A program made the translations under genes and the position numbers. The notes beneath the pieces are model-generated. The model saw nothing but the letters and a program-made list of their open reading frames with translations. It did no database searches and was not told the origin of the DNA. From Russula earlei (Eukaryota; Basidiomycota; Agaricomycetes; Russulales; Russulaceae), in contig JAGFNK010000298.1 of the NCBI GenBank assembly GCA_025769875.1, forward strand, positions 1-64,000: a stretch of 64,000 nucleotides of DNA. The letters run 5' to 3'. Of the stretch, positions 1 to 64,000 are shown in pieces. Position 1 is the stretch's first letter. Every line of letters starts with the position of its first letter.

Positions 1-177
1 AATCTGGTGGGAAAGAGCTCATAATTATAATTATAATTAAAGAAACTCATATTAGTTAATTAAGTTATCGTTCATCACGCCTGTGACTCCTGTCACCCCC
101 GGAAAATACCGAAATCCAAGTTCAAGTTCAAGATTCAAGAATTCTTGGTTGGTAAATGGGGCCTAAGCATCCTCTGA
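1..177. other. AT-rich flank joined to a truncated LTR-A
   Basis: No gene is seen. Positions about 86-140 (CACCCCCGGAAAA, then a short repeated TTCAAG tract) recur at 37,174-37,227 on the same strand, so this is an interspersed repeat. Homology to the other LTR-A copy begins only at about 178, so the first ~500 bp of the LTR are missing here. Confidence 0.5.
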
Positions 178-537
178 CTTCTTACTCATCCATCTATTGT
201 GCTTGATAACAAGGTTATGACTTGGTCCCTATTTAGCAGTTCTCTTGTAGTATATAAGCGCTCAATAGAGTAACGGACAGTCTTCAGACTGTCCATTTGT
301 TTACGGCACTCTCCAATCCTGGGATACTCCTTTAAGGACCATCCCCTTGTGACCATCCTGGCTACTTCCCTGTGTACCTGCTCGACTCTGCCAGTGACTG
401 TACCTCTCTGGTACTTGATACTGCTTTGGACTCTACTCCTTGCCCACGCTGTCCTAGACATCTATCGACTCATCTTCAAACTAACCCCTTGCTCTTGAAC
501 TGGATAGTTCAACAGTGAGTCCTGACATCTGGACAGT
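178..537 (+). repeat. 5' LTR of gypsy element A (5'-truncated)
   Basis: This stretch matches the 3' part of the solo LTR at 17,384-18,237, including the TATATAAG box, the transcript-start motif and the terminal TGACA. A complete copy is 854 bp, so only the 3' 360 bp remain. It is followed at once by a primer-binding site and by element A coding remains, so it is the 5' LTR of that element. Confidence 0.8.
251..295 (+). promoter_or_regulatory. LTR-A core promoter and self-primer start
   Basis: TATATAAG begins at 251. AGACTGTCCA begins at 286, 35 nt after the first T of the TATA box, where RNA polymerase II would start. The motif sits in an inverted repeat, GGACAGTC-TTCA-GACTGTCC. The same motif lies 32-33 nt after TATATAAG in the LTR-B copies. 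Start site and function are inferred. Confidence 0.55.
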
Positions 538-539
538 CT

Positions 540-549
540 CTACCAACCC
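540..549 (+). other. Element A primer-binding site, self-priming type
   Basis: TGGACAGTCT lies 2 nt inside the 5' LTR. It is the exact reverse complement of AGACTGTCCA, the predicted first 10 nt of the transcript. No resemblance to a tRNA 3' end is needed to explain it. The arrangement matches the known self-priming of yeast Tf1; the assignment here is inference. Confidence 0.55.
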
Positions 550-986
550 GTGCTGACCAATCAACTCATCAAGTGTCTGACAATATCCCAACCACTGGGT
601 CTCTGGAGCCTCACACTCCCGACATCCAACTACTTTCCCTTCCCCAATCTTTCCCCCTTGTCCCAGGCCTGTATTCGCCACCCAGACTTCCTCCCATTGC
701 AGCTCTTCCCCTCCCAGGCACTTACACAGAGGATAACCCCTCCAACCAAGAGAACCTTCCCCCAGTCCAGTGTGGCTTGTTTGATCCTCTGGACTGTGCC
801 CAGTACACCTTCCACCCCCATCAGTTTCAAGTTTACAGGGTCCATCAGAACAAAGTAGAACACTGGCACCCTTTGGAGGAGGCCAGATGATGCGACGCCC
901 TCTCTTCCATCCCTACTATAGGTCACTTGCTCCAGCAACCATCCACCGACACCTTTGTTTCCCCATTCCGGGCCAAAATTGCCCAC

Positions 987-1803
987 TGTCAAGACACATA
1001 CTGCTGATCCGTGTGGACTCAGGAGCAGGTGGGCAAGGGTCGGAACAGATGGTACGCAGTGTAGGCGGCGTTGAACAGGAGGACGAGCCAAATGACTAGA
1101 ATGTACCAGATGGGGACTGGTATGTGTAACTGGAGACAGAGGCGAAGACTGGAGGCCAGTGCAGCAAAAGGGCTTTAGACAAGGCGGTCATTGAAGAGTA
1201 CCTTGGAAGCAAGGGAAGTCTTTAAACTGAGCGGTCGCAGGGGAGTACCCAGGAAGATGAGAGTATCACAAATGGACAGTCTGACAACTGCCATGCTTCA
1301 TTGGGGCTTATATACAGTGTACAGGGTCGATTACAAAGAACTGGGACTATTCTAGACCCTTTGGTACCATCCAATAGGACTACAGAGGCATAAACTCACT
1401 TGTGTCAAGTTTCAGGCTTACTGAGTGCATTACTGATCATTGTGGAGTGATGACATCATTATGATGTCACTGTGGAGCGCTTAGTGAGCCTATGAGGTCA
1501 CTGTGGAGCTGCTCAGTCAGCCATGATGTCATTGGAGCCTTGATGACGTCAGATGAGTTATGCAACAGTTTCTAAGAGTTTCGGGTTCTTGGTGGCTGGG
1601 TGACCATGTGGCTGCCACGCGATGATTACCCGATTAGGAAACAGGTGCCTGGTCATGTTATAGTGTCTTTGCAATAGCGATATCTTGCACTGCAGGAGGG
1701 ATAGCCCAGAAAACGGAAGGGAGTTGACAATGCAAAGTGAGAGAGGTCTCTCTTGAGTGAAATAGGACAATCTACAGCCAGGACTTGGCCTTGGTTTGTA
1801 ACA
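987..1803 (-). repeat. Solo LTR-B with target duplication CCCAC
   Basis: The plus strand reads TGTCAAGACACATACTG... to ...TTTGTAACA, 817 bp, and matches the other LTR-B copies at 7,453, 13,084, 18,269 and 43,109. It is flanked by CCCAC at 982-986 and 1,804-1,808. No internal region is attached, so it is a product of LTR-LTR recombination inserted in the element A upstream ORF. Confidence 0.9.
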
Positions 1804-2460
1804 CCCACACTTTTGCGGTACTGCCTACCAACCGCAACCTCATCAAACAGTTTAACCTAGCAAGCTTTGAGGTGTGTAGTTCTGTAGGAATACACCCTCC
1901 GGACATGGACTTCCCGTTTGGCCACCTCCATTACCTGTTTAACTCATCTATACATCGCCATTTGGAGACACTGCCCCCCATCTACCGATTTGCGTACCAA
2001 GGGTCTTTTCTCCTCACTTCCATTCACGACTTCCTTGACGGCAGAGTTTATTATTCATACACTTACCTAAGGGTAGCCAAGGGAGGGTATATATCGTTCG
2101 AGAATAGCTTCTCAAACTCCCAAGACAACCTCTGTCTTTACCCCCCCTTGTCTTGCTTTTGCTTCCTCCCACATCTCCCTTTGAATCCCTTGTCTACTTT
2201 GGATCCCCTTTGCCCAAGTGTCATCAATATAGCCACCTAGTGCATAGTTCTTAAAAGTAAGAACTACCCTTGTAACACTAGAACAAGCGAATCGAGACTT
2301 TTCTCCGCAGTGCCTCTGAGATTCACAGTTTCCCCCAACCCGAGTGACTCCGAGTACAACTCAGAAGACAACGCCATCCTTCACCAGAGGGAGCTCATTT
2401 TCAACCATCTCCCACCTCTTCAAAGCATCTACTTTCCCCCCATTTCTATTGTCAACATCT

Positions 2461-2984
2461 TGTTGAGATTATCATTGATTTGGGTGATTTGGTATGTTAC
2501 CACTACCCTGGGACATTGTGATGTAATCACAGCCAAATGCGTTAACATGTCGGTTCCATGGACCGGGCAACACCGGCGTAGACGCATGATGCGTCAGATC
2601 ACATGGTCCGGCTCAGCTCATATGCTGAGATCTGTGTTACCTACAATGATAAGTTAATTGATGACAATTGGTAGCTACTAACGACTGATCCTTGTATGAT
2701 CTTTGTTTCTTATTGATGGTAGCTACTTGCAGTGTACTTAGAGACGCTCTGGAGTACTTAAGAGCATCGTATTTCAATAGATCACTTCAGTCTTGTCTTA
2801 CACAATACTGAAGTGAGTACTTACTGTTTCCTATCTTATCTCTCGCATCTAATCACGCGTTGTAGATATCTTTTGATAGGTATTACTGAATTACAGTCTT
2901 GTCTTACACAATACTGAAATATCTTTTGATAGATCTTAAGGATCTTATCGCTGTTATCATAACCTGCGCCCATCTGCTTCAACA
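2461..2984 (+). repeat. Solo LTR-C (copia-like), target duplication CATCT
   Basis: The repeat starts TGTTGAGATT and ends CTTCAACA (524 bp), with inverted TGTTGA/TCAACA ends. It is flanked by CATCT at 2,456-2,460 and 2,985-2,989. Removing it with one duplicate restores the surrounding reading frame. Inside is a repeated CAGTCTTGTCTTACACAATA motif, 2,787 and 2,895 approximately. The TGTTGA start suggests a Ty1/copia LTR. Confidence 0.85.
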
Positions 2985-3591
2985 CATCTATGACCACCAA
3001 CACATCGACGTGTGGTCGCACAATGCCAACGTCCTCCAAGATCTAGTAGGCCTCCTCCCTTTTAGCCAAATCCTGAATCAGGTGCAATACGACCTCTTCA
3101 TTGACACCCTGACCCACCTTGTCGAACCTGCTCGACGTCAGCTACTATTTTGGTACCTTTTGAACTCAAGGGACTTCGAAGGACATCTCACCAGCATCCT
3201 CACCCTCACAAACAGTGACAAGAAGCTGTGGACTGAAGTAATCCTCCCACAGCACTACGCTCTCATCCAAGAATTACTCGAAGGACAGGCCTTGTACTAC
3301 CTGACCCTCTTCACCCTCACGCACGAGCACATTGTGGTGCAGTGCAACTACCTTTGCCTCAACAGATCCATGCAAGGAGGACAAGCTACCCTCCAGTTGG
3401 CCTACATGGAGGGAAGGAGATACATTTACAACTGGATTGAAGCAACGTGGACCCATGGCATCATCGACGCCCTACAGAATCTTGTTGACCCCACAGGTCT
3501 ATATTCTCCTCCTCCTGCAGTCTACACCGGTCCCCCCATCCCAGAACAACTCTTGACTATCAGTCGACCCCTCACCCCTGTGACAAGGTGA

Positions 3592-4209
3592 ACTCAGCCT
3601 AATAGCCTCATCACCCACTGGTCCCCTGCTCTGACTCGCCCAGGAGTCTGCCTCTGCCTCCAAGAAGTGTGTCACTGTGGTCACCAACCCGACACACCCC
3701 CCACACCACCAGGTATAAACCTGTGGACCCCAGGAGATAGACATCTCCTGCACCAACCACTCTGCCACCCTCTCACAGACGAAGAGGCTGCCGCTCTGCA
3801 TCTGCAGTTTCAAGCTCCCGAGTAGATCGTCCTCTACCCCTTACTCCCCCAGCCATCCCAGTCCCACTTCCATATACTGACCGTCACTTAACCCCCTTCA
3901 CTACTCCCTTAGTAGAGCATTCAAGTAGTAGCCAGTCACCCCCAGGTTCCTTAGTAGGGTTATGGTGCTACTTCCCTGAGTTAGCATACTTAGGATCAGT
4001 ACTGCCCCATAGAACATGTAGGGAGTTATTAGATTTCAAAAACCATTGCAAAGAACTGTGGCATGCACGAACACAAGCCTTTGTTTGCATAGACCACCCC
4101 ATAGAAGAAATCAGCCAATTCGCTCTGCACCCCTTAGACTTCGAAGGTTTTCTCTGGAAAGGCAGCATAGCCATAACATACTCTGGCATTACTGAAGAGT
4201 ATTTCCACA
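3592..4209. other. Element A, decayed linker between upstream ORF and gag
   Basis: This stretch is still inside element A and is proline/threonine-coding in one frame, with several stops. No separate gene is recognised. Confidence 0.4.
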
Positions 4210-6411
4210 TTGCCCAAAACCTTCAACTTCAACAAAGGGGCATCCCCATATTACTCCCAGCCTACACTGTCACATACCCCTGGGACGCAACTCACTGGAC
4301 CGTCGTTCCTCTATAGGATCCCGGTAGCCACTTATGCAGAAGTAGTAAAAGGTGAAGGCCTCTACAAACCACACGACCACAGGAAATGCATCTTCCACCT
4401 CACAAGAAAGAATCAACACCTTTTCGAATTATCATTTTATTGCAAGGATCCCTACTGCTACTGGCACAAGGATTGGCATTACACCTGTGTCTGGCACAAG
4501 TCTTGGGACTAATAGCCCACCATTCGACCAGCAACATACGCAGAGGTTGTAAAGGGGGAGAACCTTTACAAACCTATACGCTTCATCAGGCGTATCTATT
4601 ATCGCACACCAGAAGAACACCGCCACTCTCTAGAACACCCCTACTTCTGCAAGGACCCATATTGTCCGTGGCACCAAGACTGGCACTGCTAACATATGAG
4701 CCAAAGCCCAGAAGAAGAGACATCTCGAAGACCCCTTACAGAAAGTGAACAACTGCAAATTCCCATCTTCTTCTGCAACGTTGACTATAACATCACTGGA
4801 GAATACTACAGTGGCTTCTGCAGAAACTGATCTGTTACCCAATACGATACCCTTTACGACCCTTGGACCTTAGACACAAGGAAAGACTGGGACGAAGAAG
4901 ACATCGAACTCACTCAAGAAACTCTTCAAACTCTCATCCCAGAGATCACCTTCCTTCGCAACCTTGACCTCCTCACTGGAACTGCAACATTCCAAGGTTG
5001 AACAGTTCACTGGAGTAGGAATCTAGAACTATTCACATATCAAAACCACAAGCCAGTCGATTTCTCAATTGCTCAGGAAGAAGCAGAATAAGCGGAAGTT
5101 ACCTGCACCCTTGAAGCTACAGTAGAAACTGCATCAAGGGTTCTATCGCAGGTTACCAGAGCCCTCACCCCTGCACAGGGGAATACTCCAACACCAGGCC
5201 CATCTAGAGTACCAGGAGGATTTGATTCCCCAGAACCAAGCCATCTTCCCACTCCTGTAACAGTAGGACAATGCACAGTAGCAATGCCCCTGCCACCACC
5301 TCCATCTCCTACACGAACAACATGAACTCCTGCTCTTCCAGTCAGAGCTCAAACAGGGCCAGCACCACTGGCACCCCTTGTACCACCACCTCCAGTTCCG
5401 CCACTACCCCCCATACAACTTGCTCCAATGGCAGCACCAGCTCCAGCCCAGGTACAACAGAACCATATCATTGGGACTGCCCCAGAAGCCTTTGATGGCA
5501 AAGTGGAGAATGCGGAGACATTCTGGGCTGCCTTAGACAACTATTACTACATCAACCTGGATTCATTCCCAGATGAAGGGAAGAGGGTTGCAGCGGCCCT
5601 TACACACTTCAAGATTGGCACCCCAGCAGGGACATGGGCCCAAGAACTAACAACGAAGGCTCAGGCCTTACAACCAATCAACTATGGCTCCTGGCAAGAC
5701 TTTAAAACAGCATTTGCTGATCACTTCATTCCAGCAGATGTGCAACTGGAATCAAATGCCTTAATGCACTCCCTTTGACAAGGCAACACCCCATTCAATG
5801 AATGGTACCAAAAGTGGTCCCATCACACGACCCGCTCACAGGCAGATGAAAACACTAAAATGTTTGCCTTCCACTGTAACCTGAATCAAGGGATCCACAC
5901 CAAGATATTGGGTATAACACCCGCACCTACTACCTTAGCAGCATTAGTCAAGAAGGCACGCAAGTTTGATCAAGTGTATCACATGTGGATGTCACCATCG
6001 TTCTGTACAGGAAAGCTGCCCATATGAACAAGGGGTCTAACCACTAACAACCCAGATGCCCCGGTAGAAATCAATCTCTATCAAGGGGAACCAGGTGAAC
6101 AACACTGGAACAACAACGCCCCACAAAACACTCTCATGAAAGCTGAGAAGCAATGACGCATAGAGTTGAAACTGTGCTACTACTGCGGCAAACCCAATCA
6201 TATGGCCAAAGACTGCAGGTCTAAGAAAGCTGCTGCTCATACTCACTGCCCTGGACAATCCTTGCAGACAGCAGTCCAATCCACTACCATTCAGGAAGAA
6301 CAGCCTGAACAGAAAGACACTGACCCAGTTCCTATTGCTTCTCTTGTAACTTGGCAAGAAAGTCTCACCACTAACATTCCACATCCCCATTCTGCTCCTA
6401 TGGATTTTTGA
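4210..6411 (+). pseudogene. Element A gag-like region with CCHC knuckle
   Basis: The region keeps recognisable blocks despite scattered stops. First come two similar segments, each starting ATYAEVVKGE and ending in CKDPYC-x-WH-x-DWH (about 4,333-4,485 and 4,531-4,690), which form a C-X4-C-X2-H-X3-H pattern. A proline-rich stretch follows (about 5,270-5,430). Then comes a retrotransposon Gag core (about 5,428-6,000, including FDGKVENAETFW and the WQDFKTAFADHF block). Last is a CCHC zinc knuckle, CYYCGKPNHMAKDC, near 6,175-6,220. Stops occur at 5,776, 6,025 and 6,154 approximately. Gag normally coats the RNA and forms the particle. Confidence 0.7.
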
Positions 6412-7452
6412 TAGAACCCCTTAGTGCACCGCTAAGGAATACAGTACAGATTGCCACTATACCCATACAAATCAATTACCCCAAAGTCTTTACAAAGAAT
6501 ATAAGATCCCCTTCCATAGCCTTGAAAGTGACACTTGTGGGGAAACTCAGCGGCAAGGAAATCGGTGCAAGCGCCCTCATAGACAGTGGGGCAGAAGGGA
6601 TGATCATCCATGAGCAATTCATGAACCAACATAATCTCCACCTTCACAGCTTACAAAAACCCTTACCAGGGCAGAAGGTGGATGGCACCACAAACACTAA
6701 TGGTTTAATCAGATACAGCACCATCCAACGGCTACGAATCAAAGCGACCAGAGGCACACACAATGAGCAGGCAGAATTCCTTGTTACCAACATAGGAGAC
6801 CATGATATTATCCTGGGTACTGACTGGCTACAACACCATAACCTGGACATAAATTGGACCAATGACACTATCACCTTACAAAACTGCCCAACGACGTGTG
6901 TAATGACACAACCCTCCATAACAGTCCCATCGACCCACAGTGCACATGGAGGATTGATAAAAGCTCTCACCTTCCCAGAAGATGAAGAACCATCATTCAA
7001 ACATGTAGCAGCGCTAATATTTCAGGACACACTGGACAAGGAGGAACCCCTTGTCAACCAACACATTCATAGGGCCTTCCAGCATTACCCATTATGAATC
7101 CAAGCAAAGAGTACAACATCTACCAAGTTGGCAAAAGATAATCAGCCAACACAGTCCCTTGAGGAACTAATCCCAACTGATTTTAAGATCTGGCAAAGTG
7201 TATTTGACGAACAAGCCTCCCAATGCCTCCCTGCTCATGCACCATGGGATCATGCCATTAACCTCAAACCAGGAGCCTCACGTAGGGACTGTGGTATCTA
7301 TAGGCTCACTCCAAAGGAATTAGTGGCCTTGAAAGAGTATCTAGATGAACACCTCAAACAAGGGACTATCCGCCCTTCCAAAGCACTGGTAGCCAGTCCA
7401 TTCTTCTTTGTGGAAAAGAAAGGTGGTGCCCTATGCCCAGTACAAGACTACC
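6408..7452 (+). pseudogene. Element A protease and truncated reverse transcriptase
   Basis: The frame 6,408-7,097 carries an aspartic protease core, ALIDSGAEGMI, followed by the conserved ILGTDWLQHHN block. From 7,128 the RT N-terminus is readable (DHAINLKPGA, YRLTPKELVALKEYL, ASPFFFVEKK) and stops at VQDY, exactly where the LTR-B sequence begins at 7,453. The YxDD catalytic box, RNase H and integrase of this copy are absent from the window. The protease lies in its own frame after gag, with a stop at 7,095. Confidence 0.8.
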
Positions 7453-8280
7453 TGTCAAGACACATACTGCTGATCACTAAGGACTCAGGAGCAGGTGGGC
7501 AAGGGTCGGAACAGATGATACGTGGTGAAGGCGGCATTGAACAGGAGGATGAGCCAAATGACGAGGAGGTACCAGATGGGGACTGGTAGGTGTTGCAAGA
7601 GACAGAGGCAAAGGCTGGAGGCCAGTGTAGTGAGAGGGCTTTAAACAAGCGGTTGTTGAAGAGTACCTTGGAGGCGAGGGGAATCTTTAGACTGAGCAGT
7701 CACAGGGGAGTACCCAGGAAGATGAGAGTATCACAAATGGACAGTCTGATGACTGCCATGCTTCATTGGGGCTTATATACAGTGTACAGGGTCAATTACA
7801 AAGAACTGGAACTATTCTAGACCCTTTGGTACCATCCAATAGGACTACAGAGGCATAAACTCGCTTGTGTCAAGTTTCAGGCTTACTGAGCGCATTACTG
7901 ATCATTGTGGAGCGATGACATCATTATGATGTCACTGTGGAGCGCTTGGTGAGCCTATGAGGTCACTGTGGAGTCGCTCAGTCAGTCATGATGTCATTGG
8001 AGCCTTGATGACATCAGACAAGTTATGCAACAGTTTCTAAGAGTTGGTGCCACTGTTTTGGGTTCTTGGTGGCTGGGTGACCATGTGGCTGCCACGCGAT
8101 GATCACCCGATTAGGAAACAAGTGCCTGGTTGTGTTATAGTGCCTTTGCAATAGCAATATCTTGTACCACAGGAGGGGTAGCCCAGAAAATGGAAGGGAG
8201 TTGGCAATGCAAAGTGAGAGAGGTCTCTCTTGAGTGAAATGGGACAATCTACGGCCAGGGCCTGGCCTTGGTTCATAACA
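7453..8280 (-). repeat. LTR-B, 3' LTR of the minus-strand element B
   Basis: 828 bp, TGTCAAGACA to TTCATAACA on the plus strand. It lies downstream (on the minus strand) of the element B integrase-chromodomain frame, directly after a polypurine tract, so it is that element's 3' LTR. Its outer end cuts the element A RT gene. Confidence 0.85.
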
Positions 8281-8294
8281 TTCATCCCCTCTTT
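8281..8294 (-). other. Element B polypurine tract
   Basis: The minus strand reads AAAGAGGGGATGAA immediately before the LTR. The same tract precedes the LTR on the plus strand at 13,070-13,083 in the facing copy. It would prime plus-strand DNA synthesis. Confidence 0.7.
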
Positions 8295-8527
8295 ATAGAC
8301 TTGTTGCTCCTGCAATGGTAGGGACTTGTTTCTTTGGAAGGTAGAGTAGTTTGCATATGAAAAGTCGAAGTCTGTTTGTTCATGGGGAATTCTCTCTTGT
8401 TCTATGGATTGCTTTGGGGATAGCTGTGGTTGATTGAGTGCATGTGATCACAGGGGTTCTCTGAAAAGTTCTTTGGTAACAAGGATAAAGATAGTCGTCG
8501 ATGGAGGTCATGATGAGAATTGTTGGT

Positions 8528-10722
8528 TTAGGGGTTACTCCTGGTGGGAATCATTTTAAGCGCCTTCAGATATTTCCAATGGAAGTCTTTAACCAGTAAT
8601 TGTGCTTTTGATAGGTTACATGCTGGTTCCCAAGTATTCTCTGCAGCAGTGTACCCTTTCCATTTAACTAGGTATTGGATCCCTTTGCAGTTTGGGGAGA
8701 GCCAAGAGTTTAAGATCTGTTCTACTTCGTATTGTTCTTCTCCTTTGACTAGTATCAGTGGCGGGTTTGAGAAGTTAGGACCATGGGCAATGGTTTCTTT
8801 GTAAGGTTTAATCAGGGAGTGGTGAAAAACTGGGTGTATCTTCCAGGACCTTGGTAGTTCAAGGCGAATGTTTACTGGATAGGCAGTGATGACTTTGAAT
8901 GGTCCATAGCGTCGAGGGGCTAGTTTTGCTTTTGGGTGAGTGGTTCGTAGATTTGTGGCTTCCAACCATACTTGATCCCCTTCTTTAAAGTGAAACATGG
9001 AGGATTGAGGTCCTGATTGCTTCATGATCTCAGTTGCTTGGTTCAGGGAGGCAGCTACTTCTTCTCTGAGCTGGTTTAGTCTTATTAGTCTTTCTTGGAT
9101 TGAAGGGAACTTTGATGTAAAGGAAAGGGGTGGAGCAAATGTTGGGTTAAAGCCATACCAGACCTCGAAAGGGGGTTTGTTTGTAGCACTGTGTTGCCTG
9201 GCATTATGAGCAAACTCCATAAAGGGAATTAGTTCTGCCCAATTGTCCACTTGGTGGTTGCAAAATATTCGTAGGTATTGTTCTAGTTCTTGGTTAACTC
9301 ATTCTGTTTCTCCATCTGTCTGTGGGTGATATGCTGTGCTTAATGATTCTTTGACATTTAATTTCTTCCATAGTTCTTGAGTAACTTTTGCTGCAAATTG
9401 AGGGCCTCTGTCTGATATTATTTGTGTTGGGAGGCCTATTCTTCTCCAGACATTGTTCATGATTAGTGTTGCTGTTTCATCTGCTGTGATTGTCTTGTGG
9501 CAAGGGGTAATGATTATTGCTTTGCTGAATTGATCTACCACGACTAGGAGGCTGTCAAAGTCTTGTGAAACTGGTAGGTCCATGATAAAGTCCATGGTAA
9601 TGCTTTTCCATACTTCTCCAGCTGGTGTAATTGATATGAGGGGTGTTTCTGTCTTTGGACGGTTCTTTGTGCTTTGGCAAATTGTGCAACCGTCTACATA
9701 ACTTTTGATATAGGTTAGCATTCCTGGCCACCAATAGTTTCGGCTGATTAGTTTGTAAGTTTTCCATTGGCCAGGATGCCCAGTGGCAAGGGAGTCGTGA
9801 TGTAGTTTCAGAATTTTCTTTTGTAGGGTGTCATTGTTTGGGATATAGACTTTTCCTTTGAACAATATTAGTCCATCTTTGAGGTTCCAGTCTTGTAAGC
9901 CTTTGGATAATCGTCTTGGTCCATTCTTTATAATGATTGCTAACACGTTAGATACTTCTGGGTCATAGTCTTTGCTAGATCGCAGTTGTTGTTGAAGTTC
10001 TTGGTCGCCAATTGGTTCTGTAGCAGAGGTGCATGTTGCTCTAATTTTAAAATATTTGTCATCTAGGAGCACCTTTCCATTGTTTTCATTTTGTATCCCC
10101 TCTATAAAGTCTGGCCACCTGGACAGACCATCTGCTTTGTTCATAGTTCCTGGGTGATGGGTGATGGTGAAGTCAAAATTGCTGAGAAGGAGTGCCCATC
10201 GGGCTTGTCATCGCGTGAGTTTTTGTTTTGTCATGAAGTATGTCAAATTATTGTGGTCCATCCATAGATCAATGGGGTGTGTAGCACCTTCAAGGTAGTG
10301 TTGGAAGTGCCAGAGGGATGAGATGATGGCAAGGAGTTCTTTATCATAGATCATGTAATTTTGTTGTGCGGGGTCTAAGGATTTTGAAAAATAGGCTACT
10401 GGGTGATATCTGTTATATTCATCAGGTTGTTCTAAGATTGCGCCGACTGCAAAGTCACTTGCATCGCAGATGAGCCGAAAGGGTTTAGTATGATCAGGTA
10501 ACATGAGGACTGGGGCTGTCGTGAATGCCTGGATTAATTTTCTAAATGCTTGTTCTTCATCGTTTTCCCATTTAAAGGGGTGTTCTTTCTTTGTTCAATT
10601 AAACAGGGGTTGTGCCATTCATGAGTATTGGTGGATAAATCGTCGATAGAAGTTGCAAAATCCTAGAAATGCTTGGACTTCTGTAACGTTGGTCGGAGTA
10701 GGCCACTTTGTAATGCCTATTA
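8528..10722 (-). pseudogene. Element B pol: RT (3' part), RNase H, integrase, chromodomain
   Basis: Read from 10,722 downwards this gives the end of RT ([17 protein letters not shown]), RNase H (LICDASDFAVGAIL, about 10,500-10,210), and the integrase zinc domain (HH...CTICQ near 9,800-9,660). The integrase core has MDFIMDLP, ISDRGPQF and YHPQTDGE. It ends with a chromodomain (YLVKWKGYTAAENTWEPA) at about 8,600. Stops interrupt it at about 9,296-9,298 and 10,205-10,207. The facing copy reads CGA at the first position, so that stop is a CGA to TGA change. The 5' part of pol is missing because a long-TIR element sits at 10,723. Confidence 0.85.
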
Positions 10723-11075
10723 TTGCCATTTTCAGCACACTTGGTGGAGTTTGAATTCCACCCAAATTGGCGCAGAAAACCCTCTCAAACGTGCGGGGCA
10801 AATATTTCCCTCAAAACAGCTTCAATTCACATAAAACTCATTGTCCCTGGATCGCCTGAATGAGGGCTAGGCAGCCCCATTGTTTTCATGAGATTTGAGT
10901 GAGACTTGGTGGAGCTGGACTCAAGCCACCTCCACATGTGTATTAGATGAATTACAACTCAAAATCACGGTCTATATCTATTATTATTATTTTTCCCTCA
11001 TGTTGTACCCATGGGCTGTCTTGAGGCAGCCCCATAGTGTTTTTGACTCAAGTGTTGTGGTGTGCAACATCATTT
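10723..11075 (+). repeat. Single terminal inverted repeat of the long-TIR family
   Basis: Starting after a TA at 10,721-10,722, this matches the first ~350 bp of the TIR at 14,087 (TTGCCATTTTCAGCACACTT onward). No matching right TIR is found before 11,998, so this is one end of a truncated copy. It interrupts the element B RT. Confidence 0.7.
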
Positions 11076-11998
11076 CCCTCATATCATGTGACAGTAGCAC
11101 GGTCGTGTGCCGGGAAGGAGCCCCCTCAGGAAGTGCACACCTGAGCCCATGGGGCGGTGAAGTGTGTCCAAGAATGCAGAATGACTTCATAAGACTGAAG
11201 CTCCAAAGAGGAGGAGCACCTAGCAGGAACGCGAGAACACGTTTGTTCATTTGACTGCACTCAGGTTCACACAGATGATAAGGGAACAACAGGGCAACTT
11301 TATTCAATGTGGTAGCAGATACAGGTTAGAACTAAGGCTAAGGGACAGGAAAAGCACAAAAGACAGGCATATGAAAGGAAATATAGACGTGAGAAGGGGA
11401 CCGAAGCTGGACGACATGAGGTATCGAGTTGTGGTCTCCAGCGGCTGTGGTAGTGGCGTGTGGCGATTTGTGAAGGATGGCCGAGGCCAGGTGTGGTGAC
11501 AAGGGGTGTGGTCGAGTCGCAATGCGAGGAGGGGGAGACAATGCAAAGGAGAGGCTGGAGGGGGGATAGGGAGAGTGCTGGTGGGTGGTCACTTGGGCGC
11601 TGATGGCACTGCCGAACGCGATTGTGGGTGGGACGATTGGAGAACTTGGATGGCCGATGCGAGGTAGAGGAGCAAGGGGGCATGGAAGTAGAAAGGGAGA
11701 GGGAAGACAGTGGCAGGCTGGGAAATGGACGCATAGGCGGCGTGCAGATCTCTGACTAACAAAATGAGAGTCTAGTAAAAAAGGGGAGAAAAGCATACCG
11801 AAATGTACAGTAGCAACACCGTCCAATGGCAACGAAGACGGCAGCATGGTACGGGGCTCTTTGGCTGTGCGCTGGGACTTGTCAGTGCATGGTGAAGGTG
11901 GGGGCGTTGAGGGCGAGGGCATGCGGTGGTTGATGGGGGCGAGGGTGGTGTGCTGGCGGCGATGATGATGATGATGTGAGGATGAAGAGGAGATGGCA
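11076..11998. other. Unassigned interior of the truncated TIR copy
   Basis: Base composition is purine-rich on the plus strand, and long open frames on the minus strand encode only Ser/Pro/His-rich low complexity. It resembles the interior of the 14,087-17,052 element in style, but I see no conserved protein. Confidence 0.35.
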
Positions 11999-12836
11999 CA
12001 AATTAAATGTCAAGGTATCATTGAGCACAGCATATCACCCACAGACAGATGGAGAAACAGAACGAGTTGACCAAGAACTAGAACAATACCTACGAATATT
12101 TTGCAACCACCAAGCGGACAATTGGGCAGAACTAATTCCCTTTATGGAGTTTTCACATAATGCCAGACAACACAGTGCTATGAACAAACCCCCTTTTGAG
12201 GTCTGGTATGGCTTTAATCCAACATTTGCTCCACCCCTTGTCTTTACATCAAAGTTCCCTTCAATCCAAGAAAGACTAACAAGACTAAACCAGCTCAGAG
12301 AAGAAGTAGCTGCCTCCCTGAACCAAGCAACTAAGATCATGAAGCAATCAGGACCTCAATCCTCCACATTTTGTTTTAAAGAAGGGGATCAAGTATGGTT
12401 GGAAGCCACAAATCTACAAACCACTCACCCAAAAGCAAAACTAGCCCCTCGACGCTATGGACCATTCAAAGTCATCACTGCCTATCCAGTAAATGTTCAC
12501 CTTGAGCTACCAAAGTCCTGGAAGATACACCCAGTTTTTCACCACTCCCTGATTAAACCTTACAAAGAAACCATTGCCCACGGTCCTAACTTCTCAAACA
12601 CGCCACTGGTACTAGTTGAAGGAGAAGAAGAATATGAAGTAGAACAGATCTTAAATTCTCGACTCTCCCCAAACTACAAAGGGATCCAATACCTAGTTAA
12701 ATGGAAAGGGTACACTGCTGCAGAAAATACCTGGGAACCAGCATGTAACCTATCAAGAGCGCAATTACTTGTCAAAGACTTCCATTGGAAATATCTGAAG
12801 GCACTTAAAATGATTCCCACCAGGAGTAACCCCTAA
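11999..12836 (+). pseudogene. Element B integrase C-terminus and chromodomain (plus copy)
   Basis: The open frame starts abruptly at KLNVK, inside the integrase core, and runs to a stop at 12,836. It contains STAYHPQTDGETE, the GPFKVITAYPV region, the IHPVFHHSLIKPY block and a chromodomain (QYLVKWKGYTAAENTWEP). It is nearly identical to the minus copy (8,528-9,362) but keeps CGA where that copy has TGA. No stop occurs within it, so it decayed less. The left edge is a rearrangement breakpoint, not a gene start. Confidence 0.8.
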
Positions 12837-13083
12837 ACCAACAACTCTCATCATGACCTCCGTCGATGACTATCTTTATTCTTGTCACCAAAGAACTTTT
12901 CAGAGAACCCCTGCAATTACATGCAGCCAATCGACCACAGCTATCCCCAAAACAATCCATAGAACAGGAGAGAACTCCCCACAAATGAACAGACTTCGAC
13001 TTTTCATATGCAAACTACTCCACCTTCCAAAGAAACAAGTCCCTACCATTGCAGGAGCAACAAGTCTATAAAGAGGGGATGAA
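12837..13083 (+). other. Element B 3' untranslated region and polypurine tract
   Basis: A noncoding spacer ending in AAAGAGGGGATGAA at 13,070-13,083, immediately before the LTR. It is the counterpart of 8,281-8,527 in the inverted copy. Confidence 0.7.
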
Positions 13084-13590
13084 TGTTACGAACCAAGGCC
13101 AGGTCCTGGCCATATATTGTCCTATTTCACTCAAGAGAGACCTCTCTCACTTTGCATTGCCAACTCCCTTCCATTTCTTGGGCTACCCCTCCTGTGGTGC
13201 AAGATATTGCTATTGCAACAGCACTATAACACAACCAGGCACCTGTTTCCTAATCGGGTAATCATTGCGTGGCAGCAACGTGGTCACCCAGCCACCAAGA
13301 ACCCAAAACAGTGGCTCCAATGACATCATGGCTGACTTAGCAACTCCACAGTGACCTCATAGGCTCACTAAGCACTCCACAGTGACATCATAATGATGTC
13401 ATCGCTCCACAATGATCAGTAATGCGCTCAGTAAGCCTGAAACTTGACACAAGCGAGTTTATGCCTCTGTAGTCCTATTGGATGGTACCAAAGGGTCTAG
13501 AATAGTTCCAGTTCTTTGTAATTGACCCTGTACACTGTATATAAGCCCCAATGAAGCATGGCAGTCATCAGACTGTCCATTTGTGATACT
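13084..13590 (+). repeat. LTR-B, 3'-truncated
   Basis: TGTTACGAACCAAGGCC to CCATTTGTGATACT matches the first ~507 bp of LTR-B in sense orientation. The match stops just after the TATA box and the AGACTGTCCA start motif, so the remaining ~320 bp are lost. Confidence 0.8.
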
Positions 13591-14086
13591 GGGCTGCCAT
13601 CTGACAAGGCAGAGCTGCTCTCCCAACTCAACATAGCAATCATGTGAATACCAAGTGAAACCCCTCTGGCAACAGTGGGAAATCCACTCAGCAAGTTCTC
13701 GAAAGATCCTTCAACCCTTGTCTGGGGTCCCACAGATGACAACTGGGAAGAGGTGCTGAACCTGATTGTAGTACACCCCCATGGGCATGCAGAGTCTGTG
13801 TGACTTGATCCAAGTGTGGGTACAGACAGGGAAGAAACTGAGAGGGCAAGCAAGAGTCAAGACATGAGGCTTGATGTCTTGGAGGTGATGAGCTTGATGT
13901 CTTGGAAGTGCAGGTGTGAGACCAGATGTGTGTGTGCATGTGTTCTTGAAGGAAAAGAGGAAGATCTTGAGGGAGTCAAAGTGCACAGATGTAGATGATA
14001 ACAAGGATGCAAGGAAGCCAGAACTGCTGATTCAATTCACTGAGCTGTGAAGGACTCATATTCAAAACTGTAGCTATTGGGCATTA
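13591..14086. other. Unassigned spacer
   Basis: No convincing gene. Short open frames on both strands lack conserved domains. A repeated GATGTCTTGGA motif is present around 13,870-13,905. Confidence 0.3.
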
Positions 14087-14494
14087 TTGCCGTTTTCAGC
14101 GCACTTGGCGGAGCTTGAATTCCACCCAAATCGGCGCAGAAACCCCCTCAAACATGCGGGATGAATATCTCCCTCAAAACAGCTTCAATTCATATGAAAA
14201 TTATTGTCCCTGAATTGCCTGAATGAGGGCTAGGCAGCCCCATTGTTTTCATGAGATTTGAGTGAGAATTGGTGGAGCTGGACTCAAGCCACCTCCACAT
14301 GTGTATTAGATGAATTACAACTCAAAATCATGGTCTATATCTATTATTTTTCCCTCATGTTGTACCCATGGGCTGTCTTGAGGCAGCCCCATAGTGTTTT
14401 TGACTCAAGTGTTGTGGTGTGCAACATTGTTTCCAGTGCAATTGGAGTCGCGGCCAGCCACTCATCACCCCTCTCACCTCTCGATTCTGACCAT
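14087..14494 (+). repeat. Left terminal inverted repeat
   Basis: About 408 bp, the reverse complement of 16,638-17,052 with scattered substitutions. The match extends to the CTCTCxATTCTGACCAT motif. Confidence 0.85.
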
Positions 14495-16378
14495 CCTTCT
14501 TGTTTTTCACAGACAGAGAGGAGTGGGTTGCAAAGAGGGGTCCTATTCTGAACTCTTTCTACTACAGAGTAGCTAGGGTGTTTTTATATACAGGAGAGAG
14601 GTACTAGAGATGAATGGCATGAAAGTGAATCAAGACTGGTTGAGACGGTTGAGGCGGTCGTGAAAGGCTTGAGACGCGAACGCGTCTAGTGTGCCGAGGC
14701 GTGCATGGGCACGTGATCAGGTGGCGAGGGCTGGGCGATGCGATCGAGGTCTTGATGTCGCACTGCAAGATGGCTTGTGGTGTGCAGGTCGGTGGACTGC
14801 CTGGAACGAGAGGGAGGTGGCAAGGGATGAAAGGGAGCTGAGGTGTCAGTCTCATGTCGTGTCGTGTCGCAGTTTTCGCATGTGATTTCGAGGCCAGCCA
14901 TAATCTTCCTTACACCTCCCAGGGGCTTGAAACTTTGACTGTCCTCGGTCAAGCGTCTGAATGCGAGTGTTTTGAGCCTTTCACGTCTGAATTGAGGCAG
15001 GCGGTCGCGGCTGCTTGTGCTGCGGAAGACAGCGAAGGTGGCGATCGGCTGATGGCGATGACTGGAAGAGGCGAGGGCGATGGGAAACAGAGGCGATGGA
15101 GACGAGGGCGGCAGTGACGAAGATGGCGGCTGCAGTGTGGTGGTGTTGTCTTGTGGCGGTGGCAGGCGTGGTCGTCTCCATTGCAGGTGGTGGCAGCAGG
15201 CGTGGACAAGGAGCGAAGGCGTAGGCGGTGAGCAGTGAGTTCAGTAGATAGAGACGTAGGTGGCGAGGACTCGAGAAAGAGGATGCGTGGGGCGGCTTGC
15301 GCGGGGGTGGGATCTGTCGTCTTGCAGGCAGCAGGTGGCAGGGGTCGTCTCCACTGCAGGTGTCGGCAGCAGACTGTGGGCGAGAGCGCTGCGAACAGGA
15401 TGGGGAGGCGATGTGGGAGGCGGCATGCGGTGTGCTGTTGGCGTCGGCGACTGCTTCTCCTGCGGCAGGCGGCTTCTGCTCCTGTTGTGGCGTGTCGTGG
15501 CTAAGTTCGTGGCCGAGGCCTTCTTGGTCTTCTGGGGTGGTGCTGGTGGCGAGGGGTTGCGACAGGTGCGGCGGTGCTGGTGTCGCGCGAAACTACTAAA
15601 GCGGCAGGCTGAGACTGAGAAGACTGAGGCTGAGACTGAGAAGGTGGCGGTGGACTGAGCTGGTGCGATGGTGGAGGCAGACAGGGCAGAGGCAACGACT
15701 GAGGGCGATGCAGGGGCGACGGCGGCAGGTGGCTGACAAGGGCATGGCGGCGGTGGCTTGTGAGACAGTGGTGGAGATGGCAGTGTGTGGCGCTAAGACG
15801 TCGGTGGCTGAGGCTGAGGCTATGGTGGCGGCTGATGAGACTAAGGCGGCTGGCAAGGCTAAGAGCGCAGGTGGCGGCAGTTCACTGATCTGAAGCTGGG
15901 GTGACAGGAGATGGCTGGCAAAACTAGGGGTGCAGTGGCGGCAGCTGAGACTGAGAAGGCTGAGGCTGAGGGCAGGGTGGAGACGGTGGCGGCTGGTGAT
16001 GCTGGTGCTATGACGGACTGGGCTGAACTGACGAGTACGGGCGAGGCTAAGACGGAGACTGATGCGAAGTTGGCAGCTGGCACGACTGAGGCTACTGTGG
16101 CAACGGGCGAGGCAACGGACGAGACTGAGGGCGACGAGATGACTGAGGGCGTGGGAGCGGATGAGACGAAGGTGGGGGTGGCAGACGAGGCTGCGAGGGC
16201 TGAAGTGGCGGGCAGTGCTAAAACGTCGGTGGGCGAGGTTGAGATGGTGGTTGTGCATGGAGCTGAGACAGTGGCCATAGCAGGCGACACTGAGGGCGCG
16301 GGAGCTGGTTGGGCTAAGACAGGGACAGTGGCGATAGGCGATGTCACGGCTGAGGCTACGGCGGCGGGGACAGACGAG

Positions 16379-16470
16379 GTGGCGACGATGGCGAATGCGG
16401 GCGATGCTGGGACGGCGAGGGCAGGTGGCGACGATGGCGAATGCGGGCGATGCTGGGACGGCGAGGGCAG
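16379..16470 (+). repeat. 46-bp tandem duplication inside the long-TIR element
   Basis: Two identical 46-bp units, 16,379-16,424 and 16,425-16,470, each starting GTGGCGACGATGGCGAATGC. They are a recent duplication in GC-rich low-complexity sequence. Confidence 0.85.
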
Positions 16471-16637
16471 GTGGAGCCGAGGCGATGATGGCTGGCAAGT
16501 CGAGGATGGCGGCGGTGAATGAGGTGACGGGAACGGCGGACGAGGTGGGAACCGCAGGGACGATGGGCAAGGCAGGCGAGGCAGAGGCAATGGTGCACAA
16601 TGTAGGGACGGAGGCTGGAGCGGGCATGGGCGCAGGG

Positions 16638-17052
16638 TATGTGTATGGTCAGAATGGAGAGGTAAGAGGGGCAATGAGTGGCTGGCCGTCACTCCAATCA
16701 CACTGAAAACAATTTTGCACACCACAACACTTGAGTCAAAAAAACTATGGGGCTGCCTCAAGACAGCCCATGGGTACAACATGAGGGAAAAATAATAGAT
16801 ATAGACCATGATTTTGAGTTGTAATTCATCTAATACACATGTGGAGGTGGCTTGAGTCCAGCTCCACCAATTCTCACTCAAATCTCATGAAAACAATGGG
16901 GCTGCCTAGCCCTCATTCAGGCGATTCAGGGACAATAATTTTCATATGAATTGAAGCTGTTTTGAGGGAGATATTCATCCCGCATGTTTGAGGGGGTTTC
17001 TGTGCCGATTTGGGTGGAATTCAAGCTCCGCCAAGTGCGCTGAAAATGGCAA
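16638..17052 (-). repeat. Right terminal inverted repeat
   Basis: About 415 bp, mirror of the left repeat. It ends ...GCTGAAAATGGCAA before TA. Confidence 0.85.
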
Positions 17053-17054
17053 TA

Positions 17055-17378
17055 AATACTGTACCTAAGACAAACTGGAAGACAATCTACAGTAAAGTCC
17101 TATCCTTCCTACTGCAATGTCCAAGAGTGCAAGGTGGTGCAGTGATGACATAGGGGTGACACACTATGGGCAGCAAGCCCTCAGGTGAGGCAATGATGAC
17201 GATGTGCATGTGTCATCTGGGTCTGCTAGACATGTGGTGGGGGCAAGGGCAATGCTTGAGAGTTGGTCAGAGGTGTCATGAACCATTCTCCAGAGAGGGC
17301 CCTTGAAGGACCCTTCCTTATGAGAGGAAACCCAGCCTCTATGGTGTCACCCTGTTCACACGAGCAAAAGGGGTGAGT
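17055..17378. other. Unassigned spacer
   Basis: 324 bp between the long-TIR element and solo LTR-A. No gene seen. Confidence 0.3.
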
Positions 17379-17383
17379 AGAGG

Positions 17384-18237
17384 TGTCCACAATATTGCGC
17401 GAGCATTGTCGCGCAAGCAATTCTTGGCACAATCGACATACAGCAAGCCCCACTTAATGGCAACCCTTTTAGCAATAAAAGACAGTATTAGGACCTTCCG
17501 AAGGACCCTTAAGGACGACTCTAGATGCTCTACAATAGGCACTAACGCAGTATCAAAGACCCTACAACACATTATTAGACTAACTCTAATAACTATAGAA
17601 TGAACTATAAAGCAATACTAAGGACCTTAATAGAAGTATTAGGGTCGACTCTAAGGACCCTAATAGAACTATATAAGGGGCCTTATAAGATAACACTATT
17701 CCCTAAACCAAACTACAAGTCCTCAAATGACCGGCCCTAAACTAACTAACAGAAAATGAATCAGGTGCTTGCACATGTACTAAAGCAGTGAACACATGGA
17801 CAGGGAAGGCTCTTACTCATCAAGAGAAGCCTTCTTACTCAGCAGCTTACTGAGCATGACTGAGCATGCTCAGTAAGTGCACTCCAACTTCTTACTCATC
17901 ACTCTTTTGTGCTTGATAACAAGGTTATGACTTGTTCCCTATTTAGCAGTTCTCTTGTAGTATATAAGCACTCAATAAAGTAATGGACAGTCCTCAGACT
18001 GTCCATTTGTTTACAGCACTCTCCATCTCTGGGATACTCCTTTAAGGACCATCCCCTTGTGACTACCCTGGCTCCTTCCCTGCATACCTGCTCGACCTTA
18101 CCAGTGACCATACCTCTTTGGTATTTGTTACTGCTCTGGACTCTATTACTTGCCCATGCCATCTTGGACGTCTATCAACTTGTCTTTGAACTAACCCCTC
18201 ACTCTTGAACTGGATTGTTCAACAGTGAGTCTTGACA
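17384..18237 (+). repeat. Solo LTR-A with target duplication AGAGG
   Basis: TGTCCACAATATTGCG to GAGTCTTGACA, 854 bp, is flanked by AGAGG at 17,379-17,383 and 18,238-18,242. It defines the full length of LTR-A. The 5' part holds degenerate AAGGACC repeats. The 3' part has TATATAAG and the AGACTGTCCA start motif and matches 178-537. Confidence 0.9.
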
Positions 18238-18268
18238 AGAGGGGTGAGAACATAACGCTGAAGGGGGA

Positions 18269-19096
18269 TGTCAAGACACATACTGCTGATCACTAAGGAC
18301 TCAGGAGCAGGTGGGCAAGGGTCAGAACAGACGGTACGTGGTGTAAACGGCGTTGAACAGGAGGACGAGCCAAACGACTAGAAGATACCAGATGGGGACT
18401 GGTACGTGTTGCAAGAGGCAGAGGCGAAGAGTAGAGGCCAGTGCAGCGAGGGACTTTAAACAAGGCAGTCGTTGAAGAGTACCTTGAGGACGAGGGAGGA
18501 CTTTAGACTGAGCGGTCGCAGGGGAGTACCCAGGAAGATGAGAGTATCACAAATGGACAGTCTGACAACTGCCATGCTTCATTGGGGCTTATATACAGTG
18601 TACAGGGTCGATTACAAAGAACTGGGACTATTCTAGACTCTTTGGTACCATCCAATAGGACTACAGAGGCATAAACTTGCTTGTGTCAAGTTTCGGGCTT
18701 ACTGAGCGCATTACTGATCATTGTGGAGCGATGACATCATTATGATGTCACTGTGGAGCGCTTAGTGAGCCTATGAGGTCACTGTGGAGTCGCTCAATCA
18801 GCCATGATGTCATTGGAGCCTTGATGACATCAGATGATTTATGCAACAGTTTCTAAGAGTTTGTGCCGCTGTTTCAGGTCCTTGGTGGCTGGGTGGCCAT
18901 GTGGCTGCCACGCAATGATTACCTGATTAGGAAACAGGTGCCTGGTCATGTTATAGTGCCTTTGCAATAGCGATATCTTGTACCGCAGGAGGGATAGCCC
19001 AGAAAATGGAAGGGAGTCAGTAATGCAAAGTGAGAGAGGTCTCTCTTGAGTGAAATAGGACAATCTATGGCCAGGACCTGGCCTTGGTTCGTAACA
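18269..19096 (-). repeat. Solo LTR-B with target duplication GGGGA
   Basis: 828 bp, the same length as the 7,453 and 43,109 copies, flanked by GGGGA at 18,264-18,268 and 19,097-19,101. It lies only 31 bp from the end of the solo LTR-A. Confidence 0.95.
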
Positions 19097-19101
19097 GGGG
19101 A

Positions 19102-20208
19102 TGAATGTGGTGGATAAAGGAGCCTAGTGGTGCAGAGGATAGATGTAGGCAAGAGAGCACAAGGAGTTGGATGGCAAGGTGAGTGATGTTGATGGCAATC
19201 GACTTGAGCTGTTGTCACAGTTCTCAGGCACAGAGTGGGGTATGTGCGGGGATAACATTGAGAGGAGTGTGCAAGATGGAAAGAGAAGGAGAGGGAAGGA
19301 GCAATGACAGTTGGAGGAAAGGGGGGAAAGGCAATGAAAGGTGAAGGGAGGATGTGTGGCATGGTCATGTGGTGCACCCACACTGACCATGGGCTCACAC
19401 ACCTTACATGATGAAGAGAGCATTTGGGTGGGGAGAGGATGCAATGCATGCCGCAGTGAAGGGCATGATGCAACAGGGTCAATATGGACTTGAAGGCTTT
19501 TTAGCATTCATCAGGTACTTCATGATGTGGTGTGGTTTGAAGGGTAGCATGTTTGAATCAAAGGTTGAAGCTATTCTGGAAGAGCAGGAAGCCTCATGTG
19601 GCACAAAATGGTGATATATAGAAGAGGGGGGGCAATTCCACACTGAAACAGAAGTTCCAACATATATGTGAAATGCCCATTCCACCACCCCCTTGGTCCT
19701 ACCTCTCCCCCACTATGACACCATGTGACCTTCAGGAAACCAGCCCAATGTAAAATGTTATCAATAAATAAGATGAGCAAGTGAACTGTAGAGGATGTAC
19801 CACATCGCCCAGCCCTTCATTGTCCAGGCTCGGCGCGGCGCAGGCCGAGCTGCAAGCGTGAGGCACATCTGGCCACAAAGGAAAGGGAGCTGGATGAACT
19901 CCAGGTCTCCGCTGTTCCTTGCAGTCTCCAAGTGAGGTGCAAAGCTATGTGGAATGTGGCTGGAACTGGGGCGAGATGGGCAAGGAGGGTCTCCGTGCCC
20001 TTGAGGGGATCGAGACTGCCCCCCCAAATGGCCTCGATGGTTAGTTGTGTCGCTTTGTTCTCTCCATCTCTCACTTTCTGAGCTGGCGGGGGGCTTTCAT
20101 ACATGCGTTCCCTTTTCTTTCTGACAAATTTGAATTGTCCCTTGGCACCCGTCAGGACGCGTTGGGCATGTCTTGACACTCGGGCACTCTCCACGCATCA
20201 TGCATATT
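19102..20208. other. Region without recognisable genes
   Basis: About 1.1 kb. Open frames are short and without conserved motifs; none is supported. Confidence 0.3.
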
Positions 20209-20213
20209 ATGCA

Positions 20214-20708
20214 TGTCACTGACTGGGGGCGGTGTCGCTGACAAATCGGTTCACACGCGAGACGAGCGCAGCGAGTTGAGTGAGACGCTAAGTTCTCGTG
20301 AGTTTCGGGGATCTCGGAGACGATACTGTCAAAACAGATATGTTCCGCGGAGAGGGGAAATCACGAATAAGTCTTCGCGTTGGGAAGACTTATGAGTGAT
20401 AAAGATTTCAGATGATTTGCTTGAGGTCTTGCAAGCCTACAAGTTCCGAAGCGAGAAAACCAGTGATATTTCACAGGAGAACAAGCTTAGGGCTTGTCCT
20501 CATCAAACGACGGTCTTATATACATGCTAAATACTATATCAAATAGTATTCGTGAGGTAGAGGCGAGGCGATCGAACTGGAACATGCGAGAAACGTCTGG
20601 TATGCATGAGGCTAAGAAAAGAGTCATGAAACACGCGGGAAATTCGAGGTCTGTCCGGGTAGGCTTGTCCGGTTGCCGGTTCGGTCCGATGTACTGGTTC
20701 TTGTGACA
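20214..20708 (-). repeat. Element E 3' LTR
   Basis: 495 bp, TGTCAC...GTGACA on the plus strand, paired with 27,129-27,623. Confidence 0.95.
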
Positions 20709-20709
20709 T

Positions 20710-20728
20710 TACCCCCTTGTTAAGGTCT
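20710..20728 (-). other. Element E 3' polypurine tract
   Basis: The minus strand reads AGACCTTAACAAGGGGGTA just before the 3' LTR. The stop codon of ORF3 overlaps its start. An identical 19-nt copy lies at 23,382-23,400. Confidence 0.75.
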
Positions 20729-21816
20729 AACCTGTGTAGGGATGGACGTTAGAGACGCAACAGTGGGTATGATAGTGGAGTTGGTCCCGTGGAACTCGGC
20801 ATATTTTGTGTGCTTTGCAGCGTCGGTGTGGGGTCCTACAGAAGTCGGCTTTATGTCCATGACGGTTGCAGAGGACGCAGGTGGTAATCTTGGGACAGTC
20901 GACGGTATCGTGTCCCCCATCGAGACACCAGGAGCATTTGTCGGAGACACGGGGAGAGAACTGGTACCAGGGGTCCATGATCGCTTCTTTGGCATCCTTG
21001 TGTTCCTGTTTGGTTAGCTGTGGCATAGATTGGAACAGGATTCTGGGTTCGAGTCGAGTCTTGGCATTAGCTCTGGCTAATTTGACCTTGCTATCTCGAA
21101 TCTCCCACAGCATGTCATGGTAATGTCCTCTAGCCGTTACGAGTTGATTGGCCATTTGTCGCACTTTTTTAATAGCGAAACGATATCGAAGGACTTCAGC
21201 TTCGAGGGATAGATCTTCTTCAAAGGTGAGGGCTTCGTTGACGGCCTTGGTGTGTCTGAGTCCTTCTTGGAATAGGAAGGCGTCTTTTGTGGTAAGGAGG
21301 GGACGAGGATAGGGATCAGCTCGAGCTCGGATTGAGATTCGATGAGTAGGGTACCCGGGGCCATACGTCGCAGTGACTGATGGGAATCCATTGGTCAGAT
21401 TTGGTAGTACGAATCGTGGGGGAATTGTGTCGTCTTCGTTACCAGGGTCGGGGATCAGTATGTCAAGTCCCAGAGTTCCCTCCATCCAGTCATTTCCTAG
21501 TTCACGTAGCTCAGCTGTGGTGTCCGTTCCTGGAGCAATAGGTGTCGTATAAGCAGGTGGGGGAGTGACGTTGTCTTGTGGAGGTATTGGGACAAAGTTC
21601 TCATTAAGAAGTATTAAGTCGATTGGTTGTTGGGGAATGGGTGTGTCAAGTCGGGGGGGGAATAGGAACAGGGTCAGGAGAGGGGGAGTGGACGTGGTAG
21701 GATGGGCTGCGGGTAATTGGGGAGTTAGTTCCTCTAGTGGGGGAACGGTTGCCGAAAGCTTGCAGTATGGTGGGTAGGGTCTCTTCGTGCCAAAGTTCTT
21801 GAGCTTGCGCTATCAT
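20727..21816 (-). pseudogene. Element E ORF3: extra protein with two CCHC zinc knuckles
   Basis: The frame starts at ATG 21,816 (MIAQAQELWHEE). It changes frame once in a run of eight C (plus strand G, 21,653-21,660) and then continues open to the stop at 20,727. About 360 residues are implied. The N-terminal half is Pro/Thr-rich, the middle is a charged helical block (KKVRQMANQLVTARGHYHDM), and the C-terminus has two perfect CX2CX4HX4C knuckles (CSWCLDGGHDTVDC and CVLCNRHGHKADFC) followed by a Cys/His cluster. The knuckles resemble retroviral nucleocapsid, but Gag of this element has its own knuckle. It sits where env lies in retroviruses. I see no signal peptide or membrane segment. Function unknown; RNA binding is inferred from the knuckles. 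Confidence 0.65.
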
Positions 21817-22119
21817 GGCTGCATGTCACGCTGCACGGCGTATTAAGAGTTGAGTGTTAATAGTTGCGGCTGTGGATGGAGACGGTTCTCTGGAGATTGG
21901 TAGAGGAATGAAAGCTGGGGAGTGTGGAGGAGTAGGGACAAGAGTAATGGAAGAGGTAGTAGGTGAGTTGACGTTGGAGGACATGTTGGAATGGGGAGAA
22001 TAGGGTAGTGAAGAAATGTTGACTGGGGTTGGTGGTCTTTTATGTGTTGGGTCGTCCAGCCAGTAGCGGAGTAGAATTCTTTGAGGAGTCTGGGGGCGTT
22101 GAGGTTGTGATGGTCGACC
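21817..22119 (-). other. Element E pol 3' tail / spacer before ORF3
   Basis: This follows the chromodomain. Open minus frames encode Pro/Ser/Thr-rich sequence. It may be the pol C-terminus or an intergenic spacer. Confidence 0.4.
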
Positions 22120-23748
22120 CATGAATCATCTGATGATGGGTAACCTTTCTAGTGTACGAGGTATTGAAGTTTACAGTGTTCGTCCAAACCTTCTGGCATC
22201 TAGAATGGCCTCGATTTCGTATTCTTCTTCATTATCGATGATCGAGAGGTCGTGTAAACGGCGTGCCGTACTCTTCCGTTTCTATATATGGTAGAAGTAA
22301 ATTGACATGGAAGACGTCATGTATTTTCATTGATGACGGAAGTTGGAGTTGGTAGGCGACTTTAGAAATCTTTTTTGTGATGGGGAAGGGTCCATAACGT
22401 TTTGGGGTTAGCTTGCGGTTTCCTCGTGTTTTGAGGTTTTTGCCTTCTAGCCATACGAGGGTTCCTTCTTTCATTTCCGGATTGTCAGGTCTAGAGGGTT
22501 GTTGTTTACGTTCTAAGAGTTGTTGTGCATCGCGTCTAGATTGTTCCAGTTCCTTGAGTCAGGTCGGTCAAGGCGGGAACGTTGTTGTCCTCAAGGTTTA
22601 TGTCAATTTGGGGTCTGATCCCGATGAGGAGTTCGTGTGGTGATCGTCTTGATGTTTCATGTTTCCATGAGTTGTGTGCGTATTCTGCAATAGGAAGTAT
22701 TTTTGCCCAGGAGTGTGGGTGGGCTGCGGTTCAGGGTCTTAGGTATTGCTCTAGCCAGGCGTTCATTCTTTCGGTTTGTCCGTCGGTTTGAGGGGTGAAA
22801 TGCGGTGGACATGTTTTGTTTGATGCCTAGGCTTTTGCATAATGCTCTGGAGAAGTTTGATGCGAATCAGGGGTCTCTGTCAGATATGATTCTTTTTGGG
22901 ACACCGAACCAAGGCACGAGATGTTTCAGATATTCGTGTGCGACACCTGTTCCGTCGATCATTTTGTTACATGGGATGAATTTGGTCGCTTTAGAACATC
23001 CTTGATCGACAATGGTGAGGATGCTATCGAATCCTTCTGATCTTGGTAAATCAGTGATGAGGTCCATTGATACGTATTGAAAGGGGCCTTGTTCGACGTG
23101 TGTGTCGAGTGGGAAGGTTGTAGCTTTCTTTCTTGGTAGATTGGTTTTGGATTCTTGACATTTGGCGCAACCTTTTACGTATTGTTCTACAAATTGTCGT
23201 AGTTTGGGTCCTTCATAGTGTTGCTTTGACTAAGTCCCATGTGTTGGCAATTCCAGGATGTCCTGCGGGTGGGGCATCGTGAAATTGTCAGTAGGATTTC
23301 TCGTCGTTTGTCTAGTTTGTCGGGTAAGTAGATTTTTCGTGTGAATATTTCAGGTGGGAGGAGGGTGGTTTTTTGTTCTTCTACCCCCTTGTTAAGGTCT
23401 TTGCAGGCGAGAAAGTGTGTCGGCGATTGTGTTGGTGTGTCCCGGAATGTGTTCCATAATTAGGTTGAAGTCCTGCATATATTGCATCCATCTTGCTTGT
23501 TGTCCAGTTAATTTTTGTGGTTCTTTGAAATATGTGAGATTCTTGTGGTCTGTCCTTATTCGGACGGGTTTCTCTGCACCCAGGAAGAATGGTCGGCCAC
23601 TTTTGAGGCCAAATATGACAGCAGCTAGTTCTTTATCGTGTGCATCATAATTTCTTTCTGTGTCAAGTAGTGTTCTTGAATAGAACGCTATGGGATGGAG
23701 TCCATCTTCGTATTCTTGGGAAATAACCGCTCCTATGGCGAATCCCAA
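22120..23748 (-). pseudogene. Element E RNase H, integrase and chromodomain
   Basis: RNase H runs from 23,748 (FAIGAVISQE, DHKNLTYF, ADTLSR). A frame change follows, then a coding block that contains the internal polypurine tract (KDLNKGVEE). The integrase core is readable at 23,067-22,867 (MDLITDLP, VDQGCSKATKF, ISDRDP). The C-terminal block VWLEGKNLKTRG...RYGPFPI and VFHVNLLLPY lies at 22,474-22,232. The chromodomain follows (EEYEIEAILDAR, QYLVH-stop-KGYPSSDDSWV). Its conserved Trp codon is TAG, a TGG to TAG change. Integrase would insert the cDNA; the chromodomain normally guides it to marked chromatin. Confidence 0.8.
23382..23400 (-). other. Internal copy of the polypurine tract (candidate central PPT)
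   Basis: AGACCTTAACAAGGGGGTA on the minus strand is identical at all 19 positions to the 3' tract at 20,710-20,728. It lies between RNase H and integrase and is within coding sequence. A role in second plus-strand initiation is inference. Confidence 0.5.
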
Positions 23749-23972
23749 CGTGTCGGTGTCAAGAATGAATTGTTTGGTCCAGTCTGGAGTTTGAAGAACT
23801 GGGTAGGATGTGCATGTATCTTTCAGTGATTGGAACGCTTGTTGTTCTTTGGGTGTCCATTCCCATTGTTTATTTTTTTTTGTCAGGTCATTGAGTGGTC
23901 TGGCTTTGATTGAAAAATTTGGAATAAAGTTGCGGTAAAAGTTGCAGAATCCGAGGAAGCTTCGAACTTCTT

Positions 23973-25283
23973 TTAATGTTTTTGGCGTAGGCCAGTCCCC
24001 AATTCCTTAACCTTTATTGGGTCCATGGTGATTTTTCCTTTGCCAATGATCACTCCTAAGTATTCGACTTTTCTTTTGTGGAATTGGCATTTTTCTGGTT
24101 TAAGGTATAGGTCATGTTGTTTTAATTTTGACAGGATGTGGTTAACTTTAGATTTATGTTTCTCTTCATCATTTTCTGTGGCGATAATGATGTCGTCCAT
24201 ATAAATCTTCAGCCATCCTTGAGCAAGTTCTTCTTGAAAGATGTCATCCATCATTGTTTGGAAGGTTGCTGGGGAATTAGTTAATCCAAAGAACATTACC
24301 ATCGGTTCAAACAATCCATCGCTAGTTTTGAAGGCCGCTTTCCATCCGTCTCCTTCCTTAATCCTGATGTTGTTGTAGCCCCATCTGATATTGAATTTGG
24401 TGAAGAGTTCTTTGCCTGCTAGGGCATGTATCAACTCTGGGATTAAGGGAAGTGGATAGACATTAGGTATGGTCCATTTGTTCAGGTTTCTATAGTCTTG
24501 CACTGGTCAAAATTTGCCATCCTTTTTCTTAATCAGGAAGAAGCCACTTGCATATGGTGAGTTGGTTCGTTTTAATCGTAAATTTTGTTCAAGAAATTTT
24601 CCTTGTTCTTCTTTCTCCTTAGGTGAAAGGGGGTACACCCTGCAGTTGATTGTCGTGGGGGCGTCGGGTCTAAGATCGATGGCATGATCCCATTTTCTTG
24701 GTCCAGGGAATCTTTCTGATTTTTGTTCTTCGAAAACCTGGCCATAGACATGATACTGGGGAGGAACTATTTGTTGCCAGGTCAGTTGTTTGGATGGTGC
24801 TTGGGATTCTGCCAATTGTTGGGCGATTGTAGTTTTTTGTAGTTGTGTTCGTATCCAAAGTTCGTCGCCTTCTTCCCATTGTGCGATATTTTTTATCCAT
24901 TCTGGTGTTTCCTCGTCTCCGGACAAGGTTATTTTTCCCAATAATGTTCCATTGGTCCAATTGATCTTGGGATTCGTTGATTCAAGGAAGGGGTATCCTA
25001 GAATTAGATTGTCTTGTCCAATGTCTGCTATAAGGAATTGGTGTTTGCTTTTTTGTCCCAATAGTTTTAACTCCAAGTCTACTGCTTGAGTGATCTTTCC
25101 TAGGCGATTAGAAGTGTTATCAACATTTTTCACCACTCTGGGTGTTGACAGCCTTTGCGTTTTTAATTGAAGTTGTTTGGTTAGTTTAGGGGATATGAAG
25201 CATTCAGTTGCTCCGCTGTCGATTAACGCAGTTTTCTTTTTGGCTTTTGAGGTTCCAATGTATATCGTCAAATTGACCTGCAT
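23973..25283 (-). pseudogene. Element E protease and reverse transcriptase
   Basis: The first frame (25,283-24,507) starts with the aspartic protease core ALIDSGATECFIS, then LILGYPFL, and enters RT (CRVYPLSPKE, SPYASGFFLIKKKDGKF). A TGA at 24,507-24,509, where the family has Arg (R-PVQDYR), breaks it. The second frame (24,503-23,973) continues with VQDYRNLNKWTIPNVYPLPL, the FFGLTNSPATFQTMM block and the catalytic KIYMDDIII box. All RT catalytic Asp residues are present. The breakage is one nonsense transition, so the protein is otherwise well kept. Confidence 0.85.
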
Positions 25284-25345
25284 TGACTTTCTTTTTGTAA
25301 CTTTATGTACATTGGTACCTAAGGCCCGAGCGATCGCCGATATGC

Positions 25346-27047
25346 TCAGGCATCCGAAAAATCCTTTCCCTCGTCGTCGTCGGTCTCTCCATTCAACATC
25401 CTAATAAATTCCTCCCTTTCCTCTTTAGAAAGGGCTTTAGCAGCCTTTGCAACTTTGGCCGTTGCACTTTCTTCGATAATTTCGACGACGGAGGATTCGG
25501 ATGTGGTGGTGGTTACCTCTGCCGTGCGTGCGTGTGTTGGCTCGCATTTGGGTTTCGTGGGGCAGTCTCTGGCAAGGTGTCCTTGTTTTGAGCAATGGAA
25601 ACATCTGCCTTCGGCACGATGTTTTTCCTTGTCAGCTTTGGTGATCGCTTTGCGTGCTGCACCTGCACTTGTATCCATCGTGTTCGGGTCGCGTGGTGGA
25701 AGTCACACGCGTGGCGCACTAGCATTGTTGGTGGTGTTGCCGCGCGCTCCCCAATTTGAAAGGCGGGCCCAGGGGACGGTTGGTATTTGAATTGGCGTTT
25801 CTGTTATGAGTATTGGCAGTGGTCGGTGAGGACCGCGCGTTTGTGCATCCAAATGCGATGTTGCTTCTGGGCACCGGATATCCATTCTTGGAAGGTGGTC
25901 AGGTCTTCTTGACTGATGATTGCTTCTACCAATGGTTTGGGGAGACCGCACAGCGAAGAGACGCATAACCATCAGGGTCATCAGTATGTAGAGACCCTCG
26001 TCGAGCTAACAGTTCAAAGTTAGCTATATATTCATCTAGGTTGTTGTCCTTCATCTTGAGTTCCCGTAATTGGTCTTGCGCGCGTTCACGTTCGGCGTAA
26101 TTGGTAAACGCTCGTTTGAATTGCTGCTCCATGGCTTGCCAGGCAGTGAGGCCAAAGGGGATCTCATCTGGATCGAGCATGACTTTTTCAAGCCACTTGT
26201 CCATAGCTTCGACCCAACCGTCGATGCAGGGTCCTTCCATTAGCGATAAGAAGTAAGCACACTTCTTAATGGGATTCTGGGCAATTTTGCTGTCAAAATT
26301 CATCCTCATGAAACGTCGAAACGCGGTGAGGAATGCGTGAGTACGCGCGCGGTCGCCGTTAAAGGCCTTGGGCGGGACTCCTTCAAGTTTACCGTTGTCG
26401 GGGGGGCGCGCGTCGCGGTCGTACATGGCGTATGCGCCGTAGTCATCGGGGTCTGGGCTGGGAGGTCGTCTTTCGTGTCCTCTGAACCCTTGGAACAAGG
26501 ATGGGCATGGATATGCCTGCGCCGTTCCGGACGATGCCAGTTGTTGGGGTACTTGTGCAGGTGGTTCTTCTGGTTCGTCGGCTGCAACGAAAAGTTGTGT
26601 CGTGACTTGAGGTTCTTGTTCCATGGGTTCGGCGGGCGCGGGTCCGGGGGTTGGTGCACGAGATGGGTTTTTTGAGTTTGGAACGGGTTCTCCTGATTTG
26701 ATGAGCTGTTCCATGTCAAGACCCTTGAGGGGGTCAAAAGTCAGTCCAAGGGCCGGGCGTGCGACACAGTAGGCCTCGAAGTAGTCTTCGCGGCGTCGGA
26801 TTTCGAACCATACGCCATAGAGGGTTCCAAGGCCTACTTTGGCCTTTCTGTAGTAAGCATAGTACCCGGTCCAGGGTACACTGTCTATTCCTACTCTGAG
26901 GAAGTGGGCATTTTCTCTGAAGGCATCAGGGACGAATGCGTCGTCAAGGTCTGGGTTTAGTTTGAAGGGACACTTGAGTTTCTTTAATCCTTCTTCTGTG
27001 GGTTTTCCTTGTCCTTTGAACCTCCAGTCTCTAGCCATGGAAGTCAT
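25346..27047 (-). pseudogene. Element E Gag with CCHC knuckle
   Basis: The frame from 27,047 encodes about 370 residues: an N-terminal domain of unknown fold, a Pro-rich linker, and a retrotransposon Gag core (KKCAYFLSLMEGPCIDGW, FKRAFTNYAERERAQDQLREL, NNLDEYIANFELLARRG). A frameshift near 25,950 breaks it, and the continuation in another frame reads PLVEAIISQEDLTTFQEW. The C-terminal frame 25,678-25,346 holds CFHCSKQGHLARDC and an acidic tail. Gag would form the virus-like particle. Confidence 0.8.
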
Positions 27048-27115
27048 TTTTCAAAAATCATTGTATTCGGGGGTGGATGTGTGTATATGCGTTCGGGGTC
27101 AAGGGTTCGAGGAGA

Positions 27116-27126
27116 AAGCTTGTTCT
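27116..27126 (-). other. Element E primer-binding site, self-priming type
   Basis: The minus strand reads AGAACAAGCTT starting 2 nt inside the 5' LTR. It is the exact reverse complement of AAGCTTGTTCT, the predicted first 11 nt of the transcript (27,403-27,393). This equals the 11-nt complementarity known for Tf1. Confidence 0.65.
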
Positions 27127-27128
27127 AA

Positions 27129-27623
27129 TGTCACCGACTGGGGGCGGTGTCGCTGACAAATCGGTTCACGCGCGAGACGAGCGCAGCGAGTTGAGTGAGA
27201 CGCTAAGTTCTCGCGAGTTTCGGGGATCTCGGAGACGATACTGTCAAAACAGATATGTTCCGCGGAGAGGGGAAATCACGAATAAGTCTTCGCGTTGGGA
27301 AGACTTATGAGTGATAAAGATTTCAGATGATTTGCTTGAGGTCTTGCAAGCCTACAAGTTCCGAAGCGAGAAAACCAGTGATATTTCACAGGAGAACAAG
27401 CTTAGGGCTTGTCCTCATCAAACGACGGTCTTATATACATGCTAAATACTATATCAAATAGTATTCGTGAGGTAGAGGCGAGGCGATCGAACTGGAACAT
27501 GCGAGAAACGTCTGGTATGCATGAGGCTAAGAAAAGAGTCATGAAACACATGGGAAATTCGAGGTCTGTCCAGGTAGGCTTGTCCGGTTGCCGGTTCGGT
27601 CCGATGTACCGGTTCTTGTGACA
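27129..27623 (-). repeat. Element E 5' LTR
   Basis: 495 bp. Compared with the 3' LTR it has seven differences, every one a CpG versus TpG/CpA difference. Outer flank ATGCA at 27,624-27,628. Confidence 0.95.
27393..27437 (-). promoter_or_regulatory. Element E LTR core promoter
   Basis: On the minus strand TATATAAG starts at 27,437. The self-primer sequence AAGCTTGTTCT starts 34 nt later at 27,403, in the expected window for polymerase II initiation. The same sequence is present in the 3' LTR (self-primer motif at 20,478-20,488). Confidence 0.55.
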
Positions 27624-27628
27624 ATGCA

Positions 27629-28163
27629 TGCATGGAGTGCTATTCTTCATCTTCGTCTGAAGTCATCCTCTCTCATTTTGTTCCTGAGCTCAGCATGCCA
27701 TCACAGCATCTTTGCACAGGCTTCTCTCAGATCCCGACTGCCCACCAGGTTCTGACCTTCTTCCATAGGCCCTTCCTAGTCAACTGGTGTGGTGAGCACG
27801 CTACCCGGCGCAAGCACGGACTCAAACGCGATTCTGCAACTGCCTTCGCTGTGGAGGTTATATTCCATTATCGGTGGCGGTGCACGCATGGTCAACAAGA
27901 CACCAACTGTGCTATTGCTGTCTGCAGATACAGAGAGGGCAGACCAGCGTTCACACGGTCCCATGCCACATGATTGTCTCGAGTGACACCTTCCACAAGT
28001 GCCATGAGCGACATCTGGCCGCACCCTGCGCACCTCACGTCGGCATGCGGTGGTGGAGGAGGTGCGCTGGTATGAGTGAGAGATTTGGTCTTCTGGTGGT
28101 GAACAAGTGAGTCGCTACACCCTACGCTAGCTCTAAACGTAGGCCGCGACGAAGGCGAGCCGG
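27629..28163. other. Unassigned sequence right of element E
   Basis: No gene is supported. A short stretch near 27,785-27,820 is an imperfect inverted copy of 28,165-28,197: the minus strand encodes LAPGSVLTTP and the plus strand LVPGSVLATP. Confidence 0.35.
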
Positions 28164-28917
28164 TTGCTTGTGCCAGGCAGCGTGCTCGCCACACCATCAC
28201 CAGCAGCCTCATCTACTCCACAACGCCCCTCATCACTTCCACCTCCATCCCACATGTCAATGCCTGTAACGCCCCCAGGCAAGGCGCCAAAGATCCCCTT
28301 GCGCAGCGTGCTTCGGAACTACTCACCTCCACCCGCTCCGCCATCGAAGCCTATCGTGATACCATCGGCACCTCCATGCGTCATCATGGCATCGGAATCT
28401 ACCGCTCAGGCTCGCAACGGCAATGATCGCGGTGATGACAAGGGGAGCGACAGCAGGTCAGTCAAAGTGCCCAAAGAGCTGGTGGCACCAGCGCCAGTGG
28501 CTGTACTCACACCGCCTGCATCATTGTCCACCCTAGCCGTCCCAGGACAAGACGAGTTGGACGTGAGCACATCGATGATCTCAGCGAACGGCAGCCCAAC
28601 GCAGCGCAAATCAGTGAGGGTGTCGCTTCAGCTGATGTTCTCGCCCACGCCACCCGCACCGGACGAGGACGAGGACGAGACATGGGAGCGTAGCGGGTGG
28701 CCGTCGCCCCTGCATAGTAGCTCTGGCACTCGTGGCGGCCGTGCAGTGAATGGTAGGAATCATCACAACAACGGCTCGGACAACGTGTCAATGGGGAGGC
28801 GAGTTGGCATGGGAGGAACGGACAAGATCGGGGTTTGTGGGTGGACTCGAGCAACGAGGACGAGGAGTATGCAAAAGCACGGAAGCTGTTGACTCGGGTG
28901 AGCAAGAGATGGTGGTG
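28164..28917 (+). pseudogene. Disordered Ser/Pro-rich protein remnant, unknown
   Basis: An open frame of 242 codons is rich in Pro/Ser/Ala, with KIPLRSVLRNYSPP, VSTSMISANGS and an acidic PDEDEDETW patch. Near 28,830 a different frame carries a more protein-like end (VDSSNEDEEYAKARKLLTRV, stop at 28,917), so a one-base indel probably separates the two halves. The family is not recognised. It may be the tail of an intrinsically disordered host protein whose 5' part lies left of the element E insertion. Confidence 0.35.
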
Positions 28918-29190
28918 AGCCATCAGTTTTCTTGTTGTAGAGTTGTTTTCCATGATGTGTAGGATGAAAAATTTTGTGTACCAAATAGGTCCTCACTCGG
29001 CCCACATTTATCACATGATCACTCTTTGTAAGCTACTATATGTGGAAATAGTGGGAGAATGTGAGAGCTTGAAAAATTTGTCATTGTCAGGGCTCGCCCC
29101 GACAGCTCGGCGGTGTGAGGTTTTGAATTTTAATTTTGGATTGGATATAGATCATGTGACTTTTGACAGCCAAGCACTTCGCTCGGAATA
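28918..29190. other. AT-rich spacer
   Basis: Noncoding sequence up to the TA dinucleotide (29,189-29,190) that flanks the outer TIR element. Confidence 0.4.
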
Positions 29191-29746
29191 CTATATTACC
29201 CTGTACATTCGTCACCCCCGGTCATTCATCACTTTTGAAATATCTCACCTCAGAGGCCTTCCAGTGACCTGGTACTGTGCACACCATCTAATATATGATA
29301 TATAAAGGTGTTCAGCCATTTTCACAATGAGATATTGATTATTGAAGAAGTCCCTTCTGAGGGGGGATTTTGTGCGTGATGTCATGCCTGCCAGTTCTTG
29401 CTGAGCGGAGCTTGAAACAGTACATGTTTTTGTTGTCAGTCGTCAGACACACCAGTCACTCTGTTGTTATTGATGGATGGTACATCAAGGAAAATCCTCT
29501 TGTTGCTTTCAGGTTTCATGTTGTCAATAATTCATGCAAAAGGCCCTTTTCAGTCTTAATGATGGAACCTACAAGACTCATCCAGATTTTCCCTATGGAT
29601 ACCCACTGTACAATCCACACACTCCTTAGTACTGACTTTGAGCCATATAGATACTTTACTTAATGGTTGTGAGTGTGATATCTTAGGTACATACATACAT
29701 AAAATACAGTATGTAACCTAAAAACTTCGCCTGCTGCCAGCTTTTG

Positions 29747-32635
29747 ACTTTTAGCGGTGGGTTGGATGATCAAGAATTGCCATAAAAAGCAATTGGGTCG
29801 GCAAGAGAATCGGGGGTTCAATCACACGTTAAATTACACATATAAGCGAGTTAACAGTAGCATAACTACTTACCTTTTTCCCTACCAAATCAAAAACAAA
29901 TGTTAACCCGTTTCCGATTGGCTAGCGCATCATCCGCTCCATCCGCTCCATCCGCCGCTTCCGGCCTGAGTGCCCCTTGCGCGACACAACGTTTAAAGTT
30001 CACGCATGCCCCTTCAAAGATCATTGCCAATTCTGGAAAGAGGGGAGATTTTAATTATGACCAGGAGCACAGCGGATACCCCATGGAATGGCCGACAGCA
30101 GCCGATTTCAACACGTGGCGCTGGCAAGAAGAACTGGCTCATGTAATTGAATTGATTACATCCAGCACCGAGCATGGGCAGGGATGGACAAAAAAAGTTT
30201 TCGTCTGTTCCCACCAACTATCTGGAGGAGCTTCGCGTTATGTAAAGAAGCACCCCAATCGCACACGGAGATCCGAGATCAAGAAGACGGGTTGCCGTTG
30301 CCGAATAGTCATCAAATCATATGCGGACATGCCTACCATTCTTGGACAATACGCAAGTGAGCATGACCATGAAATTGGAATTGCTAATCTCGCTTACACA
30401 TGAATGTCATGCGTAGTGCGCGATAAAATTAGATCCTTGTTGTCAAAGAAAGTTGATCCACGGGAAATAGTAAGTGTGCATTGAATTTATTTTTAATCGC
30501 TAACCTAATGAATTGAAAGGTACGCGATATTCAGGAATCATCGCCCAATGGCAGCCGAGACCAATTCATCTTGCTTCGGGATGTGAGCCACATGGCCCAG
30601 GAAATTGAAGATAACAATATCAGGCTGCATCCAGAGGATGCCATCTCCACCAGGCTCTGGTTGGACAGATTGAGAGATGAAAATACAAATGTATTTTACA
30701 AAGATAGGCTGCACAGTGCCCCATCTCAGTCAAATCTGCAGGAGGATGCATATGTGTTATGCATCCAGACCCCTTTCCAAATGGAGGCATTCCGCCACCT
30801 CGGGAACGGCTTCATTGGTATTGACACAACTCATAATATTACTCAATATCTGGACTTTTTATTATTTACCATGATCGTGCGGGATCACTGGGGACATGGT
30901 GCATAATATTTACTAAATGTCAATTTAGCGCGCTTACCTTTTCTGGATAGGTGTGCCTGTTGCCTGGATGCTGGCATCCAATGGAACAACGGACACAATT
31001 TCCTTTTTTGTCCATTGGGTCAGGGATGCCAGTCCGGCTATCCGGCCATCTATTATTATGACAGATCGTGATGCCACGCAGATTGCCGCCCTCAAGATTG
31101 CTTATCCGGGAAGTCGGATATGGCTTTGCAAATGGCACGTGTTGCGCGCAATGCGATCACACTTCAATACAACTGAATTTCCTGATCTGTGGGATAAGAT
31201 CAAGAGATGGGTACATACAGATGATCAGGCCGACTTTCTGCAAATCTGGGAGGAGATCTCCACTGATCCTCAGGTCCCACAAAGTTTTGTGAACTACCTT
31301 GGGTGTGAATGGATGCCTGTGGTCCATATGTGGTCCATGGTTTTCCGGAAAAATTGGCATATCTTTGAGGAAAGGGACACAAATATGTTGATCGAAGCGT
31401 ATGTGTTCCAACTGATCCAAAGATAAGATGACTTAATCATTTTTTAGATATCATCACGTCCTCAAATCACACTGGCTCGATGGCAAGCGCAATCGGCGGA
31501 TCGATCGAATCTTATTTGTGCTAGTGCATCAAATGGTGCCATATTACCAAAACAGGCACAAATGTCAGCAAGTCGGGCTCGATGGTCAGGACCTGGCAGC
31601 TGACAGGCGTCGGAAAATTTTCGCCCACGCCGAGAGCATATCACAAGATTCGATTTTGCAATTCGATGAGATCTGCTTTCACGTCGCTTCACAATCCCGG
31701 TCCGGCGAGTTTTACTCAATTGATCTGATGAAGTCGACTTGTGATTGCACAGATTATCCACGGATTAGATTCTGCAAACACATTGCAGCAATCTACATCC
31801 ACTTTCCCCACCTCTGTCCTGAAGAGAGCACCCAAAAAGCTCCCACAGAGAATGCAAATAGATCCCCTGACCCACCATCCCCATCCACCAGGCCAAGGGA
31901 GAGCCTAGTATCTCTCTCACAGGAGATCATATCGTTATCACGCGATCTCGCATCTAGGCTTGAGGATACTAATCAATCAGCAGAGATCGTCGAGGCTGCC
32001 CGGGCCGCCAAATACAGTTTGGCAGCCACAATTAATATAATTCAAGGTTTCAAGGTCTTACCTAATAAAGAGGTAATTGCGCCCAATCAGCATACATGGA
32101 CGGAGACAGCCGAGCGTATGGGTGTCAAATGGGGCCCAAAACAATGGACCAGTCTCCCCAATGCGCAGGGACTTACAGCGCAAAGCATCGGCATCGCTAA
32201 GGGAAAGCGCCGCCGTGTTCACGATGATCCGTACGCTGGGGGCGAACGGTCAGGCAAGTGTGCCAAGCCCAATGCAACATCTGCCACTGCGAATGCGCGC
32301 ATGCGTGCCCTCGGGGAACCGCCATCTCAAACCCCCCTCCCTCGGAACCCCCCTCGGAACCCCCCTCCCTCAGATGCCACCGCCTCCCTTGCACCATGTC
32401 CCTTCGGACTCGCACCACCGCCTATTCTAGTGGCCTCATCTTCTGTTGATCCTTACAATAGAAAATCTTTATTTGTATTGTAATTTATTTTCAAGATACA
32501 TAATAAATAAGTCATTAAATAAGTGATTTAGAAAATACTTTGGTGTCATTTACACACGTGATTGAAGCCCCGATTATCTTGCCAACCCAATCACCTTTTA
32601 TAGTAATTTTTGATCATCTAACCACCGCTAAAAGT
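29747..32635 (+). mobile_element. MULE (Mutator-like) DNA transposon
   Basis: Inverted repeats of about 69 bp (29,747-29,815 and 32,568-32,635), starting ACTTTTAGCGGTGG and imperfectly matched, enclose one spliced transposase gene. The usual 9-bp target duplication is not obvious. Confidence 0.8.
29900..32483 (+). pseudogene. MULE transposase, four exons, one nonsense codon
   Basis: Exons 29,900-30,469, 30,520-30,898, 30,951-31,398 and 31,448-32,483 join to 811 codons. Introns are 49-52 bp and GT-AG. The N-terminal part has a Cys/His DNA-binding-like region (KTGCRCRIVIK). The DDE core has GNGFIGIDTTHN (first Asp), IIMTDRDATQ (second Asp) and the LCKWHVLRAM block. A SWIM zinc finger follows (CDCTDYPRIRFCKH), as usual for MULEs. 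The tail is Ser/Pro-rich and disordered. The only defect is TGA at 30,401-30,403. Insertion or excision of the element would be its role. A read-through or a single substitution separates it from an open frame. Confidence 0.8.
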
Positions 32636-32777
32636 ACGCAACTCCCGCTGCCTCAACCATCTTCACAGATTCACAGTGCAGTGATGAATCGGACTTTGAA
32701 AATGGCACCGTGACCGATGTGACCTGAGAGTACCTGACAAATGACCGGGGGTGACGAATGTACAGGGTAATATAGTA

Positions 32778-33058
32778 ACCTATTTATCTCTAGCCACTTC
32801 TCAATAAAGGGAGGGGGATCCCATTTCCCTCCTCAATGTCATTCTCTGAATTGCCTCAAGACGTTCGAAAGTCCTCATCACGTCCGCGTTACGTTCCTGC
32901 TCCTCCCTTCTCTATGTCGGGTCAGGTAACCAGCGTGTTCCCGACTGCGCTACAACGCATCTGTGAAACAGGCTGGCAGTTTGACCAATTGAAGTCCTCA
33001 ATTTTCAATCTTCAACCTTGAGCCCTGTGAGAGCACGTATCATGTCCTGATCGGGTGA
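32778..33058 (+). other. Spacer with a 61-codon ORF
   Basis: The frame 32,836-33,021 (MSFSELPQDVRKSS...) has an ATG after a pyrimidine-rich stretch but no recognised domain. It may be a fragment of a gene displaced by the transposon. Confidence 0.25.
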
Positions 33059-35191
33059 CTAGGGATAGGAAATGTTCGTGAGGGCAAAACCAGAAGGCAG
33101 GAAACGCACCTCAATGGGAATCTCCAACAGATACCCGTTTCTGCCATTCTTGTCATTCCAATCTTCAGGTAAATTCCATTCAAGCATCTCGTCTGAGTCT
33201 GGAGGGTCTTGAGGACGGACAAGCACATGATGAACTTCAACACTTCTCAACTGCCTCGCTGATGACGACGCAGCCATGTCCAATCTTCGCCTCTTGATAA
33301 GCCGTATTGAGGAAAATGGGCCAGAACTCGGCTGCGTGTCTGTGAGATGCAGTGTCGCTTGATGGTCGGCATTGGTGTCTTGTGAGCAGAGGGTATCGAC
33401 AATCTTTTCAATCTTTTCATATCCCTTCGCCGGTCCCCTATGCTTCTTCGAAGTGGTCATTTGTAAGACCCAGAGATGCTTAGTGATGTGGTTGTCATCA
33501 TGCGTAATGATGAACACATCGATGAGAGGGAAGTTATGGACAGAAGGTATGTAGTAGACGTTGGGCAAGAAGTCCTTCGGCAAAGTGGAAAATTCTTCTT
33601 GTTTGACCACCGACCAAGGGGGGGAATGACGGCTGCGACAACCCAGGCAACTGGAAGACAAATTTGGGGGATTAGTAGAAAGAAATGTCATCTCCCTCAG
33701 TGGCTGAACATCGATGCCGGCTACAATCTTCCTATGACCATATGCCTCAAAAAGCCATGATGCAAATGTTACCCCTTTGGAAACAGATTTGAAATACGAG
33801 ATCAGCTCGCGCACACGTCGTTCCTCATACTTCTTGAATTTGCGCGCCACCGCCCTTGCTACCCAGACAGACCTGAAATGAACGTCCCATTCCACCCCGA
33901 TCCCAACCTCGTGGCGAGATTTGACGACAATGAGGCGATGGGAAGGCTGGCTCATTGAGAGGTCCTCGCCACCCACGACCATAAGCAGCATCTCCCCGAG
34001 ATCTCTAGGTGACTTTTCGAGTGCGGACACGGTGTCTTTAGACATCTCGTAAAAGTCTGAGAGCACCGCTCGGAAGACGTCCCGGGCGACGTATCCAAAA
34101 TACTTGACCGTGTTTTTCAGGATGTCATCGATCGCTTTCTCGAGCTCTGGCGGGTTGGCCCCATGAAGTGATCTAATATGTGCGAAGTGGAAGGAAATCG
34201 GATCTGCACGGGTTGGACGGGCAGGTGGGGAGGTATCACTCCACGAATTCAAGCATTGCACCAAGCAAGATTTGAAATATTCGAACTCGCAATCCAGTTC
34301 TAATCTGAAACAAGAAATTTGGCATCTCCAAGGAACGATAGATGGATAAATATCTTACGCCCTCCTCAGTTCTTCAACAGACCAGATCGGGAAGGCGGTG
34401 TAAAGTGGCCTCCGATGCTTGCGCCAAGCAGAGTAATGCGCGGGATTCGGAGACGGGGTCTGAATCGGGAAACATAGTGCAGAATTCGCCACCAGTGGGA
34501 TGGGAGAGGATGGGCTAGGAGTGTCAAACAGGAGCCATAAAAATCCATTTTGGAATTTTCGGGAAGGTCGTCCCCATTCAGAGGGGGCAAAAGCGCATAG
34601 CGCATAGATATTACCAAGATAAAAGAGGATTGCGCTGCCCCTATCAACGATGAATAGGATGTTTTGGTTGTCCTGCAAGAGGCGAATAAGAAGGTACCAG
34701 AGGAAGAGTGTTTTACCTGGAGAAACTGTTTCTGCTTCACACAGCAACGACTGAAGAGATGAGTGCTTACCGATCCCAGGTTGACCAGTAAAGATGATCC
34801 CTCTGTTGGGGGATCTGACCGCTTGATGCCAAACGACTTTCTCCGCCTCTCGGTAGCACTCGCGAACGAGCGCAGTTCTGTTGTGTGGAGATGCAAGATT
34901 GAGCAGATCAAAGGTTTCAGCCATAGGTTCGGATTCCCGCACCCTGTCTGCGAAGACCTTCCACTTTTCGGAGGCTGTACCCCAACGGCCAGGGGTCCAG
35001 GTCCAGTTGTTGGGATCTACGGAAACAAACAGGTTGAAAGGTGCCAAGAATAGTGCATAGAGAGAGAGCCTACCAGCATTGATCTTGGTAAGTTCTTCTC
35101 GGTTTGATGCCTGGCGCATGATGATGATGGATGAGCCCGAGGAGGTCATGATGTCATGATGTGTCATATTTGCGTTTGGTTCTGTTTGCAT
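33059..35191 (-). CDS. P-loop NTPase with C-terminal nuclease-like domain (Crinkler/RHS type)
   Basis: Three exons on the minus strand (35,191-35,074; 35,016-34,359; 34,304-33,059) join to 673 codons with GT-AG introns of 57 and 54 bp. The N-terminal part has WTPGRWGTASEKW and a P-loop GIIFTGQPGIGKHSS (about residue 130), then FLWYLLIRLLQDNQNILFIVD as the Walker B region. The C-terminal third has VFIITHDDNHITKHLWVLQMT followed by KKH, GYEKI. This arrangement resembles the NTPase plus restriction-nuclease-like module of the Crinkler/RHS proteins common in Agaricomycetes; the family call is from pattern memory, not a search. The Walker A lysine is followed by His-Ser-Ser, not the usual Ser/Thr, so ATP binding may be altered. 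Secreted-effector, nuclear or genome-conflict roles are all possible. Confidence 0.6.
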
Positions 35192-35702
35192 GAGATGAGA
35201 CCCGTGGACGGAAGCCGAGTGATCACAGCGCCGCTGTTTTTCATTGACGACGACGACAGCGTCTCAGAAAGCGTGCAAAATTCTGCGTTCTGCGCAGCGA
35301 CTCCTACAATCCCGCGCACGCCCATACAGCACAGTGTAGCACCTGACACCTCAATTGCACAATTGAACAATAATCGGTGACTGCCGTCCATTCCGCAACG
35401 ACTGCGATGCAGGTCCCGACGACTCCACAAAGATGGTGTTACCGCCGCGTGCGATAACTCACTCACTGTCACGAAACCCAAGTGGAGAGTCTGCAGACAC
35501 CAATCAACTGCCAGTGATGCACCCAAACCCCGTACGCAAGAGACCCGAGAATATTATGGCAAAAGATCTCACGATTGCGGTCGCATAGGCCACATGTGAA
35601 CAGCAAAGCCTGAGGTGTCGCGGTATCAAGAAAGGTACGTCATTTTTGTTCCCGAGGCTCTGCACACGCAATGTTGACAGGACAAGGGAAAGCCACATAG
35701 CG
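35192..35702. other. Intergenic region without recognised genes
   Basis: Frames on both strands overlap here without conserved sequence. It probably holds the promoter of the NTPase gene and the 3' side of the eIF3g fragment. Confidence 0.35.
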
Positions 35703-36180
35703 TCACGTACAGGACCACCGTACGTTCAGAGTCAAGCTGTCGTGATCACGCCCATTCATGTTTTTAATCGCGCGCTGCGCCACCGCCCGATCCTCGAAGC
35801 CGCCGAACGCAAAGCCCTTTCCGACGCCCGCATCCCGATCACGACCGACGTAGACGCGCGCGACACGTCCGAACGAGCCGAACAGCTCACGTAAGTCGTT
35901 CTCCTGCGTGTCCTCCGAGATACTGGTGACGCGTAAGGTTGGCAGGTCGTCACGCAAGCCGCCCGGACGCGACATGGATTCACCAGAATCTCGGTTGCGC
36001 ATCGAGGGCGGGACGTACTTGTTTGGACCGCCCGCCGCGGGCGCAGGCGCATCGGCATCCGAATCGGCTACCAACGGAGGCATTTCTGTTGGATGATCTG
36101 TGAGGTCGCCTTGGCCGGTCGGGCATTTTCACCACGTACCAATGTTATCCAGTCCAGCAAGCGAGTCCCAGCGACGCCGC
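35703..36180 (-). pseudogene. eIF3 subunit g C-terminal fragment (RRM)
   Basis: The exon 36,085-35,703 encodes the acidic Ala/Pro linker, GGPNKYVPPSMRNR, and a whole RRM: LRVTSI (RNP2), ELFGSFGRVARVYVGRDR, KGFAFGGFED (RNP1, family consensus KGFAFVSF). The stop is at 35,703. An upstream intron, 36,139-36,086, joins to a short exon ending SLAGLDNI-E, which fits the eIF3g segment after its zinc knuckle, but the knuckle itself is degraded and the N-terminal half is not found. eIF3g is a subunit of the translation initiation factor. Because an intron is retained, this is a segmental duplicate or a decayed gene, not a retroposed cDNA. RNP1 changes argue against function. Confidence 0.7.
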
Positions 36181-36815
36181 CCGGTGCTCGCCATGTGCCG
36201 TGTCACTGTGAGAACCGGTCAGAAAAGAGCAATCCAAATGGAAAGACCCACCGGATAATGGGTTGAGAAATTGAGAGAGATGGCGCGAGAACGAAAAGGA
36301 AAAAAACGCACGCACGAAAATGAGGCCCCGCGGGAAAGCTCCTGTCACATGGAAATAAGGTCGAGGGAACTGGCAGCTTGGGGCTCTTGAAATGCTCATG
36401 AGTGATTCGAGGCAGAGAAAGGACCTGCGAAAACAAAAACGAACGACGTACGATAGTCAAGCATGGAAATCCCCGGACAAGGGAAAACGCGTGTCACACA
36501 GTGCACCACTTGAGGCCGAGCTTGACGGTTGTATTATCGCCGTGGTCCTAGCTGTGCTGTCACTGTGAGGAAAGGTTAGAAAAAATGAGTAGAGAGAACA
36601 AAAAAAAAATAACAAAACGAACGAAACGCGCACCGAGTTTGTGGTTGCACAGATTTTTCATGGTTGTTCTCGTGGCCGTTTGGAGTCGCCACGCGTGCCG
36701 GAGGAGCTTGAAAAGCAGAGGGCATTGACGTGGAAAGGGATTCGAGAGGGGGTGGGAGAGCAAGAGAAAGTTTCGACAGGGTGGACGTCATGGCCATGGG
36801 ATGGGCACGTCACCA

Positions 36816-37092
36816 TCACGGCGGCCAGATCACCACAGTGGCCATGGGCCATGCTCAAGATTCGTGGCCGTCATGAGGTGGTTATAGCCATGCCCCGTTG
36901 TCACCACTGTAGCAAAGCATGGAAGTGGTGGGGGAGAAAGAGCCAGCGCAAACTTGCCGTCGTCACGGCCATGCGCACATCGCCGTCACAGCGGCCAGAT
37001 TATCACAGTGGCCATGGGCCATGCTCATGATTCGTGGCCGTCGCGAGGTCAATGGCCATGCCCGAGTCCTCGTCATCATCACCACTGCAGTG
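36816..37092 (+). repeat. Two diverged copies of a ~170-bp-period repeat
   Basis: GCGGCCAGAT...CACAGTGGCCATGGGCCATG occurs at about 36,821 and again about 36,991, followed in both by a similar GATTCGTGGCCGTC segment. The copies differ at roughly one base in eight. Confidence 0.7.
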
Positions 37093-37173
37093 ACAGAGAG
37101 GGGAATGGGGGCCAGAGGGTGGAAGCATCAGGGGCCTGGCTTGAATTTCATGTCGTTTTCACGTGACCATGCA

Positions 37174-37227
37174 TCCTATCACCCCCCGGAAAATCCCCAA
37201 ATCCAAGTTCAAGTTCAAGATTCAAGA
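37174..37227 (+). repeat. Dispersed repeat, second copy
   Basis: CACCCCCCGGAAAAT and a TTCAAG tract match 86-140 on the same strand. Its class is unknown. Confidence 0.5.
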
Positions 37228-37725
37228 CACTGCTAACGCGCGCGACGTTGATATTGATATTCCTTCCTTCCTCGCGTTGATAGAACTCAGCCACACTGAT
37301 GCCACCACGGCTCCGAGTAGAGTGCCTTTTGGGACTTGGGCGGTACTTGCCTTCTTTTAAACTTGATGGAAATACTTATTACAGCTTTTGGGAATTTCGA
37401 TTTTTTATAATAATCCCCGTGCATCGCTGCAGACAAAGTGTTCCCTTCGATAATCCTCGCCTCGACTCATCTTCTCACGTCTCACGTCATCAGAAGAGCT
37501 GTTGTCGCAATGGGAATGTGCCAGCACCGGTTTTCTCCACCGTGTTCCAATGAAGTATGGGAGGGAAAGGTAATTTCGCAGTCGACGTTCAAGGTCAAGC
37601 AGAGGACCATTGTTACGCACGCATCGCCGTTATCTACGAGTGAATGCGTAATCTGGACCCTGAACAGGTGCATCACAGGGGAAGAGTTCTGTACGAGATA
37701 CCAAATCAACATCGCAAACTCGCGT

Positions 37726-40700
37726 TCACTCGCCGCCCCATCCTGATAAAAACTCCACCATGTCTTGACGCTCCGCGTCCGACGCCACCTTGAGTGGGAT
37801 CTCGCCCTTGTCGTTTTCCGCTTCTATACGTGCGCCGTGCTTGAGCAACAGGCGTGAACCTTCGACCGTCCCCTTTGTGACCTCATCTCCCGGTATCGTC
37901 CTGCGCGACGAATGATGCAGCGGCGTCGATCCTTCGTTGTCGCGGGAGTTGACGTCGGCGCCGTGGTCCAACAGTGCCTGCATGATGTCGATCAGATCAG
38001 AGTGATTGAAAGGAGCCGCCGCCAGGTGCAATGGGGTCTCTCCCTCGGAAGACTTGGCGTTGACATCGGCGCCGTGCTCGAGGAGCGTCCGAACCATCCC
38101 GAGCTGTCCGTTGTAGATCGCCAGATGCAGTGGCGTCCAGGGGTCGTCCTGGTGGGCGTTCACGTCCGCACCATGATTGAGCAGCCACCGCCCGACGTCA
38201 ACAGGGCCATCGACCGAGACCGCATGCAGCAATGTCCGTTCGAAGCTGCCCCGAACGTGGACGTCGGCGCCATGCTGTAGCAGGAACTCCGCAACCTGGA
38301 AATGCCTCTGATGTAACGCCGCGGCCAGCGGAGTCAGGCGCCGACCACCGCGAGCGTTTACATGCTCGGGATACTTGGCGGTGAGGTCTTTTATCAGATC
38401 ATAGAACCCACACAATGCGGCGTAGTAAAGCGGCTCGGCACGAGGCACGTCCGTTTCGAACGAGAACAGATCCCAGTTCTTGTCGATATCGTGCACCCGA
38501 AGCCACAGAGCGAAATGCGGCTTGTCCGTGTCAAATAGATCCTTCATCGCGGCCTGAATGTGTGGGGAAACACCCTCAAACCGCGCATGGTCGACCCAAT
38601 ATTGCGCAGCATATGCGGCAAGAGGGATCTCTTTGGGGGTATCCTCGTTAACGCCCTCCAAACGCAGAAGAATGCCCAGGCAAGCCTGCACCAGGATTGT
38701 GTGCGCGGGCTCGAGACGAATATGATACCGCGAGACTCCATCACTTGAACGGGCAAGTCGATCCGACGTGAGGAACTCCTTTACCGAAAAGTGGGAGAAC
38801 TGTACAACTTGAGAACCCCCATCATCGACGATTGCGATCAAACTCGAACACGTGGAAAGAACCGCCTGGTGTTGATCCTCCCACCGCCAATGAGGGTTGA
38901 GCTTCGGAATCCCTTCTTGGCTCGCCGCATCAAAGTCCACTGTGAGGATCTCCGCTAGTTCTTCGACGCGTAATGGCCGAGTCGCCACAGTGAGACAGTG
39001 GAGGAGACGAAGGGCATGCTCTCGATTTGCTTTATTGATATCTCTCAACACCCGTTCATATGTCTCGTCAAGGGATTCGGGCAACTGATCGAGAATGACG
39101 CGGACACTTGGCGGTAGACAGTGACGGAGCATTTCCAACTGACAGTACACCCATCGAAACCTGTGTGGACAATATAAACCCAGTTAAAGAATAGAGAGCA
39201 AAATACTTACATTCCATCAGCCCTTTCGGAAAGTGTCTCAATAACGAGCTTCTTGTCATCATCACGCCATCTCCGCATCTTCCTATCCGAGTAAACGACC
39301 GAACTGACGTAGTCAGCGATGTCTTTCGCTTGTCCAGTTTGGTTGTGGAGGGAGATGCGGAGAGATGCCAGAGGTTCAAGGGTGGTCTGTATGTCAATCT
39401 CGGGTCGACTCGTGACACATATGTGCAGATTTGGGAGGTGGAGGTCAACAAGATCCTCGATAAGATCAAGGACTTCTTCTCGTAGGGTAGGCATTCCAGA
39501 ATGATTCGGACACTCGTCCAGAGCATCGACGATGAGGTAAATGGGGCCTTGGACTATCGAGAGCATTGTCTTCAGGCACCTGGCCAATTCGTCGTTACTA
39601 GGCTTTCGTGCGCCACTATCGTGCACCAAATAAAGGTGACAAAGTATGTTGCAGCAAATGTCGTACCGAGCGGAGAGTTGGAAAAGAATAGAAAGGAGTA
39701 GGTTGCGTCTGCTCTGTTTATCTTCATCACGAAAATCGCAATAGAAGTAGGCCAATGATGCAGTTCCCTTCTCATGTAGAGTCATGATGTCTTGAATTAT
39801 AGCAGAACTTGGGAAATTTTCAGCAATCTAGAAATGATAGCAATGGGTAAATTACAAACCACAGCACACTCTTTCCTGAGCCGGCTACAAAGACATGAGT
39901 CTGTGGGGTAGAAAGCAGTATCAGGAAAGAAACGTACGTTTTCCGTGAATCCATAACAGTGAAGGAGTCGACTTCCACTCCTTGAACATAGTACCCTCGA
40001 AGAACCAGGTGGTTGTACCTTGATGTTGAGCACTGAGGGTGATGTTGTGGTTTATTGACGGATCCGCTGGAGAGAGCCATGTTCGGAGCTTCTCCTGCCA
40101 CTGGCTCCCTGTGCAGATCATTAACGGCCAAGAACAAACAGGGATTAAATTACAAATGACACACGTTTGACATCGTCTATGTTGCTTGCCGTTTGTTGCA
40201 CGATTTTCGTTGTCTCTTTACCATCTAGTCATGTAGAGATTTAGCGATCTGTGCTGGGTAAGATAATCTCGCTTGCCGTACCTTCTATGAGCACTTTCAC
40301 ATTATTACCAACAACGTGGGTCATCTTCAACACCTCCGCAGTCGCCATCCAAACCTCCTCTTGTGTCAGTTTATCAAGCCTCTTCATCGCATCATCTATA
40401 TCGTTCTTGCCAACTAGCCTCTTCAGATACTTCTCTAAGCGAACGTGAGCAAGGAATGGCTAATCGCTGCACATCCACTCACTCGGTAGCCTCTCCTTAA
40501 CCTCCTTTGTGGCTATGGCAAGGATGCCGAGCACCTCAACCAAGATCTCCACGATCACCTGAGTCATCCCAGTGGTTGACGATACTGCCATGTAGGACTC
40601 GAGCCGCTTAAAGAAATGTTCCATTCGCTCAAAGATGTCGATGAGTGTTTCATGACTGGCATCAACGTCCTTAGCCACCTAGCAAACGCTCATATCACGA

Positions 40701-41125
40701 CGGCTCATTCGAAGGATCGAGTAGGAAACTCACTAAGAGAAGAACGCCGATACCAGCAAATATCACATTCGCAGGAGAGTATATCTGACAGCCGTCAATC
40801 AGAGCACGGACAGTTGGGGATCACTCGGTTGAGATACCAGCGCAACACCTGATCCGATTACGGCGGAAAAGGTATACAGAATGTTCACTGTTGGGTTCAG
40901 CCAGTCTCGCAATCTGGAATCGCCACTACCACGTTGATCGAATTGCTGGACTAGGTGCTGAAGCACGGACAGAATGGCGTCGGGTGAATCGCATAATTGC
41001 AATTGGGCGGCAAGGGGGTGGGTGAGAAGCTTGCTTTTTGTCTTTTTCTCGTATGTTTCCAAAGCCGCATTGAAGACAGCAAGGAAATTAGAGGAGGAGG
41101 ATGCTGTTGAAGGAATGTGGGACAT
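37726..41125 (-). CDS. NLR-type receptor: Goodbye-like N-terminus, NACHT, ankyrin repeats
   Basis: Nine exons (41,125-40,838; 40,784-40,734; 40,678-40,483; 40,434-40,282; 40,224-40,165; 40,108-39,938; 39,884-39,860; 39,807-39,211; 39,160-37,726) join to 991 codons without a stop; all introns are 48-57 bp and GT-AG. Residues 1-130 fit the fungal STAND Goodbye-type domain (FNAALETYEKKTKS, HPLAAQL, NPTVN). A helical linker (residues 130-300) ends at LSPADPSINHN and the GTTTWFFEG box. The NACHT P-loop is GKPGSGKSVL at about 305, split over exons 6-7; Walker B is IYLIVDALDEC at about 405. The winged-helix and linker region holds FSHFSVKEFL. Six to seven ankyrin repeats follow at about 757-980. Such proteins sense non-self or damage and trigger defence or cell death in fungi; ligand and output are unknown here. 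Confidence 0.85.
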
Positions 41126-42606
41126 CGTGACAACAGTGGTCGCGAAAAAAGAGAAAACATGTTGCGCGGTTACCACGTCTGCTGAGCAAGCGCTTATCCT
41201 GAGCGTCTAGAACATGTCCTCACCTGTACTTTCTCCCCCCTCTGCTCACCAATCGCTTTACTGTTCCTGTATAGGATATAAAGTTGGGCTCAACTCTCCG
41301 CACACGTAGCACGAGCTTTGTTTCCACTGTAGTGTAGTGGAATGGCGACAATACTGGACAACGCGGAGACTGATCAGTAATTATATCCGTGTATGGCATT
41401 TGTCACGTGTACGCGAGGTGGGTGCTTTGGCCCACGGTAAGGTGGAAACCTTGGTTGACCAAAACCTAACTGAGGGTGATCAGAAGGTGCTTCCGAGTCC
41501 CTACTGAGGTAAGGTAATGTTGATCACAATGATCCTTTGATCTTATTGATGTCATCACCTTCTGATCTATCACACTCTTCAAGTTGTTCCGAAATAGCAT
41601 GGGCTTGGTCCCATTCAAGCTGCATTTTGGATGCTGTGGCCTGTGGGCTAACGGTTCCAAAGTGTCGAGTACTTGCATATGAATTATTGAATACTCGGCT
41701 CTGGCAGGCAGCACAGTTGCAGATCTAGAGACTGTCCCTTTCCACATAGGTGGCCTCATCGAAGCCGAGACGGGGCAGGATAACACCAGTGATGAGTTCG
41801 GGGTAGAGGCCTTCGTTGTCTCAGCCGCTCGTCAGCCGTATGGGGCGGCAGTATTACCTGAAGTCCATTGATGCGGCTGTGATGGCAGTACAGTTGTTGG
41901 CCCAGCACTCGGACAGGCTTGGCGTTGTTTAGCATTTCACAAGGCAATCAGACAAAATGTGAATGTGTAGACACACCTCAAATTCAGCTGGTGTTTTTTT
42001 GATGGCTCTGGGTTGAAGTAGACACTAATGGGAGTTTGTGCCTTTTTTTTGGGAGTGAAATGACCAATTTTGAGTGTTTCCTTTCTCAGTGGGGATGTCA
42101 TGCTGGAGGTTGAGGTTTCCAGCAGTGTTTCAAACTGGCACTGTCAGCTGGACAGCACAAATCATCACATGCCTACTCATTTTATGAATGTAATGGGCAG
42201 CAAGATTGTCATTCAGCAATTGGGTGAATTTTTGTTCATACTACACTACATATGTCTGCCAGCAAATGAAGGCATGAATATCACACTAACAGTGCCCATG
42301 AGGCCTGTATTCAAGCTGTAATGTCTGAATGGAAGCAGGAGAGCTTCAAGAGCTTGTGTGCAGCAACATGTGTGCACCAGGTGAGGATTAAGCTCAATCA
42401 AGTCTAATTCACTCAGACTTGCTCTCAATTCAGCTCTCTGTTGTGCAGCATAGAGCACAGCTAACAGGCTAAGCAACCCACCTAAGAGGTTGTGCTAATG
42501 CTCAAGTGATATTGGGGTGTAGAGCAATGTATACTTGTCTACAAGTAGGGTATTTATACACCTATGGTCCAGGGCAGTTCCTGTGACCATTATGGGTGAG
42601 TACAGG
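41126..42606. other. Region upstream of the NLR gene, no gene supported
   Basis: About 1.5 kb. The first few hundred bases presumably hold the NLR promoter. Short frames lack conserved motifs. Confidence 0.35.
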
Positions 42607-43108
42607 TGTCCACTATATCACACATCCAGTGTTCATCAGCAAAATCCAAAAAAAAAACTTAGCTGACTTAACATGCTTATTTCATCATTAAGCCTGTCAA
42701 GTTGCTCAAGCTGCTTATTTTGTGCTTAGACAATTGGTTTTTAAGTGTACATTAGATAACTAAGCACCCTAAGCAAATCAAGCCCAATGTCAAGCACATC
42801 AAGTAATTGTAAGAATATCTAAGACAAGTAAGCAAATGAAAGGCAACATCAAGCACATCAAGTAGTTGTAAGCCCACAGGAAGGCAAGTAAGAGGTCCTC
42901 ACCAAGACACATAAGCAAGCCAAGTCTGGGCAAAAGCAATGGCAGTCCTAAGCATGGAATTTAAGTATGTCATCAAGGCAATCAAAAGTAGTGTATCAGA
43001 AAGCAATCTTGAAAGCATGGTGTGAAGCTATAAAGACAATTAGTTTTTTATACTGCACTATGGATCTTACTGATGTTGGAAACACAGCCACTGCATGGCA
43101 GAGAAACG
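42607..43108 (+). repeat. Possible decayed LTR related to LTR-A
   Basis: TGTCCACTATATCAC, preceded by GAGTACAGG, resembles the LTR-A start at 17,384 (TGTCCACAATATTGC after GAGTAGAGG). Beyond it is a stretch of degenerate AAGCACATCAAGTA repeats, like the repeat-rich 5' part of LTR-A. No TATA box or LTR-A 3' end is found, so the assignment is weak. Its right side is cut by solo LTR-B. Confidence 0.3.
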
Positions 43109-43936
43109 TGTTACAAATTAAGGCCAGATCCTGGCTGTATATTGTCCTATTTCACTCAAGAGAGACCTCTCTCACTTTGCATTGCCAACACACTTCTGTT
43201 TCTTGGGCTACCCCTCCTGCAGTGCAAGATATTGCTATTGCAAAGGCATTATAACATGACCAGGCACCCATTTCCTAATCAGGTAATCATTGCATGGCAG
43301 CCACATGGCCACTCAGCCATCAGGAACCCAAAACAGCAGCATAAACTCCTATAAACTGTTGCATAACTCATATGACATCATCTAGGCTCCAATGACATCA
43401 TGGCTGACTGAGTGACTCCACAATGACCTCACTGGCTTACTAAGTGATCCACAGTGACATCATAATGATGTCATCTCTCCACAATGATCAGTAATACACT
43501 CAGTAAGCCTGAAACCTGACACAAGCAAGTTTATGCCTCTGTAGTCATATTAGATGGTACCAAGGGGTCTAGAATAGTTCCTGCTCTTTGTAATTGACCC
43601 TGTACACAGTATATAAGCCCCAATGTAGCATGGCAGTTGTCAGACTGTCCAATTGTGATACTCTCATCTTCCTGGGTACTCCCCTGTGACCGCTCAGTTT
43701 AAAGTCTTCCCTCTTCCTCAAGGTACTCTTCAACAACTGCCTTGTCTAAAGCCCTTCACCACACTGGCCTCTGCCCTTCGCCTCTGTCTCCTGCAGCATG
43801 TACCAGTCCCCATCTGGTACCTTCTAGTTGTTTGACTCGTCCTTCTGCTCAATGCTGTCTTTGCCACGTACTGTCTGTTCCAACCCTTGCCCACCTGCTC
43901 CTAAGTCCTTAGTGATCAGCAGTAAGTGTCTTGACA
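43109..43936 (+). repeat. Solo LTR-B with target duplication AAACG
   Basis: 828 bp, TGTTACAAATT to GTCTTGACA, flanked by AAACG at 43,104-43,108 and 43,937-43,941. It has TATATAAG and a start motif with one substitution (AGACTGTCCAATT). It is 24 kb away from the other LTR-B copies. Confidence 0.95.
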
Positions 43937-43941
43937 AAACG

Positions 43942-44215
43942 GACTGAATGGACTGGATAGTTAGAATGCCATGTTGATACCACCATTCCTTTTTTCCCTC
44001 AGTCTTTCATATACAAGACTGAGGTCAGTAGCACACTCCTTTACCATTTACATATACTCATTATGTACATAGCCTTCATCCAACAGGTTAGCTTACTAAC
44101 CTAATACTAGTCTTTCATATACAAGACTGAGCCTCGTCCAACAGATTATGAGACCTGCCTGTCTCTGAAAGCTAAATCACTTCCATAAACAGTCAACATT
44201 TCATAACCATGTAAC
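43942..44215 (+). other. Leader region before the copia gag remnant
   Basis: A direct repeat AGTCTTTCATATACAAGACT occurs at about 44,002 and 44,111, each followed by a CCAACAG motif. It is probably the R/U5 or leader of the copia element. Confidence 0.4.
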
Positions 44216-44800
44216 ATGAGTTCCTCAGCATCATCCCCAGCACCTTCATCCTTGAAAGGAAAGAGCTCTCCCACAGGTGGAGCCATGGGAAAAATGGGCA
44301 GAACCAAACTCCAACATCATGATGTGCCAATCCTTCAAGACAGGGTGGATGAATATGCTGACTGGAAGGGAGTAATGGAGGCAATATTTGAAGCAACAGA
44401 TCTGTTAAACATTGTAAACGGAACTGAAAAGAAACCAGACGCAAACATCAATCCCGATGCTGCCACCAACTGGATGGCAAGGGACCACAAAGTGTGCACC
44501 CAAATCTTTATGTCCGTATGAGGGCATGCTCTCAAAACAATACTTGGCATAAAAGGTTCCACAGAGTGCTAGAAAAAGCTTTCAATTCAGTTTGAAGGGC
44601 AAGGCAACCAACAAGTTGCCCACTTACTGTCAGACCTATACCTGACCAACCTCTTGGACATTGGTCACAGCCAAAAACCACCTGTCATTTTAAACAGCGC
44701 CTGAGGATCCACAAACAATCCAGTGACGATCAGGATGTCCAGCCTAAAACTCAGGAGAACTCACAAAACAATACAACTAAGAGAGAGAAGCATACAAATC
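44216..44800 (+). pseudogene. Ty1/copia Gag remnant
   Basis: The ATG frame at 44,216 has the copia Gag pattern LQDRVDEYADWKGVMEAIFE and LLNIVNGTEKKP. After a stop at 44,519 the same frame continues with HALKTILGIKGSTE and LLSDLYLTNLLDI, the UBN2-type region. Protease, integrase and RT are absent, so only the 5' end of the element remains. Confidence 0.65.
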
Positions 44801-44997
44801 ATTTGCAATAGATGGCTGAACATTGAGCATTGGATGCTGGACAGTGAAAGTTGTTTATCTCATCAGTGAGGGACATTGGCAATACATGTGGTCCAGAGAA
44901 ATATATTCCAAATCTAGACTACAAAGTACCCATATGATGGCCATAAACGGCCGTCAACTAATGGGTCTCAACAGGTAATACCCATCCTGTACCCATA

Positions 44998-45524
44998 TGT
45001 TAGGATTCTTGTGTTTCTTCGTTGTCACCTGTTCACCTATGCTTCACTGACTCATTACTCATATGTGTTTACTCATCTGGCTTAGTGATTGCTTACTGAT
45101 CCTGATCAGTAATAGCTTACTCACTGCTTACCAATTCATGACAGATACTAGGAAAGAATGACTCACATGTGAGTCATATCTAACATTCTCAAATTGCACT
45201 CTACATATTTGGATACTACTGGTTCTCAGCTATGTGCACCCCAAGTTTCGTATGAATCAGATCAGTAGTTGAGATATCGTATAAATAGTCTGCGGTACCA
45301 AGAAGTCGAGCCTTATGCTCAACTTACTCATTTGACAAAACAATCATCTTGTCTAAATGCTCTAAACAAAACTATAGTGTTAACTCTAAGTGAAAGAGGC
45401 CCCTCTCTTCTCTTACATTTATTCTTCCTGAGATAGTATCAAAGGATTTGAAGTCTAGTGCTTGAACTATATCAAGCAACTCTTTCACTAAAGAGTTGGT
45501 AATAAGATCGGACAGATCTTAACA
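44998..45524 (+). repeat. Solo LTR-D (copia-like), target duplication CCATA
   Basis: TGTTAGGATTCTTG to GATCTTAACA, 527 bp, flanked by CCATA at 44,993-44,997 and 45,525-45,529. The length and TGTTA...TAACA ends are similar to LTR-C (524 bp), but the sequence differs. TATA-like ATATCGTATAAATA is at about 45,272. Confidence 0.85.
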
Positions 45525-45529
45525 CCATA

Positions 45530-46397
45530 CCATATAAACTCTGCAGCAGTCAGTGAACGGGATGGGTACAGGTCCCATACACTCATACATACACAGGTAT
45601 GGTGCACAGCCCTATTGTGGAGCTCACCAAATGCAAGCTCAATGCCATGGCTAAAGGCCACAAAGGCAATATTACCTTAACCCCCAAAAACTTCCATACT
45701 GTCTCACAAAATTTACAATCAGTATTTACAAATATTGTACACACAAAAATGTACTTAAAGGCTCCAAAAAATAAGCCAAAAGAATCAAGAAAGGGAGACA
45801 GAGTCTCATGTTTGTTCTTGAAAATGCCTCTGCATGCCATCCTCAGCTCCTGCTCCCACACACTGATTGTTGCACCCTCAGACCTTGCCCTTATATTTTC
45901 ACTACTTGGACCCCCAACAACAAGCACTGTCCTTGAACTCACAATGCAGCTCAAACACCCTCTGGCATCATACAACAGAATGCCTGCTTTTGTGGGCTCT
46001 TTCTTCAAGGCCACCACTGCTCTGTGGACAAGGTTCATTCAGTAGCTACAGAACATACAGTTGTTTGATATCTCATACACCCATAATCCAAACAAGTTCT
46101 TTATTTTTTCCATTCCCTGATTTGTGATGAGAATGCCCAATTGATCAGAGCAAATAAAGTTTCAGTTGTCGACCTTACATTTTCTTGTGAGTCCACTGTC
46201 TGATTGCTGGGCCAACAACTGTAGCGGCCACTGCTCAGGCAAAGCTGGAGTGACATCGTACTTGAGATGCGCATATGCTTGGGTCCAGCATTAAGTTGCA
46301 CAGATGCCCACACACCCACTCAAAGGAATGGATGCCCAGTGGTCATACCTTTACCCACCAAAAAAAAACATTGCATGTGACCATGATTTTGATGGTA
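45530..46397. other. Region with overlapping uncharacterised ORFs
   Basis: Frames of about 150 codons lie on both strands at 45,583-46,045. The plus frame (MVHSPIVELTKCKLNAMAKG...) and the minus frame (MNLVHRAVVALKKEPTKAG...) both start and stop within a few bases of each other. I cannot tell which, if either, was coding; neither has a known domain. Confidence 0.3.
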
Positions 46398-46811
46398 CTA
46401 TGGGTGGCTGGGAACTGCAAATATTACACGTTTTGATTTCTACAGCCTTCCACAACATACTTTGAGCCTTTAAATTTAAACCCTATGTCTTTTTTACTCT
46501 TTTATATCTGCTCATAAAATTTATATATTTTTATTCAAAGTTGTTGAGCTCTCAGACAATGACCAAAGTCAAAGGGCAAAAAGTTTGCAATGTGCAAATC
46601 TTCATAATGGCTGGTCACAGTCCAGTTTCAGTCTCCGCTGCAACGGAGGGGCAATTGCAACAGCCATCACAAGAGGCAATTTGCAGGATTTCAAAGCAGA
46701 TATGAACAAATATGTTAAGTTTCTCTGAAGTATCCCTGGGTATACAGTTCACATAGTAGGATATAAAGTGGAGTATGAATAAGGGGCATTAGATACAGCG
46801 GTATCAAGTTG

Positions 46812-49103
46812 TCAGTGTTGTGGAGGACGTGTGATGGCAGGCATGGTGTCAGATGATGTTGACACAGCATTATTATCAATCGGCACTGGTTGTTTCTGCT
46901 CGTGTCGGCCAAACAACCCCATGAAACGCTTGTGGCCTTTTAGATCCGGATTCTTGTCAAAGTGGGCAGTGATCCTTGAGGTCAGATCTGGCTTTGTCCC
47001 CTCCATTGACAAATCAAGTGCAGTTGCAAGGTCTTGAAGTTTGGTCTTGTTCTTTGAACCCAAGGAGCCCATGAAGATCATGGTGGCCCCTTGTGTAGCC
47101 CACTGTACGATGTTTTCATACTCTTGATCTGACTTCTTCTTTCACTTCTCAGCTGCCTTCCTCTCCTTCTCATCCCATGCCACTCAATCAGCAGTAGCCT
47201 CCTGGATTCCTTGCTCCAAGGTTACAACCTGCGAAGACGTTTGGATTCAATGACCCAGTCCATCTTTCTTCTGTGCTTGGCGATTCAATTGATGCTTCAA
47301 AACAGCATTTTCATGCTGCATGAACACTGCATGGACCTTGGCAGCATCTCATTGGGCCACCATCTCCACAATACATTCCCGGAGCTCTGCTGTCTGGGCC
47401 TCTAAATTGTTTATGTGCTCTGAAAGTGGTTGAGGTTTAGCACCAGAGAATGGAGTAGTCTCAATGCTAGTGGGGGCCTGCAGTAGGACATCACAAGTTG
47501 TGCAGAATGATCGTGTTCGTCTGGGAGTAGGTGTTGGTGTTGGTGTGCTAGCATGTTGTGCCACATGCATGGGTAATAGGGAAGGACCAGGGATGGATGA
47601 CGATGAGTCTTCAGGTCCACAGAGGGAAGGGTCAATGACATGCAAGGTAGATGTCTCCCTTGCACCAGACTCCAAGTCATCCTGGGAATCGGATGACTCA
47701 GAGTCAGAGTCAGAGCCACTGTCACTGCCACTGCTTCCGATCTCAGGCTCGTCCTCAAGGGGTGCAGTCAGGTCAAACAAGTCATTGGAGGATGCATCAG
47801 GGGCAGGGGGCATTCTAGACAGAAATGATTTTGGAGTGTGTGTTAGCATGGAAGTCGAGACACTTGGGGCAAAGTCAGCTTGGGTAAAAATGTCTGGATT
47901 GAGAGGACAGATGCCAGATCATCTCCAAGCGTGAAGGATCGTCTCCACTTTGAAAGCTGTGGTTCTCACGGCCATGTACTCCTTGACAACATCTTTGATA
48001 TCCATCCCTTGCTCTGTTTCATAGATAATCTCATCACATCGATTAAACCATGCTGTCTGAAGTGGCCCAAAAACACCAACATCCAGTGGTTGAAGGTGAT
48101 GCGTCATGTGAGGTGGAAGGCAGAAAAGGTTGATTCTGTGTTCTCGGGCTAATGTGATCACTTCCAGTGTTGTATGTGAGCCATGCCCATCATATATAAG
48201 TAAAATTGGCTTTCCAGATGTGTTGCGCACCTTTGCACCCAGAATGAAGCACTTCTAAAACCATTCATGCCCAATAAAATCATCTGTCCAACCATTCTCA
48301 GATGTCGTGACTCTAATCTCAAGTCAGGATCCTTGTCTGCTTGTGTTCCGAAGGATTACGCACATAACTCCTGGTTCACAGAACCACTCCAGACACTTCG
48401 TAGAACCTGGGAATACAAACTTTGGTTTGATGGTGAATGTTCCATCGGCACACACAACCTCAATGACTGTCACCAGCTGAAGGTCATCACTTTTCAGCTT
48501 GTACCGGGACATGTCTGCTTTTGCAAAGTAAAACTTCAGCCCAGTGCCCTTCTGCCCTCTGCCAAGTTGGATCCCTTTCTCATCCATGTTGTAAATGTTC
48601 TCCCAAGGTATTCTATGCTCCTCCATATGCAATTTGAGTAGTTGAAAGTGATGCTGGACTGTTGAAAAGTTGAATGCCTGAGCCCATTTGGGATCAAGTC
48701 CTGATCCTCGCCCCAACTTTAGGTCTCCATGATGTACTGTGAATCGGCGGATCCATGACTTTGAGATTGTCCACTTGTGAGCAGGAGGAAGCATTGACTG
48801 GACCATTGGGCAAACAGTCCATTGGTTGACTGGGTGTCCAGTAACACCAAGATACTTGATCCACTCCACCAATGTTTCTTCCTGCAAAGGGCTAAGAAGC
48901 AGCTGGTTCTTATGCACTGCCTTTTTAGGTGTGGTTTTGCCCAAGCACCTTCGACGCATGGTGTGGTAGGGGACTTCATATGCTTTTGCTGCATCAGTCA
49001 ATGTTTTGTATATCCCATCCTTGAGGTCTTGGGCTGCCTTCTTTATGTTGGCCTCTGTTGCGTCATCAACTATTTTTTTCATGTGAGGTGTGGAACAAAC
49101 CAT
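46812..49103 (-). pseudogene. Pogo-type transposase (CENP-B/DDE_1 family), several stops
   Basis: From ATG 49,103: an HTH of the psq/CENP-B kind (TLTDAAKAYEVPYHTMRRR), a second HTH (PVNQWTVCPMVQSM, SKSWIRRFTVHH), then the DDE_1 catalytic core with NMDEKGIQLG (first Asp), LLIYDGHGSHTT (second Asp) and PPHMTHHLQPLDVGVFGP. The tail has an acidic DSGSDSDSESSDSQDD segment and a SAP-like end (KTKLQDLATALDLSMEGTKPDL). Stops occur near 48,320, 48,255, 47,920 and 47,140-47,185. At 47,920 the family-like Trp codon reads TGA. The element would insert at TA. Confidence 0.75.
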
Positions 49104-49121
49104 GCTAGGACTCAAATTGTT

Positions 49122-49161
49122 GACATGTCTGACTGACGCGTCAGTCCTTAGACATGTCTGA
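49122..49161. promoter_or_regulatory. Palindrome and direct repeats upstream of the pogo transposase
   Basis: ACTGACGCGTCAGT (49,132-49,145) is a perfect 14-bp palindrome. It lies between two direct repeats of GACATGTCTGA (49,122-49,132 and 49,151-49,161), 19 bp upstream of the transposase ATG. It may be a subterminal transposase-binding or promoter site. Confidence 0.45.
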
Positions 49162-49651
49162 GGACCTCAATGGTGATTGCTGATGCCCTGCCATGAGTGG
49201 TACTTCAATGTGTCACTTCAGAGTCATGTCCTGTTCAACAAAAGTGTAAATCATTCATTTCATGACAATTCCACCTTTGCTACCCTTTGGAAAATTGGTT
49301 CTGAGGTGATGTCAATATTTAGATTGGATTGGTAAACTGTTCCTAGGGGTTTTTGGTCAGGGTGTATGTTTCCAAATAACCGGAGCTTTGTACATTGGGG
49401 TCATTTTGACCATTTCTTGCATCCCATTTTAAAACCATGAGCTGTTTTAATCTTTTGACTTCATAGTCACGATGATATATACTGAATAGTGCTACTATAA
49501 TTTTTCCAGAGCCATTAAATGGTGTTGTTGTATAGAAATTTGAGATTTGCACATCACGGATCAGTTGCACATCGTGATCAGCCATAGTACCCCTTGACGC
49601 TCAGACGACTGCTATCCAATCAACACTAACATCACCACGGGTATCATATGA

Positions 49652-51233
49652 TCAGATAACCAAAGATTTGGCTCCTTCAAGACCGCGCCCCTCCTGAGCC
49701 CAGCGTTCGACGGTGTCTCTGTGATACGTCCAGGACGGACTATCCAACATTATCAGGGAAATTAGATCCTCAACGCAAAACGGAAGCGCCGGGTCCTCGG
49801 CCAATGCGCGCATAATAGAGGAGCTGCGATGTCCCAACTTAGTGATCACGCCTTCTTAAGCGAGCCAATCCAAACGCACATCACCACTGTTACGTTTTGG
49901 GGGTCGGTCTGGCTCCCCAACCTGACGCAGATATCCAACAGCCCGTGACCCTGGCGCCAAAGTGTGTATGCGTGTCGATGAAGCCTACGACCACCTCGTG
50001 AAGGGTTTCGCGTGGCACCGCCGTGGCTGGCCCCGCCAATAAGATCATTGTTACCCCCCTCCTTCAGTTCCTTCGCTAGGTCTGATGTGTAGCGTTGAGG
50101 TATGAGCCGTGTGCTCGAGGAACGAGCAGTTTTCATGAGAGACCTGTAAACCAATAATCCAGAATGGACGTCATTAGAGGCATCTACCGTCTATGAGATG
50201 ATCGCTCCAATCTGACTTTGACCCTATACGTACATTTCATCTGCGCCGGGGTAAGATCTTTGCTCCAGTCACTCGTACGCACTGGGCCCTTGTGCAGTGT
50301 TTTTTGCAGACAATAGGAAACTATCTTTGCAAGTGATACGATCGGTCTTTTGAATGTGGACGCAAAATTCTGATCAACTTGGCACGCTAAGGCGCCAAGC
50401 TCAACAAGATTAGAAGCCAGAATATCGTAGTCGCGGAAAAGTTTCATTCCGTCGTCTTGGATTCGTCCACATATCTTGAGTCCACTGAATGGAGTGACAG
50501 CAAGTTTCACTCACTGCGGATGTTTACACCCGTTTTCGCGACTTTCGAAGATTCAATTAGCTCCTACAGAACGTCGGTATCACTGTGGTCGAAATGGGAA
50601 GACACCCGCACTTTAACTTTCTCAGGAAATCCTTGTGATGGGTCAGCATACTATTCAATATACAATGAGGTGCACCAACGTTTCATTTTGCTGACGTGAA
50701 TGAGAAGAATGATGTCGACATCGCAAAGTTGAACGAGGGCGACCTTTCCCTCCTGGCCACCACCGAGTCTGCTTGGAGTAAAAGGCCACTCGAGGTCAAG
50801 ACCGACAGCGCTACGCAGATCATTCACAACACATGAACTGGACGGACATTGAATTTCAGACTTACCCATTCAGACAGGATACCACCTCATCGGCATCCTC
50901 TTCGTTCTTGATGTAAATTACTTTCGGTTTAGGAACGTTTTCTGCGTAGTTATAGGTTGGATATGCGGACCCTGGTTGTGGAGGCTTCGTGACGATGCCA
51001 GAGCTCCGGTCACTTTTGGCAAGTGACTGGGCTTCTCCCGACGATGTATGTTCATTTTCTTTCAGAGACTCTGTCTTCTTCAAGCGCCGCTTCCCAAGAA
51101 GACCTGATGAAGGAGCACTGTGATCATCGGAGGCGTCACATGTCGTACGCGAAGGACAAGTAACTAGCTGGGCACTTAGAGCGTCAAATAGCCTGTCATT
51201 CTCTGGAGTAGTGAGGTCAATGGTCCCGTCCAT
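49652..51233 (-). CDS. 3'-5' exonuclease, DEDDy family (WRN-exonuclease-like)
   Basis: Seven exons (51,233-50,866; 50,810-50,680; 50,631-50,612; 50,563-50,515; 50,455-50,234; 50,183-49,894; 49,837-49,652) sum to 422 codons; introns are 48-59 bp. Exon 3 is only 20 bp. Exo I is VGLDLEW (D-x-E); Exo II is TGVNIRNDGMKLF; Exo III is YASNDVHSGLLVY (Tyr and Asp present). All four acidic residues and the Tyr are therefore kept. The N-terminal ~120 residues are low-complexity with Ser and Lys. The C-terminal domain (LPFCVEDLISLIMLDSPSW) follows the exonuclease fold. Such proteins degrade nucleic acid 3' to 5'. The start is chosen at ATG 51,233 (MDGTIDLTTPEND); an in-frame ATG at 51,317 is possible. 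It is divergent from the zuotin-like gene. Confidence 0.8.
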
Positions 51234-51476
51234 GTCTGGGAGAAAGAGCGTCGTTGGACTGGGAAAGCGTGCGTTCAAAGCAGACAAGACTTTGGAGCTG
51301 CCTTGACGACATTGCATCGTTGCAGTTATCACAGTACGACACGAACGATCCACTCGCTCAAACGCGTATATCACGTGATCGCAATGTAGCACATTTCCCA
51401 CGGGCCTATTTTTCGGGAAGAGGGCGTTGATGCACGCCAACCGGACAATGCGTGTTGGAATCTCAGTTATATCATC

Positions 51477-52905
51477 ATGGGAGACATCATCACCCTCCCT
51501 GTCGTCTCTCTTCCCCAACAAACTGACCGGAAATCGGAGCCTTCTCAAGGCAATACCATCTCGCGTGAGTGACCTTGGTGTCCGACCCTTTCCCTATCTT
51601 ATTTCCCGTTTCTATTACAGCATTTGTAGAACGAAAACTCATTCCCGTTGGGCCTGCATATTTGGCCCACGTAAGGAGAGTCGTGCACGATCTTTCTTTT
51701 GAGGAACATGACAAACATGTAGAGGAAGAAGAGAAGCGACGGCGAAATCTCGAGCGAGAAGCTGATGATGAGGATGATCTCGGTGTTGGTGATGAGGAAG
51801 AGACCGAAGATGTCTTATCATTGGATCCCAAAGAGTGGAAGGTATGTCGTAGGCTTTCTCTTTTGAACATGACGATGCTACATCGTGTCCTGTATTTTTA
51901 GAAACAAGACCATTATGCTGTTCTTGGGCTATCGCATCTTAGATATAGAGCTACTCCAGAACAAATAAAGATCGCCCGTATGTATTATTCTAAATCCTGC
52001 CTTCCAACACTCACTCGACTCAGATCGTAAAAAGGTGTTGAAGCACCACCCTGACAAAAAGGCTGGCGCCGTCGGCAACTCCAATGACGATGCTTTCTTC
52101 AAGTGCATCCAGAAAGCAAACGACGTACTCACTCATCCAGAAAAGCGCCGCCAATTCGATTCCGTCGATCCTTATTATGACCTTCTCGAGGCGGACGTAC
52201 CTACAACGCAGCAGGTCACAAAGGCGAAGAATCCAAACTCGGCATTTTTCAAACTCTTTGCGCCCGTATTTGAACGCGAGGCACGCTTTAGTAGAAAAAA
52301 AACCTGTTCCGCTACTTGGTGAATATTCGGACTCAAAGGAGGTGGTGGAGACATTCTATGACTTCTGGTACAATTTCGACAGTTGGCGCAGCTTTGAATA
52401 CCTTGACAAGGAAGTAAATGAGGGTAGCGACAAGTATGGGGCCCTCTTTCCATGTCAAATCACGACCCGTTAACCTTGCATGTAGCCGCGACGACAAGCG
52501 ATACACTGAAAAGAAGAACAAAACTGAACGCGCTCGACGGAAGAAGGAGGACACCGCTCGCCTCCGAGCCATCGTGGACGTTGCTCTTTCGGCTGACCCC
52601 CGGATTAAGCGTATCAAGCAGGAAGAGAAGGAGATACGAGAAGCGAAGCGCAAGAACAAGTCTGGCCCCGGCGGAGGGCCTTCAAAGGCACAGACCGAGG
52701 AAGAAAAGCGCCGTATAGAAGAGGAAGACAAGGCGAAAGAGGAAGCAGAGAAGGTCGGTTTGCCCCGCATTTACAATGTCCATACTTGTCCTACGGTTTT
52801 GTATAGGTTGCAAAGGCAGAGGCGAAGAAGGCAAAGGCCGCAGCTGCCAATGCCGCAAAGAAGGCGCGGCGTGTAGCAAGAGCAGAAGCCGGTGAAGTTC
52901 CTTGA
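51477..52905 (+). pseudogene. ZUO1: Zuotin (Zuo1/DNAJC2) copy, frameshifted and C-terminally short
   Basis: Exons 51,477-51,564, 51,621-51,841, 51,902-51,977, 52,024-52,433, 52,486-52,753 and 52,807-52,905. The N-terminus (MGDIITLPVVSLPQ), VERKLIPVGPAYLAHVRR, the J domain (DHYAVLGL, LKHHPDKK with HPD intact) and the zuotin homology region (YDFWYNFDSWRSFEYLDKE, DDKRYTEKKNKTERARRKKED) are clear. A run of eight A at 52,294-52,301 shifts the frame by one; with seven the spliced product would be 386 residues. It then ends at ARAEAGEVP-stop, without the C-terminal helical bundle found in Zuo1 (433 residues in S. cerevisiae). Zuotin pairs with Ssz1 as the ribosome-associated chaperone complex. It may be a decayed duplicate or an assembly error. 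Confidence 0.65.
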
Positions 52906-53143
52906 CGATGCACCATGTCGGGGAGGTAGCTGGAGCCAAAGCCGTGTTTTACTTGTGCCACCCGCTAGTCGTCACGGACCGCCATACCATATAAAAGCTC
53001 TGAGACTTTGTCGTGCACGACCGTATTGATACAAGCACGTGCCATCATACGCACTGTCGGAGATCGAACCTTGATTTGATACTGTACAGCATCTACCATA
53101 TTGATGATCGAGGCACTCGTCTACGAGTCTCAACGTCAAGAAG
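52906..53143. other. Promoter and 5' leader of the eS30 gene
   Basis: A short intergenic region of about 240 bp between the zuotin-like gene and RPS30. No other gene is seen. Confidence 0.4.
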
Positions 53144-53680
53144 ATGGGAAAAGGTGCGTCCACTTGTCTGCAAGAGTACCAAGCATTCATCGTGCTTGTA
53201 ATCTAGTACACGGGTCTCTTGCCCGCGCCGGCAAGGTCAAATCACAGACACCCAAGGTCGAGAAGCAGGAGAAGAAGAAAAATCCCCGAGGGCGTGCTAA
53301 GAAGCGGATGCTTTACAACCGCAGGTTCGTGGTGGACGTTGTCCGAGCACGGTTCAACCTACTGATCGAAGTTGTCAGATTCGTAAATGTCACAACTCTT
53401 CCAGGTGGCAAGCGGAGAATGTGAGTCTTTTCGTTACCCCATTCTCCGGACTTGTATCACGCATGCCTCTATGCGTGAGCGACTTTGTCCTCTAATTTGA
53501 TGAAATGCAAACATCACAAGCATAGTTCACACCGAAACTACCGTGTAGACAAACCTGCATCTTCGTCTTTCGCTCCTATCTGATCCCCCTTCCTCCATCT
53601 TCTCGTCGATCCTCGGTCTAGCAGCGTACTAAAACTGACCATCCTTTTTATTTTCCAGGAATCCGAACCCCGAGAAATAA
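53144..53680 (+). CDS. RPS30: 40S ribosomal protein eS30
   Basis: Four exons (53,144-53,153; 53,207-53,324; 53,379-53,420; 53,659-53,680) give 63 residues, the normal size for fungal eS30. The product begins [20 protein letters not shown] and ends with the very conserved [21 protein letters not shown]. The first exon is 10 bp, ending inside the Val codon. The last intron is 238 bp, much longer than the others, and pyrimidine-rich, which is a common place for regulation or snoRNAs in ribosomal protein genes, but I see no snoRNA boxes I would call. There is no ubiquitin-like fusion, unlike animal FAU. The small basic protein is part of the 40S subunit near the decoding site. Confidence 0.95.
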
Positions 53681-53936
53681 AAGCTGCAAGCCCAATCATC
53701 GCCCGCCCAAACCCATTACGCCTCCATCGGAAACGGTGTCTTCCGTTAGTGTCAAAGATGACATGTGGGGCGGTTGTGTCGTTGACTGGTCACTGTATCC
53801 GCATTTCTTATCATCACTGTGCTTATACGCATGCTCCTTCGCTACGCCCATTCCATGAACTAGGCATTAAAGAACTTACATCCTGCGCGTGTTTGACCGT
53901 GAAACTATGACAACGATAACGAAGGGCATGATGTTG
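53681..53936. other. Convergent 3' intergenic region (RPS30 / FOL1)
   Basis: About 256 bp between two converging stop codons; it holds both 3' UTRs. No gene. Confidence 0.5.
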
Positions 53937-56795
53937 TTAGCTCCAGATAGCATCGGCCACTCTCACCACGTCGCCAAGTTCGAAAACATCATGCACGCGG
54001 ACAACGGCCGCACCCTGTTGTACCGCACATGCGACTGCAGCTGCTGTGGCCCACCCACGCTCCTTGGGCGTCGTCTGACGGCCTTGATATGGCCCTTCGT
54101 CGTCTTCCTGCAAAAGGATGGCACCGAGGAACGACTTGCGTGACACGCCAACGAGGTGAGGGTATCCGCGCAGGGGATTCCATGCACCATCTTCTGTACG
54201 CGCGTCTGCAGCGACGATGGAGGCTGACTCGCGCAGCAGTTGAAGGTTGCCTTCGACGGACTTGCTGAAGCCGATGCCAGGATCGACCATGACGAGCCAG
54301 CGCCGCACGCCTCCGGGCCCGCGCACGATCGCCTCGACCTTTCGGCCCAGCTCCTGGGCGACGCCGCGCACGACCGAGCCGTACGCGGAATAGTCTTTGT
54401 TCGCGCCGGCGTCGCCGCGCGAGTGCATCAGGACGACGGGGACGGCGAGCTCGCGGGCGACCCTCTTCATGGACGCGAGGCGGGCCGACGCCGACGCCGT
54501 GGTGGGTGGGCAGTCCGGGCCCGTGAAGGCGTGCACGTCGTTGATGCAGTTGGCGCCGGCGAGGACGGCCGAGCGCGCGACGTCCGCGCGGAACGTGTCC
54601 ACGCTGATCAGCACGTCCCTCGCCGCCGCCGCCCTTCTTCTTCCCTTTGCCCTTGCGTCTTCCGCCGCGTCGTCGGGCAGCGCGCGTATCGCCTCGATGA
54701 CGGGCACCACGCGGCGTGTCTCCTCCTCGGGGGAGACGTACGCCGCGCCCGGCCGCGTGGAGTACCCGCCGACGTCGACGATGTCCGCCCCGGCGGCCGC
54801 GGAAGACGCCGCGTAGTCGAGCGCGGCGGGGAGCGTGGTGTGGTCGGAACCGTCGGAGAACGAGTCTGGGGTCACGTTGAGGGTGGCCATGAGGCGCGTC
54901 CGGCGGCGAGGAGAGGTCGCATTGTGGCCGGCGGGGACGGCTGCCGATCGGGTCGGCGGGAACTTCCAGTACGCTTGTGTGTGCGGAATGGCGGGAGCAG
55001 GTGCAACTGGCGGTGCATGGTGGGGCGAACGAGGGTACCTGGGAAAGGGCATGACTTTGATCATGGCCGGTGAACCGACGGGGGCTGTCTTTAGCACGTC
55101 GGAAAGCATCTCATGGATCGGTTTGCGGAACGCTGAGTGAACAAAGTCTGGCACCATACTGCGCGAGCGATCAGCGCTCGACATCTTGCGGAAGGGAAAG
55201 CAAATGCTGACTCGAATAAAGGCCGCAAGACGAACTCTCGTTCAGCCATCCGGGGATGTGGGACAACCAAATGCCCCTCGAGATCTTCTAGGGACGCCCT
55301 GCGAGAGTCGGGTCTGGTATCGATGTGCGCGTCGTCGTAGAACAGTACGTCCAAGTCGACGGCTCGCGGGCCGTTACGAATGGAAGGTACGCGCCCCACG
55401 GTACGTTCTATGGCCTTAAGGACTTTCAGGAGCTTGAGGGGCGCGACTGTAGTTCTAATCTGAAGGGACGAGGCTAAGGGCTGACAGCGCATGGTTGAAA
55501 GGACGTACGATGCAAGCGCAATTCAAAAAATCGGGCTGATCTGTGACATACATCGGTGCAGATTCGTATAAGAAACTCGTGTTTATGACTGCTAGGCTCT
55601 TGGACTCTTCTGGTTCCTCAAAAGCAGAAATAAGTTCTGGGGATTCCAAGAGTTGGAGAGCCGCTTCGATATTCGCAAAGCGGTCTCCAAGGTTGGACCC
55701 CAGGGCAATAGCAGCGAAGTGTTGCCCCTGTGGATAAGACGAGCCAGGAGCGGACACCCCATCTTGAGCTAGGAGACCAAGGGCTGACGGGTCAAGGGGA
55801 GGGTCAAGCCCGAATCCAGGGGCAGGATCCTCAATTCTGGTCATAGCCGGGTAGTCATGAGATGTTCGAACAATTTCGACCTCGGCAGCATCTGCGAACA
55901 CGAGAGCTTTGGGCTTCGCAGCACGAATGGTGACTACGTCATCCGGTTGAGTAGCGTGGCGAAGCGTGATCCTGGCGACGAGGGACGCAAGCGATTCGAG
56001 GGACACGAACTCGGAGGATTCGACTTCCTGACCGACGCGTCAGCTTTTTTTTTCTCTTTTCGTTGCTAAAAGCACGTCTTCCCAGAGAGGGAGCCCGCGC
56101 GCACCTGGCGAATGTCCCTGGCGAGCCGCCGAAAGTCGAACGCGTTCTCTGGCTCGCGCGCGACGGTCGTGGACACCTCCACATCAAAGTGCACCAACTG
56201 CCTGTCTTCTCTTTCGCACGGATTCAGGCCGACGACGACATTGCAGGAAATGTTCTGAACCGATAAGCGGTCCGGGGACAGAGAGCGGAGGGCGCCGTCG
56301 TCGTCCCTCGCACGCGACGAGAAGACGCGAACGGCGTCGGCGTACGGGACCGCTCTGGGTTTGACGAGGTCGACGGTCATGCGCCGAACGTCCGGGAACG
56401 CACCGAAGCACGTCTGGAAGATGTGATCCGAGAGCTGCTCGAGGCTGCGGAACTTGCGAGCAGACGAGAGAGGGGCGTCGTCGCCCCCCTCGACGGACGC
56501 GAGGACGCGCTTGGACAGAGAGCCGTAGTTTATCGACTCTGAGATGTCGTCGGCGTCCGCCGCGGCGCGCAGGTCGTAAGGGATGCTGATGCTGACCCGC
56601 ACGGGCTGCCGCACTGGCGCGGATGTCGGTGACGGCCACTGGGCGCCGTCCGCGACATGTACCAGAAGCAGGAGGTCGCGCACGCGGATGGCGTCGTTCC
56701 AGTGTCCAACCTGGGATCGCTCAAGATGTGATAAACTTGAAACGTAAAGTGTGTTCAACGCATGCAATGCTAGCGTGTTGGGTCGCTGACCTCAT
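53937..56795 (-). CDS. FOL1: Trifunctional folate synthesis protein (DHNA-HPPK-DHPS)
   Basis: Five exons (56,795-56,760; 56,710-56,105; 56,027-55,509; 55,459-55,212; 55,158-53,937) give 876 residues. Two dihydroneopterin aldolase modules come first (about residues 15-150, and 150-300). HPPK starts near 319 (FAAIALGSNLGDR) and has IRNGPRAVDLDVLFYDD and VVPHPRMAEREFVLRPL. DHPS fills about 557-876 with LMATLNVTPDSFSDGS, GADIVDVGGYSTRPG, VDPGIGFSKS and SRKSFLGA. The enzyme converts dihydroneopterin to dihydropteroate with p-aminobenzoate; DHPS is the sulfonamide target. In S. cerevisiae Fol1 is mitochondrial; no clear presequence is read here. The 36-bp first exon and start are the least certain part. 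It is divergent from EMC2 with 93 bp between start codons. Confidence 0.9.
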
Positions 56796-56888
56796 AGCTA
56801 GCAGCAGTCGATGGGCAGACCGTTTCAACTCGGCCCGCTTTCTCCGCTCTCTAAAGCAAAGCCGCGTGGCCAAGTGGGTGACACCGCG

Positions 56889-58032
56889 ATGGATGTCACC
56901 AGCGCCCTTCAACGAAGTGCAAACTACACCACAAAGAATGCCCGCGCGTCACGTCAAATATTCGAGAGCGGAATTGTCGTCTTCCGTAACAACGCGCAGT
57001 ACAAGCTCGGCGACGACAGTGCGTTCTCCTCTTCATAAACATCGTCATCATTCCTGTGCGCGCGGGCGGCTGACCACTCCATCCGAAGGCTGGCAATTCT
57101 TGGATTCTCTGGCGCTAGCTGCCATCGACGTTGGGCGTATCGATGTTGCCCAAGTGAGTCGCTCAACCCACATAATCCTTGTATCTGGGCGGGATATTCA
57201 TCAAGCGACGGAACCAGGACTGCTTCATACGCCTATCCGCCGAATTCCCGGAGTCACCACGAGTGCAGTGCCTCGAGGGTATCTTGAAGGAGGCAAGAGA
57301 GGGCCCGGAGGCCGCACTAAACTTCTACGACCAGTTGCTTGAGGCGGATCCAACCAATACGGTAGGTCGTTCCCCTCACCTTTGTACCTTGTTGCCGAGT
57401 CTAAAGAGCTACGAAACTGAAGGCAGTATGGAAGCGACTAATCTCCGTGCTTAGGAGACTCGGAAGAATCGAAAGGGCGGTGGAGGAGCTTTCCAAGTTG
57501 GCTGACACGTTCTACACAGACGTGGAGGTTTGGCTCGAGCTCGCGGACATATACGCTACACATCATCAGTGCGCATTCTATTTCCCCGCCGATCACGCAT
57601 TGACGTCCGGCCAGATATACCTCAGCCCTGCGGTCTCTGTCCCACGTCTTGTTGCTGACGCCACAGAACCCGTTCTACGTGCTCCAGGCTGCGGAAACGG
57701 CGTACACAGCTCAGGACGTCCCGTTGGCCATCCGATTTTTCCTTATGGTCGTCGAGATGACCGGAGTCGACAGCGACGAGACCAGACCGCCGCCGCCACC
57801 GACGGGCATCACCGTCCGCGCTTGGTACGGAGTCGAATTGGCGAGTCTCTCCCCCTCCCTTTTTGCGCCACATCTGTTGAGAAACGGCTCTTCGTCCGTC
57901 GTCTAGTCCGCTGCACGCCTCGAGGCGAATCCGGCCCTGGGCAGTTCCTCACCATCAAAAACGCGCGTGCCAGAACACTTGTCGCAACTGCGGCAGCTGG
58001 CACGGGACGCGATAAAACTCGGCGCAAGTTGA
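56889..58032 (+). CDS. EMC2: ER membrane protein complex subunit 2 (TPR protein)
   Basis: Six exons (56,889-57,018; 57,089-57,153; 57,206-57,365; 57,427-57,568; 57,615-57,840; 57,907-58,032) give 282 residues. It is recognised from WQFLDSLALAAIDVGRIDVA, LEGILKEAREGPEAALNFY, RLGRIERAVEELSKLADTFY, WLELADIY, and QNPFYVLQAAETAYTAQDV, which are TPR units in the EMC2 order. EMC2 is the soluble cytosolic scaffold of the EMC, which inserts membrane proteins into the ER. The last intron appears to use a GC donor (GCGAGT at 57,841) with a normal TAG acceptor; with GT donors the C-terminal frame (ARLEANPALGSSSPSKT, EHLSQLRQLARDAI) cannot be joined. It shares a 93-bp divergent promoter with FOL1. Confidence 0.85.
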
Positions 58033-59588
58033 TCGCCGAGACGCCGAGACCGAAGCGTCGTCCGCGTGGCTAAGCCGATAAGAAGTTAATTCGTGTCCGT
58101 GTCGTTCGCGCTTGCGATACCGATTTGTCGTTACTCTACTCGTAAGGATGCACCTATTTAAGGATTTTATCGACTTTGGAAGGTCGCTGACACGGGGATA
58201 AATAAGCCGTGTGCCCAAGGGGGCATGGTGAGTTGTCCTGCTTGCATCCTCGCTCCTCGGGGAGCTCGTTGTCCGCCCATGGTATCATACTGGTATTTTA
58301 TGGGGCGCTCGATAAACTAATAGTTGAGCATTCTGCTCGTTTTCCATTTGAATTCTGCTTCCTCCGCCCATGAGTGAGATGTGAGATCCAACATGGCGCC
58401 AAGCAGGACCCAACGCTCGGACAGAGCTTGGTGTCTTTTACAATCTGCCTCAATTGAGACGAACACGTCTCGCTAAATGGGATGGTCCGAGATACTTGCC
58501 CGCTAATAACAAAAGATATATCACATGAGGAGACATAATCGTCTATGTTCAACGAAATAGTCAAGGTCAAGGTGCACGTTTGGTCATCGGTCTAGGCTTT
58601 GGGAACGGTCCAGACGTGGAGCTGAGGTCTCGATAAGGAATGGCTACAGTAGTCGGAGAATCCATGGTGGGGTCATAACACCATTTACGCCCGCAGTAGG
58701 AGAAAGCTTAAAAAGTGAAATTGTCGCAATCTACATCGGGTTTAGACATTGGGCGAGACGCGTTTCGTGATTTTCCTTTTCACCAGGCACTCGGCACGGG
58801 GAACAGTGACGTGGTATTCGGTGCGGACAGTGGTGGTGTGGACGTCGAAACTGACCCATACTGTACAATAAAGAACTGACAGACATGGTCACAGCGGTAA
58901 CCCAGCGAAAGGTGTGCGGTCTCTCCCGATCCCGACAAGGGGGGAGTTATTCTGCGAGAGCAGCTGCAGCAATCCTGCCTCATGTGAACGGTCGTGTGCT
59001 CGGAATGCCAGCGGGCATCTCAGACGACGGGCGCCCAAGTGTGGGCGCGTCTCCTGCTCGGGAAGGAAATTCTAGAAAGAAATTTGATTGAACGCTGGTT
59101 AAATGCAACGTTCGTGAGGCGCAGGGGTGGATCTATCAAGAAAATTTGAGAAAATATCAAATTGAGAGGAACCGTGTGTGCTGAGCACATGTCGAGTACC
59201 CCCGATTTTGATGGACCTCACACAGGACCGAAGGGGTTACGTCGTTCGGTGGATCACACGACACAGGACAAAGCGTTGGATTGACGTCTGTCCGAGAGGG
59301 TGTTGCTTACGTCGATGCTGCTCGGCGTCCCTCGGTCGACCCACGTTCGTCGCCGTTGCACGCCCAAGCCAATCAAGATGCGCCATTTGGGTCGTCTGCC
59401 CGTTGTTCGCACGTTTTCGAGGCGAGGGCACGCGAGCCCAATAATCATTATCTCTCACTTCCGACGCTACCCCGCTTTCTTCCCTCTTCTTCCCACTCAT
59501 CCATCCTCTTTAAATTCTCCTCTCCTTTCCTCCGTTCCCCTCCCTTCCTCCCCGCCAACTCACCCACCTCTCCCCCCCCCCCTCTCCG
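58033..59588. other. Intergenic region, with a pyrimidine-rich leader at its right end
   Basis: No gene is supported in 1.55 kb. From about 59,450 to 59,588 the plus strand is almost purely C/T (CCTCTCCCCCCCCCCCTCTC class), a typical fungal CT-rich core promoter or leader just before the bHLH start. Confidence 0.5.
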
Positions 59589-60751
59589 ATGTACCCTGCT
59601 CACAAAGACCTCCTTCCGTATACCGCCAATTGTAACCCTCCCCGTCGGGCCAAACGACCGAGTTCGAGCACCACCGCCATCTCAGGCCCAGATCGACCTG
59701 CCCAGGCCCTTCCCCTGCTCGCCCCGGCCATCCCCTCGATCGCCCCAGATGCCCCGAGAGCCCCCGATGACGACGACGTCGCCGCCGACGTACCTCAACC
59801 AAAACGCCGAGGGCGCAAGCCCAGCAGCCTGTCACGTGCCGTGCGCGAATCCATGCGCCGCCAAAACCATTCACGCATCGAGAAGGCCAGGCGCACCAAG
59901 ATCAACGACGCCCTCGCCATCTTACGGGATCTCGTCCCTGCCGACGCCGGGCGGAGGGTTGCCGCCATCCCTGCCGACGAGAGCGCCGACGAGGACGACG
60001 AGGACGACGACTTTGCGTCCGCCAACCCGAACCAGCCCCCCGGCAAGAGCAAGCAGAAGCAGGAAAAGAGTTCAAGCTCGAGATCCTCGAGAAGGCCGTC
60101 CTGTACGTCCAGGAGCTGCAGGAGAAGGTCCGCGTGCTCGAGGCCCGGGGTTGCCCACGGTGTTCCAACCTCGGTCAACCCGCGGCCCATCGGCCAAAAC
60201 GGAAGCGGAGATGCGACCCGCCGAGGGATGACTACGACTCCCATTCATCGGTGGATGGCGTCACGGACAGACAGCAGACGGGCAGACCCATAAAGCGCTT
60301 CACCTCCGCCCAATCCATCCTCCCACCCCTTCCCCCTAGCCCTACCTCCGCCCCTCCTCCCACCCGTCTTCCCTCTATTTCATCCTGGCTCCCCAGATCC
60401 GTCGCAGATGCAGGCCTCCCAGAACCACAAGTTCCAACTGTCAACCCCATCCAGCTTCCGACACCGCCAGCGTCCGGCGTTATAGGCCCGATTACGAGCC
60501 CACAAGTCCCGCCTCCGCTCCGCCTTGAACTCCCGATAGCAAGTCTGTCGACTAGGAATCACCGCGCACCTTCACAATCCTCCCCGTCGTGGACACCGGA
60601 GGATGAATCTGTCGCATCTCTACTGCTCAGGATCAAGACGTCCAATTCCCCAAAAACTTCAAGGCACCGCGCCAGTGTTGACGATCTGCTCGCGCCCACT
60701 CCCGAAGTACCTGGTAGTGGACGTAAATTCTCGGCTCATGGGAATCGATGA
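59589..60751 (+). CDS. bHLH transcription factor with long acidic loop; one frameshift
   Basis: Start ATG 59,589 (MYPAHKDLLPY). A Pro-rich N-terminus and basic patch (KRRGRKPSS) precede the basic-helix 1 region RESMRRQNHSRIEKARRTKI-N with the E-box contacts His-9, Glu-13 and Arg-17 type (H-x3-E-x2-R). The loop is unusually long and acidic (ADEDDEDDD, about 50 residues). Helix 2 (EFKLEILEKAVLYVQELQEK) lies in the next frame: one base is missing around 60,064-60,070. The remaining ~200 residues are Ser/Pro-rich. Such long-loop bHLHs are known in basidiomycetes. A frame further along (60,603-60,809) ends VQTPGTLLGM, so the true C-terminus may also differ. Targets unknown. Confidence 0.75.
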
Positions 60752-61133
60752 GATGCGTGTGCAAACCCCTGGAACATTGCTGGGCATGACCACAGATGGA
60801 CCAAAGTAGTTTGTTGCTTGTTATATCTGCTCGAGGCTTTGCCTTTTAAGTTATTCACTGCCGTGGCCCGGATAGCTTGGACTATTATGTGGTTTATATG
60901 TGCTACCAATGAGGTAACAAATTACCTGTACAAAATATAGAGCGTTTTCGAAACGTTGGCGTTGGCGAGGTGAGCCGCAGGAGAGTGTTTGTTGCGAGCG
61001 CTCTCGGATTGATCTTGTGCTGCGAGCGCATGTGTGCCCGCCTCGGCCTCGGACTACCTCGGTCATGCCATCAACCTTCGTATGAGCTATAAACTCTTTT
61101 TACATCCACGAGGATTTTCACGGTCTCTTTCCT
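60752..61133. other. Intergenic region
   Basis: 3' of the bHLH gene and 5' of the MoCF-domain gene. No separate gene is seen. Confidence 0.35.
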
Positions 61134-62400
61134 ATGACGAGCATCACGCACTCCTCGGGTCGCACAGCTGGGGCGCGTACCGCCGCAACGGGCGGCGCGC
61201 CCTCATCCGACATACGCTTCGAGCTGTCACCCATCCCGCCAAATCCATTGGGTGAAGGACGGTGGATCAAAACGGCAGGGGCGCTCATCGTCGGGTGCGC
61301 CGTCTATAAGGGGGTTCGTGATCATCGCCGGAACTCATGGACAATCATCCCCTTTCCATAAAAAAGAGACGAGATTTTGAACGGGAAGACCCTCGAACGA
61401 AACTCGAACTATTTTGCGCGCTACTGCTTCGAGAATGGGATCGATCTGTACGTGGTTGCGCCGTATGTATGCGCCGTCCTGGGTGTGCTACTGCGATCGG
61501 CGTTGCAGGAAGCGAATCGAGGTGATACCAGACGAAGAAGGCGAAATGTACGATCCGAGTCTACATACCTACAGGTTGCACTGACGAAGCGATGGCGTCG
61601 AAGAATCGAGGCGAGCAGACGAATGGCCTTCAAGTACGATTTCGTGATCACCAGCGGGGGGATAGGACCCACTCATGACGGTGCGTGGACCGAGGCCGTG
61701 ATGTATCCCCGACGTGCAGAACCCTCGCCGACCGGGCTACAATGTTGTCAGACATTACATATGCCTCTCTGGCAAAGGCCTTCAACCAGCCACTCGTGCA
61801 CCACGCGGAGACTCTCGACGCATGGCCGAATTGAGCAAACATCGATCATGGGTGCACAACCAGAACGCGGAGCAGAGGCGTGCCCGAGAGAGGATGGCAC
61901 TCTTCCCCGCCGACGCGGAGACGCTTTTCACCGCGAGTGACATCTGGGTCGTAAGCAACCGTTATCGATCATCCTTTCATCGCCAGGCGTCGAACGGTGT
62001 TTTGACGAGAAACCTCCCACCCACTTTGATTTAGCCGGTGGTGCGGTTGGAAGGGAAGCTCTGCGTCCTACCGGGCATACCGAGCTTGTTCCAGAAAATG
62101 CTCGACGGGTTGAAGGCGTTCTTGCCGCTGCCTCCCCCTTCAGAACGGCCCTTCCGACATCAGATCTTCACTCCGTGCGTATCGAGGGCCAGGGTATATA
62201 TGTATATTCGTTTCCCCTGACCACCATATCCCCGCACTATGTACAGTCTGCAAGAATCCACCATTGCGCCATACCTCACGGAACTGCAGGAACGCGTAAA
62301 AGAGAGAGGGCATCCGCGTGGGCTCGTACCCACTTCCCATGAAGGGTGTGTGTATCACTGATTGGACTGAATGAGGGACGCATCCGAGAGCTAGGGAAGG
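61134..62400 (+). CDS. MoCF/molybdopterin-binding-domain protein (yeast Fpy1-like), frameshifted
   Basis: Exons: 61,134-61,294, 61,367-61,447, 61,509-61,547, 61,604-61,680, 61,752-61,950, 62,035-62,174, then from 62,247. Conserved blocks in order: KTAGALIVGDEILNGKTLE, NYFARYCFENGIDL, KRIEVIPDEE, YDFVITSGGIGPTHDD, ITYASLAKAF, HRSWVHN, VRLEGKLCVLPGIPSLFQKM, APYLTELQERVK, RVGSYPLPMKGV. The MoCF_biosynth domain and its TSGGIGPTHDD ligand loop are complete. Relative to the family, single-base changes break the frame at about 61,820 (missing C), 62,305 (extra G) and 62,358 (missing C). The 3' end is therefore unclear. Yeast Fpy1 of this family hydrolyses FAD; whether this copy works depends on the frameshifts being real. 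Confidence 0.7.
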
Positions 62401-62638
62401 AAGGAAGTAGAGGGACGGACACAAGGTAAGGCGGTGACGGAGCAGGAAGTGCGAGAGACGAAGGGATTGGTCAACTTGTAATAGATGGCCCGGTGGCCTT
62501 TGTACGATTATTCTGCCATGACCGCGTCGTGTCACATTTGTGACAAACGCGTTGAAACGCGTCGCTAATTTGCTTGCTTGACTATCATCGGGCCATGTCC
62601 TCATCACCGCTCCAATCCCTTCTTCCGATGATGTCGCG
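62401..62638. other. Uncertain boundary between the MoCF-domain gene and MCM4
   Basis: This may hold the last exon of the upstream gene and the MCM4 promoter. An ATG at 62,595 (MSSSPLQS) looks MCM4-like but is out of frame with the rest. Confidence 0.35.
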
Positions 62639-64000
62639 ATGGCCATCGACGACGAACTCCCGCAGGACGCCAACGGCGCACGGTGGCCAGTCGATGAGCC
62701 AGGCGCCACCTGCGGTCCCTCTCTTTCTTGCTGGAACACCCCGACTCAAGCAGGCACCCCTCTTCGCGGCGTAGTCGCCCGTCGTGCCGTTGGAATGACG
62801 AGCACCCCGAGAAGAAACAGATCCCCTTTGTTTGCGCGTGAGTCTACATCTTGTGGTCTGAGTTCTGGACCATCGCACTGACTGTGCCTGCCACCTTCAG
62901 CTGGTTCATCAAGCAGCCCTGCACATTTCCCGTCATCGTCGCCTGCGAAAAACGCGTATAAGACCCCCGGAGGGAGGGGCTCGAGCGAGGCCGGTTCAAA
63001 TCTGGACTCCGAGCCTCTCGACTTTCCCTCGTATGCCCTCCCTTATCTGTAGTATCCCAAGGTTCACAAAATAAAAATAAAAATCATATCACACAGGAGC
63101 CCTGCCAGGCTGGCAACCCCAAAAAATCGAAGAGGAGATATCCACTCGTCGCTGAGCCTCACGCCGACGCGTTCGCGGACTGCCCGTCCACGCAACAACA
63201 ACGCCAATCTCTCCTCGGACGCGGATCGGCTCTCTCTCCCCGCGTCTTCTCTCCCTCCACTGTCGGCCCCGGCGGTGGCGACCGAGGACGAGCCCGACGA
63301 GATTCGCGCGATCTGGGGCACGACGGTCAATCTGGCCGACACGATGAAGGCGTTCAGGGATTTCGTCAAGGGCTTCAAGCCCAAGTATCGCGTCGCGCAC
63401 GACCGCTCCCTTGGCCTGCCCACCAAAGTGGCGTCTTCCCCCGCCGTCGTCGAGGCGCTGCTGTACGAAGGCTATCTGAGGCGGATGCGCGTCACGGGCG
63501 AGGCAAACCTCAACCTGGACTGCGAGAACCTGCGCGCGTTCCCGCCGAGCCGTAAGCTGTACGGCCAACTCGTCAAGTATCCGCAGGAGGTCATCCCGGC
63601 TATGGACCAGGTGCTGAAGGATATCATGCTCGAGCTTGCCGAAGAGGACCAGGCGGAGGGCGTGGAGGGCATGGTTGGCCAAGAAGGCGAAGAGGAGATT
63701 GCAGAGATCATGAGCAAGGTGTACAAAGTTCGGCCGTTTGGCTTGCCCGCTGTCAACATGCGCGGCCTCAACCCGCAAGGTATGGACTATCATCTTGGTT
63801 CCATTTTGGTGAATGACTGAAAGTTTATCCCCCCTAGACACGGACAAACTCGTTTGTATCAAAGGTCTCGTCATCCGAGCCACTCCCGTCATCCCCGACA
63901 TGAAGGTCGCCTTCTTCCGCTGCCTCAACTGTAACCATACCGTGCAAGTCGAAATCGACCGCGGTAAGATCGACGAGCCGGCCGCTTGCCCGCGCGACGT
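62639..64000 (+). CDS. MCM4: DNA replication licensing factor MCM4 (5' part, runs off the window)
   Basis: Exons 62,639-62,837, 62,901-63,030, 63,097-63,779 and 63,838-64,000 (continuing). The disordered N-terminus is Ser/Thr/Pro-rich (TPLRGVVARRAVGMTSTPRR, SSSPAKNAYKTPGGRG, GDIHSSLSLTPT), as expected for the CDK/DDK-regulated tail. The MCM N domain follows: IWGTTVNLADTMKAFRDF, EGYLRRMRVTGEANLNLDCE, SRKLYGQLVKYPQEVIPAMD, VRPFGLPAVNMRGLNPQDT, and the start of the zinc motif FFRCLNCNHTV. The ATPase core lies outside the window. MCM4 is a subunit of the Mcm2-7 helicase that opens replication forks. The start is chosen at 62,639 because it keeps the frame; ATG 62,595 is one base out of phase. Confidence 0.9.

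Follow-up and report, generated by a model that had tools for sequence, protein, structure and literature searches.

A Ty3/gypsy retrotransposon in a mushroom-like genome very probably primes its own reverse transcription in the manner of Tf1

The stretch of DNA analysed here (the window) spans positions 1 to 64,000 of contig C298, in a genome of 66.6 Mb. It contains a decayed Ty3/gypsy retrotransposon, probably of the chromovirus type, which we call element E and which in all likelihood primes its own reverse transcription. As in Tf1, copying of this element very probably begins without a transfer RNA: the presumed first eleven nucleotides of the RNA (R1-R11) are complementary to a primer-binding site (PBS) just beyond the 5′ LTR. 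A sequence-only reading of the window had proposed Tf1-style self-priming for E, and the proposal is supported by pairing in 40 of 43 copies, by co-variation between families and by the lack of a fitting tRNA in the partial set compared. The sequences, their positions, their conservation and the family-level co-variation are directly established from the DNA.

Results

Element E and its coding frames

Element E carries TGCAT on both flanks as a target duplication and shows the gag-PR-RT-RH-IN order of Ty3/gypsy between LTRs with TG...CA ends. Its parts, all on the minus strand, are as follows.

27129..27623, minus strand: 5′ LTR, 495 bp, TGTCAC...GTGACA, 7 differences from the 3′ LTR; TGCAT at 27624-27628
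25926..27047, minus strand: gag frame, 373 aa (PF03732, E=2.5e-6)
24507..25283, minus strand: protease frame, continuing into RT (PF13650, PF13975, PF08284)
23973..24506, minus strand: reverse transcriptase piece (PF00078, E=3.6e-29)
23392..24006, minus strand: RNase H piece (PF17917, E=6.8e-31)
22867..23229, minus strand: integrase zinc-binding piece (PF17921, E=3e-5; 24.5 bits, slightly below the cut-off of 25.5)
22232..22558, minus strand: integrase C-terminal piece with a Tf2-1-like SH3 domain (SH3_Tf2-1; PF24626, E=1.5e-19)
21843..22148, minus strand: piece with the C-terminal half of a chromodomain (PF00385, E=0.0099; 16.2 bits, below the cut-off of 25.1)
20710..20728, minus strand: presumed 3′ polypurine tract context, AGACCTTAACAAGGGGGTA, preceding the 3′ LTR
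20214..20708, minus strand: 3′ LTR, 495 bp; TGCAT at 20209-20213

The best protein match of the E Gag is from Russula earlei (65% identity over 85%), which makes a Russulaceae-like mushroom the probable host. Stops and frameshifts interrupt this copy, and the half-chromodomain sits in a different, broken frame. A third open frame, 360 aa long, lies between integrase and the 3′ LTR (20727-21809, minus strand); it gave no Pfam match, and its C-terminal part has Cys/His clusters that, by eye, resemble zinc knuckles.

The polypurine context AGACCTTAACAAGGGGGTA is repeated exactly over 19 nt within pol (23400-23382, with the other copy at 20728-20710, both minus strand), ahead of integrase and where the RNase H frame closes, the internal copy including the TAA stop of that frame. 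The internal context TTAACAAGGGGGTAGAA is found at 194 places in the genome, against 0 for its control, and the internal copy resembles a central polypurine tract that has been conserved; our literature search returned no paper that treats such a tract of an element of this kind in its title.

The 5′ end of the RNA matches the PBS

The presumed start of the transcript and the PBS are arranged as follows.

27430..27437, minus strand: presumed TATA box, TATATAAG, identified by its sequence
27393..27403, minus strand: R1-R11, AAGCTTGTTCT, where the RNA presumably begins and which would act as self-primer; complementary to the PBS at every base and located 34 nt downstream of the TATA start
27127..27128, minus strand: 2-nt spacer, TT, separating the LTR end from the PBS
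27116..27126, minus strand: PBS, AGAACAAGCTT, reverse complement of AAGCTTGTTCT, 2 bases past the 5′ LTR end (27129)

Re-reading of the sequence confirmed the earlier coordinates of TATATAAG, AAGCTTGTTCT and AGAACAAGCTT. The PBS had been described as lying 2 nt inside the 5′ LTR; the distance of 2 nt stands, whereas "inside" does not, since the PBS lies downstream of, and internal to, the LTR end at 27129.

How often would such a match arise by chance? Counting overlapping frames of longer arms apart, the window contains 21 exact 11-nt inverted pairs per strand with arms 60-600 nt apart, or 42 on both strands, compared with a mean of 21.7 over both strands in dinucleotide shuffles. Thus, an 11-mer pair alone is common in 64 kb. 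When the first arm also had to be preceded by a TATA at 30-40 nt and the second by a CA at two bases, 30 shuffles yielded a single pair in total (both strands) and the real window five rows, 3 on the plus and 2 on the minus strand. Of these five, two represent the E pair, once per strand; the other three belong to two LTRs in opposite orientation (V and W, described below) that have one primer sequence in common.

Primer and PBS are conserved among E copies

Genome-wide, the E 11-mer was counted 594+562 times and its reversed control 41+51 times. We looked at 50 E loci, 30 found by similarity and 20 chosen for diversity from 62 pattern matches. Forty-six fit TATATAAG...TGACATT; the misfits are L010, L017, L029 and L033, the last of which has an exact R/PBS pair despite its misfit. 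Loci L035, L070 and L080, which have TT after the LTR but no PBS-like sequence and resemble solo or 3′ LTRs, were left out, giving a final set of 43 with the window copy included.

In this set R1-R11 is exact in 42/43 copies, the PBS in 41/43 and all 11 pairs form in 40/43, a conservation that is partly ascertainment, with 30 loci found by similarity, TATATAAG and TGACATT required, and copies that are related and not independent. Because TGACATT served to find the other copies, the constancy of the TT spacer in them means little. Pairwise identity over the region averages 81.5% (minimum 68.8%), and both 11-mers, the LTR end and TGTAGGCTTGCA are among the most conserved segments. The last of these (27356-27345, minus strand) lies in R-U5 and is about as conserved as primer and PBS in the 43 copies.

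Among 62 other E copies, R1-R11 is exact in 61, R begins 34 nt (60 copies) or 35 nt (2 copies) after the TATA box, and a pyrimidine precedes the A at R1 in every one. Candidates for copies truncated exactly at R1, with a purine at -1, were found at four places by a genome pattern search. Scans of IMG/VR that used the RT piece or alignments of gag and PR-RT confirmed no relatives, and all DNA comparisons are thus made within one genome.

Primer and PBS change together between families

The sequence-only reading had called for paired changes that keep the RNA start and the PBS complementary in other copies. None was found inside the primer helix of family E, where they were expected; they were found between families. 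Groups X, Y and Z emerged from a distant-RT search and W from an RVT_1 search, and each has a pair of its own (R/PBS).

E: AAGCTTGTTCT/AGAACAAGCTT, R-PBS distance 277
X: AAGCTTGGTCT/AGACCAAGCTT, 11/11, distance 492
Y: AAGTCGAATCT/AGATTCGACTT, 11/11, distance 162
Z: AAGTCAAATCT/AGATTTGACTT, 11/11, distance 143
W: AGACTGTCCA/TGGACAGTCT, 10/10, distance 298

LTR ends and TATA boxes lie at matching places in these families, and the letters of R and PBS differ. Pairs 4-8 are variable across E, X, Y and Z and Watson-Crick in all four; pairs 4-7 set E/X apart from Y/Z, again all Watson-Crick, and a primer from one of these two groups fits the PBS of the other at only 6/11 positions. By eye, the U3-R segments of E and X are alike; pair 8, where T-A has given way to G-C, is thus likely to reflect a compensatory change between relatives. 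An exact 11-nt pair with the right geometry was present in 4 of 8 real family pieces and in 0 of 160 plain shuffles (20 each). Toward U5, complementarity extends no further than nucleotide 11 in E, X and Y and nucleotide 10 in W.

The LTR ends of Y44 and W were confirmed by second LTRs, identical over 323 bp in the former and, in the latter, forming a pair of about 830 bp with 95% identity. W had been considered as a class without self-priming, a possibility rejected once its LTR end was located and the 10/10 pair came to light. Given that 9- and 11-nt stretches at several offsets were compared with the 830-nt LTR, the length of 10 nt alone is weak evidence, expected by our estimate about 1 time in 100 by chance; the weight of the W pair lies in the position of the primer, 32 nt after the TATA, and in its 305 copies. 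Indeed, the pattern TATATAAG...TTGACATN+TGGACAGTCT occurs at 305 genomic places (control, 0), with the W R, AGACTGTCCA, exact in 73/77 among the matches listed. One of these places is upstream of the C74 piece, which by itself had given no pair.

A pattern that excludes E (TGACANNAGABNNNNCTT) matched 191 places, some of them R sites on the other strand, versus 7 in the control. R:PBS mismatches occur in some Y/Z-type copies, at sites that look like CpG decay. Independent drift of the two sequences, named at the outset as evidence against self-priming, is opposed by the near-invariance of E (40/43) and by the joint change between families, with the mismatches of some Y/Z-type copies on the other side.

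The window also contains W LTRs at 987-1803, 7453-8280 and 18269-19096 (minus strand) and 43109-43936 (plus strand), none with a W PBS behind it; these four are solo or 3′ LTRs. A fifth, partial match covers 13084-13590. An LTR-like repeat, V, is present in two copies (177-527 and 17887-18237, plus strand; 88% identical). It carries TATATAAG and shares its primer letters with W, and we infer that it is an LTR.

The leader RNA is predicted to pair R with the PBS

Folding of the first part of the RNA had also been suggested, and it agrees with the proposal: with leaders starting at R1, R:PBS pairing is predicted at a mean probability of 0.93 across the 43 E copies (at least 0.5 in 42/43), compared with 0.005 when the PBS is shuffled (two shuffles per copy). 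The corresponding values for the X, Y and W leaders are 0.97, 0.95 and 0.97. A consensus fold (RNAalifold) of 23 non-redundant E copies, each less than 92% identical to the others, further predicts a hairpin directly behind R11, another at the extreme end of U5, and a central one in which seven pairs have changed on both sides.

27375..27392, minus strand: R12-R29 hairpin, CCUGUGAAAUAUCACUGG, predicted by RNAalifold from 23 copies, 96.5% of cells paired
27129..27158, minus strand: U5-terminal, U5-IR-like hairpin, UGUCAGCGAC...GUCGGUGACA, predicted by RNAalifold, adjoining the PBS, 96.1% of cells paired

The hairpin beside the PBS is comparable to a U5-IR-like structure of Tf1, which is named in the title of a 1998 paper by Lin and Levin. 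Across the four helices examined, pairing holds in 97.2% of cells, versus 92.4% in shuffles (0/500 as high), and the covariation score is 0.172 versus 0.083 (0/500). Two-sided pair changes number 9 versus 6.0 (9/500), and further pair types are not above shuffles (19 versus 18.0; 149/500). Slid versions of the same helices pair at 28 to 52%, a control in which the structure is favoured, having been derived from these same sequences. Helix 1 of the consensus fold has no two-sided change, and no helix involving sequence downstream of the PBS appears in the fold of the 23 copies.

A U3 hairpin may mask the primer

Directly upstream of the presumed start lies an inverted near-copy of the primer.

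27407..27416, minus strand: U3 arm, GAGGACAAGC, able to pair with R3-R12 in a 10-bp hairpin in the window copy

This hairpin would cover the primer. All 10 U3:R pairs (Watson-Crick or G.U) can form in 57/62 other E copies, and the sole freely varying site of the arm (A in 30, G in 32 of the 62) is opposite U. V and W have a U3:R hairpin too, with unrelated letters; in the second V copy (17887-18237, plus strand) U3 arm and R match perfectly over 10 bp as an inverted repeat around a loop of 4 bases.

In folding predictions, RNAs that keep 34 nt of U3 show R:PBS pairing at a mean probability of 0.26, versus 0.93 when starting at R1, and shuffling the U3 arm brings the value back to 0.91. W agrees with E in this U3-dependent loss, whereas X does not. 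On these predictions, the U3 hairpin may serve to hide wrong copies of the primer. The arm would fold onto R3-R12 in any RNA that contains U3, such as the 3′ LTR or read-through transcripts, and only RNA started at R1 would therefore offer a free primer. A self-masking switch of this kind, kept with unrelated letters in E/X and V/W, would hide the primer in all U3-containing RNA, proof-read the transcript start and avoid cleavage and priming at the wrong R; we put it forward tentatively, as somewhat less probable than its absence. The accessible parts of the open-licence literature on self-priming and on mushrooms or Russulaceae, found by searches not aimed at hairpins, mention neither this host nor a U3:R hairpin. 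The masking hairpin is possibly a new feature, and we make no claim that it is unpublished.

Alternatives to self-priming

Could the inverted repeat act in DNA instead? U3 arm and R together make a near-palindrome that straddles the presumed start, and nine of ten U3-arm positions are one letter in at least 58/62 copies, as would suit a promoter palindrome bound by a dimeric factor, with the likeness to the PBS secondary; we regard this as improbable. We give still less credit to the idea that the R:PBS pairing is real but has its role in packaging, dimerisation or the folding of the genome, while reverse transcription is primed from elsewhere. A predicted long-range duplex cannot reveal its use, but its position 2 nt past the LTR and its length of 10-11 are those of a primer-binding site, and no other PBS candidate was seen in the 60 nt after the E LTR.

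Equally remote, in our judgement, is priming at the PBS by an unusual tRNA or other host RNA, with the match to R as a by-product. A PBS that matches a tRNA 3′ end begins with TGG. The W PBS does so, and the tRNA set at hand is partial (30 loci, 13 distinct genes, with many isotypes missing). Against this, TGG is absent at the PBS of E, X, Y and Z, as well as from the 60 nt after the E LTR; the best 3′ match within that partial set is 6/12 for E, in a comparison begun one base into the spacer, and 8/18 for W; and the PBS of every family matches its own R at about equal distance from the TATA. The claim that E needs no tRNA-like PBS agrees with these results, and self-priming remains the preferred reading. 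The genome also contains 16 tRNA-Ile(TAT)-like genes, identical to one another and spread over various contigs, along with 17 other tRNA matches that all score 56.3 bits; such copy numbers are unusual and may be SINE-like.

Discussion

What would be the mechanism of priming? We infer the start site, the cleavage and the priming from the arrangement of the sequences. RNA polymerase II would begin at the first A of AAGCTTGTTCT, and nucleotides 1-11 of the RNA would fold back on the PBS two bases beyond the LTR. RNase H would cut after nucleotide 11, and the released 11-mer would be extended through U5 and R, leaving the 11-nt AAGCUUGUUCU as primer RNA on the minus-strand strong-stop cDNA. This short cDNA would transfer to the 3′ R, where copying would continue. 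As in the general retroviral cycle, plus-strand synthesis would then copy the primer into a new PBS. R1-R11 and PBS would in this way be rewritten from one source in each round, which would explain why a complementarity of 10-11 nt changes in concert between families.

Element E joins the already known self-priming elements of the Tf1 type. In Tf1, the first 11 bases of the RNA are complementary to the PBS and RNase H cuts between 11 and 12 (PMC7175516), and self-priming is described as a common feature of the Tf1/sushi group (PMC10085805; further literature in PMC6317226, PMC4600332 and PMC2864245). E resembles Tf1/Tf2 of Schizosaccharomyces pombe in its 11-nt complement between 5′ end and PBS, its Ty3-type pol and its Tf2-1-like SH3, and differs in LTR letters, third open frame and U3:R hairpin, Tf1 being compared by description only. 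Three duplexes are needed in the Tf1 leader, and its pretzel model uses sequence downstream of the PBS (PMC10085805); in E the central duplex and the U5 hairpin are supported, with no helix that uses sequence downstream of the PBS. Membership of E in the Tf1-type group is supported by SH3_Tf2-1 and the below-cut-off chromodomain piece, with the three-duplex leader reproduced only in part. Also by description only, E can be likened to Tcn1 of Cryptococcus neoformans, a basidiomycete member of Ty3/gypsy that was suggested to prime itself (PMC7175516), and to Tj1, Tosmo1-3 and Tcry1 of other fission yeasts, ascomycete hosts, whose PBS complementary to the RNA 5′ end led to a sequence-based proposal (PMC4600332, PMC10085805).

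Self-priming is experimentally established for Tf1 and proposed from sequence for the others. If the U3 hairpin masks the second copy of the primer, it would explain how a transcript that carries the primer at each end comes to use just the one at its 5′ end. Several Ty3-type families with different primers at the same place in one mushroom-like genome constitute a natural compensatory-change test of self-priming in basidiomycetes.
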